Positions 1 through 64,000 of a stretch of DNA of 64,000 bases are shown in pieces. Both the position numbers and the translations under genes were made by a program. Source of the stretch: Pannonibacter indicus (GTDB taxonomy: Bacteria; Pseudomonadota; Alphaproteobacteria; Rhizobiales; Stappiaceae). How positions within the stretch are numbered: the first letter of the stretch is position 1; each line of letters begins with the position of its first letter. The stretch lies in assembly GCF_001418225.1 (NCBI RefSeq), contig NZ_LIPT01000004.1:186001-250000 (forward strand), given 5' to 3'. The notes below the pieces were generated by a model. It made no database searches and was not told the origin of the DNA. It worked only from the letters and a program-made list of their open reading frames with translations.

Positions 1-2
1 AT

Positions 3-362
3 TGCCTGCGCTATCCGCTGGCGCTGCCGGCAAAAGGCCTGTCGCTGCGCACCCGCATCGATGCGGCGCTGTCGCGTCTGCCGGGCACCATCCGCACCTA
101 TGTGGAAGCCAATTCCCTCAGCTTCATGCGGGCGCTGACAAGGCGAGGGACGGTGGTCAGCTTCCAGACCAAGATCGGGCTTGAGGCAGATCTCGCCGGC
201 GGGCTGCTGGTGTTCAGGCCCTTGAGCGATGCGCCGCTTCAGGCGGACAGGCTGGCGGTGGTCACATCCTCGCTCAGGGCATTGGGGCTGGCGCCGGGCA
301 TGTTCTACGATCATGCCATGCTCGTCATCAAAGAACACTTGCCGTTGATTGATGCCATTTAG
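3..362 (+). CDS. LysR-family transcriptional regulator, C-terminal part (truncated by window edge)
   Basis: The reading frame is open from the first bases to a TAG at 360-362, so only about 119 C-terminal residues are seen. The segment VEANSLSFMRALTRRG, followed by FQTKIGLEADLAGGLLVFRPL, is typical of the second half of a LysR-type substrate-binding domain. The helix-turn-helix lies outside the window. It runs in the same direction as the purine genes that start 148 bases downstream, so it could regulate them, but nothing in the sequence proves this. The family call is fairly safe; the ligand is unknown. Confidence 0.75.
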   Translation, partial: CLRYPLALPAKGLSLRTRIDAALSRLPGTIRTYVEANSLSFMRALTRRGTVVSFQTKIGLEADLAGGLLVFRPLSDAPLQADRLAVVTSSLRALGLAPGMFYDHAMLVIKEHLPLIDAI

Positions 363-510
363 GCATCGCTCCGCCCCCTAATCGGTTCTATTGTTTCCCC
401 GGAAAGTAAGGCAACCTCAGGGTTGAGAAATTGCGGCTGGCGCGGGACGCCAGTCTGCCCGGGCTTGCGGACGCGCGGCAGCCCCGGGACCGGACGAGAG
501 GGAGAGCAGA

Positions 511-861
511 ATGGGCCGTCTGACCACGCATGTCCTTGATACCGCCTTGGGCAGGCCTGCGGCAGGGATTGTGATCGAGCTTTGGGCGGTGGAGCCAAAG
601 CCTTCGCGCCTGCGCCGGGTGGAAACCAATGCCGATGGCCGGGTTGATGGGGCGATCCTGGAAGGATCGGAGTTCGGCCCCGGCATCTATGAGCTGCGGT
701 TCTTTGCCGGAGATTACCTCAAGGCCAGTGGCGCTCCGGTCACAGAGCCTGCCTTCCTCGACATGATCCCGATCCGTTTCGGCATTTCCAATGCGCGCGA
801 GCATTATCACGTGCCGCTGCTGCTCTCGCCCTACGGCTATTCGACCTACAGGGGGAGCTGA
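511..861 (+). CDS. uraH: 5-hydroxyisourate hydrolase (transthyretin-like)
   Basis: This 116-residue protein hydrolyses 5-hydroxyisourate to OHCU, the second step from urate to allantoin, in the cytoplasm. It has the family signature at both ends: [12 protein letters not shown] at residues 6-17, which carries the first active-site His, and [19 protein letters not shown] at the C-terminus, with the second His and the hallmark YRGS tail. Length matches the family. A GGAGAG ribosome-binding site precedes the ATG. The stop is 3 bases before xdhA, so uraH is probably the first gene of the purine operon. I am confident in the assignment. Confidence 0.95.
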
Positions 862-864
862 GCC

Positions 865-2349
865 ATGCGGGACACGATCCGTTTTCTGCGTGCCGGAAAG
901 GTTGTCGAGCTGGCGGATACCGGACCGATGGATACGGTGCTCGACTATCTGCGCCTCACCGAAAGGGCGACCGGCACCAAGGAAGGCTGCGGTGAGGGAG
1001 ACTGCGGCGCCTGCACGGTGGCGCTTGGCCGGGTGATTGGCGGCAAGCTGACCTATCAGCCTGTCAATGCCTGCATCCAGCTTCTGGGCATGATCGATGG
1101 CGCGGAGCTGGTGACGGTTGAGGACCTCGCTGCCGATGGCCGCCTGCACCCGGTTCAGGTGGCCATGCGCGACCTGCACGGCTCACAATGCGGCTTCTGC
1201 ACACCTGGCTTCATCATGAGCCTCTTCACGCTCTATCACGCGGAAGGCATGGCAAAGAGCCGCAAGGCGGTGACCGAATGGCTGGCGGGGAACCTGTGCC
1301 GCTGCACCGGCTACCGGCCGATCATCGACGCGGCGCTGGCAAGCTGCTTTGAGGCTGCGGACGATGCCTTCTCCTGGCGTGCAGCCGAAACCCGTGAGGC
1401 CCTGCGGCGGCTGGCTGATTCCCGTGATGTCTTCATCGGTTCTACCGATAGCTTCTTTGCCGCTCCGGCGACGGTTGAGGGCCTCGCCGCACTCTACAGC
1501 CAGTTTCCCGATGCCACGCTTGTGGCCGGCGCCACGGATGTGGGCCTGTGGATCACCAAGAGCCTGAAGACGCTGCCACGCATTATCTGGCTGGGCCATG
1601 TGGCCGGCATGGACCGGGTGGAGGTGACGGGAGAGGGCATCATCCTCGGCGCTGCCGCCACCTATGCGGCGGCGGAACCGGCGCTGCGCGCTCTGGCTCC
1701 GGATCTTGGCGTGCTGCTGAGGCGCATCGGCTCCAAGCAGGTCCGTGCGTCCGGCACCATCGGCGGCAACATTGCCAATGGCTCGCCCATCGGCGACATG
1801 CCGCCAGCTCTCATTGCCCTTGGCGCCAGCATCGAGCTGCAGCAGGGCGACAATCTGCGCGATCTGCCGCTCGAAAGCTTCTTCATCGACTATGGCAAGC
1901 AGGACCGGCTGCCGGGCGAATTCGTGGCAGGCATCTTCGTGCCACGTCCGGCCGCCAACCAGCATTTCCGCTGCTACAAGGTGTCCAAGCGCTTCGATCA
2001 GGACATTTCCGCCGTCATGGCCGCCTTCAATCTGACGGTCTCGGAGGGCGATATCACCGCTGCGCGTATCGCCTTCGGCGGCATGGCGGCAACCCCGCGC
2101 CGGGCGCTTCTCGCAGAGGCGGCGCTGACGGGGGCGCGCATCGATGATCCCGTCACCTGGGGCGCGGCCATCCGTGCGCTGCAGGAGGATTTCAAGCCGA
2201 TCAGCGACATGCGCGCGAGTGCGGAGTACCGCATGGAAGTCGCCCGCTCGCTGCTGGCCAAGGCCTTGATGGAGATTGCCGGGCCTGCCGAGCCCGTGCG
2301 CCTGCCCGTGCTTCAGCCGGAAGGAGGCGACCATGAACGCGCCGCATGA
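865..2349 (+). CDS. xdhA: Xanthine dehydrogenase small subunit (2Fe-2S and FAD domains)
   Basis: This 494-residue subunit passes electrons from the molybdenum centre to NAD through two 2Fe-2S clusters and FAD. The plant-ferredoxin cluster ligands are C42, C47, C50 and C70. The second cluster lies in SQCGFCTPG and GNLCRCTGY (C109, C112, C145, C147). The FAD-binding half starts near residue 195, with VAGATDVGLW and GGNIANGSPIGDMPPA, and ends in a CO-dehydrogenase flavoprotein C-terminal domain. The split xdhA/xdhB arrangement is the usual bacterial one. The last 17 bases overlap xdhB, suggesting translational coupling. Confidence 0.96.
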   Translation: MRDTIRFLRAGKVVELADTGPMDTVLDYLRLTERATGTKEGCGEGDCGACTVALGRVIGGKLTYQPVNACIQLLGMIDGAELVTVEDLAADGRLHPVQVAMRDLHGSQCGFCTPGFIMSLFTLYHAEGMAKSRKAVTEWLAGNLCRCTGYRPIIDAALASCFEAADDAFSWRAAETREALRRLADSRDVFIGSTDSFFAAPATVEGLAALYSQFPDATLVAGATDVGLWITKSLKTLPRIIWLGHVAGMDRVEVTGEGIILGAAATYAAAEPALRALAPDLGVLLRRIGSKQVRASGTIGGNIANGSPIGDMPPALIALGASIELQQGDNLRDLPLESFFIDYGKQDRLPGEFVAGIFVPRPAANQHFRCYKVSKRFDQDISAVMAAFNLTVSEGDITAARIAFGGMAATPRRALLAEAALTGARIDDPVTWGAAIRALQEDFKPISDMRASAEYRMEVARSLLAKALMEIAGPAEPVRLPVLQPEGGDHERAA

Positions 2350-4678
2350 CACCGCTCTGACGAAAGGCGCTGAGGCGCTGACCCATGTGCACCGCTCTCT
2401 GCCCCATGATAGCGCCGAACGGCATGTAACCGGCACTGCGGTCTATATCGATGACATGCCCGAGCCGCAGGGCACCTTGCATGTAGTTCCGGGCTGGGCG
2501 CGCCATGCGGTGCGCGGGCCGCTGCTGGCGATGGATCTCGACGCCGTGCGTAATGCGCCGGGTGTGGTGGCGGTGCTGACCGCTGCCGATGTGCCGGGCC
2601 TCAACGATTGTTCGGCCTCTTTTGGCGGCGATCCCGTTCTGGCTGACAAGGAAATCCTCTTTTACGGTCAGGTGGCCTTTGCCGTTGTTGCCACCAGCCG
2701 GGATGCTGCGCGCCGCGCAGCGCGGCTTGCGCAGATTGATGTCGGGCCGCAGACGCCGGTCATCTCCGTTGAAGATGCCATTGCCGCCGATGTGACGGTG
2801 CTGCCGGACTACCAGTTCCGCCGCGGTGCGCCGGAAGCGGGGCTGGCGAGCGCCGAGCACAAGCTCTCCGGTGTGTTCCATGTCGGCGGGCAGGAGCATT
2901 TCTACCTCGAAGGCCAGATTGCGCTGGCGATCCCCGGCGAGGAGCGGGCCGTTCAGGTCCATTCCTCCACCCAGCATCCGACCGAGGTTCAGCATGTGGT
3001 GGCCAAGGTTCTGGGCGTACCCGATGCGCTGGTAACAGTCGATGTGCGCCGCATGGGCGGCGGCTTTGGCGGCAAGGAATCGCAGGCGAACCAGTGGGCC
3101 TGTCTTGCCGCGCTCGCCGCCCGCATCACGGGCCGGCCCTGCAAGCTGCGTCTCGACCGGGACGACGACATGATCATGACCGGCAAGCGGCATGACTTCC
3201 GTGTCGACTGGACGGTTGGCCATGATAACACGGGCCGCATCCGCGCTGTGGACATGAGCTTCTTCGCCCGCTGCGGCTATTCGGCGGACCTGTCGCTGGG
3301 CGTGGTGGACCGCACCATGTTCCATGCGGACAGCAGCTATTTCTATCCCGATGCCCAGATCTGCAGCCGCCGCCTGCGCACAGATACCTGTTCCAACACC
3401 GCCTTCCGGGGCTTCGGCGGACCGCAGGGCATGCTGGCGGCAGAGCGGATGATCGATGCCATCGCCATCACGCTGGGGCTCGATCCTTTGGAAGTGCGCA
3501 AGCGCAATTTCTATGACTGGGCCCGCAACCAGACGCCTTATGGCATGGTGGTCGAGGAGTGGCAGACGCTGCATACAATCGTGGAGCAGCTGGAAGTCAC
3601 TTCCGCCTACTGGCAGCGCCGGGAAGAGGTACGCGCTTTCAACGCCCGCAATCATGTGCTGCGCAAGGGGCTGGCTCTGACGCCGGTGAAATTCGGCATT
3701 TCCTTCACGCTGAAGCACCTCAATCAGGCCGGGGCGCTGGTGCATCTTTACACCGACGGCTCGATCCAGCTGAACCATGGCGGCACCGAGATGGGGCAGG
3801 GGCTCTATCAGAAGGTGGCGCAGGTGGTGGCGGAGGAATTCGGCGTCACCCTCGACAAGGTGATCATCACCGCCACCTCCACCGGCAAGGTGCCGAACAC
3901 CGGCCCGACGGCAGCCTCCTCCGGCACCGATCTCAACGCAATGGCGGCACGTAATGCGGCACGCGCCATCAAGGACAGGCTCATCGCCTTTGCGGCCGGG
4001 CACTTCCATTGTTCGCCGGAATCCGTTGTCTTTGCGGACAATCAGGTGCGTGCCGGAAGCGATGTGGTGAGCCTGGCGGAACTGGCGAAACTTGCTCACA
4101 TGGGCCGCATCCACATGTCGGATTCGGGCTTCTATGCCAGCCCCAAGATCACCTGGGACCGGGACAGCGCCAGCGGCCGTCCGTTCCTTTATTTCGCCTA
4201 TGGTGCTGCGGCATCCGAAGTCACCATCGACACCATGACCGGCGAGATGACCGTGGACCGGGTGGATATTCTCCATGACGTGGGCCGCTCGCTCAACCCG
4301 GCCATCGACATCGGCCAGATCGAGGGCGGCTTCATTCAGGGCATGGGCTGGCTGACGACGGAGGAACTGGTGTGGGATGAGCAGGGGCGCCTGCGCACTC
4401 ATGCACCCTCCACCTACAAGATCCCGGCCATATCGGACACACCGGCCGAGTTCAACGTGGCGCTCTATGCTTCCGCCGGCAATCCGGAGGAGACGATCTA
4501 CCGCTCCAAGGCGGTGGGTGAGCCGCCGTTGATGCTGGCCAATTCCGTCTTCTGCGCCATCACCGATGCGCTCGCCTCGCTGCGGCCCGGCATCGTGCCG
4601 CAGCTGGATGCACCCGCCACGCCCGAGGCGATCCTGAAGGCGGTGCAGGCCATGCGGCAGGCAGGAGGGGCGCGATGA
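2333..4678 (+). CDS. xdhB: Xanthine dehydrogenase large subunit (molybdopterin-binding)
   Basis: This 781-residue catalytic subunit hydroxylates hypoxanthine and xanthine to urate at a molybdenum cofactor. Visible motifs are RMGGGFGGKESQ near residue 236, FRGFGGPQGML near residue 358, and GEPPLMLANSVF near the C-terminus, which contains the catalytic Glu. The chosen ATG lies after the strong AAGGAGG ribosome-binding site at 2321-2327. An in-frame extension to 2276 would read the end of xdhA and has no such site. The stop overlaps the xdhC start as ATGA. Length and motif order are typical of the family. Confidence 0.96.
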   Translation: MNAPHDTALTKGAEALTHVHRSLPHDSAERHVTGTAVYIDDMPEPQGTLHVVPGWARHAVRGPLLAMDLDAVRNAPGVVAVLTAADVPGLNDCSASFGGDPVLADKEILFYGQVAFAVVATSRDAARRAARLAQIDVGPQTPVISVEDAIAADVTVLPDYQFRRGAPEAGLASAEHKLSGVFHVGGQEHFYLEGQIALAIPGEERAVQVHSSTQHPTEVQHVVAKVLGVPDALVTVDVRRMGGGFGGKESQANQWACLAALAARITGRPCKLRLDRDDDMIMTGKRHDFRVDWTVGHDNTGRIRAVDMSFFARCGYSADLSLGVVDRTMFHADSSYFYPDAQICSRRLRTDTCSNTAFRGFGGPQGMLAAERMIDAIAITLGLDPLEVRKRNFYDWARNQTPYGMVVEEWQTLHTIVEQLEVTSAYWQRREEVRAFNARNHVLRKGLALTPVKFGISFTLKHLNQAGALVHLYTDGSIQLNHGGTEMGQGLYQKVAQVVAEEFGVTLDKVIITATSTGKVPNTGPTAASSGTDLNAMAARNAARAIKDRLIAFAAGHFHCSPESVVFADNQVRAGSDVVSLAELAKLAHMGRIHMSDSGFYASPKITWDRDSASGRPFLYFAYGAAASEVTIDTMTGEMTVDRVDILHDVGRSLNPAIDIGQIEGGFIQGMGWLTTEELVWDEQGRLRTHAPSTYKIPAISDTPAEFNVALYASAGNPEETIYRSKAVGEPPLMLANSVFCAITDALASLRPGIVPQLDAPATPEAILKAVQAMRQAGGAR

Positions 4679-5685
4679 TCCTCTGGCGGCGGATTCTGGA
4701 TGAGCTGCGTGAAGGTGGGGCCTGTTGCCTTGTTACCGTCGCAGCATCGGCCGGATCTGTCCCGCGTGAGGCGGGTGCGCGCATGACCGTGCGTGCGGAC
4801 GGCAGCATTTCCGGAACCATCGGCGGTGGAACGCTGGAGTTCGAGGCGATCCGCTGGGCGCTTGCCGGCATGCGTGAAGGCCGAAGGGGGCTTGCCTTCC
4901 GCCGTGTGTCGCTGGGGCCGGATCTCGGACAGTGCTGTGGCGGACGCGTCGATCTGGCGCTGGAGTATTTCACGGCAGAGGATATCGACCCCGTGCGGGC
5001 GCTGGTGCATGTGCAGGAGGAGCGCGGCGGACAGCTGGCTGTGCAGGCGGGCTTCGTGCAGGAAGGCGTGCCCCTGCAGCGGCAGGTGCTGGGGGATCTG
5101 CCCGCCGGACCGGATTTCCTGCTGAAGGACGGCGTCATTACAGAGCGCTTCGGTCTGGAGCTTCAGCCCGTGTGGCTGTTCGGGGCCGGGCATGTGGGCC
5201 GGGCCGTTGTGCTGGCACTGGCGCCGCTTCCCTTTGAAGTCACCTGGATAGACAGCCGCCCGGACTTTTTTCCACCGGCGATGCCGGGAAACCTGCGCTA
5301 CGTCAGCGTCAGCCGGCCGGCGGACTTGCTCAAGGAAGCGCCGGACCGTGCCTTCATTCTCGTCATGACTCATTCCCATGCGCTGGATGAGGATATTGTG
5401 GCCGCAGCGCTGGCGGCGGAGCGGTTTGCCTATGTCGGCGTGATCGGCAGCGAGACCAAGCGCGCGCGGTTCACGAGCCGCCTGCGCCGCCGGGGGCTTG
5501 CGGAACGGCAGGTTGGCGGGCTGGTGTGCCCCATCGGGGCGGGTGGGGTGAAGTCGAAATTGCCGGCGGCCATCGCGGCCTCTGTTGCTGTTGAACTCCT
5601 GATTAAAAATGAGGCAGTAAAGCTGGAAGGTCTATACAAACAGCCCCTTGCGCAGGGGCAGAAGCCGGTCAATAACGCGGGGTGA
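4675..5685 (+). CDS. xdhC: XdhC molybdenum cofactor insertion/sulfuration chaperone
   Basis: XdhC binds molybdenum cofactor, promotes its sulfuration and delivers it to the XdhB subunit; it is not part of the mature enzyme. The 336-residue protein has the N-terminal XdhC/CoxI domain (GTIGGGTLEFEAI; DLGQCCGGRVDLALEYF with the conserved Cys pair) and a C-terminal Rossmann-like domain (WLFGAGHVGRAV, YVGVIGSETKRARF). The usual CPIGLPGI-type loop reads CPIGAGGVKSK here, a mild variant. The start overlaps the xdhB stop as ATGA, so expression is coupled to its client enzyme. Confidence 0.94.
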   Translation: MILWRRILDELREGGACCLVTVAASAGSVPREAGARMTVRADGSISGTIGGGTLEFEAIRWALAGMREGRRGLAFRRVSLGPDLGQCCGGRVDLALEYFTAEDIDPVRALVHVQEERGGQLAVQAGFVQEGVPLQRQVLGDLPAGPDFLLKDGVITERFGLELQPVWLFGAGHVGRAVVLALAPLPFEVTWIDSRPDFFPPAMPGNLRYVSVSRPADLLKEAPDRAFILVMTHSHALDEDIVAAALAAERFAYVGVIGSETKRARFTSRLRRRGLAERQVGGLVCPIGAGGVKSKLPAAIAASVAVELLIKNEAVKLEGLYKQPLAQGQKPVNNAG

Positions 5686-5712
5686 ACCCGACGGCAGAAG
5701 GGGCAGTGTGGA

Positions 5713-7320
5713 GTGGGCAGTCTCGATCAGACCGCAGATGGGCAGCAGGCCGCTGGGGGCATGGTGCGGCGGGCGCAAGGCGCGCCGCTGCTGAATGCGC
5801 GCGGCATCAGCAAGCATTTCGGTGCCATCGCGGCCAACAATGCGGTCAATCTCACCATCAACAAGGGTGAAATCCACGCACTCCTCGGCGAAAATGGCGC
5901 GGGCAAGTCCACGCTGGTAAAAATCCTTTATGGCGCACTGCAGCCCGACGCCGGCACGATCGAATGGGACGGGCGCAAGGTGCGCATCAACAGCCCCGCC
6001 GCCGCCCGCCAGCTGGGCATCGGCATGGTGTTCCAGCATTTTTCCCTGTTCGAGGCCCTGAGCGTTGTCGAGAACATCGCGCTGGCGCTGCCGAAGCCCG
6101 GTTCCATGCGCGAGCTGGCGGTGCGGATCGAAAAGGTCTCCCGCGACTATGGCCTGCCGCTGGATCCGCATGCGCTTGTGGCCGATCTGCCTGTCGGCAT
6201 CCGCCAGCGCATCGAAATTGTCCGCTGCCTGCTGCAGGCGCCACGGCTGATCATCATGGATGAGCCGACCTCCGTCCTGACCCCGCAGGAGGCGGACCAA
6301 CTTTTCGTGACGCTGAAGCGGCTGGCGGACGAAGGCTGCGCGGTGCTTTACATCAGCCACCGGCTGGACGAGGTGCGGCGCATCTGCCACCACGCCACCA
6401 TTCTGCGACACGGCCGCTTCGTGCGCGAATGCGATCCGGCGCTGGAAACCCCCGCCTCGATTGCCCGCATGATGGTCGGGGCAGAGGTCTCGCATGTGAC
6501 CAGTTCCGGCGCGCTGACGGGCAGCGGACCGGTGCGCCTTGCCGTGCGCAATCTTGCGACAAGTCCGCTGACGCCTTTTTCCGTGCCGCTGGCGGGGGTC
6601 AATCTGGACGTGCGTGCCGGTGAGGTCGTGGCAATCGCGGGCGTTGCCGGAAACGGGCAGGGCGAGCTGTTCGATGCCATCAGCGGTGAGCGGCGCTGCG
6701 CGCCGGGCATGGTGGAGATCGACGGCACGCCTTGCGGCCATGAAAGCGTCACCCGCCGCCGCCAGCGCGGGGCGGCCTTCGTGCCGGAAGAGCGGCTGGG
6801 GCACGGCGCAGTGCCGGGGATGCGCCTGTCGCACAACATCATCCTCACGCGCCATTCCACCGGCGATGATCTGGTCCGCTCCGGCTTTGCCGCCTATGGC
6901 CGGGCCGGTGAGATGGAAAAGCACATCACGCGGGCCTATGACATCCGCATGTCCCATGACGATCCGGAGGCGCGATCGCTCTCGGGCGGCAATCTGCAGA
7001 AATTCGTCGTTGGCCGCGAGTTGAGCCGCAATCCCGGCATTCTGGTGGTCAATCAGCCGACCTGGGGCGTGGATGCAGGAGCTGCAGCGCTCATCCGCCA
7101 GTGCCTCCTCGATCTCGCCCGCAAGGGATCTGCGGTGCTGGTCATCAGCCAGGATCTTGATGAAATCTACGAGATTGCCGACCGCATCGCGGTCATTTCG
7201 CGCGGGCACCTGTCGCAGGCAGAGCCTGCTTCGTCCATGACGCTGGAGCGGATCGGCCTGTTGATGGCGGGCGGTGCGGAAAAGCCTTCGTCTTCAAGTC
7301 TGTCCGGGGAGGGCGCGTGA
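5713..7320 (+). CDS. ABC transporter ATPase, fused double nucleotide-binding domain (purine/nucleoside BMP-type importer)
   Basis: The 535-residue protein holds two ABC cassettes. The first has a full Walker A (GENGAGKST, about residue 59), the Q-loop region VFQHFSLFE and Walker B LIIMDEPTS. The second has a degenerate P-loop (GVAGNGQGE) and the signature LSGGNLQK, the usual asymmetry of the sugar/nucleoside ATPases (RbsA, NupA type). A GTG at 5713 gives this start; an ATG at 5761 is an alternative that still precedes the first domain. With the two permeases and the BMP-like binding protein that follow, it forms a complete importer, here placed inside the xanthine/urate operon. The substrate as purine or nucleoside is inferred from context. 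Confidence 0.9.
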   Translation: MGSLDQTADGQQAAGGMVRRAQGAPLLNARGISKHFGAIAANNAVNLTINKGEIHALLGENGAGKSTLVKILYGALQPDAGTIEWDGRKVRINSPAAARQLGIGMVFQHFSLFEALSVVENIALALPKPGSMRELAVRIEKVSRDYGLPLDPHALVADLPVGIRQRIEIVRCLLQAPRLIIMDEPTSVLTPQEADQLFVTLKRLADEGCAVLYISHRLDEVRRICHHATILRHGRFVRECDPALETPASIARMMVGAEVSHVTSSGALTGSGPVRLAVRNLATSPLTPFSVPLAGVNLDVRAGEVVAIAGVAGNGQGELFDAISGERRCAPGMVEIDGTPCGHESVTRRRQRGAAFVPEERLGHGAVPGMRLSHNIILTRHSTGDDLVRSGFAAYGRAGEMEKHITRAYDIRMSHDDPEARSLSGGNLQKFVVGRELSRNPGILVVNQPTWGVDAGAAALIRQCLLDLARKGSAVLVISQDLDEIYEIADRIAVISRGHLSQAEPASSMTLERIGLLMAGGAEKPSSSSLSGEGA

Positions 7321-8414
7321 TGCGTATCGAACTCGTCAAGCGCGCCGAACACAGCGGGTTGATGACCGCCGTTTCCCCGCTGATCGCGGTCATGCTGACC
7401 ATGATCTGCGCTGCCGTCCTGTTTGCCATGTCCGGTGCGGACCCGCTGGAGGCGCTGTTCCGCTTCTTCATCGAGCCGCTGACGGAAGCCTGGTCCCTGC
7501 AGGAAGTGCTGGTGAAGGCGACGCCGCTGGTTCTGATCGCCTGCGGTCTCAGCGTCTGCTACCTCTCCAACAACTGGAACATCGGCGCGGAAGGCCAGTT
7601 TGTGGCTGGTGCGCTGGCCGGTTCCATCCTGCCTGTCATTTTCCCGCATCTGCAGGGCTTTTACACTCTGCCCTTGATGCTCCTCTGCGGGGCGCTTGGC
7701 GGGGCGGCCTATGCCATGATTCCGGCCGTCCTGAAGACCCGATTCAGCACCAACGAGATCCTCACCAGCCTGATGCTGGTCTATGTGGCCAATCTGCTGC
7801 TGGACTATCTGGTGCGCGGCCCCTGGCGTGATCCGCAGGGGTTCAATTTTCCCGAGACGGCCCTGTTCTCGGCTTCTGCCACGCTGCCGTCCCTTGGCCT
7901 GGGCCGTCTGTCGGTATCCGTGTTCGTGGCCCTCGGCGTTGTGCTTCTCCTGTGGGTGGTGCTGTCGCGCTCGCTGCGCGGTTATCAGATCCGTGTGCTG
8001 GGCGAGAGCCCCCGGGCCGGCGCATTCGCTGGGTTCTCGGCCAAGCGGATGACGGTCTTCGCCTTTGCGCTTTCCGGGGCGCTGGCGGGCCTTGCGGGCA
8101 TCATGGAGGTTTCCGGCTCGCTGAACCAGCTGCTGCCGACCATCTCGCCGGGCTACGGTTTCACCGCCATCATCGTCGCCTTCCTTGGCCGCCTCAATCC
8201 GCTGGCGATTGTCGTTGCCGGTGTTGTTCTGGCCTCCAGCTACATCGGCGGGGAAAGTGTGCAGGCGTCGCTTGGCATCTCCGACAAGGTTGCCAGCGTG
8301 GTGCAGGGCATGCTGCTGTTCTTCGTGCTGGCCTGCGACACCCTGATCTTCTACCGCGTCCGCCTGCACCGGAAGGTGCATTCTGAAAATGCCGGGGAGG
8401 GCGCCCATGTTTGA
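7320..8414 (+). CDS. ABC transporter permease 1, nucleoside/BMP-type
   Basis: This 364-residue, multi-helix inner-membrane protein is of the branched-chain/ribose-type permease family. It has a long hydrophobic N-terminal segment from about residue 17, the loop NNWNIGAEGQFVAGALAG, and GFSAKRMTVFAFALSGALAGLAGIMEVSG, which is characteristic of the NupP/YufP-like subunits that pair with BMP binding proteins. The ATG overlaps the stop of the ATPase gene (TGATG), so the two are coupled. The product forms the pore with the permease encoded immediately downstream, with which it overlaps by 8 bases. Confidence 0.9.
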   Translation: MRIELVKRAEHSGLMTAVSPLIAVMLTMICAAVLFAMSGADPLEALFRFFIEPLTEAWSLQEVLVKATPLVLIACGLSVCYLSNNWNIGAEGQFVAGALAGSILPVIFPHLQGFYTLPLMLLCGALGGAAYAMIPAVLKTRFSTNEILTSLMLVYVANLLLDYLVRGPWRDPQGFNFPETALFSASATLPSLGLGRLSVSVFVALGVVLLLWVVLSRSLRGYQIRVLGESPRAGAFAGFSAKRMTVFAFALSGALAGLAGIMEVSGSLNQLLPTISPGYGFTAIIVAFLGRLNPLAIVVAGVVLASSYIGGESVQASLGISDKVASVVQGMLLFFVLACDTLIFYRVRLHRKVHSENAGEGAHV

Positions 8415-9321
8415 AGCCATTCTTCTCACCGTCATCACCGCCGCAACGCCGCTGCTGCTGGCGGCCATCGGCGAACTGGTCGTCGAGCGTTCCGGCGTTC
8501 TCAATCTGGGCGTGGAAGGCATGATGGTGATGGGAGCGGTGACCGGCTTTGCCGCCGCCAACCTCACCGGCTCCGGCACGATCGGTATTTTCGCGGCGAT
8601 TGCGGCCGGCATGGCCATGTCGGCCCTGTTCGGCGCGCTGGTGCTGGGCCTTGTCACCAATCAGGTGGCCACCGGACTGGCGCTCACGCTCTTTGGCCTC
8701 GGACTGTCCGGCCTTGCCGGCGAGCGCTTCATCGGCGTTCCGGGCCTCAAGCTGCCGAAGCTCGACATTCCGGTTCTGAGCGACCTGCCGTTCCTGGGGC
8801 CCGTGCTGTTCCGGCAGGATGCCATCGTCTATCTCGCCTTCGCCCTGGTAGCCGGTGTCTCTTACATGCTGACCCGCACACGCATGGGGCTGATCCTGCG
8901 CGCTGTGGGTGACAACCATGCCTCGGCCCATGCGCTTGGCTATTCGGTGCTGAAGGTGCGCTTTCTGGCGGTGCTGTTCGGCGGCGGCTGCGCCGGTCTT
9001 GCGGGCGCCTACATGTCGCTCGCCTATACGCCGCAGTGGGTGGAGAACATGACGGCAGGGCGCGGCTGGATCGCGCTGGCGCTGGTGGTCTTCGCCTCCT
9101 GGCTGCCCTGGCGCGTCGTGGCCGGTGCCTATCTCTTCGGCATGGTCACGGTGCTGACCTTCCATGCACAGGCGAAGGGCATGGGCATTCCCTCGCAGCT
9201 TCTGTCGAGCCTGCCCTATCTCGCCACCATCATCGTTCTGGTGCTGATTTCCGCCAACCGGCGCCTGACGCTCGTGAATACGCCGGCCTGCCTCGGCAAG
9301 CCGTTCGTGCCGGATCGCTGA
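8407..9321 (+). CDS. ABC transporter permease 2, nucleoside/BMP-type
   Basis: This 304-residue hydrophobic protein is the second permease of the importer (NupQ/YufQ-like). LVVERSGVLNLGVEGMMVMGAVTGF near the N-terminus and RTRMGLILRAVGDNHASAHALGYSV in the middle are strongly conserved in this subfamily. The ATG at 8407 lies after GGAGGG and overlaps the end of the previous permease gene. The operon context with xanthine dehydrogenase supports a purine substrate, but the sequence alone cannot distinguish free bases from nucleosides. Confidence 0.91.
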   Translation: MFEAILLTVITAATPLLLAAIGELVVERSGVLNLGVEGMMVMGAVTGFAAANLTGSGTIGIFAAIAAGMAMSALFGALVLGLVTNQVATGLALTLFGLGLSGLAGERFIGVPGLKLPKLDIPVLSDLPFLGPVLFRQDAIVYLAFALVAGVSYMLTRTRMGLILRAVGDNHASAHALGYSVLKVRFLAVLFGGGCAGLAGAYMSLAYTPQWVENMTAGRGWIALALVVFASWLPWRVVAGAYLFGMVTVLTFHAQAKGMGIPSQLLSSLPYLATIIVLVLISANRRLTLVNTPACLGKPFVPDR

Positions 9322-9423
9322 CGTCCGGTCCGAGCCGGGACCTCAATGGGGTCCGGTCCCGGCCACCATCTTTGGACCCGCTGCATACCCGGTCCCAACG
9401 AGAACCGAAGGGGAAGTGTGAAC

Positions 9424-10488
9424 ATGAAGACTCTGCTGAAAGCCACTGTCGCCGCCGCCGCACTGGCCGGCTCGCTCGCAACTGCTCAGGCTGCCGACCT
9501 CAAGGCCTGCTTCGTCTACATCGGCCCGGTGGGTGACTTCGGCTGGACCTACCAGCACGACCAGGGCCGCCAGGCTGTCGAAGCCCATTTCGGCGGCAAG
9601 GTCGAAACCGCCTATCTGGAGAACGTGCCGGAAGGCCCGGACAGCGAGCGCGCCATCGAGCGCTTCGCCCGTGAAGGCTGCGGCATTATCTTCACCACCT
9701 CCTTCGGCTACATGAACCCGACCATCAAGGTGGCGCAGAAGTATCCGAATGTGAAGTTCGAGCACGCCACCGGCTACAAGACGGCCGAAAACGTTGCGAC
9801 CTATAACTCCAAGTTCCACGAAGGCCGCTACATCATCGGCCAGATCGCGGCCAAGATGTCCAAGACCGGCACCGCCGGCTACATCGGCTCCTTCCCGATC
9901 CCGGAAGTGGTCTCCGGCATCAACGCCTTCCTGCTCGGCGCCCAGTCCGTGAACCCGGACTTCAAGGTCAAGATCGTCTGGGCCAATTCCTGGTTCGATC
10001 CGGCCAAGGAAGCCGATGCGGCCAAGGCGCTGATCGATCAGGGCGCCGACATCATCTCGCAGCACACCGATTCCACCGCACCGCTGCAGGTGGCTGAGGA
10101 GCGCGGCGTGCTTGGTTTCGGTCAGGCTTCCGACATGATCAACTTTGCACCGAAGTCGCAGCTGACCGCCATCATCGATGACTGGGCACCCTATTACATC
10201 GAGCGAGTTCAGGCTGTCCTCGACGGCACCTGGAAGAGCGAGCAGACTTGGGCTGGCCTCAAGGAAGGCCATGTGGTGATGGCGCCCTACACCAACCTGC
10301 CGGACGATGTCGTCGCCATGGCGAAGGAAACCGAAGAGAAGATCAAGGGCGGCTGGGAGCCTTTCACCGGCCCGATCACCAAGCAGGACGGTTCGGAAGC
10401 GGCCGCTGACGGCGTGCGTCTCGACGATGGCGCCATTCTCGGCATGAACTGGTACGTCAAGGGCATCGACGACAAGCTGCCGCAGTAA
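9424..10488 (+). CDS. BMP-family ABC transporter substrate-binding protein (purine/nucleoside)
   Basis: This 354-residue exported protein captures the ligand for the ABC importer in the periplasm. It starts with a clear Sec signal peptide (MKTLLKATVAAAALAGSLA, cleavage likely after AQA near residue 23). The body has the PnrA/BMP family pattern: VYIGPVGDFGWTYQHDQGR, a GCGIIFTTSFGYMNPTIKVAQ block and DWAPYYIERVQAVLDGTW. The chosen ATG follows GAAGGGGAAG; an upstream in-frame extension adds 26 residues that do not look like protein and would spoil the signal peptide. A 102-base gap separates it from the permeases, which may allow separate high expression. Confidence 0.92.
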   Translation: MKTLLKATVAAAALAGSLATAQAADLKACFVYIGPVGDFGWTYQHDQGRQAVEAHFGGKVETAYLENVPEGPDSERAIERFAREGCGIIFTTSFGYMNPTIKVAQKYPNVKFEHATGYKTAENVATYNSKFHEGRYIIGQIAAKMSKTGTAGYIGSFPIPEVVSGINAFLLGAQSVNPDFKVKIVWANSWFDPAKEADAAKALIDQGADIISQHTDSTAPLQVAEERGVLGFGQASDMINFAPKSQLTAIIDDWAPYYIERVQAVLDGTWKSEQTWAGLKEGHVVMAPYTNLPDDVVAMAKETEEKIKGGWEPFTGPITKQDGSEAAADGVRLDDGAILGMNWYVKGIDDKLPQ

Positions 10489-10619
10489 GGGGAGCTTGGG
10501 TCCGCATGTGCCGAACCTGCGGGCCGTTTGCTTCTGCACCATGACCGTGCGCGGCCGGGCCTTCCGGCGTGGCTGCGCATGTCTTTCAGATAATAACAAT
10601 CCCGATCCAGAGCCTGCCC

Positions 10620-11801
10620 ATGACCATGACCTTTGCCGCTGAATGGCTGAATCTGCTTTTCCGCTGGGCCCATCTGGTGGTAGGCATCGGCTGGATCGGC
10701 ACGTCCTTCTACTTCATCGCCCTCGATCTTTCGCTGCGCAAGCGGGAGGGCATGCGCGAGGGCGTCTACGGCACGGCCTGGGAGGTGCATGGCGGCGGGT
10801 TCTATCATGTGGAGAAGTTCACGGTTGCCCCTGCCTACCTGCCGCAGGATCTCATCTGGTACAAGTGGGAGGCCTATCTCACCTGGGTGACCGGATTTGC
10901 CCTGCTGGTGGTGCAGTATTACTTCAATGCATCGTCTTATCTCATTGATGTGAATAAGCTTCAGATGCTGCCATCAGAGGCGGTGCTGATTTCCGTCCTG
11001 AGCCTTGCCGCCGGCTGGTTCATCTATGACGGGCTGTGCCGCTCGCCCATCGGCCGCAGCACGCCGCTGCTGGCGCTGTGTGTCTTCGCGCTGATCATGG
11101 CTGCGTCCTACATGTTCACGCAGGTGTTCTCCGGGCGCGGGGCGCTGATCCACGTGGGCGCTTTCATCGGCACGATCATGGCCGTCAATGTGTTTGGCCT
11201 GATCATCCCGAACCAGAAGAAGATCGTGACCAGCCTGCTGCGCGGTGAGGCGCCGGACCCGAGGCTCGGCCAGATGGGCAAGCAGCGCTCGGTGCACAAC
11301 AACTATCTGACGCTGCCCGTGCTGCTGATGATGGTGTCGAACCACTATCCCATGCTCACCGGCCATCCGCAGGCCTGGCTTCTCGTCGGGCTCGTGCTGC
11401 TGATGGGTGGCATGGTGCGGCATTTCCTCAACCGGCATGAGGCGGGCGACCCGCTGAACCGTTACTGGTGGAGCTTGCCCATCGCCGCGCTTGGCTTTGC
11501 CGCAGCGCTGGTGATGACTGCACCACGTGATTTTTCCGGCGGTGAGGCTGTTTCCGATGCCACGGCGCTGACGCTGATCCGCAGCCATTGCGCCATGTGT
11601 CATGCGGCAACCCCGACTCATGAAGGCTTCACGGATGCGCCCAAGGGCATTCATCTGGAAACGCTGGCGGAGCTGCGGCGTTATGCTGATCAGGTGATGG
11701 CCCAGTCCGTGCTCTCCGATGCCATGCCGCTCGGCAACGAGACGGGCATGACGCCGGAACAGCGTGAGGAACTTGGGCGCTGGATTGCCCGGAACAAGTG
11801 A
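10620..11801 (+). CDS. puuD: Urate hydroxylase PuuD (membrane protein with C-terminal cytochrome c domain)
   Basis: PuuD oxidises urate to 5-hydroxyisourate and replaces soluble uricase. The 393-residue protein has an N-terminal hydrophobic domain with about eight predicted membrane helices and conserved LFRWAHLVVGIGWIGTSFYFIALD and HGGGFYHVEKF blocks. It ends in a c-type cytochrome domain with a heme-binding CAMCH motif near residue 327 and a downstream Met-containing loop. The domain is expected to face the periplasm and feed electrons to the respiratory chain. The ATG at 10620 is chosen; 10626 is also possible. It sits between the purine importer and uraD, completing the urate-to-allantoin route. 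Confidence 0.93.
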   Translation: MTMTFAAEWLNLLFRWAHLVVGIGWIGTSFYFIALDLSLRKREGMREGVYGTAWEVHGGGFYHVEKFTVAPAYLPQDLIWYKWEAYLTWVTGFALLVVQYYFNASSYLIDVNKLQMLPSEAVLISVLSLAAGWFIYDGLCRSPIGRSTPLLALCVFALIMAASYMFTQVFSGRGALIHVGAFIGTIMAVNVFGLIIPNQKKIVTSLLRGEAPDPRLGQMGKQRSVHNNYLTLPVLLMMVSNHYPMLTGHPQAWLLVGLVLLMGGMVRHFLNRHEAGDPLNRYWWSLPIAALGFAAALVMTAPRDFSGGEAVSDATALTLIRSHCAMCHAATPTHEGFTDAPKGIHLETLAELRRYADQVMAQSVLSDAMPLGNETGMTPEQREELGRWIARNK

Positions 11802-11837
11802 ATGGACCGGGATACAAGACAGCTGGAGCACTCTTCC

Positions 11838-12374
11838 ATGTCCGCCACGCAGATTGCCTTTCCCATTCCTGAAGCGGCGTTGGCCGGGCTCGACCATGAG
11901 GCTTTCATGGCCGCCTTCGCGGATGTGGCCGAACATTCCCCCTGGGTGGCGGCGGAGGCTTTCGCGGCGGGGCCTTTTGTCCGGCGGGAGGATCTGATTG
12001 CCGCGTTTGAAGCAGCCATGCGCGCGGCTTCGCACGAGCAGCAGCTGGCGCTGATCCGGGCCCATCCGGATCTGGCGGGCAGGGCCGCAATTGCCGGGGA
12101 CATTGCCGAGGATTCGCGGAAGGAACAGGCGGGCGCTGGCCTTGACCGGCTGACGGCAGAGGAATTTTCCCGGTTTACCAGGCTCAACGATGCCTACCGC
12201 GCCCGCTTCGGCTTCCCGTTCATTTTTGCGGTGAAGGGCGCAACGAAGCACATGATCCTTGATGCTTTCGAGGCACGGCTTGGCAACAGCCCGCAGGCCG
12301 AATTTGAGACCGCACTGGCCCAGATCGCCCGCATCTTCCGTTTCCGTCTTGAAGACCGGATCGTTGTGGCCTGA
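11838..12374 (+). CDS. uraD: OHCU decarboxylase
   Basis: This 178-residue protein decarboxylates 2-oxo-4-hydroxy-4-carboxy-5-ureidoimidazoline to S-allantoin, the step after UraH. Family marks are EQLALIRAHPDLAGRAA-like sequence at about residues 73-90 with the catalytic His, the GAGLDRLTAEE segment, and FGFPFIFAVKG near residue 135. I use the ATG at 11838, which has GGAG nine bases upstream and gives the family length. An ATG at 11802 directly abutting the puuD stop would add 12 residues. No allantoinase follows, so the pathway continues elsewhere. Confidence 0.94.
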   Translation: MSATQIAFPIPEAALAGLDHEAFMAAFADVAEHSPWVAAEAFAAGPFVRREDLIAAFEAAMRAASHEQQLALIRAHPDLAGRAAIAGDIAEDSRKEQAGAGLDRLTAEEFSRFTRLNDAYRARFGFPFIFAVKGATKHMILDAFEARLGNSPQAEFETALAQIARIFRFRLEDRIVVA

Positions 12375-12377
12375 GGC

Positions 12378-12614
12378 TCAGTTGGCGTCCAGAGGCTTGA
12401 ACCGCCCGTCCATGAATTCGCCGCAAGGGCGGGCCCAGATGGTGCCTTCGGCCCCCTGATAGAGGAAGGCCTCTTCGCCCGTGGCCTCGATCCGGCACTT
12501 GCCAATGATCCGGTAGATGCCGCCTGTCTTGCGGTGCTGCCACCTTGTGCCGCGCAGGGCCGGATCAAGCCCGTCGCGGGCGGTCATCATCGTGGCATCT
12601 TCCGGTGCAGGCAT
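12378..12614 (-). CDS. Small DUF1653-like protein
   Basis: This 78-residue cytoplasmic protein has no signal peptide or membrane segment. The stretch GTRWQHRKTGGIYRIIGKCRIEATGE followed by LYQGAEGTIWARP and EFMDGRFKPL matches the DUF1653 pattern, a small beta-rich domain of unknown function. It lies tail-to-tail with uraD (3 bases between stops) and 65 bases past the end of tonB on the same strand, but it does not look like part of the heme operon. I do not know its function. Confidence 0.75.
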   Translation of the reverse strand: MPAPEDATMMTARDGLDPALRGTRWQHRKTGGIYRIIGKCRIEATGEEAFLYQGAEGTIWARPCGEFMDGRFKPLDAN

Positions 12615-12679
12615 TTGTGCTCTCCGCTCTCCGTTTGCTTGCCAGCCATCATGGGGCTGCCAGGCCGGTTCAACTCAGC

Positions 12680-13663
12680 TTAGCGGCGCGTGATCTCGAC
12701 GGGAACGTTGAAATTCCACGTCGAGCGGCCTTCTTCTGCCGGAATGGGCGGGAAGGGCGCGGCGCGGCGGACGAGTTCCAGCGCGACTTCATCCACCTCC
12801 GGATTGCCGGAGCTGCTGGAGATGCGAATGGCCGAAACGCTGCCGTCCTTGCTGACGACGAAGGAGACGGTGGCAAGGCCTGCCTCGCGGGAGCGGACGC
12901 GGCGCATCGCGCGCTGCAGAGCCCGCTGAACCTGGCCCTTGTAGTTGGTGCGGTCCGAATTGCCGAGGATCGTTGACTGGCCCTGATTTTCGGAACTGCC
13001 CTGCGAGGCCACCTGATCGGCGGCGCCGCCTGCGCCCTGAACCGCATTGGCCCTGCTATTGCCCTTCTGTGTGCTTGGCTGGCGCTGTGCTTCCGGTTTC
13101 TTCGTCTGGGTCCTTTTGACCGGCTGCACGGGCTTTGCTGCCTCAGCCACCTTGACCGGCAGATCCTTCGGCCGCATTTCCGGCACGGGAACAGGCTCGA
13201 TTGCGGTGACGGTCTCTTCCGGCGTCTCATTGATCGGCGCGATGGCCTCCGCGCTGGTCAGCGGCTGGATGGCCAGCTCTTCCACCGGCGCGATTTCCTG
13301 CGGCTTGATATCCTGCGGCTGGACTTCCGCCATCTGCTGCAGCGGCTCTTGAACGGGCGTTTCGGTGGCTTCCTGCACCGGGATGTCCTGCGCGGTGATG
13401 TGCTCCTGCGTCTCCGGCTCGGCGGCGTCCGGATCAACCGGCGCCAGCGTGTCGGGGGACTCGGCGGCAACCGCGTTGGCGGTGTCCGGATCGCCGGAGG
13501 TCAGCATGTCCGTATAGGCCTCGCCCAGCATGGAGACGGCCCCGCCGCCGCCTTGAAGCAGGGCCGGCTCCTCGGAGGTGTCGACGGTCAGGGCAATTGC
13601 GCCGAAATGCAGTGTCACCGATGCCAGAAGGGCTGCACCCAGGTGCCATGGTCTCAGTTTCAT
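12680..13663 (-). CDS. tonB: TonB-family energy transducer of the heme-uptake operon
   Basis: TonB spans the periplasm and transmits ExbBD-derived energy to the outer-membrane receptor. The 327-residue protein has one N-terminal membrane anchor (residues about 8-25, LGAALLASVTLHFGAIALTV). A long Pro/Glu/Gln-rich middle follows, with repeated PVQE and KPQE-type segments. The TonB C-terminal domain runs from about residue 235 (GQVQRALQRAMRRVRSREAG ... VSKDGSVSAIRIS ... VDEVALELVRRAAPFPPIP). Its ATG overlaps the end of the second exbD by 4 bases. It is the last gene of the receptor operon, so it is probably dedicated to heme uptake. Confidence 0.9.
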   Translation of the reverse strand: MKLRPWHLGAALLASVTLHFGAIALTVDTSEEPALLQGGGGAVSMLGEAYTDMLTSGDPDTANAVAAESPDTLAPVDPDAAEPETQEHITAQDIPVQEATETPVQEPLQQMAEVQPQDIKPQEIAPVEELAIQPLTSAEAIAPINETPEETVTAIEPVPVPEMRPKDLPVKVAEAAKPVQPVKRTQTKKPEAQRQPSTQKGNSRANAVQGAGGAADQVASQGSSENQGQSTILGNSDRTNYKGQVQRALQRAMRRVRSREAGLATVSFVVSKDGSVSAIRISSSSGNPEVDEVALELVRRAAPFPPIPAEEGRSTWNFNVPVEITRR

Positions 13664-14067
13664 TGCGTGCCTGCCTTCCGTGTCACGACACGGATTGCCG
13701 GCGCACCGGCGGCATAGAGCTCGTCAACGATTTCCACGAGACGTGCCGCATCAAGGTTGCGGTCCACACCGAGTTTCAACAGGCTGTCCGGCCCTTCGGC
13801 GGGCAGCGGGTTGGCGGCGAGATAGGAAGCTGCATCCGTGGGCTGACCGCGGAACACCAGCGTGCCATCCGCGCGCACATAAAGCGCCTCAGGCGGCGGC
13901 AGGCTTTCTGCATCGGTGGTCTCCACCAGATCGACCTGCTTGTCGGCCGGGGGCGCAAGCTGGCCTGCGACCAGAAAGAAAATCAGCATCAGGAAGACGA
14001 TGTTGATCAGCGAGATGGTGCTTTCCATCTTCCGCCTGGTTTTTTCGAGCGGGATCCGCACGGCCAT
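13660..14067 (-). CDS. exbD: ExbD-family proton-channel protein (second copy)
   Basis: This 135-residue protein has the ExbD/TolR layout: a basic N-terminus (RIPLEKTRRKMESTIS), one membrane helix (INIVFLMLIFFLVAGQL) and a periplasmic domain ending in ELYAAGAPAIRVVTRK. The helix shows LINIVFLML where many ExbD proteins have LIDVVFLLL, so the conserved proton-carrying Asp appears to be Asn here. The ATG at 14067 is preferred because upstream in-frame sequence is not protein-like. It lies between the first exbD and tonB. The missing Asp suggests it works only together with the other copy. Confidence 0.87.
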   Translation of the reverse strand: MAVRIPLEKTRRKMESTISLINIVFLMLIFFLVAGQLAPPADKQVDLVETTDAESLPPPEALYVRADGTLVFRGQPTDAASYLAANPLPAEGPDSLLKLGVDRNLDAARLVEIVDELYAAGAPAIRVVTRKAGTQ

Positions 14068-14095
14068 GTCTGTAGCTCCTTGCCTTCCGCGCCCG

Positions 14096-14482
14096 TTAGC
14101 GGGCGACGTGCAGGGTAAGCGCCGGCGCAAGGCGGCGCACGGTCTGAACGGCGTCGATCAGGCCCTGGGCATTTGCCCCTTCGCGGGCAACGACGAGCGC
14201 AGAGGTCGCCCCCTTGTCCTGCAGGTCTGCCAGCCGGTCTGCCATCTCTTCGGGCATTACGGTCACACCGTTGATGCGCAGGCCGTCGGCCTCGACAAAA
14301 ACGAGGATGCCCGGCGTGCCGGAGGCGCCGCCGCCAGCCTGACCGGGCTTGCCCAGATCCACCCCCGCAAACCGGGTGAAGGTGGTGGACAGCATGAAGA
14401 ACAGCAGCAGCAGGAAGATCACGTCGATGAGGGAGGTCATCGACAGCGGCCGCCTGCGCCGCTGCGGCATGTTAATGCGCAT
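14096..14482 (-). CDS. exbD: ExbD-family proton-channel protein (first copy)
   Basis: This 128-residue protein shows the canonical ExbD start: a basic stretch RRRRRPLSMTS, then LIDVIFLLLLFFMLSTTF as the single membrane helix with the conserved channel Asp. The periplasmic part contains GILVFVEADGLRINGVTV and a C-terminal TolR/ExbD-type fold. The start codon at 14482 lies within the last codons of exbB, an 11-base overlap implying coupling. With ExbB it would form the proton-driven motor for TonB. Confidence 0.9.
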   Translation of the reverse strand: MRINMPQRRRRPLSMTSLIDVIFLLLLFFMLSTTFTRFAGVDLGKPGQAGGGASGTPGILVFVEADGLRINGVTVMPEEMADRLADLQDKGATSALVVAREGANAQGLIDAVQTVRRLAPALTLHVAR

Positions 14483-15179
14483 GGGAAACCTTCCCGAGGA
14501 CAGCGCCATCCTGTGCGGCCGGGGCGTGGCGCTCGTGGTCATGTTGGGCAACATCCACCAGAACCTGGGCGCTCAGGGTCTCGACGGCAATGCGCTCGGC
14601 TTCGATCCAGGATTCGAACATGGCGAGCAGGGCGGCCACCGGCATGGCGACGGCAAGGCCCGCAGCGGTGGTCAGCAGAGCCACCCAGATGCCGCCGGCA
14701 AGGATCGACGGATCCACCGCATCTCCCGCGTTCTGCAGGGCCTGGAAGGCGTCGATCATGCCCAGAACCGTGCCGAACAGACCCAGCAGCGGGGCAAGCT
14801 GGGCAATGTTGTCAAGCGCACGGGTGCCGGACTGAAGCGAATGCAGCTGCTGGGCTGCCACCCGGGCGATTTCGTCTTCAATAGCGCTGCGGTCCATCTG
14901 GCCGGCTGCCGTCAGGCGCATGGCGGTGACGACCGCATGTTCTGCGGCGCTGACGGGACGGGCGAGGCGCACCAGTGCCTCCTTGCGCCGGCCGGCCCGC
15001 CACAGGCCTGCTGCTTCCCGGGCCCGGCCCGGCCGGGCCGTGCGGAAGCGGGCGAACTGGACAAATTTGGCGATGACGATGGCGCCAGCCACAACCGACA
15101 TGACGGCGATGAGGGCCACGACCGTGCCGCCAAGTTCGATCAGGCTGAAGACCGGGGCGAGATAGGGAGAGTCCAGCAT
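14472..15179 (-). CDS. exbB: ExbB-family (MotA/TolQ/ExbB) proton-channel protein
   Basis: This 235-residue inner-membrane protein has three hydrophobic segments: residues about 15-38 (GGTVVALIAVMSVVAGAIVIAKF), about 125-145 (LGLFGTVLGMIDAF context) and about 160-185 (GIWVALLTTAAGLAVAMPVAALL). The block IAQLAPLLGLFGTVLGMI is the TolQ/ExbB signature. It forms the proton channel that energises TonB. It starts 10 bases downstream of the small secreted-protein gene and belongs to the receptor-exbBD-tonB operon. Confidence 0.92.
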   Translation of the reverse strand: MLDSPYLAPVFSLIELGGTVVALIAVMSVVAGAIVIAKFVQFARFRTARPGRAREAAGLWRAGRRKEALVRLARPVSAAEHAVVTAMRLTAAGQMDRSAIEDEIARVAAQQLHSLQSGTRALDNIAQLAPLLGLFGTVLGMIDAFQALQNAGDAVDPSILAGGIWVALLTTAAGLAVAMPVAALLAMFESWIEAERIAVETLSAQVLVDVAQHDHERHAPAAQDGAVLGKVSHAH

Positions 15180-15189
15180 ATCCGTGTCC

Positions 15190-15633
15190 TTACCGGGTGA
15201 AGCCGATGTCTGTGCGGCTTGTTGTGGTCAGCGGCGCGCTGCACAGCGGGCTGGCAGCGGCAGCCTTGCAGCCGGATGCGCCGTTGACGAGAATGGAACC
15301 GATGCCCGCGCAGGGCTGGTTCGGGATCTGGAACTGGCGGACCACGGTCTTGCCTTCCGGCAGGGCGCCGAAGTCGAAGACGGTCATGCGGTCCACCAGT
15401 CCTTCCTTGTTGAAAAGCACAAATTCGAAGCCTGCCGTCTCCAGCGCTGCCCCGGTGCCATTGGTGGCAACGAAAGTCAGGAGGCAGCCGTTACCGGCAT
15501 CCGCCGCACGGTTCAGCTCCAGCTTGACACCGTCCGCCGCTGCCGGGCTTGTCTGGGCCAGAACTGCGCCGGAAAGGGTGGAGACCAACAGCGCGGCGGC
15601 TGCGATCACTTCGAATTTGCGTGCCAGTGTCAT
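15190..15633 (-). CDS. Small secreted protein of the heme-uptake operon, function unknown
   Basis: This 147-residue protein begins with a Sec-type signal peptide (MTLARKFEVIAAAALLVSTL, likely cleaved after VLAQ near residue 27). The mature part has four Cys that could form two disulfides (GNGCLLTF, NQPCAGIG, ASGCKAAA, SPLCSAPL). An FEFVLFNKEGLVDRMTVFDFGALPEGKT segment suggests a small beta-sandwich. It starts one base after the receptor stop and lies directly before exbB. Position argues for a periplasmic role in heme or receptor function; I do not recognise a named family with certainty. Confidence 0.8.
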   Translation of the reverse strand: MTLARKFEVIAAAALLVSTLSGAVLAQTSPAAADGVKLELNRAADAGNGCLLTFVATNGTGAALETAGFEFVLFNKEGLVDRMTVFDFGALPEGKTVVRQFQIPNQPCAGIGSILVNGASGCKAAAASPLCSAPLTTTSRTDIGFTR

Positions 15634-15634
15634 G

Positions 15635-17767
15635 TCACCATCCGAATTTCTTGTTGACGGACAATTTGAACGTGCGCCCCTTGCCATCATCGCCGGAGAG
15701 ATTGTTGCGGTAGCGCTTGTCAAAGATGTTTTCGACGGCGGCGCGCAGCTCCAGCCCCTTGAACTGGCCCTCATCGAGCTTCCAGTTCACGAAGGCATCG
15801 TGCAGCGCATAGCCGGGGAAGGGGCCTGTGGTGGCGCCGGCATCGGCAGAGCCGGTGAACTCGGCGCGCCAGCCGAAATTGACATTGTAGTCCGGGATGC
15901 GGCCGCCGAGGGTGACGGCCACCGTTTCTGCCGGAATGGTCGTCAGGGCCGCATTGGTGGTATCGTTCTTGCCGCGCGTCCAGCTGTAGGCGGCGCTGGC
16001 AAACACGTAGCGTGAGTCATAGGCGGCTTCGAGTTCCACGCCGTAGATGTGCGCGCTGTGGGCGTTCACGTAATAGGGGACAGCCGAGGCTTGCCGCTGC
16101 GGGCCCGTGGTGATCAGGTTCGTCAGATCGTTGTAGAAGCCGGTGGTCTTCAGCGCGATGCTGTCATTGTCGAGGAACAGGTCCTGCCGGCTGACGGCAA
16201 AGCCTGCCTCGTAGTTGAAGGATTCCTCCTTCTTCAGATCAAGACTGACGGTGCGCCCGCCGGGATAGGTCGAGCTGGGGGCGCCTGTCGAGAACAGTTC
16301 GTCCAGTGTCGGCAGTCGTTCGGTGCGGGCAACCGAGCCGAAGACCGAGAAACTGTCCGTGAACTTGTAGAGCGCGGCGAGCTTCGGCGAGAAGGCGTAA
16401 TCCGTCTGGGTGGAGGCATTCGGGATGACGCTGTCCGGACGCACGGTCACATAGTCGAGGCGCATGCCCGGCGTGATGGTCAGCCGGTCATTCCAGATGA
16501 ATTCGTTCTGCGCAAAGACGCCGATCTTCGTGTCTGTGCCCTCAGGGTGGAAGTCAACCCAGCCGGAGCCGCCATTGGTGCCGGCTATGCGTTCCTGATA
16601 GCTGAGCTGAGTGCCGGCGGTCAGATAGTTTTCCCAGCTTTCACCTTTGAACTCGAAGGTGTTCTCTGCCTTGGCCTGCCAGGTGCGGTAGCCATAATCG
16701 GCATCGCGGAACAGATCCGGCGAGCGGGCAGCAATAGAGGCCGCCACATTGGCATTTTTCTGGGCCACCTTGGTATCCGAGAGCGAGAGGTTGACCTTCA
16801 TGTTCAGGAACGGATTGCCGGCGGCCGGGTTTTCATAACGCACCACCACCGTCTGATCGGTGATGTCACGGTCGATCCTGCCGAAGGTATCCAGCGTACC
16901 TGTCTGGGAGTAAGCGGTGTTATCCGCGTCGCTCTGCCAGCGCTCGTAGGAGATGCGCAGGGACTGCTCCTTGCCGTCGCCGAAATAATGCGTGACCTTG
17001 GCAAGACCGGAGAAGCTGTCAAAGGCTGATCCGGTGATGCGGGTGCCATTGCCGGTTTCGTAGTCATCCGAGCGGCGGAAATTGCCATTGAGCAGGGCTT
17101 CTGTATCGGGCCCGAGCTTCATGGCTGCGATGGCTGACGTCATGAGGCCGCTCTTGTTGCTGTCGAAACTGGTCTTGAGCCGGACGGCAACCGTTTCGCC
17201 GTCTTCAAGAAAGTCGGAAGCATCCTTGGTCTCGAAATTGATCACGCCACCCAATGCGCCCGCGCCATACAGGGTCGAGGAGGCAGGTCCGCGCAGAATC
17301 TCGACACGCTTGTAGAGTTCAGGGTCGGAAAAGAACGAGCCCATGCGGTACATTTCGAAGAACTTGTTGGCGCCATCCACGGTGATGATGATCTTGGATT
17401 CGTCCGCCGACCCCAGATCGCCGATGCCGCGGATGTTGAATGACTGCCCTGCGATACGGTCGCTGCCGGTCATTGTCACACCCGGCGTCTGCTTGAAAAT
17501 ATCGCCGATGGTCGTCGCCTGGGCGTTGTCGATCTGCTCCTGATCGATCACCGTCACGGCCTGCGGTGTATCGATGGCGACCTTCTCCTGCCCGGTGCCG
17601 AGAACGATCTTCTGCAAGGCCGTGACGGCCTGCGGCTTGTTTTCTGCTTTGTCTGTTACCTTGTCTGCTACCGTAGCCTGCTGCGCATTTGCACTGCCTG
17701 CATAGGCGAGCGCAATCAGCGCCACGCCGTTCAGCCAAAACCCTGCCGTGCTCCGTCCGCGAGTCAT
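15635..17767 (-). CDS. TonB-dependent outer-membrane receptor, probable heme receptor
   Basis: This 710-residue protein has a signal peptide (residues about 1-28), a TonB-box-like LQKIVLGTG, a plug domain (DTPQAVTVIDQEQIDNAQ, QSFNIRGIGD, VEILRGPASSTLYGAGALGGVINFETKDA) and a 22-strand type beta-barrel ending in VENIFDKRYRNNLSG and a terminal aromatic residue. It opens the operon that holds exbB, exbD and tonB and is divergent from hmuSTUV, which makes heme the likely ligand. The FRAP and NPNL boxes of classical heme receptors are not clear: the corresponding area reads TERLPTLDELF and SLDLKKEESFNYEAGF. A siderophore ligand cannot be excluded. The ATG at 17767 gives a proper signal peptide. Confidence 0.88.
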   Translation of the reverse strand: MTRGRSTAGFWLNGVALIALAYAGSANAQQATVADKVTDKAENKPQAVTALQKIVLGTGQEKVAIDTPQAVTVIDQEQIDNAQATTIGDIFKQTPGVTMTGSDRIAGQSFNIRGIGDLGSADESKIIITVDGANKFFEMYRMGSFFSDPELYKRVEILRGPASSTLYGAGALGGVINFETKDASDFLEDGETVAVRLKTSFDSNKSGLMTSAIAAMKLGPDTEALLNGNFRRSDDYETGNGTRITGSAFDSFSGLAKVTHYFGDGKEQSLRISYERWQSDADNTAYSQTGTLDTFGRIDRDITDQTVVVRYENPAAGNPFLNMKVNLSLSDTKVAQKNANVAASIAARSPDLFRDADYGYRTWQAKAENTFEFKGESWENYLTAGTQLSYQERIAGTNGGSGWVDFHPEGTDTKIGVFAQNEFIWNDRLTITPGMRLDYVTVRPDSVIPNASTQTDYAFSPKLAALYKFTDSFSVFGSVARTERLPTLDELFSTGAPSSTYPGGRTVSLDLKKEESFNYEAGFAVSRQDLFLDNDSIALKTTGFYNDLTNLITTGPQRQASAVPYYVNAHSAHIYGVELEAAYDSRYVFASAAYSWTRGKNDTTNAALTTIPAETVAVTLGGRIPDYNVNFGWRAEFTGSADAGATTGPFPGYALHDAFVNWKLDEGQFKGLELRAAVENIFDKRYRNNLSGDDGKGRTFKLSVNKKFGW

Positions 17768-18129
17768 TTCATACGCCTCTTTCTGGTCTATCCCGCTGGC
17801 TGGCAAAGGGCTCGCTCGCTGAACTGTGAAACTCTAAAACCTGATTAACGTATTCAGGTATTGCGGTCGATACAAAAGATGAATATTGAAGTCAACTATC
17901 GGCGGTGACGATCCTGTCGCAGGTCAGCATTTTCTGCAGGCCCTTGCGCGGTTGGACCTGCCGGATGGGTTTGAACAAAACGGCATGCCTGCCAGGCAAA
18001 ACCCCAGCTTCCGGCAGCCGGAACCCGTTACGCGCCATTCAAAGATGCGCCTGCAAAGCTCTGCCTTTGGCAGGTGCTGGCCCTTGCCGGTCCTCGGGAG
18101 CCGGCCACGCAACAAAGCGGGGAAGACAC
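17768..18129. other. Divergent promoter region between the heme receptor operon and hmuS
   Basis: This 362-base intergenic stretch is locally AT-rich near the receptor side (17820-17900). It contains the IRO-type palindrome annotated separately. From about 17930 to 18120 I see only leader sequence for hmuS. No convincing coding region or RNA gene is visible. Confidence 0.7.
17840..17858. promoter_or_regulatory. IRO-type palindrome (TGA-N9-TCA), probable RirA iron-responsive operator
   Basis: The sequence CCTGATTAACGTATTCAGG has perfect 5-base arms (CCTGA and TCAGG) around nine bases. It matches the TGA-N9-TCA iron-responsive operator described for the Fe-S repressor RirA in rhizobia. It lies 73 bases upstream of the receptor start and 271 bases upstream of hmuS, so one site could repress both divergent heme operons when iron is plentiful. 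The pattern is seen directly; binding by RirA is inferred. Confidence 0.7.
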
Positions 18130-19215
18130 ATGACCATGACTGCCTATCGCGATCTGGCGCCGGAGGAGATCCGCGCCGCTGTCAGCGCCAATCCGGACCG
18201 CCGCGAGCGCGATCTGGCGCAGGAACTGGGGATCAGCGAGGCGCAGCTTGTGGCCGCGTTCTGCGGCCATGGCGTGCGCCGTGTCGAGGCTTCGATGGCC
18301 GGCATTTGCGAGGGCATGCAGGCTGTGGGGGAGGTGATGGCGCTGACCCGCAACGAAAGCGCCGTCCATGAAAAGATCGGGCCGTTTGAAAAGTTCGTGA
18401 ATGGCACCCGCACCGGCCTGATGCTGGGCAGCCAGATCGACACCCGCATGTTCCCGGTGCATTGGGTGCATGCTTTCGCGGTGGAAAAGCCTTCTGATCA
18501 GGGGCCGCGCCGTAGCCTGCAGGTGTTCGATGCTCATGGCGAAGCCGTGTTCAAGGTGCATCTGCGCGCCGCTTCCAATGTGGAAGCCTTCGAGGCGCTG
18601 GTGGAGCGCCTTGCGCTCTCTGACCAGACGCCGGGCCTTGGCACAGTCCCGCAGCGCCCGCGGCCTGAGCCACGCCGCCCGCTCGATAGCAGCAAGGCCG
18701 GCGACTTGCGCAGCCGCTGGTCGGCCATGAACGATCCGCATCAGTTCTTCAACATCCTGCGCGAACTCGACATCGAGCGCATCAATGCACTGGCGCTGGC
18801 GGGTGAAGACAAGGCCTGGCAGGTGGATGGCGACAGCATCCGCGTCATGCTGCGGCTGGTGTCCGGCAATGCGATCCCGCTGATGTGTTTCGTTGCCAAC
18901 CGGGGATGCGTGCAGATTCACTCCGGCCCGGTGATGAACATCAAGGAGATGGGGCCTTGGATCAATGTCATGGACCCCACATTCCATCTGCATCTGCGGC
19001 TCGACCACATCAGCGAGATCTGGGCCGTGCGCAAGGGCGCGGATGTGGGGCATGTGACGTCGCTGGAAGCCTATGGGGCCGATGGCAATCTGATCATCCA
19101 GTTCTTCGGCGTGCGCGGTGAGGGCAACCATGAGCGCAGCGACTGGCGCGAACTGGTGGAACACCTGCCGCGCCTTGCTCCGCAGACAGCGGTGCTGCCG
19201 TCTGCGGCCGAATAA
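18130..19215 (+). CDS. hmuS: Hemin-degrading/heme-carrier factor HmuS
   Basis: HmuS is the cytoplasmic heme-handling protein that accepts imported heme and promotes iron release. The 361-residue protein shows two homologous halves: KFVNGTRTGLMLGSQIDTRMFPVHWVHAFAVE in the first and IHSGPVMNIKEMGPWINVMDPTFHLHLRLDHI in the second, with the conserved His and Arg residues of the ChuS/HemS/HmuS family. The ATG at 18130 follows GGAAGACAC; a further ATG lies at 18136. Long upstream in-frame extensions do not resemble protein. It heads the hmuSTUV operon. Confidence 0.94.
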   Translation: MTMTAYRDLAPEEIRAAVSANPDRRERDLAQELGISEAQLVAAFCGHGVRRVEASMAGICEGMQAVGEVMALTRNESAVHEKIGPFEKFVNGTRTGLMLGSQIDTRMFPVHWVHAFAVEKPSDQGPRRSLQVFDAHGEAVFKVHLRAASNVEAFEALVERLALSDQTPGLGTVPQRPRPEPRRPLDSSKAGDLRSRWSAMNDPHQFFNILRELDIERINALALAGEDKAWQVDGDSIRVMLRLVSGNAIPLMCFVANRGCVQIHSGPVMNIKEMGPWINVMDPTFHLHLRLDHISEIWAVRKGADVGHVTSLEAYGADGNLIIQFFGVRGEGNHERSDWRELVEHLPRLAPQTAVLPSAAE

Positions 19216-19241
19216 GCCCAGCGTCTTGTAAGGATATGATG

Positions 19242-20162
19242 ATGCGTCTGCTTTCCTCTCTTTCCCTTCCGTGCGGCCTGGCGCTCACGCCCATGGCGGC
19301 CGCACTGTTGAGCCTTGGACTGGGCTTCACGGCACCTGAAGCCCGTGCGCAGGAGCCTGCCTCTCTGGCCGGGGCACAGCGAATCGTCTCCGTTGGCGGG
19401 GCTGTCACGGAAGTGGTCTATGCCCTTGGCGCGCAAGACCGTCTGGTGGCGCGGGACAGCACCAGCTCCTATCCGCCCGAGGCTCTGGCGCTGCCCGACA
19501 CGGGTTACATGCGCGCCCTGTCGCCGGAAGGCGTGCTGGCGGCCGCTCCCGATGGCCTGCTGGTCATTGAGGGCAGCGGCCCTGCGGAAGCGCTGGATGT
19601 GCTGAAGAAGGCCGGAGTGCCGCTCGTCATGGTGCCGGACCGCTACACCGCAGAAGGCGTTGCCGAAAAGGTGCGCGTGGTGGGCAAGGCGCTGGGGCTG
19701 GAAGACAAGGCGGAAGATCTGGCGGCGAAGCTGGAAGCCGATCTCAAGGCTGTGGCGGAAGCTGCGGCCAAGCGTGAGGTCAAGCCGCGCGTGCTCTTCA
19801 TTCTGTCCCTGCAGGGCGGGCGCATCATGGCTTCCGGTGAAGGTTCTGCTGCCGATGCGGTCATTCAGCTTGCCGGCGGCGTCAACGCGGTGTCCGGTTT
19901 CAACGGTTACAAGCCCTTGAGCGATGAGGCGATCACGGAGGCAAAGCCCGACATCATTCTGATGATGGATCGCGGCGGCCAGCATGATGCAACGCTGGAG
20001 GAAATGCGTGGCCATGCGGCGCTGTCGCTGACGCCTGCTGTTCAGGCCGGGCACATCGTGCGCATGGACGGGCTGTTCATGATCGGCTTCGGGCCGCGCA
20101 CCGCCGATGCCGTGCGCGAGCTTTCCGCCGCCTTTGACAAGGCCGCGGCTGCCAGCCAGTGA
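19242..20162 (+). CDS. hmuT: Heme ABC transporter periplasmic binding protein
   Basis: HmuT carries heme through the periplasm to the HmuUV permease. The 306-residue product has a signal peptide ending near AQEPAS and the class III binding-protein fold (RIVSVGGAVTEVVYALGAQDRLVARDSTSSYPPEA). The Tyr of the GYMRALSPEGVLA region is a likely heme ligand in this family. Three ATG codons stand in tandem at 19236, 19239 and 19242. The AAGGA ribosome-binding site at 19230-19234 is best spaced for the last. The stop overlaps the GTG before hmuU. Confidence 0.93.
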   Translation: MRLLSSLSLPCGLALTPMAAALLSLGLGFTAPEARAQEPASLAGAQRIVSVGGAVTEVVYALGAQDRLVARDSTSSYPPEALALPDTGYMRALSPEGVLAAAPDGLLVIEGSGPAEALDVLKKAGVPLVMVPDRYTAEGVAEKVRVVGKALGLEDKAEDLAAKLEADLKAVAEAAAKREVKPRVLFILSLQGGRIMASGEGSAADAVIQLAGGVNAVSGFNGYKPLSDEAITEAKPDIILMMDRGGQHDATLEEMRGHAALSLTPAVQAGHIVRMDGLFMIGFGPRTADAVRELSAAFDKAAAASQ

Positions 20163-20173
20163 GGGACCGGCAG

Positions 20174-21271
20174 ATGGCCATGACAGCAGCTGAAACAGTG
20201 GCCGCAGATCACGGGCCTCTCGAAGGGGACCGCAGCGGGCGGGCGCGGCAGGTGATTGCCGGGCTCTCCGTCCTCCTGATCCTTGCCATCCTGCTGGCAC
20301 TGATGACGGGCCCGACCGGCCTTGCGAGCTTCGATGCAGTTCTCGGCATTCTGACGGGCCAGGAAAGCGAGGGGCTGATGGCCATGCGCGACCGGATCAT
20401 CCTCGCCGACATCCGCTTTCCGCGCATGGTGGTGGGCGTCTTCATCGGCGCGGGGCTGGCTGTCTCCGGCGTGCTGATGCAGGGGCTGTTCCGCAATCCG
20501 CTGGCCGACCCCGGTATCGTCGGCGTTTCTTCAGGGGCAGGACTTGGGGCCGCGCTGATGATCGTCGCCGGGTCCTGGCTGCCGGCAGGCCTGATGGCCT
20601 CGCTCGGCATTCTGGCGCTGCCTTTCGCGGCCTTTCTCGGCGGTCTTGCCACAACGGCACTGCTCTACCGGATCGGCACGCGCGGCGGCTACACCGATGT
20701 GGCAACCATGCTTCTGGCAGGCATTGCCGTGGCAGCGCTGGCGGGGGCTGCCATCGGCCTGCTGATCTTCACCGCAGATGACAAGCAGTTGCGTGACATC
20801 AATTTCTGGTTGCTCGGATCGCTTGCGGGCGCGACAAAGGACAAGATCCTGATGTGCGTACCGGTGATCGCCGCTGTGCTTGCGTCCATGCCGTTCATGG
20901 CGCGCGGGCTGAATGCGCTGGTGCTGGGCGAGGCGGCGGCGGGGCATCTGGGCATTCCCGTTCAGCGGTTGAAGCGGCTGAGCATCGTCGCCGTGGCGGC
21001 GGCGACCGGGGCCGGTGTGGCCGTCAGCGGCAGCATCGGCTTTGTCGGGATCGTCGTGCCGCATCTGCTGCGGCTGACCATCGGCCCGGATCACCGTTAC
21101 CTTCTGCCCGCCTCGGCGCTGCTAGGGGCAAGCCTGCTGCTTCTTGCCGACACGGTGGCACGCACCATCGTGACGCCAGCCGAACTGCCCATCGGCATTC
21201 TCACCGCGCTGGCCGGCGCTCCCTTCTTCCTCTGGATCCTGCTGAAACGGCGGGGCTTTGCGCTGAGGTGA
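20174..21271 (+). CDS. hmuU: Heme ABC transporter permease (FecCD family)
   Basis: This 365-residue, multi-helix inner-membrane protein is of the BtuC/FecCD family. Conserved blocks are IRFPRMVVGVFIGAGLAVSGVLMQGLFRNPLADPGIVGVSSGAG near residues 80-120 and GSIGFVGIVVPHLLRLTIGPDHRYLLP near residue 280. I use the ATG at 20174 after GAGGG; a GTG at 20159 overlapping the hmuT stop would add five residues. It pairs with HmuV and HmuT for heme import. Confidence 0.94.
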   Translation: MAMTAAETVAADHGPLEGDRSGRARQVIAGLSVLLILAILLALMTGPTGLASFDAVLGILTGQESEGLMAMRDRIILADIRFPRMVVGVFIGAGLAVSGVLMQGLFRNPLADPGIVGVSSGAGLGAALMIVAGSWLPAGLMASLGILALPFAAFLGGLATTALLYRIGTRGGYTDVATMLLAGIAVAALAGAAIGLLIFTADDKQLRDINFWLLGSLAGATKDKILMCVPVIAAVLASMPFMARGLNALVLGEAAAGHLGIPVQRLKRLSIVAVAAATGAGVAVSGSIGFVGIVVPHLLRLTIGPDHRYLLPASALLGASLLLLADTVARTIVTPAELPIGILTALAGAPFFLWILLKRRGFALR

Positions 21272-21276
21272 CGGAC

Positions 21277-22074
21277 ATGGCAAAGCTGGAAGTGAAGACC
21301 CTCACCGTTTCGCTCTCCGGGCGCGACATTGTTCGGCAGATTTCCTTCGAGGCGCGGGCAGGCGAGGTGACGGCGATTGCCGGGCCGAACGGTTCCGGCA
21401 AGAGCACGCTGCTCAAGGCCATTTGCGGTGAACACCGGCACGGCGGCAGCGTGCATCTGAACGGTCATGATCTGCGCCGCGTCCCGGCCCATGTCCTGGC
21501 CCGCTTCCGGGCCGTTCTGCCGCAAAGCTCGGCCATCGCCTTTCCGCTGACCGTGACCGAACTGGTGCGGCTCGGCGGTGCGGGAATGCCGCCGCCGGAT
21601 TCCCGCGTGCGCGAGGCGCTGGCGCGGGTGGGCCTGAACGGTTTCGGCGGGCGGCAGTATCAGTCGCTGTCCGGCGGCGAGCAGCAGCGGGCGCAGCTTG
21701 CCCGCGTGCTGTGCCAGATCTGGGAGCCTGTCGGCCTGGAAGGACCGCGCTGGCTGTTTCTGGACGAGCCCGTCGCCAGCCTCGACATTCACCACCAGCT
21801 GATGATCATGGATCTGGCCGCAGATTATGCAAAGGCCGGAGGTGGCGTCGTTGCCGTGATGCATGACCTCAACCTGACGGCCATGTATGCGGCGCGCGTA
21901 CTCGCCCTGAAAGCGGGGCAGGTGATTGCCTGCGGCGCGACGGCCGAAACGTTGACGACTGAGGTGCTCTCTGAAGTTTACTCCTGCCCCTTGCGCGTTG
22001 GCGCCGTGCCGCCGCCCGGAACGCCTTTCATCCTGCCGCATCTTTGCCATGCGCGTCTGCATGCTGCGGAATGA
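21277..22074 (+). CDS. hmuV: Heme ABC transporter ATPase
   Basis: This 265-residue ATPase powers HmuU. It shows Walker A GPNGSGKST (residues about 36-44), the Q-loop AVLPQSSAIAFPLTVTELV, signature LSGGEQQRAQLARVL, Walker B WLFLDEPVASLD and the switch His in VMHDLNLT. HmuV-type proteins have this WEP...GPRWLFLDEP insertion between signature and Walker B. It starts 5 bases after the hmuU stop. It completes hmuSTUV. Confidence 0.95.
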   Translation: MAKLEVKTLTVSLSGRDIVRQISFEARAGEVTAIAGPNGSGKSTLLKAICGEHRHGGSVHLNGHDLRRVPAHVLARFRAVLPQSSAIAFPLTVTELVRLGGAGMPPPDSRVREALARVGLNGFGGRQYQSLSGGEQQRAQLARVLCQIWEPVGLEGPRWLFLDEPVASLDIHHQLMIMDLAADYAKAGGGVVAVMHDLNLTAMYAARVLALKAGQVIACGATAETLTTEVLSEVYSCPLRVGAVPPPGTPFILPHLCHARLHAAE

Positions 22075-22149
22075 AGAGGATCTGTGCGTCTCCGGCCGCA
22101 TCCGGCCCGTGAGCGTGCAGATCGAGCCATTACAGATGCAGGAAGCCTG

Positions 22150-22380
22150 ATGATGCGCCTTGTTCCTGATCCCTCCCGCGCCTTTGCCCTTGCGGCCGTG
22201 CTGGCCGCCGCGCTTGTTCCGGCAGGTTGCGCCTCGGTCGGCGTTGGCGGCGCGGTGATCACCTCCAGCCCGGAAAATGGCACACAGGTGCGTGGCGGCG
22301 CCGTGGGGCTTTCAACGGGCCCCGATGGGGTCACCGCCAGCCGGGTGACCATCGATGGCCGTTCGGCTGGCGGCTATTGA
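22150..22380 (+). CDS. Small putative lipoprotein after hmuV, function unknown
   Basis: This 76-residue protein has a hydrophobic N-terminus (AFALAAVLAAALVPAG) ending in a lipobox-like PAGC, so Cys29 or its neighbour could be lipidated. The remainder is rich in Gly, Val and Thr (ASVGVGGAVITSS, GGAVGLSTGPDG). Two ATG codons (22150, 22153) follow AGGAAG. It is the last gene on the heme strand and stops two bases before the stop of the convergent sugar-dehydrogenase gene. I cannot assign a function, and conservation would need checking to confirm it is real. Confidence 0.6.
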   Translation: MMRLVPDPSRAFALAAVLAAALVPAGCASVGVGGAVITSSPENGTQVRGGAVGLSTGPDGVTASRVTIDGRSAGGY

Positions 22381-22382
22381 GT

Positions 22383-23507
22383 TCAGCCTGCCGGTTCCAG
22401 CCGCACCAGCTTGCCATCGGGCGCATCCGTCAGCAGATAGAGGAAGCCGTCCGGGCCTGTCCGCACGTCGCGGATGCGCCAGCCCTTGTCTTCCAGCAGC
22501 CGCTCCTCGCCTACGATCTTGCCGTCTTCCATGTCGAGCCGGTTGAGATGGGTCAGCGCGAGAGCGCCCATGAACAGGTCCCCCTGCCAGCCCTTGAAGG
22601 CATCGCCCTGATAGAAGGCCATACCGGACGGGGCGATGGAGGGCACATAGACCTGGATCGGCGGCGTCACGCCTTCCTTCTCCGGCCCTTCGCCCATGGG
22701 AAGACCTGAATAGGCGCGGCCGTGGGTGGTTTCCGGCCAGCCGAAGTTGAGCCCGGCCTTGATGACATTCACTTCATCGCCGCCGCGCGGCCCGTGCTCG
22801 TTGGCCCAGATCTCCCCGTCCGGCGTCAGGGTCATGCCCTGCGGATTGCGGTTGCCATAGGTGTAGATCTCCGGTAGCGCGCCTGCGGTGCCGAGGAAGG
22901 GATTACCCGGCGCTGGCGCGCCATCCGTCGTGATGCGGATGATCTTGCCCGAGTGCAGCGACAGATCCTGCGCCGTATCGTCTGCACCATGGTCGCCAAT
23001 GCTGGCATAAAGATAGCCGTCCGGCCCGAAGACCAGCCGGGAGCCGAAATGGCGTCCGTTCGAGCCCGGCGTCGCCGCGGTGAAGAGGACGGTCACGTCC
23101 TCCAGTCCTGTATCCGTCAGCTTTGCCTTGGCGATGCGCGTGGTGCCGCGCCGCTCCACCGGTGTGGAATAGGAGAAGTAGATGGTGCTGTTCGAAGCAA
23201 AATCCGGATCGAGGATCACATCCAGCAACCCGCCCTGGCCGCTGTCGTAGATCTCCGGCAGGCCGGTCAGCGGTTCGCTCAGGCTGCCACCGGTGCCCAC
23301 GATCCGCAGCCGTCCCGGCCGCTCGGTGACGAGCATCCGCCCATCGGGCAGGAAGGCAAGACCCCAGGGATGCTCCAGATCCGTGGCGACTTCCACGATC
23401 CTGAAATCAGCGGCCTTGGAGCGGACGGTTTCCTGCGCAATGGCAGCAGGTGCGGCGCCCGCCATGAGGGCGGCAAGACCAAGGGGGAAGAGGCGTGACA
23501 GGGGCAT
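22383..23507 (-). CDS. PQQ-dependent aldose/sorbosone-type sugar dehydrogenase, secreted
   Basis: This 374-residue protein has a signal peptide (MPLSRLFPLGLAALMAGAAP, cleavage near AIAQ) and the six-bladed beta-propeller pattern of soluble glucose/sorbosone dehydrogenases: LEHPWGLAFLPDGRMLVTERPGRLRIV, GQGGLLDVILDPDF, IYFSYS, GRHFGSRLVFGPDGYLYASIGDHG, TYGNRNPQGMTLTPDGEIWANEHGPRGGDEVNVI. It should oxidise an aldose in the periplasm with PQQ; the true sugar is unknown. The ATG at 23507 has GGAG upstream. It is convergent with the heme operon. Confidence 0.92.
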   Translation of the reverse strand: MPLSRLFPLGLAALMAGAAPAAIAQETVRSKAADFRIVEVATDLEHPWGLAFLPDGRMLVTERPGRLRIVGTGGSLSEPLTGLPEIYDSGQGGLLDVILDPDFASNSTIYFSYSTPVERRGTTRIAKAKLTDTGLEDVTVLFTAATPGSNGRHFGSRLVFGPDGYLYASIGDHGADDTAQDLSLHSGKIIRITTDGAPAPGNPFLGTAGALPEIYTYGNRNPQGMTLTPDGEIWANEHGPRGGDEVNVIKAGLNFGWPETTHGRAYSGLPMGEGPEKEGVTPPIQVYVPSIAPSGMAFYQGDAFKGWQGDLFMGALALTHLNRLDMEDGKIVGEERLLEDKGWRIRDVRTGPDGFLYLLTDAPDGKLVRLEPAG

Positions 23508-23659
23508 CAAGGATCTCCGCAGCTTGAACAAGACGTGCCAGCGGACGGCAAGGCCGCCCGCAGCGTATCCCGCATATGGGGCAGGGGATCGTGAGAACCA
23601 ACAGGGGCTGCCGGGAATGGCGGGAGGGTCACGCAAGCGTGACTGCGCGAGCCCGGAGT

Positions 23660-23763
23660 GTCATCCCGGTTTGACGCGCAGCGGCAAGACCGGAATCCAG
23701 TACGCCCGGAGAGGGAGATGGCTGATACCGGGGTTACTGGATCCCCGCCTGCGCGGAGATGAC
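23660..23763. repeat. Long imperfect palindromic intergenic element
   Basis: The element begins GTCATCCCGGTTTGACGCG and ends GCGCGGAGATGAC. Its inner arms pair as well: CCGGAATCCAGTA against TACTGGATCCCCGC. The roughly 104 bases can therefore fold into one long imperfect hairpin, as do the short interspersed palindromic elements common in intergenic DNA of alphaproteobacteria. It contains no gene. Confidence 0.6.
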
Positions 23764-23819
23764 AAGGTGAGAGGCTTCGAGGAAGTGGGTGGTTTGGTTC
23801 TCTGGCCTGTGCATCCATC

Positions 23820-23851
23820 ACAGGTCCCGGCAGGGAGGCCGGGACGGCGCG
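23820..23851. repeat. Dispersed 32-base palindrome, copy 1
   Basis: ACAGGTCCCGGC and GGCCGGGACGGCGCG flank a five-base spacer, so GTCCCGGC pairs with GCCGGGAC. The same arms with a different five-base spacer occur at 44907-44938, showing a dispersed REP-like unit. Confidence 0.6.
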
Positions 23852-24027
23852 GCGGGTAGTGGGTGCGGCGAAAACATCAGCTTCAGACCTCGCACCTTCC
23901 GCAGTTCCAATGACTGCTCTGGGAGCGAGTAGTCCCCGGGTTTTCACTTCGCTCCGCCCGGGGCGGCCACTGCGGATGGGATGGCATCGGGAATAATGAC
24001 TTCGCCTCCGCATCCCCTCGCTCCCTC

Positions 24028-25339
24028 TCACCCCCGGCGCGGCAGGGATTGGCCTTTTTCCGCGATGTCCAGGAACGGCCCGGTCATCAGGCGCATGCCT
24101 TCTTCCATCACCGGCAGCAGCACGTGCCCGTTGGGGCCGTGCGGCCGCATTCGGCGTGGGAATGGGGTACCCAGATGGTGGGCAGGCCGAGGATTTCGGT
24201 GAAGGTGCCGTTCGGCAGGGAGCCAGCGAGGTTCGGCAGCACATGCGGCTTCCTTCCGGCGGTTTGCGCCAGCGACTGTTCCACGAACTTGACCAAGGGG
24301 TGATCCGGCGGGAAGCGGGTGGCGCGGAAGGCTTCGCCGCGTGAGGGCTTCACGGCGACCTGCGGGAAACCTTGCCTGTCCAGATGACGGCGCGGGGCAG
24401 GGATGACGTCCGCCACATCCGTGCCGGCCACAAAACGCAGCTGGATCGTCGCCCGCGCTTTGCCTGACATGGCATTCTGCGGGGCATCGATGTTGCCGTT
24501 GGCCATGGCAAGCACGGCCATGGAGTTCCAGCCGAAGACGCGCTCCGAAGGCTTGAGGTCTTCCTGTCCCCAGTCCGCATCATGGCGGCGGGGTGGCAGG
24601 TCCTTCAGCGCTTCGCGGATGTTCCGGCGTCAGGTTGCCGGGCAGCCATTCCTTCATGCGGATCTGGCCGCGCTTGTCGGTGATCGAGGCAATGGCATGG
24701 GCGAGGATGATCGCCGGATCGGCCAGCAGCCCGCCGAAGTTGCCGGAGTGATGGTCCTAGGGTCGCAGATCGACGGTGAGATCAATGCCCATGCCGCCGC
24801 GTGAGCCCATGAACATGGCCGGTGTGTCAGCGGCAAGGCGCGGGCCGTCCGAGGCGATGAGAATGTCCGAGGCGAGCAGGTCGTTCTTTTCCTCGAAGAA
24901 ATCCCTCAACCCATAGGAGCCGGTCTCTTCGGCCATCTCGATGATGACCTTGGCATTGAAGCCGAGACGGCCGTTTTCCTTGAGGATCAGCTCCATGGCC
25001 TTCAGGTTGATCAGATGCTGCACGTTGTTGCAGGCGGTGCTGCGCCCGTAGAGCTTGTCCTCCTCGCGGGTCAGCACGAAGGGGGAGAGGCCCTCGCGCC
25101 AGCGGTGCGCCGCCCGGACGCGGGTTGGCATGGATGGCCACGTCAAAGCCCATGGCGGTCAGAATCGGCTCCATTTCGCCGGTGAGATAGGCCATCAGGT
25201 CTTCCGGCGTGCCTTCGGACTGGCTGACGGACTTGTGCGCCACAAGCCGGGCGAGATCGGTCTCCAGCCCGCCTTCCGTGACATAGCGGGAGGCGGCGGC
25301 GATGAGGTCCTGTCGTGTGGTCATATCTGAGATGTTCAT
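24028..25339 (-). pseudogene. Decayed M20-family metallopeptidase/dipeptidase gene
   Basis: Pieces of one M20 peptidase lie in successive frames. The N-terminus (MNISDMTTRQDLIAAASRYV ... GTPEDLMAYLTGEM) is intact until about 25125. The frame then shifts to REEDKLYGRSTACNNVQHLINLKA ... VIIEMAEETGS ... ILIASDGPR, which is stopped by an in-frame TAG at 24757-24759 inside the otherwise good motif DLRP-stop-DHHSGNFGGLLADP. A further shift near 24620 leads to ERVFGWNSMAVLAMANG and the dimerisation-domain end RATIQLRFVAGTDVADVIP, and one near 24125 to LLPVMEEGMRLMTGPFLDIAE. At least three frameshifts plus a nonsense codon rule out a working enzyme. It overlaps the preceding ABC fragment as ATGA, as in an intact ancestral operon. 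Confidence 0.88.
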
Positions 25340-25740
25340 GCTGGGATGGGTTGCGCCGCCGGAATGGCGGGGCCAAGGGCGGCGATGTCCGGCACTTCCC
25401 GGCCGCGGCCGGGCATGGCGGCGAGAAGCTGGCGGGTGTAGCCGTTCTGCGGGTTGCCGAAAACCTCGTCCACCGTGCCATATTCCACCGCAACACCCTT
25501 CTGCATCACGAGGATATGGCCGGAAATCTCGGCCGCCACCACGTCGAAGTCGTGGGTGACGAAGAGGATGCCAGCCTTGTGGGTTTCCTTCAGCTGCTTG
25601 AACATGCTGAGGATCTGCGCCTGCGTCGTCACGTCCAGCGCCGTCGTCGGCTCGTCGGCGATCCGCAGGCGCGGCTCCATGGCCAGTGCCATGACGATGC
25701 GCTGGCGCTGGCCGCCTCCGGCCTGGTCGAACTTATCCAC
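25336..25740 (-). pseudogene. 5'-truncated oligopeptide-type ABC transporter ATPase remnant
   Basis: Only the last 134 residues of a DppD/OppD-like ATPase remain: a signature-like [18 protein letters not shown], Walker [21 protein letters not shown], switch [12 protein letters not shown] and a C-terminal [15 protein letters not shown]. Walker A and the whole first half are missing. The break lies at about 25741, immediately against a fragment of a different gene on the other strand, which marks a deletion or rearrangement junction. Any translation would start from a chance GTG. Confidence 0.85.
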
Positions 25741-25742
25741 AA

Positions 25743-25961
25743 CCGCGGCGCCTCAGGCCTTTCCGGCAGGCAAAGCTTTCTGCCGCAGACCGGCTGCGCG
25801 CCTCCATGCAGGAGCACCGGGACATCCTCAATGCTCTGGAGGCCGGGGACACGGCTGCGGCCGAGCGGCTGATGCGCTCCCACATTCAGGTACAGACGGC
25901 CGTTTACGGCGAATTGCGCGGTGAATTTGCCATGCGCACACTGGAGCAGGCCAGCGCCTGA
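25743..25961 (+). pseudogene. GntR-family regulator, C-terminal scrap
   Basis: Reading from 25743 gives 72 codons without a proper start: [20 protein letters not shown], then [25 protein letters not shown] and a TGA at 25959. This is the end of an FCD-type GntR effector domain (helix with the conserved HxxIxxAI-like pattern). The DNA-binding part is gone. It abuts the truncated ABC gene on the opposite strand and lies 20 bases from the intact GntR gene, to which it is not identical. Confidence 0.75.
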
Positions 25962-25981
25962 CATCAGGTCTGACGACAGGG

Positions 25982-26716
25982 TTAAGGGCCGCCGGTGATC
26001 GGCTCGCCCAGCGCGATGCGCATGGAATTGGTGATGTGGTGGGCCAGCGCCTGCTGCGCTTCTGCGTAGCGGCCTTCCGCCATGGGCTCCAGAAAGGCCA
26101 GATGCTCGCGGATGACGCGCACCGCATTCGCCGGGGTCACCCTGATCTGCGATTGCACCGCCATGCGCACCTTGATGGCATTGACCCGGTAGACGTTGCT
26201 CATCACCGCATTGCCCAGCGCCCCAATCAGGCCCTCATGCATTTCCCAGTCGAGATGCTGGATCATGTGGGCAGCGGCGTCATGGCCTGCGGGATCTGCC
26301 TGCAACAGCTGCGCCTGGCCTTCCAAGTGCCGGGCAATCCAGCTTTTCAGCAAGGCAGGGTCGAGCTTGGCGGCAATTTCCGGTAAAGCCGCAACTTCGA
26401 GCAGGCGGCGCATCTGATAGGCGTCGCGGACGAAGTGAATGTCGAGCCCCGGCACCATCAGGCCGCGTTTGGGCACGGTCACCAGCAGGCCTTCCGCCTC
26501 GAAGCGCGGGATGGCTTCACGCACGGCGCCCAGGGTTGCGCCGGTCATGTCCATGAGTTCACGCTGGCTGATGAGCTGGCCTGGCCGCAGGCGGCCGGAA
26601 TTCAGCAGCTCCTCGATCCCCTCATAGGCAGCCTGACGCAAGGAGACCGGCTTTGCCGCCGAACCTTCTGCCTCCGGCGTCCGGTCCTTCTTCCGGGACA
26701 TCGTTTGCGTGTTCAT
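25982..26716 (-). CDS. GntR-family (FadR/FCD) transcriptional regulator of the TRAP operon
   Basis: This 244-residue regulator has an N-terminal winged helix-turn-helix (LRPGQLISQRELMDMTGATLGAVREAIPRFEAEGLLVTVPKRGLMV split over residues 42-88) and a C-terminal FCD ligand-binding domain with the MIQHLDWEMHEGLIGALGNAVM and VIREHLAFLEPMAEGRYAEAQQALAHHI segments, whose His residues commonly bind a metal. It is divergent from a TRAP transporter and an aldolase, the standard arrangement for a local repressor that senses the transported acid or its breakdown product. The ligand is not known. Confidence 0.9.
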   Translation of the reverse strand: MNTQTMSRKKDRTPEAEGSAAKPVSLRQAAYEGIEELLNSGRLRPGQLISQRELMDMTGATLGAVREAIPRFEAEGLLVTVPKRGLMVPGLDIHFVRDAYQMRRLLEVAALPEIAAKLDPALLKSWIARHLEGQAQLLQADPAGHDAAAHMIQHLDWEMHEGLIGALGNAVMSNVYRVNAIKVRMAVQSQIRVTPANAVRVIREHLAFLEPMAEGRYAEAQQALAHHITNSMRIALGEPITGGP

Positions 26717-26747
26717 TCCTGCTTAACCCAGATTGCTAACCTCATGC

Positions 26748-26803
26748 TGACATGTTACGACATTGTCACGCCGTTTGCCAGTGGGGTGAATTCACGCCGT
26801 TTG
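26748..26803. promoter_or_regulatory. Candidate operator region between the GntR gene and the TRAP operon
   Basis: Two symmetric signals lie here. TGACA (26748-26752) and TGTCA (26764-26768) form an inverted repeat with 11 bases between, with ATGT/ACAT arms nested inside. The 12-mer TCACGCCGTTTG then occurs twice as a direct repeat (26766-26777 and 26792-26803), 26 bases apart. GntR/FadR proteins bind short palindromes, so the inverted repeat is a candidate site. The role of the direct repeats is unknown. Confidence 0.45.
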
Positions 26804-26873
26804 GGAACGGGGCGGCCAGCCGGCTTGGAGGAGCAAGACCGGGGCCATAACAAGACCGATCTGGGAGGATATG

Positions 26874-27875
26874 ATGGATCTGAGCCTGACCCGCCGCAAG
26901 TTTCTGAGCACCGTTGCTGCCTTCTCCGCGGGCGCAGCCGTTCTGTGCACGATTCCGGCACTCGCCGCTGAAAAGATCACCCTGCGCATGTCGACGCCCG
27001 CAACCGAGACGGACAGCCGCACCGTGGCGCTGTCCACCATCTTCGCTCCGGCGATTGCAGAATTTGCCGAGTATCAGCCGCATTATAATGCTTCGTTGTT
27101 CAAGCAGGGCACCGAACTGGAGGCCATCGCCCGCGGCAACCTCGAAATGGCCATCACCTCGGCGCAGGAACTGGCGGCCATTTTCCCCGAGTTCTCCATC
27201 TTTACCGCCGGTTATCTGCACAAGGACGCCGAGCACCAGAAAAAGGTGTTTGCCGCCGAATTCATGCAGCCGCTGAAGCAGAAGGTTGAGGACGAGCTTG
27301 GCGTCAAGCTGCTCTCCGTCATGTATCTCGGCCGGCGTCAGCTGAACCTGCGCACGGACAAGGAAATCAAGACCCCTGCAGACCTGGCAGGGATCAAGCT
27401 GCGCATGCCCGGTTCCGACGCCTGGCAGTTCCTCGGCAAGGCTCTTGGCGCGAGCCCGGTGCCGATGGCTTTCACGGAAGTCTACACCGGACTGCAGACC
27501 GGCGCGATCGATGGTCAGGACAACCCGCTGCCGACGAACCGCGACATGAAGTTCTATGAAGTCACCAAGCAGATCGTTCTGACCTCGCATCTGGTGGACC
27601 TCAACTACATTGCCTTCTCCAAGAAGGTCTGGGACAGCCTGACCGCAGAACAGCAGGCCGCGGTGCAGAAGGCCGCTGATGAGGCTGCCGAAAGCGGCCG
27701 CCAGAGGCAGCTGGCGCTTGAGGCGGAGCTGGAGCAGTTCTTCAAGGATCAGGGGCTCAAGGTCTACACGCCTGATATCGAGGCGTTCCGCACCCATGTG
27801 CAGAAGCAGTATCTGGAATCGGACTTCTCCAAGTCCTGGCCGGAAGGCATGGTCGATCAGATCAACGCCCTCTGA
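26874..27875 (+). CDS. TRAP transporter substrate-binding protein (DctP family), Tat-exported
   Basis: This 333-residue periplasmic protein binds the organic-acid ligand of the TRAP transporter. The N-terminus LTRRKFLSTVAAFSAGAAVL has a twin-arginine motif (TRRKFL), so export is probably by the Tat system. The family signature lies in RQLNLRTDKEIKTPADLAGIKLRMPGSDAW, with the conserved Arg that binds the substrate carboxylate, followed by GASPVPMAFTEVYTGLQTGAIDGQDNP. ATG codons occur at 26871 and 26874; the GGGAGG at 26863-26868 is better spaced for the second. It is the first gene of the operon. Confidence 0.92.
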   Translation: MDLSLTRRKFLSTVAAFSAGAAVLCTIPALAAEKITLRMSTPATETDSRTVALSTIFAPAIAEFAEYQPHYNASLFKQGTELEAIARGNLEMAITSAQELAAIFPEFSIFTAGYLHKDAEHQKKVFAAEFMQPLKQKVEDELGVKLLSVMYLGRRQLNLRTDKEIKTPADLAGIKLRMPGSDAWQFLGKALGASPVPMAFTEVYTGLQTGAIDGQDNPLPTNRDMKFYEVTKQIVLTSHLVDLNYIAFSKKVWDSLTAEQQAAVQKAADEAAESGRQRQLALEAELEQFFKDQGLKVYTPDIEAFRTHVQKQYLESDFSKSWPEGMVDQINAL

Positions 27876-27893
27876 GTTCCGGAGATAGAGCTC

Positions 27894-28436
27894 ATGCGTG
27901 AAATCGCCCGCCGCTTGCAGGCCGGGGCGGATCATGTGGCGGCGGGCTTGCTCGCCGCCCTGTTCGCCACTTTCATCTTTCAGGTCCTGTCCCGCTATGT
28001 CTTTCTGCGGTTTTATCCGGGGATCGAAATTGGCTGGACGGTGGAATTCAGCATGACACTGTGGCTGTGGGTGGTGCTCTGGGGGGCAGCGTTCAGCCTC
28101 CCGGAAACCTCCCATGTCCGCTTCGACCTGTTCTATCAGGCAGCAGGCCGGCGCACGCGCCGCGTGATGGCCTTTGTGGCCGCGCTGGTGATCGCGGCAG
28201 CCTTTGCCGCCGCACTTCCCGCCACCTGGGACTACATCACCTTCTACAAGATCAAGAAGAGCGCCATCCTGAAGTGGCGTCTGGACTATGTCTTCGGCAT
28301 CTATGCGCTGTTCGCTGCGGCCATCATCGGGCGCTACATCTGGCGGGCCGCCAGGATCGTGCGAGGGGAAGCACCCGGCGAAGACGATACGGACAACTCG
28401 GCTGAAATCCTGGCCAATGGGGGAGGGCGGTTGTGA
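27894..28436 (+). CDS. TRAP transporter small permease (DctQ family)
   Basis: This 180-residue inner-membrane protein has four predicted helices. LAALFATFIFQVLSRYVF, the conserved GWTVEFSMTLWLWVVLWGAAFSLPETSHVRFDLFY and the final helix VFGIYALFAAAIIGRYIWRA follow the DctQ pattern. It starts 18 bases after dctP and overlaps the large permease by 4 bases (GTGA). It acts with DctM to import the ligand with sodium. Confidence 0.92.
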   Translation: MREIARRLQAGADHVAAGLLAALFATFIFQVLSRYVFLRFYPGIEIGWTVEFSMTLWLWVVLWGAAFSLPETSHVRFDLFYQAAGRRTRRVMAFVAALVIAAAFAAALPATWDYITFYKIKKSAILKWRLDYVFGIYALFAAAIIGRYIWRAARIVRGEAPGEDDTDNSAEILANGGGRL

Positions 28437-29728
28437 CCCTTGCATTCGTCATATGCCTGGGCGTGCTGCTTGCGCTGGCCGCCCTCGGGGCGCCCATTGC
28501 CCTGTCCATGATCGTGTCCTCGATCGTCTATGTGGCCATGCGCGGTCAGGACATGGCGCTGCCCGCAGAGCAGCTGATCCAGGGCATCTATGACAGCTAT
28601 GTCATTCTCGCCGTGCCGCTGTTCATCGTGGCCGCCAACATCATGAATGCGGGAACCGTGTCCGAACGGCTGCTCGGCTTTGTCGTGGCCATTGTCGGGC
28701 GCTTCCGGGGCGGGTTGGGTCACGTCAATGTGGTGGCAAGCCTCATCTTCGCCGGTATGTCCGGCTCGGCGGTTGCCGATGCGGCCGGGATCGGCAAGCT
28801 GATCATCAACATGATGCGCGAGGGCGGGCGCTATACGGCCGGTTATGCGGCAGCCATCACGGCGGCCTCCTCGACCATCGGCCCCATCATTCCCCCCTCG
28901 ATCCCGATGGTGCTTTATGCGCTCGTGTCGGACCAGTCGATCGGCTACCTGTTCCTCGGCGGCATCGTGCCGGGCCTGATCATGGGGGCCGTGCTGATGC
29001 TGATGAACGCCCGCATTTCGGCGCGGCGCGGCTTCAAGCTGGAGGAGCCGGTTCCGGTCCGGCAGATCCCGCGCCTGACGGTCAATGCCTTCCCGGCGCT
29101 GATGATGCCGGTGATCCTGCTGGCCGGCATTTACGGCGGCATGACCACGCCGACGGAAGCCGCCGCTCTGGCCGCGCTTTATGCCCTGTTCCTGTCGGTG
29201 GTGTTCTACCGGGCGCTGTCCTTCCGTGCCTTCTGGGACATCATGCGCGTCAGCGCTAGCCAGTCGGCCTCGGTGGGCGTCGTCATCGGCGGGGCGCTCA
29301 TCTTCAACTACATCGTCGCCTCGGAGAACATTCCGGCACACATGCAGGCCTTTGCCGGGTCGCTCGACATTTCGCCGCTGATGTTCCTGCTGATGATCAA
29401 CGTGCTGCTGCTGCTGCTCGGCTGTCTTCTGGATGCCTCGACGCTGATCCTCGTCATCATCCCGCTGTTCCTGCCGGCCTGCCGCGAGCTTGGCATCGAC
29501 CTGGTGCATTTCGGTGTCGTGGCCATCGTCAACTGCATGATCGGCCTGATCACGCCGCCCTATGGCATCGTTCTCTTTGTCATCAACGCCGTCACCGGCA
29601 TTTCCCTGCGCGAGATGATCCGCGAGATCTGGCCCTTCCTTGGGGCGCTTCTGGCGGCGCTGCTGGCGCTCATCCTCTTCCCTGATCTGGTCCTCTGGCT
29701 GCCCCGCATGTTCGGCTACGCCGGCTGA
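28433..29728 (+). CDS. TRAP transporter large permease (DctM family)
   Basis: This 431-residue protein has about twelve membrane helices. The DctM family is shown by AVPLFIVAANIMNAGTVSERLLGFV, GGLGHVNVVASLIFAGMSGSAVADAAGIGKL, MMREGGRYTAGYAAAITAASSTIGPIIPPSIPMV, and a C-terminal NCMIGLITPPYGIVLFVINAVTG. GTG is the start codon, overlapping the dctQ stop. This is the sodium-coupled transport subunit. Confidence 0.93.
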   Translation: MTLAFVICLGVLLALAALGAPIALSMIVSSIVYVAMRGQDMALPAEQLIQGIYDSYVILAVPLFIVAANIMNAGTVSERLLGFVVAIVGRFRGGLGHVNVVASLIFAGMSGSAVADAAGIGKLIINMMREGGRYTAGYAAAITAASSTIGPIIPPSIPMVLYALVSDQSIGYLFLGGIVPGLIMGAVLMLMNARISARRGFKLEEPVPVRQIPRLTVNAFPALMMPVILLAGIYGGMTTPTEAAALAALYALFLSVVFYRALSFRAFWDIMRVSASQSASVGVVIGGALIFNYIVASENIPAHMQAFAGSLDISPLMFLLMINVLLLLLGCLLDASTLILVIIPLFLPACRELGIDLVHFGVVAIVNCMIGLITPPYGIVLFVINAVTGISLREMIREIWPFLGALLAALLALILFPDLVLWLPRMFGYAG

Positions 29729-29762
29729 CCTCACCTGTCCTTAATGCTGAAAGGAACCTGAC

Positions 29763-30695
29763 GTGTTCGCTCCTATTGGCGGAATTGTGCCCGTTGTCCT
29801 GACCCCGTTTACCCCGGATAACCGGATCGACTGGGAGGGCTACGAGGCCCTGATCGAGTGGTATCTGGCCCATGGCAGCGAGGCGCTCTTTGCCGTCTGC
29901 CAGTCTTCCGAAATGCAGTTCCTGAGCCTTGAAGAGCGGGTGGACCTTGCCCGCTTCACCATGGACAAGGTGAAGGGCCGCGTGCCGGTCGTCGCCTCGG
30001 GCCACATCTCGGACAGCGCCGAAGACCAGAAGGCGGAAATGACCGCCATTGCCGCCACGGGCGTTGACGGGCTGGTGCTGGTGACCAACCGCCTGGCGCA
30101 GAAGGACGAGGGCACGGATGTGTTCCGCGCCCGCCTCGATGATCTTCTGGCAGCTCTGCCGAAGGATGTGCCGCTCGGCCTTTACGAATGCCCTGCGCCG
30201 TACCGCCGCCTGCTGACGGATGACGAGATCAGATTCTGTGCAGACACAGGCCGCTTCCTGATGCTGAAGGATGTTTCCTGCAATCTGGACGTGGTCAAGC
30301 GGCGCGTCGCCCTGACCAAGGGCTCGCCGCTTGCCATCAGCAATGCCAATGCGGCCATTGCCTATCCGGCGATGCAGGCAGGCTCCAAGGGCTTCTGCGG
30401 TGTCATGAACAACGTGCATCCGGATCTCTACCGCTGGCTGGAGGATCACGGAACCTCTCATCCGGAACTGGCCGAAGAACTGGCCGTGTTCCTCGCCCTT
30501 GCCGCCATGTGCGAGCCGATGGGCTATCCGAAGCTTGCCAAGGTCTATCACCAGCGCCTCGGCACCTTCCGGCATGACCACTGCCGCACCATCACCTATG
30601 ACATCTTCGACAAGTTCTGGGCGCTGGATGTGATCCTCGACCGGATCGAGCAGGGCACGGCGCAGTTCCGTGAGAAGATTGCAGCGCTCGGCTGA
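29763..30695 (+). CDS. DapA/NanA-family class I aldolase-lyase
   Basis: This 310-residue TIM-barrel protein of the dihydrodipicolinate synthase/N-acetylneuraminate lyase family starts with GTG after AAAGGAA. The Schiff-base Lys lies in FLMLKDVSC (near residue 175) and the catalytic Tyr in PLGLYECPAPY (near residue 142). The usual GTTGE loop, which binds the keto-acid carboxylate, reads VCQSSEM here, so the substrate probably differs from pyruvate plus aspartate semialdehyde. Clustering with a TRAP importer and GntR regulator points to breakdown of an imported keto acid or sugar acid rather than lysine synthesis. Confidence 0.85.
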   Translation: MFAPIGGIVPVVLTPFTPDNRIDWEGYEALIEWYLAHGSEALFAVCQSSEMQFLSLEERVDLARFTMDKVKGRVPVVASGHISDSAEDQKAEMTAIAATGVDGLVLVTNRLAQKDEGTDVFRARLDDLLAALPKDVPLGLYECPAPYRRLLTDDEIRFCADTGRFLMLKDVSCNLDVVKRRVALTKGSPLAISNANAAIAYPAMQAGSKGFCGVMNNVHPDLYRWLEDHGTSHPELAEELAVFLALAAMCEPMGYPKLAKVYHQRLGTFRHDHCRTITYDIFDKFWALDVILDRIEQGTAQFREKIAALG

Positions 30696-30707
30696 TACCA
30701 GGACTCA

Positions 30708-30742
30708 ACAGGCTTGACCGCTTGAGTGCTGGTCAAGCCTGT
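30708..30742 (+). terminator. Strong hairpin after the TRAP-aldolase operon
   Basis: ACAGGCTTGACC (30708-30719) pairs perfectly with GGTCAAGCCTGT (30731-30742) around an 11-base loop, 13 bases after the aldolase stop. No T-run follows, so termination may be weak or factor-assisted. Confidence 0.6.
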
Positions 30743-30811
30743 CAACAGGACGGCAACCGCCGGCGGCTGGCCCGAAACCCATGCCATCATCGCCGCACAG
30801 GCGGCTCGCTG

Positions 30812-31521
30812 ATGGAGCGGCTGGAGGGGGGGCTTGACGCCTTCCTGTTCGATTTCTCTGTCGCTGCCGGCAATGCCGGAAAACCCGCCGAACAGGATGC
30901 CCTGCTGCGGCAGATGGTTGAAGAGGCGCAGGAGAACAAGGCGGAGGACGCCCGCCGTTACCACCGGGCGCTCGTGACCAAGGCCTATGCGCTTCTGTCC
31001 ACGGACCGGGACGACGAGGCCTTCGACGCCATATCAGCGGCGCTGGCCACGCTGGAGGCCTCCGGCGGGGATGGCCACTTCTTCAACACCGTGTCCGAGA
31101 GCGGTGATGCCCTCATGACGCCCGCCTCTGCGGAGATGACAGCCGAAATCTATCAGCGTGGCATGACTTCGCCGCTGTTCGCCAGCACCACGAGCCCCGG
31201 CCGGGCGCCTTCCTTATGTTCAACTATGCCGTCTTCCTGCGTGATAAGGGGGCGTATGATGAGGCGCTGCGGCTGCATCTGCCCGCAATGAACGAGCTCT
31301 TCAGCATCTTAGGGCCGGAGAGCAAGGAGGGCTTCAATGCCTATGACGGCCTTGCCCAGACCATGCATGCTGCCGGACAGCTGGCGGGGGCGGAGGCGGC
31401 CTACAGCTATATGGTGCCGCAGATGTGGCGCCTGTTTGGGGGCGACAATCCGGAGCTGACCTATGCCTTCGTGCTGTTCGAGCACTGCGGCCGGGTCAGA
31501 TGTGCCGCCAAGAGGCGTTGA
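30812..31521 (+). pseudogene. TPR-like protein gene with a frameshift
   Basis: From the ATG at 30812 the frame reads MERLEGGLDAFLFDFSVAAG, then EDARRYHRALVTKAYALLSTDRDDEAFDAISAALATLEASGG with the helix-pair spacing of tetratricopeptide repeats. It runs into unrelated sequence after about 31195. The TPR pattern resumes one frame away (FLMFNYAVFLRDKGAYDEALRLHLPAMNELFSILGPES, then AYDGLAQTMHAAGQLAGAEAAYSYM) and ends at 31521. A single-base loss between about 31195 and 31210 explains the break. The 3' end may hold a second shift. It could also be a sequencing error in a GC-rich run. Function unknown. Confidence 0.65.
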
Positions 31522-31575
31522 GGCGCGCGCGGGAATACCGGGAATTACACATTGGCAGAGCTGAGGTTTGTCCTT

Positions 31576-31599
31576 ATATTTTCAAGATAATGAAAATAT
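31576..31599. promoter_or_regulatory. AT-rich perfect inverted repeat before the RND pump, candidate repressor operator
   Basis: ATATTTTC (31576-31583) and GAAAATAT (31592-31599) form perfect 8-base arms around 8 bases. The site ends nine bases before the adaptor start and stands out as nearly all A/T in a GC-rich region. Its form resembles operators of ArsR- or TetR-type repressors. No such regulator gene is adjacent. Confidence 0.55.
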
Positions 31600-31608
31600 G
31601 GAATCCCA

Positions 31609-32646
31609 ATGCCCGCATCGACTTGCCCCGTTCCTTCCGCGCCGCGGCGCGGTCTTTGTGTTCCTCAGCGCCTGATCTGCGCGGCTGCTGTCATTGCCGT
31701 CTTGCTGCTGCCCGCGGGGGCTGGTGCGGCTGATCTGGCGGTCCAGCCGCTGGAGGTGACCGACTGGAAGGCGGTCTATGCGACCGTCGAACCGGCCGTC
31801 CGGGTGCCGGTGCGGGCCCGCACGCAAGGCACGGTGACGGAACTGGCCGTGAAAGAGGGCGACGCCCTGCAGGCGGGGCAGAGGATTGGCCGCATCGTCG
31901 ATGAGAAGCTGGCGCTGCGGCGGCAGGCGCTCAGCGCCCAGATTGCGGCGGCGCAGTCCGAAGCGGCCAATCTGGAGACGGAGGCCGGCCGGGCGCGGCA
32001 GCTGCTGGCGCGCGGCACTATCTCGCAGGCCCGTGTCGATCAGCTGGAAACCCAGCTGGAGGTGGCGCGCAACAGCCTGAGAGCCGCAGAGGCCGAGCGG
32101 GATGTGCTGGACCAGCAGGAGCGGGAAGGCGAAATCCTGGCGGCCGCCAGCGGCCGTGTCCTGTCCGTGCCCGTTGCACTTGGGGCGCTGGTGATGCCGG
32201 GCGAAACCATTGCCGAAATCGCACGCGAAGGCTTCATCCTGCGGCTGGAGCTTCCCGAACGCCATGCGGGTCTGATGAAGGCCGGGGACACCCTGCACCT
32301 GCTGCAAGAGGCGGGCGCTGCCCGGCGCAGCGGCGAGATCACGCTGGTCTATCCGGAGCTGCGCGGCGGGCGGGTGATTGCCGATGCTTCGGCGCCGGAC
32401 ATGGGCGATTTCTTCGTTGGCGAACGGATTCCGGTCGAGATCGCCACCGGCACCCGAAGCGTTCTGGCCGTGCCGGAGGCGGCGCTGACCACCCGTTACG
32501 GGCTTGATTATGTGCAGCTGCGCCGCAAGGACGGCAGCATTGCGGCCATCACCGTACAGCGCGGGCAGCTGTTCGAAACACAGGACGGCCCGCAGGTGGA
32601 AATCCTGAGCGGTCTTGCCGCCGGTGATGTGGTGGTTCTGCCATGA
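31609..32646 (+). CDS. RND efflux periplasmic adaptor (membrane-fusion protein)
   Basis: This 345-residue adaptor links an RND pump to an outer-membrane channel. A hydrophobic export segment (RLICAAAVIAVLLLPAGAGA) leads into a lipoyl half-motif (VRARTQGTVTELAVKEGDALQAGQRIG), a coiled-coil hairpin rich in Ala, Glu and Arg (residues about 100-165), the second lipoyl half (EILAAASGRVLSVPVALGALVMPGETI) and beta-barrel domains. The ATG at 31609 lacks a good ribosome-binding site and sits right behind the AT-rich palindrome, so binding there could also block translation initiation. It overlaps the pump gene as ATGA. Confidence 0.88.
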   Translation: MPASTCPVPSAPRRGLCVPQRLICAAAVIAVLLLPAGAGAADLAVQPLEVTDWKAVYATVEPAVRVPVRARTQGTVTELAVKEGDALQAGQRIGRIVDEKLALRRQALSAQIAAAQSEAANLETEAGRARQLLARGTISQARVDQLETQLEVARNSLRAAEAERDVLDQQEREGEILAAASGRVLSVPVALGALVMPGETIAEIAREGFILRLELPERHAGLMKAGDTLHLLQEAGAARRSGEITLVYPELRGGRVIADASAPDMGDFFVGERIPVEIATGTRSVLAVPEAALTTRYGLDYVQLRRKDGSIAAITVQRGQLFETQDGPQVEILSGLAAGDVVVLP

Positions 32647-35600
32647 GCCAGACACCCAACAGCATGCCCCCGCAGGCAGGCCTCGGCCTGTCGGGCCGCC
32701 TGACCGCCGCTTTCATCGCCTCGCCGCTGACGCCGCTGCTGCTCCTTGCCTCGCTGATTGTCGGGTTCATCTCGCTGGCAACGCTGCCGCGCGAGGAAGA
32801 GCCGCAGATTTCCGTGCCCATGGTGGATATTCTGGTCAGCGCCGATGGCCTCAAGGCCCCCGATGCGGTCAAGCTCGTCACCGAGCCGCTGGAGACCATC
32901 GTCAAGGCCATCAATGGCGTGGAGCATGTCTACAGCCAGACCCAGGATGACCGGGTCATGGTGACGGCCCGGTTTCTGGTTGGTACGCCCTCCGACAGCG
33001 CCATCCTGCGGGTGCATGAAAAAATCCGCGCCAACATGGACCGCATTCCGTCCGGCATTCCCGAGCCGCTCGTCGTCGGGCGCGGGGTGGATGATGTGGC
33101 CATCGTGGTGGCAACGCTCGCCCCGGATGCGGCCTCGGCAGAAAACTGGAGCCCGTCAGCGCTCTACGGCCTGGCGCAGGAAGTGCGCACGTCGCTGGCG
33201 CGGCTGGATGACGTGGGACTGACCTATCTGGTGGGCACGGGCCCGGACGAGATCCGGGTGGAACCGGACCCGGAACGGCTGTCGCGGCTCAACGTGACGC
33301 TGGATCAGCTTCTGGGCAAGATCACCAGCGCCAACCGCTCGTTCCTCGCCGGCACCGTGCGGCAGGACGGTGAGGCGCTGCAGGCTGTGGCGGGGCAGAC
33401 GCTCGGCACCATTCCGGCCATCGGCAACCTGTTGATCACCAGCCGGGATGGCCGCCCGGTCTATGTCAAGGACGTGGCCACCATCACGGTCGGCGCAGGA
33501 ACGGAAGACCGTCAGGTCTGGCATTACGGCCGTGACGCGACCTCCGGCAGCCTGACGCCGGTGCCGGCCGTGTCCATTGCCGTGGCCAAGCGGGCTGGGG
33601 CCAATGCGGTGCTGATCGCCGAAGAGGTCCGCGAGCATCTTGAGAGCCTTGAAGGCTCGCTGATCCCGGAGGGTGTCTCCGTCCACATCACCCGTGATTA
33701 TGGCGAAACGGCCAATGAAAAGGCCAATGAGCTGCTGTTCCATCTGGCGCTCGCCACCGTGTCCATCGTCATTCTGGTGGTGGTCGCCATCGGCTGGCAG
33801 GCGGGGCTGGTGGTGGCGATCGTCATTCCCGTGACCATCCTGCTGACGCTCTTTGCCGCCCAGATGATGGGCTACACCATCAACCGGGTGAGCCTGTTTG
33901 CGCTGATCTTTGCCATCGGCATTCTGGTGGATGATGCCATCGTGGTGATCGAGAATATCGCCCGCCACTGGGCCATGAATGATGGCCGCAGCCGGGCCGC
34001 CGCAGCGATTGCCGCTGTGGCGGAGGTCGGCAATCCGACGATCATCGCCACGCTGACGGTGGTGGCCGCCCTGCTGCCGATGATGTTCGTCTCCGGCATG
34101 ATGGGTCCCTACATGAGCCCGATCCCGGCTGTGGCCTCGGCGGCGATGCTGTTCTCCTTCTTTGTCGCCGTGGTGCTGACACCCTGGGCCATGCTGAAGA
34201 TCGCCGGGCGCAAGGCGGGCGAAGGCCATCACGAGGCGGCAGACGGGGGCAAACTGGGGCGGGTCTTCCGCGCCGCTGCACGGCCTGTGCTGAAGACCCG
34301 GGGCAGGGCGCTTGCCTTCCTGCTGCTGGCCGGCATGGCCACGCTTGCCAGTATGGTGCTGATCTACACCCGGCATGTGACGGTGAAGCTGCTGCCCTTC
34401 GACAACAAGTCGGAGGTGCAGGTGGTGCTGGACATGCCGGAGGGCACGGCGCTGGAAATGACCGCCCGCCAGCTGGGCAACGCAGTGCGCCTGCTGGAAG
34501 GTGTGCCGGAGATCCTGTCCGTGCAGGCCCACGCGGGGACGGCTGCGCCTTTCAACTTCAACGGCCTTGTGCGGCATTACTTCCTGCGCAGCGGGCCGGA
34601 ACTGGGCGACCTTCAGGTCAATCTCCTGCCGAAGGGCGAGAGGTCCCGCGAGAGCCACGCCATTGCGCTTGAAATCCGTCAGCGGCTGGCGGGGCTTGAT
34701 CTGCCGCGCGGCTCTTCGGTGAAGGTGGTGGAAGTGCCGCCCGGACCGCCGGTGATGGCGACGTTGCAGGCGGAAATCTATGGGCCGGACCCCGACACAC
34801 GCCGGGCCGTGGCCCAAAGGGTCGCGGACGTCTTCAAGGCCGTGCCCTACATCGTCGATATCGATCTCAGCCAGGGGCTTCCTGCCGGGCGCATCCGCAT
34901 CGAGATCGACAGCGAGAATCTGGAGTTCCATGGCGTCTCGGAGGCTGACGTCTACCAGACCATCAGCACGCTTCTTGGCGTCACGCCCGCTGGCTATTCG
35001 CACCGGGGCGAGGGGCGGGCGCCGCTCGCCATTGTTCTGGCGCTGCCGAAGGCGGACCGGAGCCTCGGACAAAGGCTTCTCTCGACGCCCGTGGCCGCCA
35101 ATGCCATGCCGGGCAGCCGGGGTGTCGTCGAACTGGGCGATGTGGTGCGGCTCACCCGCGAACCGGCGTCCCACCTCATCTACCGTCACAATGGCCGCCC
35201 GGCCGAACTGGTGACGGCGGAACTCGCCGGGGAGTTCGAGGCGCCGATCTACGGCATGCTGGCGGTGGCGGACGGCATTGATGCGGCAGACTGGGCGGAT
35301 CTGCCAAGGCCGAAGATCAGCTATCACGGCCAGCCCGTCAGTGATGACGAAACCGTCCTTCTGTGGGACGGGGAGTGGGAGGTGACCTTCATCACCTTCC
35401 GCGACATGGGCGCGGCCTTTGCCGTGGCGCTGATCGGCATCTATGTGCTGGTGGTGGGGCAGTTCCGCTCCTTCACCGTGCCGCTGGTGATCCTGACGCC
35501 GGTGCCGCTGACACTCATCGGCATTCTGCTCGGGCACTGGATCTTCGGGGCGCCTTTCTCCGCCACCTCGATGATCGGTTTCATCGCGCTGGCGGGCATC

Positions 35601-35879
35601 ATCGTGCGCAACTCGATCCTGCTGGTGGATTTCATCCGCCATGCCCGCAAGCCGGAACGCTCCCTGCGCGATGTGCTGCTGGAGGCAGGCTCCATCCGCT
35701 TCAAGCCGATCCTGCTGACGGCTGTGGCGGCGATGACCGGCGCGGCGGTGATCCTGACCGATCCGATCTTCCAGGGGCTGGCGATTTCGCTGCTCTTCGG
35801 TCTTGCATCCTCGACGCTGCTCACCGTGCTGGTGATCCCGGCGATCTATGTGGTGCTAAGGGAGGATGGCCGGGTGTGA
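32643..35879 (+). CDS. RND-family efflux pump inner-membrane transporter
   Basis: This 1078-residue proton-driven exporter has the RND layout: an N-terminal helix ([28 protein letters not shown]), two large periplasmic loops and two groups of membrane helices. [28 protein letters not shown] contains the paired Asp residues of the proton relay, and [19 protein letters not shown] the second-half counterpart. Length is that of AcrB/CzcA-like pumps. The substrate cannot be read from sequence; the PREEEPQI start places it among drug/solvent-type pumps rather than classical CzcA. No outer-membrane channel gene is adjacent, so it must borrow a TolC-like partner. Confidence 0.9.
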   Translation: [1078 protein letters not shown]

Positions 35880-35936
35880 GGCAACGGCCGGAGATGTTCT
35901 TTTCTCAGGCCGTATCTTTTCAGGCCGTGATTTTCC

Positions 35937-36608
35937 TCATTGCGCCATGGCGCCATTGGCAAAGGCAATGACGCCGTCGGCGATGAACTGGATGGAGAGG
36001 GCGGCCAGAAGCACGCCCAGAAGCCGGGTGACGACCATCTGCACCGTGTCGCCCATCAGCCGCTCGATCTTGTCGGCCAGCAGGAACGCGCCCATGCAGC
36101 AGGCAAGGATGCTGAGGATGACGCCGCCGACTCCGGCGTAGGTCGCCGTATCCGGTGCCTGGCTCGACAGCAGGATGACGGCGGAAATGGCCGCAGGGCC
36201 AGCTATCAGCGGGATGGAGAGCGGGAAAACGGCCAGAGCATGCAGATCCTGCCGGCTGTGTTCCACGGCCTTCTCTGCCGTCTCCGACTTGCGCTTGTTG
36301 CGGTGATCGAACACCATTTCAAAGGCGATGGCAAACAGCAGCAGGCCGCCCGCAACGCGGAAGGCGGAAATGGAGATGCCCAGAAGGTTCAGCACCGTCT
36401 GGCCGCTGAAGAAGAAGACGAAGAGAATGGCCCCTGCCGTCAGCGTCGCCCGCACCGCCACGCGGCGCCGGTCGGCGGCTGAGACGCCAGAGGTCAGCGC
36501 CAGGAACATGGGCGCCAGACCCACCGGATCGATGGTGACGAAGAGTGTCGCAAATGCGTTCAGGATGAACTCGACCAAGACCATTCCCCCAAGGATTCCG
36601 GTGATCAT
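35937..36608 (-). CDS. MarC-family integral membrane protein
   Basis: This 223-residue protein has six predicted helices and the MarC/UPF0056 motifs LFVTIDPVGLAPMFLALTSG near the N-terminus and AVFPLSIPLIAGPAAISAVILL in the middle. The biochemical role of the family is unsettled. The ATG at 36608 is used; the ATG at 36584 (MVLVEF) is a second option. It is convergent with the RND pump gene and divergent from gyrA. Confidence 0.85.
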   Translation of the reverse strand: MITGILGGMVLVEFILNAFATLFVTIDPVGLAPMFLALTSGVSAADRRRVAVRATLTAGAILFVFFFSGQTVLNLLGISISAFRVAGGLLLFAIAFEMVFDHRNKRKSETAEKAVEHSRQDLHALAVFPLSIPLIAGPAAISAVILLSSQAPDTATYAGVGGVILSILACCMGAFLLADKIERLMGDTVQMVVTRLLGVLLAALSIQFIADGVIAFANGAMAQ

Positions 36609-36802
36609 GTGCTTCTTTATAGCAGCGCACCGGGCCATTTTGCCCGCATGCTGCCGCATTCTTTTCCGGGGGCTGTGAATTGTCGCTGTAAATCATTGAG
36701 AAACATAGAAAATATCTGAGCCTGCCAAGGCGGGGCGATTTGGAGAGCAGGGTGGAATCGGCTATAAACGGCACAGCATAAAGAGAGAAGGCGAGCAACT
36801 CC

Positions 36803-39625
36803 TTGGCCGATCAGGATTCAAGTACGCCGGGCGCATCCCTGCCGTCCGACATTCGCCCCGTCTCCATCACGGATGAGATGAAGCGCAGCTATCTCGATTA
36901 CGCCATGAGCGTGATTGTCAGCCGCGCGCTTCCCGACGTGAGGGACGGGCTCAAGCCTGTTCACCGGCGCATCCTCTATTCGATGCACGAGAACGGCTAC
37001 GAATGGAACAAGCCCTACCGCAAGTCGGCCCGCGTGGTCGGTGACGTGATGGGTAAATATCACCCGCATGGTGACAGCGCGATCTATGACGCCCTTGTGC
37101 GTATGGCGCAGGGCTTCTCGCTGCGCCTGCCGCTCATCGACGGGCAGGGTAATTTCGGTTCGGTGGACGGCGACCCGGCTGCGGCCATGCGCTACACCGA
37201 GTGCCGTCTGGAAAAGGTTGCCCATACGCTTCTGGACGACATCGACAAGGATACAGTCAATTTCCAGGAGAACTACGACAGCTCCGAGACGGAGCCTGTC
37301 GTCCTTCCGGCGAAATTCCCGAACCTGCTTGTCAACGGCGCAGGCGGCATCGCCGTGGGCATGGCCACCAACATTCCGCCGCACAACCTCGGCGAAGTGA
37401 TCGATGGTGCCATAGCCGTGATGGAGAATCCGGCGATCAGCCTCGGCGAGCTGATGGAAATCATCCCCGGCCCGGACTTCCCGACCGGCGGCACGATCCT
37501 TGGCCGCTCCGGCATCCGTTCGGCCTATGAGACGGGCCGCGGCTCGCTGGTCATGCGCGGCAAGGTCGAGGTGGAGCAGCTGCGCGCCGGGCGCGAGGCG
37601 CTGATCGTCACCGAGATCCCCTATCAGGTCAACAAGTCCACGATGATTGAGAAGATCGCCGAACTGGTGCGTGAAAAGCGCATCGAAGGCATCTCCGACA
37701 TCCGCGATGAAAGCGACCGCCTCGGCATGCGCGTGGTGATCGAGCTGAAGAAGGATGCCGTCGCCGATGTGATCCTGAACCAGCTCTACCGCTTCTCCTC
37801 ACTGCAGCAGAGCTTCGGCTGCAATATGGTAGCGCTGAACGGCGGCCGCCCCGAGCTGATGACGCTGATGGACATGCTGAAGGCCTTCGTTGTCTTCCGC
37901 GAGGAAGTCATCGGCCGGCGCACCCGCTTCCTGCTGGCCAAGGCGCGTGACCGCGCCCATGTGCTGGTGGGCCTTGCCATCGCCGTTGCCAACATCGACG
38001 AGGTGATCCACCTCATCCGCACCGCGCCGGACCCGGCAGCCGCCCGCGCCCTGCTGATGGGCCGCGACTGGCCTGCCAAGGACATGGAGCCGCTGGTCCG
38101 CCTCATTGATGATCCGCGCCATACCGTCAATGCCGACGGCAGCTACCGGCTCTCCGAGGAACAGGCCCGCGCCATCCTCGACCTGCGCTTGCAGCGCCTG
38201 ACCGCCCTTGGCCGTGATGAAATCGGCGATGAGCTGAACAAGCTCGGCGACGAGATTTCTGACTATCTGGAAATCCTGCGCTCCCGTGCCCGGGTGCAGC
38301 AGATCATCCGCGAGGAGCTGCTGGCCATCCGCAACGAATTCGCTACGCCCCGCAAGACGGAGCTGGTTGAAGGCGGCGCGGATCTGGAGGACGAAGACCT
38401 CATCCAGCGCGAGGACATGGTGGTCACCGTCAGCCATGGCGGCTACATCAAGCGCGTGCCGCTGGCGACCTACCGCGCCCAGCGCCGGGGTGGCAAGGGC
38501 CGCTCGGGCATGGCGACGAAGGACGAGGATTTCGTCACCCGCCTGTTCGTAGCCAACACCCACACGCCGGTGCTGTTCTTCTCCTCACGCGGCATCGTCT
38601 ACAAGATGAAGGTCTGGCGCCTGCCGCTGGGCGGGCCAGCGTCGCGTGGCAAGGCGCTGATCAACATGCTGCCGCTGGAGCCCGGCGAGCAGATATCCTC
38701 GATGATGCCGCTGCCGGAGAACGAGGACACCTGGGGCGATCTGGACGTGATGTTCGCCACGACGCGCGGCACCGTGCGCCGGAACAAGCTGTCCGACTTC
38801 ACCCAGATCAACCGCTCCGGCAAGATCGCCATGAAGCTGGAAGAGGGCGACGGCATTGTCGGCGTCTTCACCTGCACCGAGCATGACGATGTGATGCTGA
38901 CGACGGCGGCCGGCCAGTGCATCCGCTTCCCCGTGTCCGATGTGCGCGTCTTTGCGGGCCGCAACTCGGTCGGCGTGCGCGGCATCACCCTGGCCGGCGA
39001 TGACCGCCTGATCTCCATGACGATCCTGCGCCACTTCAACGCCACCTCGGAAGAGCGTGCCGCCTATCTGAAGCTCCGCCGCCTGATGCGCGGTGAGGCC
39101 GATGATGCGGGCAGCGAGGCTGTGGCCGAAGACGGCGAGGAAACCGCAGCAGGTGATCTGCCGCAGGAGCGCTATGCCGAAATGAGCGCGGCGGAACAGG
39201 TGATCCTCACCGTCTCCGAAAACGGCTACGGCAAGCGCACCTCATCCTTCGAGTACCGGGTCACCGGACGCGGCGGCAAGGGCATTACGGCCATGGCGGT
39301 CAACAAGCGCAACGGCCCGCTGATTGCCTCCTTCCCCGTCGAGGACCGCGACCAGATCATGCTGGTGACCGACGGCGGCCAGCTGATCCGCTGCCCGGTG
39401 GACGGTATCCGCGTTGCCGGCCGCGCCACCCAGGGCGTCATCGTCTTCAACACGGCCGAGGACGAAAAGGTCGTCGCCGTGGAACGCGTCAGCGAGGAAG
39501 ACGACAGCGAAGAGGCCGTGGACGGTATCGCCGGTGAAGGTACTGCCGGTGAAGGTACTGCCGGTGGGGGAGCTGGCCCGGAAGCTGGCGAAGACGCCGG
39601 TGAGGACACGGGCGGCGAAGAGTAA
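36803..39625 (+). CDS. gyrA: DNA gyrase subunit A
   Basis: This 940-residue subunit cuts and rejoins DNA in the gyrase heterotetramer. Visible features are [43 protein letters not shown] at the N-terminus (residues 16 onward), the active-site Tyr131 in [11 protein letters not shown], and six beta-pinwheel repeats in the C-terminal half. The gyrase signature (GyrA box) QRRGGKG occurs in [17 protein letters not shown]. The quinolone-determining region carries S92 and D96, the sensitive residues. Start is TTG, preceded by GAGAAGGCG; the first residues match gyrase starts in related bacteria. It ends in an acidic Gly/Glu tail with a DNA tandem repeat. Confidence 0.97.
39530..39566 (+). repeat. 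15-base tandem repeat in the gyrA tail
   Basis: GCCGGTGAAGGTACT is repeated exactly at 39530-39544 and 39545-39559 and begins a third time at 39560. It encodes the repeating AGEGT units of the acidic C-terminal tail and keeps the frame, so the tail length may vary between strains. Confidence 0.7.
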
Positions 39626-39654
39626 GCCGCACGCTGTTCTGACGCAGGAACGAC

Positions 39655-39682
39655 AAGGGCCGTCCCATGTGGGCGGCCCTTT
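39655..39682 (+). terminator. Rho-independent terminator after gyrA
   Basis: AAGGGCCGTCCC pairs with GGGCGGCCCTTT around the loop ATGT, with one bulged base, and runs into TTTTGCTTTC. It lies 30 bases after the gyrA stop. Confidence 0.8.
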
Positions 39683-39738
39683 TGCTTTCTTCAGTCACGG
39701 GTGGAAGTTTGGGGGAGGGAAGAGGTCAGGTGTGGGGA

Positions 39739-40101
39739 TCAGCCTTCGGCCGGGGTCCGCACGAGGACCGAAACCGGGCCGCCGGGGCGCTGTTCCACCG
39801 TGGTGGTGGTGGAGATGGTGCGCACCGTGCGCTCGCCATTGATGCTGGCGAGGCAGGCGGCGGACCAGTTGCCCCAGCTCTGGCCGTCACAGGCGGCAGG
39901 AAGGCTGGCTTCGATCCGGTTGCCCTTGGTGGCCTGAACGGTCTGGCTGGTTTCGAACTGGGCGAAGGCCAGCGCCACGGAGGCGAAGACGCCGAGGATG
40001 GCCAGCGCAAAAAGTCCGGCAACTCCTGCAAAGCTCAACTTGGCAATGTTGAAGCTGGCGGTGTTGGAAACATGCGGTGTAAAGCTGTGCTGCGTCGTCA
40101 T
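39739..40101 (-). CDS. Membrane-anchored or secreted protein of unknown function
   Basis: This 120-residue protein has one strong hydrophobic segment (residues about 22-47, KLSFAGVAGLFALAILGV onward). A mostly extracytoplasmic domain follows, with two Cys (LPAACDGQSWGNWSAACLAS) likely to form a disulfide, and then a Thr/Val-rich end. It lies convergent with gyrA. Coding quality matches its neighbours, but I recognise no family. Confidence 0.65.
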   Translation of the reverse strand: MTTQHSFTPHVSNTASFNIAKLSFAGVAGLFALAILGVFASVALAFAQFETSQTVQATKGNRIEASLPAACDGQSWGNWSAACLASINGERTVRTISTTTTVEQRPGGPVSVLVRTPAEG

Positions 40102-40293
40102 CTGGCTCTCTCCTGCCATCTGGTCAGGTTGTGAGAGCATAACACCTCAGAAACGGCTTTGGTTCCGTGACCGGTGTCACAAGTTGTCACGAAAAAGCTG
40201 CAGACCGCCACGATTCTGCCGGAACTTACCTTGGGTCAGATCCGGATCGGGGCCTGCTGCCATGATGAGAGCGCCAGGATCAGAGCATCAGAA

Positions 40294-40581
40294 TCAGAGC
40301 GCCGGGCCGCCGTTGCGCGGCTTGTCGTCGCGGGCGCGGTAGGAACAGGCCGGCTCTTCCTTCAGGAACCTCAGTTCGGCGCAGCCATGTGGATCCTTCA
40401 CGGCCGGCTTGCCGGGTGTCAGCGCATGAGGGGGCAGAGGGGCTGCGATCGTGTCGATACGGGCAATGCCCGCGCCCATGAGGAGGACAAGTCCGGCCAG
40501 CGCCGCCAGCCAGACAGCAACAGGAGTTGAGACGCGCGAAGAGAGCACGTCTTTCAGGGAGGAGAGGAATGTGGTGTTCAT
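40294..40581 (-). CDS. Small single-helix membrane protein of unknown function
   Basis: This 95-residue protein has a polar N-terminus, one helix (VAVWLAALAGLVLLMGAGIA) and a tail with two Cys (PHGCAELRFL, PACSYRAR). Topology suggests an anchor with a periplasmic tail. It lies between the other small membrane protein and coaD, on the same strand as the former. No family recognised; its reality rests on codon pattern and the coherent topology. Confidence 0.55.
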   Translation of the reverse strand: MNTTFLSSLKDVLSSRVSTPVAVWLAALAGLVLLMGAGIARIDTIAAPLPPHALTPGKPAVKDPHGCAELRFLKEEPACSYRARDDKPRNGGPAL

Positions 40582-40777
40582 GATGAGCGGGATATGGGCC
40601 TGTTCGGGCCGCGTGTCCAGCCAAGCTGGCTAAACAAATTGTCAACGTTATGTGAACACGTTGAAACTGCGTTCAGTGAACGGCGGGCAGGTTTCAGAGG
40701 CGCCCATCCTTGTGCAGGCCGCAGGGCCGGTGCCGCGATGGCTTGCCGGTCTGCAACAAGGGCGCTATCACTTTGCC

Positions 40778-41284
40778 ATGACACGTACCGCCCTTTACGC
40801 CGGATCCTTTGATCCCATCACCAACGGCCATCTCGACGTGCTTGCCCAGGCGCTCAGCCTTGCGGACAAGGTGATCGTTGCCATCGGTGTCCACCCCGGC
40901 AAGACGCCGATGTTCTCGTTCGATGAACGGGCTGACCTGATCCGCGCCTGTGTGGCGGACCGGCTCGGGGCAGGGGCGGGGGAGCGGGTGTCCGTGCTGT
41001 CCTTCAGCGGGCTTGTGGTGGAAACGGCGAAGGCCGAAGGTGCCTCCCTGCTCATTCGCGGTCTGCGCGACGGCACGGATTTCGACTACGAGATGCAGAT
41101 GGCCGGCATGAACGGTACCATGGTGCCCGAAGTTCATACCGTTTTTCTTCCCGCCTCACCGGGGGTGCGTCACATCACTGCCACGCTTGTGCGTCAGATC
41201 GCGCGCATGGGCGGTGATATCACTCCCTTTGTCCCGGCACCGGTCGCTGGCCCGCTTGCGGCCCGGGCTGCGGAAAAGGGCTGA
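40778..41284 (+). CDS. coaD: Pantetheine-phosphate adenylyltransferase
   Basis: CoaD makes dephospho-CoA from 4'-phosphopantetheine and ATP, the penultimate step of CoA synthesis. The 168-residue protein shows the nucleotidyltransferase motif [17 protein letters not shown] (TxGH variant), [22 protein letters not shown] and the ATP-binding end [21 protein letters not shown]. Length is normal. The ATG at 40778 is used because the upstream extension is not conserved-looking. The order coaD then cyclophilins then queA-tgt is common in alphaproteobacteria. Confidence 0.96.
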
Positions 41285-41326
41285 TCTGTCAGCCCTTCAA
41301 TCATTTTGTTGTATCAGGAGCATCGC

Positions 41327-41866
41327 GTGAAACGCATTTTTGCATGCCTTGCGGTCATCATGTCGCTCGTCCTCGCCCCCGCGATGCCGCAGGCGCAGAC
41401 GCTTGACAAGGAAAACACCCTTTATCTGGACCTGAAGGATGGCCGCGTCGTCATCCGCCTGCGTCCCGACCTTGCGCCGGAACATGTGAAGCGAATCAAG
41501 AAGCTGACCCGCGAAGGCTTCTATGATGGCCAGATCTTCCACCGGGTGATCGATGGTTTCATGGCCCAGACTGGCGACCCCACCGGCACGGGCATGGGTG
41601 GTTCGGAAGAGCCGAATCTGGCTGCCGAATTCTCTGATGCCCCGTTCAAGCGCGGCACGCTCGGCATGGCCCGCGCTGTACCGCTCGACAGCGCCAATTC
41701 GCAGTTCTTCATCATGTTTGCTGATGGCGACTGGCTGAACGGCAAGTACACGGTTTGGGGCGAGGTTGTCGAGGGTATGGAGTTTGTCGACAAGATCGCC
41801 AAGGGTGAGCCGCCCGCCAAGCCCGACAAGATCATCAAGATGACGGTTGCTGCGGACGCGGGTTGA
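41327..41866 (+). CDS. ppiA: Periplasmic cyclophilin-type peptidyl-prolyl isomerase
   Basis: This 179-residue enzyme isomerises Xaa-Pro bonds in exported proteins. It starts at GTG 41327, six bases after CAGGAG, giving a signal peptide (KRIFACLAVIMSLVLAPA, cut near AQA). The cyclophilin core shows FYDGQIFHRVIDGFMAQTGDPTGTGMGGS with the active-site Arg, then SANSQFFIMFADGDWLNGKYTVWGEVVEGM. It is followed by a cytoplasmic paralogue. Confidence 0.93.
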   Translation: MKRIFACLAVIMSLVLAPAMPQAQTLDKENTLYLDLKDGRVVIRLRPDLAPEHVKRIKKLTREGFYDGQIFHRVIDGFMAQTGDPTGTGMGGSEEPNLAAEFSDAPFKRGTLGMARAVPLDSANSQFFIMFADGDWLNGKYTVWGEVVEGMEFVDKIAKGEPPAKPDKIIKMTVAADAG

Positions 41867-41924
41867 CCGCGCCGCTGTGCAGGCTAAAACCCGTCCATAC
41901 ATTTGAGCCGAACTGGAGATCCAA

Positions 41925-42395
41925 GTGGCAGACTACAAGGACAGCGAAAACACGCTCCTGATGGAAACGACCAAGGGAGCCGTGGTCATTGAAATGCGTC
42001 CGGACCTTGCGCCGAACCACGTGGCCCGCATCAAGGAACTGGTCCGCGAGGGCTTTTACAACGGCATCGTCTTCCACCGCGTAATCGAGGGCTTCATGGC
42101 TCAGACCGGCTGCCCGCACGGCTCCGGCACCGGCGGTTCGGGCAAGAAGCTGAAGGCTGAGTTCTCCAGAGAGAAGCACAAGCGCGGCACCTGCTCCATG
42201 GCCCGCGCCATGGACCCGAATTCCGGCGACAGCCAGTTCTTCATCTGCTTCACCGACGCGCCCTGGCTCGACGGCCAGTACACCGTCTGGGGAGAGGTGA
42301 TCTCCGGCATGGAAAACGTCGACCAGATCAAGCGCGGCGAGCCGGTCCGTGACCCGGACAGCATCGTGTCGCTGAAGGTTGCGGCAGACGCCTGA
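41925..42395 (+). CDS. ppiB: Cytoplasmic cyclophilin-type peptidyl-prolyl isomerase
   Basis: This 156-residue paralogue of the upstream gene lacks a signal peptide. It has FYNGIVFHRVIEGFMAQTGCPHGSGTGGSG with the catalytic Arg, and SGDSQFFICFTDAPWLDGQYTVWGEVISGM. GTG is the start codon, with TGGAGA upstream. The pair of exported and cytosolic cyclophilins in tandem is typical for this locus in related bacteria. Confidence 0.94.
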   Translation: MADYKDSENTLLMETTKGAVVIEMRPDLAPNHVARIKELVREGFYNGIVFHRVIEGFMAQTGCPHGSGTGGSGKKLKAEFSREKHKRGTCSMARAMDPNSGDSQFFICFTDAPWLDGQYTVWGEVISGMENVDQIKRGEPVRDPDSIVSLKVAADA

Positions 42396-42508
42396 TTTTC
42401 GTATGAGCCGGGCAACCGGCATCATGTTGCGCGGGCGTGGCGGATCAGATCTGCCGCGCCCGATTGCTTGTGCCCTTGCTCCGACACCGTTGCTGAAGAA
42501 CCGCCCCC

Positions 42509-43627
42509 ATGCGTGTTGACGATTTCGACTTCGATCTGCCGCCCGAGCGTATTGCCCTGAGGCCAGCGCGGCCGCGTGATGCGGCGCGCATGCTGCTGGT
42601 GCGTCCGCAGGGCGGGCCTGTGCTGGAGGACCGGGGCGTGCTCGATCTGCCTGCGCTGCTGCAGCCCGGTGACGCGCTTGTCTTCAACAACACCAAGGTC
42701 ATCCCGGCGCAGCTGGAAGGCACGCGCCAGCGCGGCGATGCAATTGCCACCATCGGCGCCACGCTGCATCTGCGTGCCGGTGCCGACCGCTGGTGGGCCT
42801 TCGTCCGCCCGGCCAAGAAGCTGGTTCCGGGCGACAGGGTGCGCTTTGGCTCGCAAAGCGAAGGCATGGCCTGCATGGCAGGTGTGCTGGACGCGGCGGT
42901 GGCGGAGAAGAAGGACACGGGCGAGGTGCTCCTCGTCTTTGATCTTTCGGGGCCGGATCTGGACGCTGCCATCCACGCCACCGGCCACATTCCGCTGCCG
43001 CCCTATATCGCAGCCAAGCGCGGCGAGGATGCGCAGGACCGGGAAGACTATCAGACCATCTATGCGGAAAAGGAAGGCGCCGTTGCCGCGCCGACCGCCG
43101 GTCTGCATTTCACCCCGCGCCTGTTCGAGATGCTGGATGCGCGCGGCATCGAGCGCCACACGGTGACGCTGCATGTGGGCGCAGGCACCTTTCTGCCGGT
43201 GAAGGCCGATGACACGGACGAGCACGAGATGCATGCCGAGTGGGGCGAGATTTCCGGTGAAACCGCTGCGGCGCTGAAGGCCGTGCGGGCGCGGGGCAAC
43301 AAGGTGGTTGCCGTCGGCACCACCTCGCTGCGCATTCTGGAGAGCGCCGCGCAAGGCTCTGGCGGGCTTGCCGCCTTCCGGGGTGAGACCCGCATCTTCA
43401 TCACGCCGGGCTACCGCTTCCGCGCCATTGATGCGCTGATGACCAATTTCCACCTGCCGCGCTCGACGCTGTTCATGCTGGTGTCCGCCCTCAGCGGCCT
43501 CGAGACCATGCGCGCGGCCTATGCCCATGCGATTGCCGGCGGCTACCGGTTCTACAGCTATGGCGACAGCTCGCTGCTGTTTCCCGCTGCCGGAAGCATC
43601 GCCGCCCAGGACGAGATCGACCGATGA
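42509..43627 (+). CDS. queA: tRNA preQ1-34 S-adenosylmethionine ribosyltransferase-isomerase
   Basis: QueA transfers the ribosyl part of S-adenosylmethionine to preQ1 at tRNA position 34 to make epoxyqueuosine. The 372-residue protein matches the family throughout: [81 protein letters not shown] and [17 protein letters not shown]. It overlaps tgt as ATGA, so the two queuosine enzymes are co-translated. Confidence 0.96.
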
Positions 43628-44775
43628 CCGGTGACACCCAGCGCTTCTCCTTCCGCCTGCTTGCGACCGATGGCATGGCCCGGCGCGGGGAGATTACCAC
43701 GCCGCACGGCCTCGTGCGCACGCCCGCCTTCATGCCCGTGGGCACGCAGGCAACCGTCAAGGCCATGTATACCGATCAGGTGCGGGCGCTTGGCGCCGAT
43801 GTGGTGCTGGGCAACACCTATCACCTGATGCTGCGCCCCGGTGCGGAGCGTGTGGCCCGCCTGGGCGGCCTTCATCACTTCATGAAGTGGCCGCACACGA
43901 TCCTGACCGACTCGGGCGGCTTTCAGGTCATGTCGCTGGCGCAGCTGCGCAAGCTGGACGAGACGGGCGTGAAGTTCCAGAGCCATATCGACGGCCAGCG
44001 CTATCACCTGACGCCGGAACGCTCCGTCGAAATTCAGGGGCTGCTCGGGTCCGACATCCAGATGCAGCTGGACGAATGCATCGGCCTGCCGGCGCCTGAA
44101 AAGGAAGTGCAGCGGGCGATGGAACTGTCCCTTCGCTGGGCCGAGCGCTCCCGCGCCAAGTTCGAGGCCATGGGCGGCGTTGAAAAGGGGCAGGGGCTCT
44201 ATGGCATCGTGCAGGGCGGTGACGTGCCGCATCTGCGCATCCGCTCCGCCGAAAGCCTTGCAGCCATGCCGTTCGAGGGCTATTCGGTCGGCGGCCTTGC
44301 GGTGGGCGAGCCGCAGGAGGTGATGCTGCGCATGCTGGAAGTCACCACGCCGGTGATGCCGGTGGACAAGCCGCGCTATCTGATGGGCGTCGGCACGCCG
44401 GACGATATTCTGGAAAGCGTTGCCCGCGGCATCGACCAGTTCGACTGCGTGATGCCGACCCGGGCCGGCCGCCATGGCCTTGCCTTCACCCGCCGGGGCA
44501 AGATCAACCTGAAGAATGCGCGCCACGCCGATGATCCGCGCCCGCTGGACGAGGAAAGCGACTGCCCGGCCGCACGCGACTACTCCCGCGCCTATCTGCA
44601 TCATCTGGTCAAGGCCGGTGAAGGGCTGGCGGCCATGCTGCTGACCTGGAACAACCTTGCCTATTATCAGCAGCTGATGCAGGGCATGCGCGATGCCATC
44701 GAGGCCGGCCGTTTTGAGGAGCACCGCCTCAGCGTCAAGGAAGGCTGGGCCAGGGGCGACCTGCCGCCGCTGTGA
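43624..44775 (+). CDS. tgt: tRNA-guanine transglycosylase, with a degenerate zinc site
   Basis: Tgt swaps guanine-34 for preQ1 in tRNAs with GUN anticodons. The 383-residue enzyme keeps the active-site motifs: [34 protein letters not shown] with the base-binding Asp, and [22 protein letters not shown] with the catalytic-loop Asp region nearby. The zinc-binding tail is altered. Where bacterial Tgt has CxCxxC before YSRAYLHHL, this one has SDCPAARD, and the later His ligand in TIHNLRYY is Asn in TWNNLAYY, so three of four ligands are gone. Fold stabilisation must work without zinc. The gene is otherwise intact. Confidence 0.95.
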
Positions 44776-45006
44776 CGGACCTCGGACCGCACATCCCGCA
44801 CCGCCCCGGCCTTGTGCCGGGGCCTGTTAGGTTGGCGTCACGTTCGCCCCATCGTGCCTAAGGTCTGCTGCCCATAGGTTTGACATGGAATGTCACTGCG
44901 TCCCCGACAGGTCCCGGCTCGAAGGCCGGGACGGCGCGTGAGGAAGGTATGCGGGCCGTGCTGTTTGCCCCATGCGCCGCAGGCCAGCTGACTTCCAGAG
45001 AAAGCC
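44776..45006. other. Intergenic region with hairpins after tgt
   Basis: This 231-base gap has a GC hairpin CCCCGGC/GCCGGGG at 44804-44822, which could be a weak terminator for tgt, and the dispersed palindrome at 44907-44938. I see no gene. Confidence 0.5.
44907..44938. repeat. Dispersed 32-base palindrome, copy 2
   Basis: It has the same arms as the copy at 23820-23851 (ACAGGTCCCGGC and GGCCGGGACGGCGCG), again with a five-base spacer but of different sequence. Arm identity with a free loop suggests a structured repeat unit. Confidence 0.6.
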
Positions 45007-45480
45007 TCAGGCCTGAAAGCCCTTGTCCTTGCGCAGAATGCAGCCGGAGATGCCCCAGGTGCCGTCTTCCCGCTGTGCGAAGGAATAAAGCGCCAGCCAG
45101 TCGTCCCCATCAGGCCCAGTGACGAAGACCTCCTGCACGGGGCCGCTTTTCGTCTGGCGCAGCTTGCCGAAGCTGACACTCTTCGGCCGGTAGACCGGCA
45201 TGTAGACCTCCTTCACCATGTTGATGAAGATGTCCGGCGTCATGAACTGCTTTTGCAATCCGGGCGTGGCAAATGAAAAGGCCCCCGCAGCGTCATTGCG
45301 CCGGAAGGCCTGCATCTGCTGCTGAATGAGCTGGCGGAACTCCTGGCCCGAGGCCTCTTCGGCCTGGACCGCCTGAGGCCCGAGCCTCAGCGCTGCCGGG
45401 TCCGGGGACAGCACAAGGGCCAGACTGCCGCATAGAACCCACATCCCCCCCCACATCACCCTTCTGGCCACCTTGTTCAT
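45007..45480 (-). CDS. Secreted DUF4864-like protein
   Basis: This 157-residue protein has an N-terminal signal or anchor (residues about 9-25, MWGGMWVLCGSLALVLS) and a single small domain: QEFRQLIQQQMQAFRRNDAAGAFSFATPGLQKQFMTPDIFINMVKEVYMPVYRP, then SFAQREDGTWGISGCIL. This is the NTF2-like pattern of DUF4864 proteins. Function is unknown. It lies alone between a repeat region and galU. Confidence 0.8.
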   Translation of the reverse strand: MNKVARRVMWGGMWVLCGSLALVLSPDPAALRLGPQAVQAEEASGQEFRQLIQQQMQAFRRNDAAGAFSFATPGLQKQFMTPDIFINMVKEVYMPVYRPKSVSFGKLRQTKSGPVQEVFVTGPDGDDWLALYSFAQREDGTWGISGCILRKDKGFQA

Positions 45481-45587
45481 GGCGCGTCTCCTCGCGTGTG
45501 GAACATGGGAAGATTACGCCAGGAAACGGCAAAGAGATCTGTCTGTTTCGTCACGTTTTCGGGAGGTGCCAAGTTTTGGACAGAGAA

Positions 45588-45611
45588 AAGGGGCGGATCG
45601 CTCCGCCCCTT
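45588..45611 (-). terminator. Rho-independent terminator after galU
   Basis: AAGGGGCGGA and TCCGCCCCTT form a perfect 10-base stem around TCGC. On the minus strand the hairpin runs into TTTTCTCTG, 26 bases after the galU stop. Confidence 0.85.
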
Positions 45612-45637
45612 GAATTGCTCTGCTTCCGGACAGCTGC

Positions 45638-46531
45638 TTATTCGGCGGCCTTGGCGCGGGTCAGGTCGGACATGATCGTCATCAGTTCGCCGGAGATATC
45701 GGACTGCTCCAGGCCGAAGGCGATGTTGGCGGCGATGAAGCCGATTTTCGAGCCGCAGTCATAGGAGCGGCCCTCGAACTGAAGCGATGTGAAGGTCTGG
45801 CTCTCCATCAGCTTGATCATGCTGTCGGTCAGCTGGATCTCGCCGCCTGCGCCCTTCTCCTGTTCGGAGAGCAGCTTGAAGATTTCCGGCTGCAGGATGT
45901 AGCGGCCGGTGATCATCAGGTTGGACGGAGAGGTGCCCGGAGCCGGCTTTTCCACCATGCCTTCGATCGGCATGGCGCGGCCGCGCGGACCGCCGCTGGC
46001 CAGCTTGACGATGCCGTACTGGTGGGTCTGGTCTTCCGGCACTTCTTCAACGGCGATGATGTTGCCGCCGCGCTCGTTGTAGACGTCCACCATCTGGGCG
46101 AGGCAGCTCTTCTGCGACTTGACGATCACGTCCGGAAGCAGAATGGCAAAGGGCTCGTCACCGATGATGTCACGGGCGCACCAGATGGCATGGCCCAGAC
46201 CCAGCGGCTCCTGCTGGCGGGTGAAACTTGTGGTGCCGGCATCCGGGCGGATCTTGTCGAGAAGTTCCAATGCGGCGGCCTTGTTGCGCCGGCGCAGGGT
46301 GTCTTCCAGCTCGTAATTGATGTCGAAATGATCTTCGATGACGTGCTTGTTGCGGCCCGTGACGAAAACAATGTGCTCGATACCGGCGGCACGGGCTTCG
46401 TCCACCACGTGCTGGATGATCGGGCGGTCAACAATCGTGAGCATCTCTTTCGGAACGGCCTTGGTCGCGGGAAGAAAACGCGTGCCAAGACCTGCCACCG
46501 GCAATACGGCCTTGCGGATCGGTCTGCTCAT
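45638..46531 (-). CDS. galU: UTP-glucose-1-phosphate uridylyltransferase
   Basis: GalU makes UDP-glucose for surface polysaccharides and sugar interconversion. The 297-residue protein shows the nucleotide-binding start [44 protein letters not shown], the FVTGRNK and [11 protein letters not shown] blocks and [23 protein letters not shown] near the end. The ATG at 46531 is the family start; the upstream in-frame stretch is not homologous. It is divergent from kdsA. Confidence 0.95.
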
Positions 46532-46752
46532 GGAAAATACTCCTGAAACACGTGGACTGTTTGTCCGGTCAATATGCTGTAGGTTGCTCACGCTGGCGCC
46601 GAAACATGGCAGGATTGCAGGCAACACCTCCTGAATATCAAATTTTTCGCAAATGCGAAACGGGGGTGCTTGGGGTTCTGCGGAGTTGCGGCAGGGGCAA
46701 AAGGCCTGTATGCAGACCCCGTTGGCCCCTACGCCCAAAGGATGATCTGCGC

Positions 46753-47595
46753 ATGGTGACTCCGAACAAGGAAGTCGTTGTTGGCAACGTCACATTCTCC
46801 AATGACGCGCCTTTCTCCCTCATTGCCGGTCCCTGTCAGATGGAAAGCCGCGCCCACGCGCTGGAGATGGCAGCGGCGGTGAAGGAAATTGCCGCAAATC
46901 TCGGCATTCCCGTTGTTTTCAAGAGCTCTTTCGACAAGGCAAACCGCACCTCGCTGACGGGCAAGCGTGGCATCGGTCTCAAAGAAGCGCTGCCGGTTTT
47001 CGCCGAGGTGCGCGAGACCTTCGGCATGCCGGTGATCACCGACATCCACAACGAGGCCCAGTGTGCGCCGGTTGCGGAAGTTGTTGACATCCTTCAGATC
47101 CCCGCCTTCCTCTGCCGCCAGACGGACCTTCTCGTCGCTGCTGCCCGCACGGGGCGGACGGTGAATGTGAAGAAGGGCCAGTTCCTGGCGCCCTGGGACA
47201 TGGCCAACGTGCTGGCCAAGATCGTCGGGAGCGGCAATCCGAATGTGCTGCTCACCGAGCGCGGCGCCTCCTTCGGCTATAACACGCTTGTCACGGACAT
47301 GCGCTCTCTTCCCATCATGGCGCGCACCGGTGCGCCGGTGGTGTTCGATGCCACCCACTCGGTTCAGCAGCCGGGCGGGCAGGGCGCTTCCACAGGCGGT
47401 GACCGCACCATGGTGCCGGTTCTCGCCCGTGCGGCTGCCGCTGCAGGCATCGCAGGGCTCTTCATCGAAACCCATGACGACCCGGACAATGCTCCGTCCG
47501 ATGGTCCGAACATGGTGCCGCTGAAGGATCTTGGCGCGCTGCTGAAGATGGTGCGCGACATTGACCGCGTGGTGAAGGCCGCCGCGCAGTCCTGA
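46753..47595 (+). CDS. kdsA: 3-deoxy-8-phosphooctulonate synthase (KDO-8-phosphate synthase)
   Basis: KdsA condenses phosphoenolpyruvate with arabinose-5-phosphate, the committed step to KDO of lipid A core. The 280-residue protein matches: [77 protein letters not shown], and [14 protein letters not shown]. The ATG at 46753 is chosen. It is upstream of eno, which supplies its phosphoenolpyruvate substrate, though a 112-base gap separates them. Confidence 0.95.
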
Positions 47596-47632
47596 GTTTG
47601 CTCCTGCGGCGGGCCGCCGCTTGCAGCTTTGA

Positions 47633-48982
<1,350 letters not shown>

Positions 48983-49054
48983 TTGGCCTGACGGCTATCA
49001 GTCTGACGGACTGCTGAGCCCCCCCGAACCGGAAGGGGGGCGTTGGAGGAACAA

Positions 49055-49090
49055 AAAAGCCCCCGGAGCCTCGCGGCGCCGGGGGCTTTT
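49055..49090. terminator. Bidirectional terminator between eno and rnd
   Basis: AAAAGCCCCCGG (49055-49066) pairs with CCGGGGGCTTTT (49079-49090) around a 12-base loop, giving T-runs in both directions for two convergent genes. A further hairpin (GCCCCCC/GGGGGGC, 49018-49041) lies directly after eno. Confidence 0.85.
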
Positions 49091-49113
49091 CTATAGTCAG
49101 ACTGCCTGCCGGA

Positions 49114-50289
49114 TTACTCCGCAGCGGCCTTTGACTTGGCGGGCTGCTCCAGCGCCACGACCTGTCGGCCGTCAAAGGCGAGGGCGATCTCGCCGCGCTT
49201 GAGCTTCAGGGCCATCTCGCCGAACATTTCGCGGCGCCAGCCTTCCAGCGCAGGCACGCTGGCCTGATCATCGGCGGCGATCTGCTCCAGATCTTCGACC
49301 GTCGCGATCACCTTGGCGGCAACGCCCTGCTGTTCGCTGACGAGCTTCAGCAGCACCTTCAGAAGGTCCACCGCCGCGGCAGAGCCATCGGGCGCCTGAC
49401 GGCCCTTGGGCAGCTTCGGCAGCTTCTCCTTGGGCAGGCTCATGGCGGCATTGACGGCCTTGAGGATGTCCTCGGCCTGTTTGGAGCGTTCAAAGCCGCG
49501 CGGGATGGTGCGCAGGCGGCTGAGGGCATCCGCATTCACCGGCTGCTGGGCGGCAATCTCGTAGATGGCATCGTCTTTGAGCACGCGGGAGCGCGGCACG
49601 TCGCGGGACTGGGCCTCGCGCTCGCGCCAGGCGGCTACTTCCATCAGCACGGCGAGTTCGATGGGCTTGCGCACGCGCATCTTCAGGCGCTGCCAGGCGT
49701 CTTCCGGCTCGGTGCGGTAGGTGCCTTCCGACAGCAGCACCTGCATTTCGTCGCCGACCCAGCTGATGCGGTTCTGTTCGGCAAGGTTGGCCTTGAGGAA
49801 CAGATAGACATCGCGCAGGTAGGTCACGTCTGCCAGCGCATATTCCAGCTGCTTCTGGGTCAGGGGCCTGCGGGCCCAGTCGGTGAAGCGGGACGACTTG
49901 TCGATGCGCGCACCGGTGATGCGTTGCACCAGCTGGTCGTAGGAGACCGAATCGCCAAAGCCGCAGACCATTGCCGCGACCTGAGTGTCGAAAAGGGGCG
50001 TCGGGATCAGGCCGCCAAGATGATAGACGATCTCGATATCCTGCCGGGCGGCATGGAAGACCTTGATGACGGACTGATCGCGCATCAGCTCGAAGAAGGG
50101 CGCAAGGTCAAGCCCGGTGGCCAGTGCGTCGACGATGAAGGCGTCATCCGGGCCAGCCAGCTGGATAACGCAGAGCTTCGGCCAGAATGTCGTCTCGCGC
50201 AGGAATTCCGTGTCCACAGTCACGTAATCATGGGCGGCAAGGCGCTTGCAGGCGTCGGCGAGGTCAGATGTGGTCGTGATCAGATTCAT
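49114..50289 (-). CDS. rnd: Ribonuclease D
   Basis: RNase D is a 3'-5' exonuclease that trims tRNA and other small RNA precursors. The 391-residue protein keeps the DEDDy residues: [11 protein letters not shown] (Asp, Glu), [17 protein letters not shown] (Asp) and [13 protein letters not shown] (Tyr, Asp), followed by an HRDC domain ([29 protein letters not shown]). Length is normal. It faces eno across the bidirectional terminator. Confidence 0.94.
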
Positions 50290-50418
50290 GGTAACTCTGG
50301 TCTATACCGCAGACTTGCCATCTTGTCGCCATGAAACCGTCAGCCTCTTGTAATGTGCGCCAGCAAGGTTGCATGAGGGAAACACCTGCGTAAAGCTCAG
50401 GTTACGGAGGACAGCTTC

Positions 50419-51036
50419 ATGCGCAGGATTCTCATCGTCAACAGCAAGGGCGGCTGTGGCAAGACCACGTTTGCCACCACACTTGCGGCTGCCTTCGCCG
50501 TGCGGGGCGAGCGGGTGTTTCTCGCTGATGCCGACCGGCAGCGCTCGTCGCTTGGCTGGCTGAAGCGGCGGCCGCAAGGCCTGCCGGTGATCCATGGGCT
50601 CGACTGGAGCAAGGGAGAGCATGACATGCCGTCCTTCAGCCAGGGGGTCATCTTCATCGATGGCCCCGGCGGCCTGCGCGGTGAGCGGGCAAAGGATCTT
50701 GTGGCGGAGGCCGATGACATTGTCGTGCCGCTGATGCCGTCGGCCTTCGACTGGGACGCGACGGCGGCGTTCCTGAAACGGCTCGCGGAAATGAAACGCA
50801 TCCGCAAGGGCAAGGCGGAAATTCTCGTCGTGGCCAACCGGGTCCGGCGCAGCCGGGCTGATCAGCTTCTGCTGCAGCAGCAGGCGCAGGAAGCAGGCTA
50901 TCCGTTGCTGACCGAAATTACCGGCCGGGTGATCTATGCCCGCCATGCTGCCAGCGGAACCAGCGTCTTTGATCCTCCGGCAGCTCCGGCTGACGTTCTG
51001 GCGCAATGGCATCCGCTCATTCAGGCGCTTGATTGA
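50419..51036 (+). CDS. Orphan ParA/MinD-like P-loop ATPase
   Basis: This 205-residue protein starts with a deviant Walker A (RRILIVNSKGGCGKTTFATTLAAA), where the extra Lys in KGG marks the ParA/MinD class, then VFLADADRQRSSLGWL and VIFIDGPGGLRGERAKDLV as Walker A' and B. ILVVANRVRRSRADQL follows. No parB, centromere repeats or partner gene is adjacent, so it is not a standard partition locus. Such orphan ATPases often position a protein cargo in the cell; the cargo here is unknown. Confidence 0.85.
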   Translation: MRRILIVNSKGGCGKTTFATTLAAAFAVRGERVFLADADRQRSSLGWLKRRPQGLPVIHGLDWSKGEHDMPSFSQGVIFIDGPGGLRGERAKDLVAEADDIVVPLMPSAFDWDATAAFLKRLAEMKRIRKGKAEILVVANRVRRSRADQLLLQQQAQEAGYPLLTEITGRVIYARHAASGTSVFDPPAAPADVLAQWHPLIQALD

Positions 51037-51057
51037 CCGGCCAAGTGTAAAGCTCCT

Positions 51058-52296
51058 TCAAGGCTTTTCCTTTGCGCTTCCAGATCCGGGCAGCCTGGCG
51101 AAGAAGGCGGAGGTGCGCAGGAGGGAGTGGAAGCGGCTGCGGCGGCCTTCGGCCGGAACGCCTTCGCGCTGCATCATCCGCATCACCGTGTAGACCATGA
51201 ACAGCCCCTGCACGGCGGCGGTGTACCAGAAGAGGGAATGCGGCCCGTATCGGCCCATCAGCATCGAAGCAAAGAGCGGTCCGGCAATGGCCCCGACCGA
51301 CCAGAAGAACAGAGTTCCGGCCGAGACAAGTGCATGCTGGCCGGGGGCTGCGTGGTCATTGGCGTGGGCCGAGCACAGGGAATAGAGCGGCATGGCGAAA
51401 GCACCGAAGGCGAAGATGCCCAGATAATTGAGCCAGACACTTTCGCCCGCCACCTGCGCCAGGAAAATGCCGGAGACGAAGGAGCCGAAAGTGGCGATGA
51501 GGATGATCAGCCGCCGGTCCAGCTTGTCCGAATAATGCCCCAGCGGATATTGCAGCACCACACCGGCAAAGATACCCGCGCTCATGAAGGTGGCGATGGA
51601 GGTGACCGTCATGCCGATGCCGTCCGCATAGACGGGGCCAAGCGAGCGGAAGCTGGCGTTGGTGAAACCCACAACGATGCAGCCGATGGTCGCCAGCGGC
51701 GACACGCGCCACAGCACCCGCACATCGAAGCGCACATGTTCGGGCACCGCCGGGCTGGTGCGGTCGGTGAGGGAGATCGGCACCAGCGAAAGCGTCAGCG
51801 TCATTGCGATGATGACGAAGAGCTCGAAACCGCTGACGCCGACCGCCGGGATGATGTACTGGCCCAAGGTTACCGCGCCCAGATCGACAAAGCGGTAGAT
51901 GGAAAGCGTGCGGGCGCGGTTGGCATTGGTGACGCGCGCATTGAGCCAGCTTTCCACCACGGCAAACAGTCCGGCGATGCAAAGCCCCTGAACGAGGCGC
52001 ATCAGGAACCAGGGCAGGGGCGCGATATAGAGCAGCATCAGCATGGAGGCGGCGGCGGCGATCGCGGCCAGGGCGCAGAAGGCGCGGATGTGGCCGGTGG
52101 CCCGGATGATCCGCGTGATGTAGATGCAGCCGACGGCAAAACCGATGTTGTAGCCCGTGCCGATGACGCCGATGGTCTGCGGTGAAAAGCCTTCCTCCAG
52201 CGCGCGCAGCGAGATGAAGGTTCCCTGCAGCCCGTTGCCGCCGATGAGAATGCCGGCGGTGGCAAGCAGGGGAATGAGCGGGCGGATCGTTGACAT
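51058..52296 (-). CDS. MFS transporter (YcaD-like)
   Basis: This 412-residue protein has twelve predicted helices. The pattern [43 protein letters not shown] near the N-terminus and [23 protein letters not shown] at the start of the second half are those of the YcaD-like major facilitator subgroup. Substrate unknown. It is convergent with the ParA gene and divergent from aspS. Confidence 0.88.
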
Positions 52297-52666
52297 CGGT
52301 TTCTCTGGAAGGCGCGTTGCGATTGCGGGCCGGCGCTTTGCTGCTGCGCTCCTGGACCTCTGGTCAGTTCTGTGTGCGGCGGTGCCGGCCCCGGCTCAAA
52401 GGCCGCAGGCCGCCTGCCATTCCCTATTCTCCCTTTGTACTCTGCGTTTGCCGGTGAAAACAGTTCACGAGGTGAATGGACACTTCACGGAAAGTGATCG
52501 GTTGGCGCGCAAGGCTCTGGCGCGGCATGCCCCGGAAGGGCTGGAACGGGGGAGGAAACCCGCCTGCGTCTTGACTTTGGCGGCACAACGTGGCTTGTCG
52601 CTCGCACGATTGCGTGCCCTTTTGCGGGCGCGCTCCTTGTTCATTGCCGAGATTGTCGAGGACTGC
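52297..52666. other. Long leader region between the MFS gene and aspS
   Basis: This is 370 bases without a supported gene. Open frames exist but are unlike known proteins, and the aspS frame has no conserved sequence before 52667. A TTGACT hexamer at 52571-52576 is a possible -35 element. I see no T-box, tRNA or attenuator structure that I would defend. Confidence 0.5.
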
Positions 52667-54448
52667 ATGCACCGCTACCGGAGCCACACTTGCGGCCAAT
52701 TGCGCGCGAGCCACGTTGGGGAAACCGTTCGCCTGTCGGGCTGGGTTCACCGCGTGCGCGATCATGGCGGACTTCTTTTCATCGACCTGCGTGACCATTA
52801 CGGCATCACCCAGTGCGTGGTCGACCCGGACAGCGCAGCCTTCAAACTGGCCGAAACCGTCCGCTCCGAATGGTGCATCCGCATCGACGGCGAGGTGAAG
52901 GCCCGCACGGCAGAGACGGTGAATGCAGGCCTGCCAACCGGCGAGATCGAGCTGTTCATCCGCGACATGGAAGTGCTGGGCGCTGCCAAGGAGCTGCCGC
53001 TGCCGGTGTTCGGCGAGCCGGAGTATCCCGAAGACGTCCGCCTGACGTACCGCTTCCTCGATCTGCGCCGTGACACGCTGCACAAGAACATCGTCAAGCG
53101 CACCCAGATCATCGCCGCCATGCGCCGCGAGATGACCAAGGGCGGCTTCACCGAATTTTCGACGCCGATCCTCACCGCCTCCTCGCCGGAAGGTGCGCGT
53201 GACTTCCTGGTGCCGAGCCGCATTCATCCGGGCACCTTCTACGCGCTGCCTCAGGCGCCGCAGCAGTACAAGCAGCTGCTGATGATGGCGGGTTTCGACC
53301 GCTATTTCCAGATCGCCCCGTGCTTCCGCGACGAGGACCCGCGCGCCGACCGTCTGCCGGGCGAGTTCTACCAGCTCGACCTGGAAATGAGCTTCGTCAC
53401 GCAGGAAGACGTGTGGACCACCATGGAACCGGTGATCCGCAGCATCTTTGAGGAATTTGCCGAAGGCAAGCCGGTGACGCAGACCTTCCGCCGCATCGCC
53501 TATGACGATTCGATCCGCATGTTCGGCTCCGACAAGCCGGACCTGCGCAACCCGATCGTCATGCAGGAAGTGTCCGACCACTTCCGCGGTTCCGGCTTCA
53601 AGATCTTTGCCCGCATGCTGGAAGACGAGCGCAACCAGGTCTGGGCCATTCCGGCAAAGACCGGCGGCAGCCGCGCCTTCTGTGACCGGATGAATTCCTG
53701 GGCGCAGGGGCAGGGCCAGCCGGGCCTCGGCTACATCTTCTGGCGCAAGGAAGGCGATGTGCTGGAAGGTGCTGGCCCCATCGCCAAGAACATCGGCGAG
53801 GAGCGCACCGAAGCGATCCGCCAGCAGCTCGGCCTTGAGGACGGTGATGCCGCCTTCTTCGTCGCCGGTGATCCGGCGAAATTCTACAAGTTTGCCGGCG
53901 AAGCACGCACCCGCGCAGGCGAGGATCTGAACCTCGTGGACCGTGACCGGTTCGAGCTGTGCTGGATTGTCGACTTCCCGTTCTATGAGTGGAACGAGGA
54001 CGAGAAGAAGCTCGACTTCGCCCATAACCCCTTCTCGATGCCGCAGGGCGGCTTGGAGGCGCTGGAGAACCAGGACCCGCTGACCATCAAGGCCTATCAG
54101 TATGACATGGTCTGCAATGGTTTCGAGATTGCGTCCGGCTCGATCCGTAACCAGTCGCCGGAGCTGATGGTCAAGGCCTTCGAGAAGGTTGGGCTGAGCG
54201 CTGCGGATGTGGAAAAGCGCTTCGGCGGCCTCTACCGCGCCTTCCAGTATGGCGCTCCGCCCCATGGCGGCATGGCCGCTGGTGTGGACCGCATCATCAT
54301 GCTGCTGGTGGGTGCGAAGAACCTGCGCGAAGTCTCGCTGTTCCCGATGAACCAGCAGGCGCAGGATCTTCTGATGGGCGCGCCGACGCCGCCCAGCAAC
54401 GAACAGCTGCGGGAGCTGCATCTGCGGCTTAACCTCCCGGCCAAGTGA
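52667..54448 (+). CDS. aspS: Aspartate-tRNA ligase (probably non-discriminating, Asp/Asn)
   Basis: This 593-residue class II synthetase has an N-terminal OB-fold ([26 protein letters not shown]), motif 2 ([16 protein letters not shown], then QLDLEMSF), the bacterial GAD insertion and motif 3 ([13 protein letters not shown]). The His in RDHGG (residue 33) is the residue found in non-discriminating AspRS, where discriminating enzymes such as that of E. coli have Leu. This implies that Asn-tRNA is made by the GatCAB amidotransferase. The start at 52667 ([10 protein letters not shown]) is the conserved one. Confidence 0.95.
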
Positions 54449-54454
54449 TCTGAT

Positions 54455-54482
54455 GCTGCGCCCGCCCAAAAGCGGGCGCAGC
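54455..54482 (+). terminator. Hairpin terminator after aspS
   Basis: GCTGCGCCCGC and GCGGGCGCAGC form a perfect 11-base stem around CCAAAA, starting 6 bases after the aspS stop. The following tract (CGTATTAT) is only weakly T-rich. Confidence 0.7.
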
Positions 54483-54546
54483 CGTATTATCCGGCGGTGA
54501 TCCTTGTGCAATGGGCGCAGGCCGCAGTAGACCAGAGGCGTGAAAC

Positions 54547-56319
<1,773 letters not shown>

Positions 56320-56380
56320 CGCGGGCTTCTTTCAAGGAGCCTGCATTGCCGGGAAATGATACAGCGCGGCCGGAAAACAG

Positions 56381-56416
56381 AAGAATGCCGGGTAGAGGGA
56401 TCTGCCCGGCATTCTT
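56381..56416. terminator. Bidirectional terminator after the ABC exporter
   Basis: AAGAATGCCGGG (56381-56392) and CCCGGCATTCTT (56405-56416) form a perfect 12-base stem. It lies between two convergent genes and has short T/A runs on both sides. Confidence 0.75.
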
Positions 56417-56472
56417 GTTTGCTGTGTCAGCTTTGCTGTTCCTGGCGAGCGTGACTTGCCGGGGAAGGGGGA

Positions 56473-58635
56473 TTACTTGGCCGTGGCGCTTGCGCCCAGC
56501 AGGTCCGGAAGGGTCTGCGGAGCGGTGGCGCCTGCGCCAAGAAGCTGGGTGACCGGGACCGGTGCCTTTGGGGCCATTTCGATCACGAGATTTTTCGGAT
56601 CGGCTGCGAAGGTGCGGGCTGCCTCCAGCAGTTCCTCGCCGAAGCGGGTGCCGGTGAGCGGGCCCATGTCCTGTGCCATCATGTCGATCAGACCTGCGGC
56701 GAGCTCTTCCTGCGTGAGGCCCGCCTCGTCCGCCTGAACGCCGATGAAGGCCGACAGGACAGCCAGATTTTCAGCTTCGATACGGCCAGACTTGATGCTT
56801 GCGGTTGCCAGGGCCAGCTGCGCCATGGCGGGGTTCTCGAAGACGGACTTCGGGATACCGCCGATGGTGAAGGTCATGTGGATCCTGCCGCCATCCTTCA
56901 TCCCAAGGCTCAGGTCCTTGAGCGTCAGGTCACCTGTTGCCTCATCCCAGTTCATTTCGAAGTTCTGGTCGATGACCACTTCGGTGATGTTGAGGCGCGC
57001 GGCAAGTTCCTGGAACTGCGGGTCGGGCACAATCGCCGCCGGGAAGCGCAGACCCTTGATCACGAGGCCAGCCTCGGTCGGGATGCGGTTGATGTGGCCC
57101 TTCTCGGTCTGGCGGTAGGTGTCCAGAGCGATCTCCTGATCGCCGATGGCGGACGCCTTGACCGAGACGCCCAGAACTTCGGCCAGACCGATGATCGGGC
57201 GGGCATCGAGAATGTCCTGCACGGAGGGCTCCATGCCGCTCATGCTGGCAATGGAGATCCGCACCAGGGAGTCCATCAGCGGGAAGTCGATCTCGCCCAC
57301 CGCGATGCGGCCAAGATTGATCTCGACCTTTTCCTGCGGCTTCGTCACATCGGCCTTGAGGCCGTCGAAGGCAACAATGCCGAGGCCGTTGCTGCTGATG
57401 TCCTTCATCTCGAACTTGCCGAGACCGCCACTCACGTCCGGAGCGGTGAAGCTGACACCATTGACGGCCATGCCGTCGGCCTTGAAGAACTGCAGCGAGG
57501 CGAGGGCTGCCTTGCCGGCCTCGTCGCTGTCAACGGCATCTTCATCCAGCACCAGCTGGTCAAGATAAGGCCAAAGGGGCAGGGTTTCCGCCTTGGTGAT
57601 GCTTATGGGATCAGCGGTGAGGCTGTCGATCTTGACGTCGACGCTGGCGACGCTGACGGTCATTTCTTCAACGGTCTGGCTGCCCATGATGGTCAAGCGG
57701 CTCGGGTCGGAGCCCTGGCCGATCAGGGTCAGCAGCGGCATGAAGTCGATGTCCTTCACCACCTGCTTGCCGATCGTCATGGTCATCTGGGCCATCTGGC
57801 CGCCGGGTTCCAGGGGCATGAAGTCCTGGGTCTGGACCGTCTTGCCGACCGAATACTCGTCGATCCGGAAATCCTTGTACCCGGTCATCGCATAGTCTTC
57901 GTAGACGGTCTTCTGGTTCATGCCGTCCGGGCCGGTCATCTCCAGTGTCATCGTCTCGATGTGATAGCGGTCACCCTTGCCGTCCAGCAGCGTGCGGGCA
58001 ATGTCGAAGTAACGGGTCACCGGGCGCTGCGGATCTTCCGGCACATCGGGGATGCGGCTCCAGGCCATGCCTTCGGCCACATAGCCGGTCTGGCTGAGGA
58101 TGATCCTCACCGGTTCGGCAGGCTTTGCCTCCGGTGCGGCGGCTTCGGAAGCCTCGGAGCTTTCGCCAGCTTCGCCTTCGGCCGGTGCATCTGCGGTCTC
58201 GTCTTCGGGGCCGGGGATTTCCAGCTTGGTCTGGCCGGTGCTGGCCGTGTCAAAATACTTTCCGGGGATCTCGACGTCTGCACGGGCCGTTCCCGGCACG
58301 GAAATCCTGGCGGCCTCGTAGCCCTTGTCCGTCTCGGTCAGGCCCTCGAAGGAAACGGCATCAATCCCTAACTTCACGTCCACCTTGTCCTCGCCGCCGG
58401 GCAGCGGAATGGCGAACTCGATCTTGACGCCATGGATGGTGACATCGTTGCCGGTTGCACCGTCTTCGGCGCGTTCATAGCTGGCAACGGAAGCACCCAT
58501 GCTGGTGAAATCCGCCATCCAGCGGTCCACCAGCACGCTGGCCTGGCTGGCGAAAGCGTGCGAGGGCAGCGACATGACCAGCACCATCGTGGCGGTGCGG
58601 GCGCTGAAGCGGGTGAAGATTGGGGTCGGCAACAA
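56473..58635 (-). CDS. Large secreted protein of unknown function, paralogue A
   Basis: This 720-residue protein has a signal peptide (TMVLVMSLPSHAFA, cut near residue 30) and long beta-rich sequence with repeated patterns of the type G-hydrophobic-x-hydrophobic (for example FEMKDISSNGLGIVAFDGLKA). A low-complexity acidic Glu/Ala linker at about residues 148-175 (EAGESSEASEAAAPEAKPAE) separates it. The C-terminal block PVTQLLGAGATAPQTLPDLLG recurs in the next gene. I do not recognise a named family; an envelope role is inferred from export only. Confidence 0.8.
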   Translation of the reverse strand: MLPTPIFTRFSARTATMVLVMSLPSHAFASQASVLVDRWMADFTSMGASVASYERAEDGATGNDVTIHGVKIEFAIPLPGGEDKVDVKLGIDAVSFEGLTETDKGYEAARISVPGTARADVEIPGKYFDTASTGQTKLEIPGPEDETADAPAEGEAGESSEASEAAAPEAKPAEPVRIILSQTGYVAEGMAWSRIPDVPEDPQRPVTRYFDIARTLLDGKGDRYHIETMTLEMTGPDGMNQKTVYEDYAMTGYKDFRIDEYSVGKTVQTQDFMPLEPGGQMAQMTMTIGKQVVKDIDFMPLLTLIGQGSDPSRLTIMGSQTVEEMTVSVASVDVKIDSLTADPISITKAETLPLWPYLDQLVLDEDAVDSDEAGKAALASLQFFKADGMAVNGVSFTAPDVSGGLGKFEMKDISSNGLGIVAFDGLKADVTKPQEKVEINLGRIAVGEIDFPLMDSLVRISIASMSGMEPSVQDILDARPIIGLAEVLGVSVKASAIGDQEIALDTYRQTEKGHINRIPTEAGLVIKGLRFPAAIVPDPQFQELAARLNITEVVIDQNFEMNWDEATGDLTLKDLSLGMKDGGRIHMTFTIGGIPKSVFENPAMAQLALATASIKSGRIEAENLAVLSAFIGVQADEAGLTQEELAAGLIDMMAQDMGPLTGTRFGEELLEAARTFAADPKNLVIEMAPKAPVPVTQLLGAGATAPQTLPDLLGASATAK

Positions 58636-58663
58636 GGCTTGGCCTCCTTTTGTAAAAATGAAA

Positions 58664-58693
58664 AGCGCGGCAGTTCAGTCAAACCGCCGCGCT
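58664..58693 (-). terminator. Terminator between the two secreted paralogues
   Basis: AGCGCGGC and GCCGCGCT form an 8-base stem with a 14-base loop. On the minus strand it runs into TTTTCATTTTTAC, so it ends the transcript of paralogue B. Paralogue A therefore probably has its own promoter or gets only read-through. Confidence 0.7.
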
Positions 58694-58773
58694 GGCTGGT
58701 TCTGAAATCAGGCGTCCGGTCTGTGCTTCCGTTGATGGGGGCCATCGCCGGATGCGGGACCGTCAAACGGCGC

Positions 58774-59934
58774 TCATTTCTTGTTGGCCGTTACGTCGAT
58801 CCCGAGGATCTGCGGCAGGCCCTGCGGTGCCATGATGGCCGTGCCGAAGATCTGCGCGATGGAGACAGGTGCAGACGGCTTGGCATCAGCCTGCAGCGAC
58901 ACCGGGTTGTCCAGGAACTCGGCAGCAGCGGTTGCCACTTTGGCCTGGAACTCCGGGTTCTGGAGCAGGGCAAGCATCATCGGCAGGCCGGTCTTGAGCT
59001 GGCTTACGACTGCTGCGCGGTCCGAACCGGCGGTTTTGGCCTGCTGGTCCAGCAGACGGTCGACGATGGAGCCGTTGTCGAAGCGCAGGCGCATGGAGTT
59101 GACCGTCAGCCCCTGGAGAATGGCCATGGCTTCTTCGCTGTTGTCCTTGGCGGCAGACAGCTTTTCGGCCACTTCCTTGGTGAAACCGCCGATCTGGACA
59201 GCGAGGGAAACACCGCCCATGTCGGCGGCTGTGATGTCCAGCTTCTGCAGGTCCAGAACCCCGGTCACCGGGTCCCACTTGAAGTCGGTCGAAAGATCAG
59301 CGGTGACGGTCTCGTAACCCAGATCGGTCAGCTGCTTTGCCGAGGAGGCATCCATTTCCGATACGGCCATGGTCAGACCGGAAAGGGTCAGTTCGCCCGA
59401 GGTCGGCAGGTTGTCTTCGCGGCTGTTGATGGCGGCATAGGCCGATTCCAGGCGCGCCTTGGTGCTGTCGCCTTCCGTAATCTCGATGCCTTCGGCCTCG
59501 ATGCTCTTGTAATCGGCCACATCCTCGAAGGACTTGGAGCCGTCAGCCGGGGGCAGGACCACCTCGCTGGCGACGAAAGAGGCCACCGAAACGGCCGTGC
59601 CCGTCTTGTCTTCCAGATAGGCTTCCTCGAAGGCGAGCCCGTCCAGGGTCATGGTGCCGTCAGCCTGCACCACACCGTTGGTCAGCGTGATAATGCCGAT
59701 GGAGCCCGAGCCGTCATCCTGAGTCTTGCCTTCAAGGGCGACGTCTTCAATGGTGACCTCGCTGCCATCCTCGGATACGCCGCCGACCGACAGAACCTTC
59801 ACGTCCCCGGCTTCAAGACGGCTCAGGAAGGCGTCGGCAATGTCATTGCCGGTCGCTTCGAAGGCCAGTGCGCCATGGGCCAGCACCAGGGTCATGACAG
59901 AAGCGCTGACACCGCGCATCAGAAAGGATCGCAT
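58774..59934 (-). CDS. Secreted protein of unknown function, paralogue B
   Basis: This 386-residue protein has a signal peptide (MRSFLMRGVSASVMTLVLAH, cut near ALAF). Its body uses the same beta-rich units as paralogue A (VLDLQKLDITAADMGG resembles DLTLKDLSLGMKDGG). The C-terminus PVSIAQIFGTAIMAPQGLPQILG aligns with the end of A. It is about half the length and lacks the acidic linker. Tandem duplication with divergence is the simplest history. Confidence 0.8.
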   Translation of the reverse strand: MRSFLMRGVSASVMTLVLAHGALAFEATGNDIADAFLSRLEAGDVKVLSVGGVSEDGSEVTIEDVALEGKTQDDGSGSIGIITLTNGVVQADGTMTLDGLAFEEAYLEDKTGTAVSVASFVASEVVLPPADGSKSFEDVADYKSIEAEGIEITEGDSTKARLESAYAAINSREDNLPTSGELTLSGLTMAVSEMDASSAKQLTDLGYETVTADLSTDFKWDPVTGVLDLQKLDITAADMGGVSLAVQIGGFTKEVAEKLSAAKDNSEEAMAILQGLTVNSMRLRFDNGSIVDRLLDQQAKTAGSDRAAVVSQLKTGLPMMLALLQNPEFQAKVATAAAEFLDNPVSLQADAKPSAPVSIAQIFGTAIMAPQGLPQILGIDVTANKK

Positions 59935-60227
59935 TTGAAGCTCCAGATTGAGAACTGAAATCTAAACCGCCGGAACCATGTCCCAACCTTGCCATCCGGG
60001 TCCGTGACTTGCGTCACACACGGGTCTTTGGCCGGAACATGACCGTCCGTAAGGCAGGTTAAACTACTCCGGCATAACGGCTTTGTGAAATGATCTGTCA
60101 AAGGGGGCGATTTCACGGCGCTTTGCCGCCCCAGGCTCATACTTTTTGGCGGTGTGTTGAGGCCTTGCGGGCCTGCACAAATGCTTTGGCATTGTTTCCG
60201 CATGAGCTAGAGTGCCGCTGATGGGCT

Positions 60228-60412
60228 GCACAGACGAGGTCTGCTGCGGCAAAAATCAGGGAACGGGGTGAAGGGCTTGCACATGAGGCAAGACCTGATT
60301 CCCCGGCTGCCCCCGCAACTGTAAACGGCGAGCGACGCCCCGATGCCACTGGCCCCAAAAGGCTGGGAAGGCAGGCGAAGCGGTGAGCCGTGAGCCAGGA
60401 TACCTGTCCATC
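60228..60412 (+). ncRNA. Cobalamin (adenosylcobalamin) riboswitch
   Basis: The region carries the conserved B12-element pieces in order: an early stem region with GGGAACGGGGTGAAGGGC-like sequence, then CCCCCGCAACTGTAA, GCCACTGG near 60345, GGGAAGGC at 60365-60372 and the B12 box GAGCCAGGATACCTG near 60392. It ends about 62 bases before the start of the CbiM-like gene. High cobalamin should turn that gene down, probably by hiding its ribosome-binding site. The 293 bases before it (59935-60227) hold no gene that I can see. Confidence 0.92.
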
Positions 60413-60473
60413 ACATCACCGGGCGCAAAGCCCCACCCAGTCCCATGCGCGGCGGGCGCAGAAAGGAACGAGC

Positions 60474-61154
60474 ATGCATATAGAAGAAGGCGTCGTTGAA
60501 GGCGCGAAGATCATCCTGAGCTATGGCACGGCGGCAGCGGCTTTCGGGCTGGCGGCAAAACTCGCCGTTGACGACCTGCGGACCAATGGCGGCGCCATTC
60601 CGCTTCTCCTGCGCAGCATCATGACGACTGCGCTGGTGTTCTGCTTCTTCGAGGTGCTGCCGCATCACCCCGTGGGCGTGTCCGAGGTGCATCTGATTCT
60701 CGGCTCGACACTGCTGCTGCTGTTCGGGGCAGGGGCTGCCGCCATCGGCCTTGCGGCGGGGTTGCTGATCCAGGGGCTGTTCTTTGCGCCCTTCGATCTG
60801 CCGCAATACGGCATGAATGTCACCACGCTGCTGGTGCCGCTCTTTGGCATCAGCCTGCTGGCGAAGCGAATCATTGCGCCGTCAACGCCTTATGTGGACC
60901 TGAAATATTCGCAGGCGCTGGCGCTTTCCACCGCCTATCAGGGCGGCATCGTCGCCTGGGTGGCCTTTTGGGCCATCTATGGCCATGGCTTCTCAGCGGA
61001 GAACCTGGCGGATGTGGCCAGCTTCGGTGCGGCCTACATGACCGTGATCATTCTGGAGCCGCTGGTGGATCTTGGCGTGCTGGCCGGTGCAAAAGCCTTG
61101 AAGCAGCTGAGCCGCAGCCCGCTGTTCAACGCAAGGCTTCATGCGGCGGGCTGA
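60474..61154 (+). CDS. CbiM-like cobalt transporter permease (ECF type), B12-riboswitch controlled
   Basis: This 226-residue membrane protein has about six or seven helices. It begins MHIEEGVVEGAK; the MHI start is the metal-coordinating N-terminus of CbiM/NikM proteins, where His2 binds cobalt or nickel. The helices AALGLAAGLLIQGLFFAPFDLPQYGMN-like in the middle fit the family. The riboswitch directly upstream identifies cobalt for cobalamin as the cargo. No cbiN, cbiQ or cbiO follows, so it works alone or with parts encoded elsewhere. The ATG at 60474 follows AAAGGAA. Confidence 0.85.
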   Translation: MHIEEGVVEGAKIILSYGTAAAAFGLAAKLAVDDLRTNGGAIPLLLRSIMTTALVFCFFEVLPHHPVGVSEVHLILGSTLLLLFGAGAAAIGLAAGLLIQGLFFAPFDLPQYGMNVTTLLVPLFGISLLAKRIIAPSTPYVDLKYSQALALSTAYQGGIVAWVAFWAIYGHGFSAENLADVASFGAAYMTVIILEPLVDLGVLAGAKALKQLSRSPLFNARLHAAG

Positions 61155-61171
61155 ACCTTTGGCATGAGAAA

Positions 61172-61194
61172 GAGGCCGGGGAACTCCCGGCCTC
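61172..61194 (-). terminator. Hairpin between the CbiM-like gene and the peptide array
   Basis: GAGGCCGGG and CCCGGCCTC form a 9-base stem around GAACT. On the minus strand TTTCTC follows, so it fits as terminator of the four-peptide operon. Confidence 0.7.
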
Positions 61195-61210
61195 CATGCA
61201 ATTGATCTGA

Positions 61211-61552
61211 TCAAAAAGGATCGATGCCGATGCGGCCCAGCTTGTCCTGGGTCCAGTCGTCGCCCTTGCAGCCCTTGTAGGCGCCGCCGGAGGCGTAATC
61301 GAGCAGCTCGTCCGGCAGTTCATCGGCTTCGATGCGGCGCGGCAGCACCAGCACGATTTCTCCAGCGGCCTCTTCCAGAACGCGGATCGCAAGGCTGGGC
61401 ACCGGATCCGTGCCGAGCAGATCCACGAGCGCTGCGTGCGGATCGCTCAGAAGCGCAGCGCGGAAGGCCGTGTCAGACTGTGCCTTGGCTCGAAGTTCGG
61501 CTTCCAGCAGCGCGCGGGCTTTCTCGAACGGATAGGCGATGATACCGCTCAT
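61211..61552 (-). CDS. NHLP-type RiPP precursor candidate 4 (last in operon)
   Basis: This 113-residue peptide has a leader of about 90 residues with the nitrile-hydratase-like pattern: AFRAALLSDPHAALVDLLGTD, SLAIRVLEEAAGEIVLVLP and DELPDELLDYASGG. After the Gly-Gly comes a 23-residue tail beginning AYKGCKGDDW and ending GIDPF. The only Cys of the protein is tail residue 5. The tail is Gly/Asp-rich, unlike its sisters. The ATG at 61552 follows GGAGAAG. It starts 14 bases after the stop of its upstream sister. Leader-core architecture is strongly suggested; processing is inferred. Confidence 0.8.
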   Translation of the reverse strand: MSGIIAYPFEKARALLEAELRAKAQSDTAFRAALLSDPHAALVDLLGTDPVPSLAIRVLEEAAGEIVLVLPRRIEADELPDELLDYASGGAYKGCKGDDWTQDKLGRIGIDPF

Positions 61553-61566
61553 TGTCTTCTCCATCC

Positions 61567-61899
61567 TTACCAGAGGCCGCGGCCTTCGATCGGCTTGAAG
61601 AAGCCGATATCCCGCAGGCATTTGTCGAGGCTGCCGCCCGAGGCATAATCGAGCAGTTCATCCGGCAGCTCGTCTTCGGCGATCGAACGCGGCAGCACGA
61701 GAAGCACTTCGCCGGCCTGTTCCTCGACGACGCTGATCTTCATCGACGGGATCGGGTCATTGCCGAACATCTCGCGGATGGCGGCATGCGGGTTGCTCTT
61801 CAGCAGCTCGCGGAAGGCCGTGTCTGAGGTTGCCCTGGCAACGAGCGCGGCTTCAATGTGCGCACGTGCACCGGCAACGGCTTCGGTCATGGACGTCAT
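61567..61899 (-). CDS. NHLP-type RiPP precursor candidate 3
   Basis: This 110-residue peptide has the leader AFRELLKSNPHAAIREMFGND, ISVVEEQAGEVLLVLP, DELPDELLDYASGG, then a 21-residue tail starting SLDKCLRDIG and ending GRGLW. The single Cys is again tail residue 5, and Trp is last. AAAGGAT stands seven bases before the ATG at 61899; an inner ATG lies at 61890. It starts 32 bases after the stop of the upstream sister and 14 bases precede the next. Confidence 0.8.
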   Translation of the reverse strand: MTSMTEAVAGARAHIEAALVARATSDTAFRELLKSNPHAAIREMFGNDPIPSMKISVVEEQAGEVLLVLPRSIAEDELPDELLDYASGGSLDKCLRDIGFFKPIEGRGLW

Positions 61900-61931
61900 C
61901 TGAATATCCTTTCTGATCAAGTGATGAGTGG

Positions 61932-62267
61932 TTACTTCTTCTTGTCGAACCGGCCGAAGAGCCAGTCGTTCTTGAACTGGTTCCAGCATTCCTGCGCATT
62001 GCCGCCTGAGGCATAATCGAGCAGCTCGTCCGGCAGCTCGTCCTGAGCGATCTTGCGGGGCAGAACGAGCGTGATTTCGCCAGGCTGCTCTTCAATCACG
62101 GTGATCTTAAGCGAGGGGAGCGCGTCAACGCCCAGCAGCTTGCGGAGAGCAGCGTGCGGATTGCTTGTCAGCAGAGCGCGGAAGGTTGCGTCAGAGGCCG
62201 CTTTTTCGACGAGCACCGACTCGATGTGGGCGCGTACCGATGCCATGGGAACCGTCTTATACGTCAT
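61932..62267 (-). CDS. NHLP-type RiPP precursor candidate 2
   Basis: This 111-residue peptide has the leader TFRALLTSNPHAALRKLLGVD, ITVIEEQPGEITLVLP, DELPDELLDYASGG, then a 22-residue tail starting NAQECWNQFK, with two Trp and a triple-Lys end. Cys is tail residue 5 and is followed by Trp, as in candidate 1. AAAGGAC precedes the ATG at 62267. It is 26 bases from the upstream sister. Confidence 0.8.
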   Translation of the reverse strand: MTYKTVPMASVRAHIESVLVEKAASDATFRALLTSNPHAALRKLLGVDALPSLKITVIEEQPGEITLVLPRKIAQDELPDELLDYASGGNAQECWNQFKNDWLFGRFDKKK

Positions 62268-62293
62268 GGTGTTGTCCTTTGAAGATTGCTTTC

Positions 62294-62635
62294 TCAGGGC
62301 AGCCAGTCCTGCTTGTAGGCCCACTGGTTGAACTTCCACCAGCATTCCTTGGCATTGCCTCCAGAGGCAAAATCGAGAAGCTCATCCGGCAATTCCTCCG
62401 GCAGATCGGTCTGCGAAATCGCCCGGGGCAGGACGAGGGTGACCTCGCCGGCCTGTTCCTCGATGACGCGGATCTTGAGCGAGGGGATCGGGTCCACGCC
62501 AAGCAGCTGCTTCAGGGCAGCGCGCGGATCGCTCAGCAGCAGGGTGCGGAAGGCGGCATCTTCGCCAGCCTTCGCCAGCAGCGCTTCCTCAACATGCTGG
62601 CGGACGCGAGCCATCGGGTCTGTTGAACTGGTCAT
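62294..62635 (-). CDS. NHLP-type RiPP precursor candidate 1 (first in operon)
   Basis: This 113-residue peptide has the leader AFRTLLLSDPRAALKQLLGVD, IRVIEEQAGEVTLVLP, EELPDELLDFASGG, with Phe in place of Tyr and a four-residue insertion relative to the others. The 20-residue tail starts NAKECWWKFN and holds four Trp, ending in WLP. Cys is tail residue 5. The ribosome-binding site of the ATG at 62635 is weak, so the start is slightly uncertain. It is the promoter-proximal member of the array. Confidence 0.8.
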   Translation of the reverse strand: MTSSTDPMARVRQHVEEALLAKAGEDAAFRTLLLSDPRAALKQLLGVDPIPSLKIRVIEEQAGEVTLVLPRAISQTDLPEELPDELLDFASGGNAKECWWKFNQWAYKQDWLP

Positions 62636-63003
62636 GTGAATGGCCTATTCCGTTTTGCTTGCTGCTTGTGGCGGCCAGTGCCGCCGCAAAATCCAAGCAT
62701 TGATCTTTGAAATATCGTATTTCTCTGCCGTTTATCTGCGGGAATCGCAGGGAAACCGGGAGATGAAAAACAACTCTGGAAAATCGAGCGGCGCATTACT
62801 CGGTTCACGTCCGCTTTCTGATGTTTCTTTTCTATTGCATGGCTGGCAGCTTCTGCTGATTGGACCTGAAAAATTCCAAATCACGCTCAAGCGGGCGTTG
62901 GGGCAGCTCTGCCGCAATCATGGCCTCGACAAGTGCCGCCGGATTGGAGGACGATTGCAGCGCCCGCGAGGCCGCGCAAAGGATCAGGAGCCGCCGAACC
63001 ATC
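62636..63003. other. Divergent AT-richer control region between the peptide array and the amidase gene
   Basis: This stretch of 368 bases is clearly lower in GC than its surroundings from about 62690 to 62880. It should contain the promoters of both the peptide operon and the amidase. Besides the palindrome at 62709-62723 I see no gene; the one open frame across it runs on only as a shadow of the amidase. Confidence 0.6.
62709..62723. promoter_or_regulatory. GAAATA-TCG-TATTTC palindrome upstream of the peptide array, candidate operator
   Basis: Perfect 6-base arms around three bases, 74 bases before the first precursor start. It is the clearest symmetric site in the AT-rich part of this region. 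Which regulator binds it, if any, is unknown. Confidence 0.4.
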
Positions 63004-64000
63004 ATGCAGACCGGCATTACAACGCTTTCCGCCGTCCAGCTGTCCGCTGCCATTCATCAACGGCAGATCTCCTGCGTCTCCGTGATGGAGGCCTATCTGG
63101 AGCGGATCGGGCGGATCAATCCAATGATCAACGCGCTCATCTATCTGCGCCCTGCAAGGGAATTGCTGGAAGAGGCGCGCGCATGCGACCGGGAGCTGGC
63201 GGATGGGCAATCGCGCGGGTGGATGCACGGGATGCCGCAGGCGGTGAAGGATCTGGCGGAGGTCAAGGGCCTGCCGTGCTCCTGGGGGTCGCCGCTGTTT
63301 CCCGGCTATGTGTCCCCGGTTGATTCCATTCACGTGGCGCGGGTGCGGGCGGCAGGAGCCATCTTCATCGGCAAGACCAACACGCCGGAATTCGGCCTTG
63401 GCTCCCACACCCGCAATCCGGTCCATGGGGCGACCCGCAATCCGCATGATCCGGCGCGCAGTGCCGGGGGCTCCAGCGGCGGTGCGGCTGCGGCCTTGGC
63501 AGCAAGGCTGCTGCCCGTGGCCGATGGCTCGGACATGATGGGCTCGCTGCGCAATCCGGCTGGTTTCAACAATGTCTACGGATTCCGCCCCAGCTTTGGC
63601 CGGGTGCCGAATGGCAAGAGCCCGGATCTGTTCTTCAGCCAGCTTGGAATCAACGGCCCCATGGGGCGCACGGTGGCCGATATGGCGCGGCTGCTGGAAA
63701 CGCAGGCCGGATATGATCCGGTTGATCCGCTGTCGCTCGCCGATGAAGACCTTGCCTTGCGCGGAGCTGCCAATCTCACGGGCAGAAAGGTGGCCTGGCT
63801 GGGGGATCTGGGCGGCTATCTGCCGTTTGAACCGGGCGTTCTGGAGGTCTGCCGCAAGGCGCTGGACGTGCTGTCTGCGATGGGCTGCGAGGTGGTGGAA
63901 GCCACGCCGCCATTCGACTTTGCAAAGCTGTGGGAGTGCTGGCTGACATTGCGCAGCTTCTCCGTCACCCATGGCCTGCGCGGTTTCTACGAAAAGCCGG
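63004..64000 (+). CDS. Amidase signature-family hydrolase (3' end beyond window)
   Basis: The visible 332 residues follow the amidase signature fold with its Ser-cisSer-Lys triad: Lys82 in MPQAVKDL, Ser158 in ARSAGGSSGGAA and Ser181 as nucleophile in SDMMGSLRNPAGF, where many relatives have DTGGSIR. The start is ATG 63004, with AGGAG 13 bases upstream. The reading frame stays open to the window end. Substrate unknown (amide, nitrile-derived amide or acylated amino acid). It is divergent from the peptide array; a functional link is possible but not supported. Confidence 0.9.
   Translation, partial: MQTGITTLSAVQLSAAIHQRQISCVSVMEAYLERIGRINPMINALIYLRPARELLEEARACDRELADGQSRGWMHGMPQAVKDLAEVKGLPCSWGSPLFPGYVSPVDSIHVARVRAAGAIFIGKTNTPEFGLGSHTRNPVHGATRNPHDPARSAGGSSGGAAAALAARLLPVADGSDMMGSLRNPAGFNNVYGFRPSFGRVPNGKSPDLFFSQLGINGPMGRTVADMARLLETQAGYDPVDPLSLADEDLALRGAANLTGRKVAWLGDLGGYLPFEPGVLEVCRKALDVLSAMGCEVVEATPPFDFAKLWECWLTLRSFSVTHGLRGFYEKP

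Follow-up and report, generated by a model that had tools for sequence, protein, structure and literature searches.

Four tandem genes of Pannonibacter indicus appear, with a probability that we put at roughly 0.65, to form a satellite of a selidamide-like, multi-product RiPP system, the other half of which would lie on contig C20 of the same genome. The genes are located in the window analyzed here, a 64-kb stretch (C4:186001-250000) of the 4.17 Mb genome, and, judging by their sequence, they form an operon-like array that encodes RiPP precursors of the NHLP (proteusin) type. We favor the satellite reading because of the NHLP leaders, the NHLM exporter hub on C20, its tandem GNATs, the synteny in congeners, the co-occurrence of enzymes and precursors, a shared promoter-like element and the lack of a LanC match, and also because of the precedent of NpuN and the reported GNATs near precursors that lack a lanthionine synthetase (PMC13060382). 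Leader family, hub genes, congener synteny, shared element, co-occurrence and the presence of one Cys per core are all read in the DNA itself.

The precursor array

The array and the hairpin that follows it comprise these features:

62294..62635, minus strand: precursor gene 1, 113 aa; leader 1-93; core NAKECWWKFNQWAYKQDWLP at 62356-62297; TIGR03793 53.3 bits
61932..62267, minus strand: precursor gene 2, 111 aa; leader 1-89; core NAQECWNQFKNDWLFGRFDKKK at 62000-61935; TIGR03793 54.5 bits
61567..61899, minus strand: precursor gene 3, 110 aa; leader 1-89; core SLDKCLRDIGFFKPIEGRGLW at 61632-61570; TIGR03793 49.5 bits
61211..61552, minus strand: precursor gene 4, 113 aa; leader 1-90; core AYKGCKGDDWTQDKLGRIGIDPF at 61282-61214; TIGR03793 46.9 bits
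61172..61194, minus strand: hairpin GAGGCCGGG-AGUUC-CCCGGCCUC after the last array gene; fold z-score -3.7

In agreement with the sequence-only reading, the array consists of four adjacent minus-strand ORFs of 110-113 aa (62635-61211), separated by gaps of 14-32 bp, with leaders of about 89-93 residues that end in GG after residues 93, 89, 89 and 90. The common leader end that it had described takes the form (E/D)ELPDELLD(Y/F)ASGG, and the different C-termini of 20-23 residues are likewise confirmed, the cores differing strongly among the four genes. Pairwise identity between the window leaders is 63-69%, the leader of precursor 1 carrying a 4-residue insertion, and leaders of the precursor family are nearly Cys-free. 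A search against the NHLP leader model TIGR03793, put forward by the same reading as a check, matched all four proteins (E 2e-12 to 8e-15), two of them (53.3 and 54.5 bits) above the curated cut-off of 50.9 bits and two (49.5 and 46.9) just below it. An AF2 model of the precursor reached a pLDDT of 61.5, too low to use.

The array had also been credited with its own hairpin terminator. The strong hairpin at 61194-61172 (z -3.7) stands, but the terminator scan did not pick it up because its T-run (TCTTTCTC) is too poor; it is probably the transcription end of the array. No recognisable maturase was found in the 64-kb window. A CbiM-like neighbor (60390-61154) was considered as an array partner and rejected: it has no counterpart in three other Pannonibacter genomes (G001, G003 and G004), and its adjacency is therefore probably incidental. 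Two neighboring minus-strand genes of the window (56473-59934) encode secreted-looking, mutually similar proteins of about 386 and 720 aa, the former without a Pfam match.

The exporter hub and its tandem GNATs

Ten clear NHLP precursors are encoded in the genome. Four of them lie in the window, two on C19, with cores TKFSTFLEYGKDGRPIGGSMCK and TSFSSFILYGPPYPDGGGCKKK, one on C20, with core SEGNPCPDPRGGQRGTIVKIRPASSN, and three on C17. Of the six outside the window, only the one on C20 adjoins the sole NHLM exporter of the genome. This hub comprises genes for an outer-membrane efflux protein, the NHLM HlyD protein (TIGR03794), a C39 peptidase-ABC protein (TIGR03796) and a second ABC protein, TIGR03794 and TIGR03796 scoring over their cut-offs and TIGR03797 (second ABC) two bits under. 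The C39 peptidase-ABC protein is the only match in the genome above the TIGR03796 cut-off and, by analogy with its family, its peptidase should cut after GG. A histidine kinase and a response regulator of the OmpR type are also encoded at the hub, as is a cyclic-nucleotide-binding protein (TIGR03896-like, partial).

Two genes transcribed away from the C20 precursor encode tandem GNATs of about 320-340 aa, here termed GNAT1 and GNAT2, as judged from sequence and from the modeled fold of GNAT1. Pfam matches GNAT1 to the GNAT family, the R-x-x-G-x-A loop is present, and the AF2 model of this protein (pLDDT 89.7) finds its best PDB matches in 2wpw, a tandem GNAT from clavulanic acid biosynthesis, in VipF and in a histidine acetyltransferase with N-myristoyl-histidine. 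GNAT2 shares about 32% identity with GNAT1; its P-loop is degenerate in P. indicus, which counts against our preferred reading, and intact in G001, where the protein has a Pfam match.

Several observations concern the surroundings of the hub and of other precursors. A conserved protein of about 340-390 aa with no Pfam or NCBIfam match, possibly a regulator, is encoded between hub precursor and exporter (L018:10361-11500, L055:11622-12797, L070:6483-7493), and a CobW-family GTPase gene and a small function-unassigned gene adjoin the kinase/regulator pair at Pannonibacter GNAT loci (L018:2652-4172, L051:18007-19451, L052:1934-3372, L053:1577-3030). The three tandem NHLP precursors of C17 (L019:9338-10807) differ in their leader end and carry cores of 42-56 aa that contain no Cys; no obvious maturase lies nearby. 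C14 (L021:5481-7849) carries a SagD-like YcaO gene and two small genes, one of them weakly NHLP (26 bits), and is possibly a separate azole-peptide locus. In another genus of the order, a distant tandem-GNAT relative adjoins a Nif11-type precursor (L105:9289-10851; TIGR03798, E 2.5e-14).

Regarding the class of the putative products, LanC (PF05147) has no match anywhere in the genome, so that a lanthionine synthetase acting in trans was rejected, as was a classing of the array as lanthipeptide precursors. The YcaO linked to precursors that would mark thiazole/oxazole peptides is also missing, the YcaO gene on C14 being unlinked. A putative GNAT maturase encoded with the precursor, as expected of selidamides, is present at the hub and beside the arrays of relatives.

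A promoter-like element shared by array and hub

Upstream of the array lie two further features:

62862..62880, minus strand: promoter-like element TTTGGAATTTTTCAGGTCC; the genome has just two copies; 0.02 expected in the window
62829..62836, minus strand: weak -10-like sequence AATAGAAA, about 30 bp downstream of the promoter-like element

A genome scan allowing up to three mismatches located only two copies of the TTTGGAACTTTTCAGGTCC element, one upstream of the window array and the other between GNAT1 and the precursor at C20, while the reversed pattern gave none in the same scan. Where the element lies upstream of arrays, a CTATA-like box comes about 30 bp after it; most relatives present a CTATA(G) box at the -10-like position, and its spacing to the element is conserved. 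The C19 precursor pair lacks the element, which counts against the satellite reading. The GNAT1 and amidase ORFs begin with DLKSSK-like extensions, which we discarded as protein, since they are an other-strand reading of the element.

Synteny and co-occurrence in relatives

The GNAT pair is not adjacent to the window array itself; the GNATs lie beside a family precursor at the hub and beside the arrays of relatives. In particular, G001, G003 and G004 harbor 8, 7 and 8 precursors directly beside both GNAT genes, with cores near-identical to window core 1 and others related to core 4 in all three and, in G001 and G003, also relatives of core 2. Rhizobium sp. RU36D and the MAG of an uncultured Rhizobium show the same arrangement. 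The tail family is common to other Pannonibacter and two Rhizobium genomes, in which it adjoins two GNAT genes. In a fourth congener, G002, the window array occupies the same genomic setting, and the GNAT/exporter hub lies elsewhere. GNAT and precursor profiles match the identical six of the 398 genomes of the order, but these belong to two genera, so independent co-occurrence events are few, and the small number of lineages (two genera plus two Rhizobium records) is held against the preferred reading. It is on congener synteny, the shared element and this co-occurrence that we tie the window array to the C20 hub.

Chemosensory genes (MCP, CheA-like and CheW-like) are found beside GNAT-linked arrays in Pannonibacter (L051:37-8710), where the group also includes a response regulator fused to adenylate cyclase, and in RU36D (L071:10-7697); these neighbors may hint at a signaling role.

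Core peptides

Exactly one Cys is present in each of the four window cores and in all 43 different tabulated cores from two-GNAT genomes, which fall into about eight groups and carry it at various positions. The table left out a remnant-like, leader-truncated ORF of RU36D (L071:16248-16823), the core of which also has one Cys. When the residues of eight representative cores were shuffled, the one-Cys rule arose by chance in 233 of 100,000 shuffles. In a third genus, where each locus carries one GNAT of this type, the cores lack Cys, follow the pattern (T/V)SFS(S/A)F...KPA(K/R) and are encoded downstream of a C39 ABC protein.

Core 1 recurs in four other Pannonibacter genomes, with 90-100% identity across the five species, and is more conserved than its own leader, the corresponding leaders being only 65-71% alike outside the close pair with G002; at the DNA level it presents 0-2 synonymous differences between species versus 5-6 expected. 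Core 2 has relatives in G001, G002, G003 and RU36D, core 3 an orthologue in G002, and core 4 (CKGD cores) relatives in G001-G004 and the Rhizobium MAG. In leader trees, the same core sits in some cases on different leader groups, one of three tests being significant: the AU test rejected a single clade of leaders in the case of the ISFSSFLP pair (p 0.02) and did not reject it for core 1 (p 0.13) or for the VSFG pair. The groups were named only after a tree had been seen, and core/leader recombination is hence suggestive. Together, the conservation of core 1 and its leader-tree placement suggest strong selection on the core, perhaps accompanied by movement of core cassettes.

Proposed pathway and alternatives

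Under the satellite reading, the histidine kinase and OmpR-type response regulator of the hub would activate array and hub alike by way of the shared element. The leaders would then be recognized in trans by the two tandem GNATs, as their families and the characterized selidamides suggest, and these enzymes would acylate a core residue, as family and context indicate. The C39 peptidase of the NHLM exporter would cut after GG, and the exporter would release several different peptides of 20-23 aa, each bearing one thiol, as predicted from its family. The multi-product RiPP locus postulated earlier gains support from the leader matches and the C39 exporter, with the window holding the substrate half only. 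That the window genes encode exported RiPP precursors cut at GG is very probable from their sequence and that of the exporter; acylation of the cores by the GNATs is probable by analogy with the selidamides, and the Cys is unlikely to be itself the acylated residue. Lys can be ruled out as a universal acyl site because three cores of the wider family lack it, a fact that also weighs against the preferred reading.

The weak similarity of the window precursors to PF02979/TIGR01323 might be taken to mean that they descend from nitrile hydratase alpha and persist in the cell as stable proteins instead of being precursors. This seems highly improbable, for the similarity stops at GG and gives way to variable cores, there is a dedicated NHLM exporter with a C39 peptidase, array and hub have a promoter-like element in common, and one core is more conserved than its leader. 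A modification of the Cys in trans by another enzyme, such as an azoline formed by the YcaO of C14 or the action of the MNIO of C7, is very unlikely: the genome does encode both enzymes, but neither is linked to the arrays, Rhizobium sp. RU36D has no YcaO match despite its same arrays, and the MNIO gene shares an operon with a small secreted precursor of its own that contains Cys.

There remains a small chance that the peptides leave the cell unacylated, the C39 exporter removing the leader, the Cys forming disulfide dimers or a free thiol and the GNATs serving self-protection or another substrate. The single Cys of the 43 cores fits dimerization, some GNATs are self-resistance enzymes (PMC13060382) and the acyl site is not deducible from the cores. 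Against this, GNAT genes accompany the precursors across lineages, dividing in step with them, and the single-GNAT genus has Cys-free cores.

Relation to known systems

Arrays of NHLP precursors with NHLM exporters were described by Haft et al. 2010 (PMC2887384) and discussed with LanM or cyclodehydratase. The Pannonibacter system shares with them the long nitrile-hydratase-like leader ending in GG, the variable cores, the several precursors per genome and the C39 exporter; it differs in having two tandem GNATs as its linked candidate enzymes and in that the window array lies away from exporter and enzymes. The selidamides (phaeornamide, kamptornamide and the nostolysamides) carry a fatty acyl on the side chain of Lys or (hydroxy)ornithine (PMC9505594, PMC13060382) and have in common with it an NHLP-type precursor, a tandem-fold GNAT and a C39 exporter with predicted GG cleavage. 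Characterized selidamides, however, involve a lanthionine synthetase and one GNAT, phaeornamide also an arginase and a hydroxylase, whereas the present system lacks a LanC match and has two GNATs, 7-10 precursors per genome and one Cys per core, with acylation itself inferred; the likeness of GNAT1 to the selidamide GNATs NpuN and PhaN rests on the tandem fold.

NpuN, a tandem GNAT, acylates Lys of an NHLP/Nif11-type precursor, and a similarity network places NpuN-related GNATs next to NHLP or Nif11 precursors without a lanthionine synthetase (PMC13060382). These loci, uncharacterized in that study and here compared by description only, resemble the Pannonibacter family in leader type, GNAT and ABC transporter, and the Nif11-GNAT pair recurs at L105. 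Precursor family, exporter and GNAT type are thus already known, and GNAT-linked NHLP loci devoid of lanthionine synthetase are already listed (PMC13060382). In the literature searched, which covered few subscription journals, we found no description of the split architecture with its shared element, of the GNAT pair or of the one-Cys rule, and nothing relevant on Pannonibacter RiPPs. That this is a new, lanthionine-free RiPP class, with dispersed arrays under one element, maturation by a GNAT pair in trans, a modified or essential invariant Cys and core cassettes shuffled between leaders, we also regard as unlikely.

Precursors encoded far from their maturases are easily missed in cluster-based genome mining, and an element of the TTTGGAACTTTTCAGGTCC type, shared by a lone array and its hub, offers a cheap route to finding such satellites. 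The system would provide a test of whether a family of ribosomal lipopeptides with several products in each strain can be defined by tandem GNATs without lanthionine synthetase, and of what the single invariant Cys is for in such very different cores.
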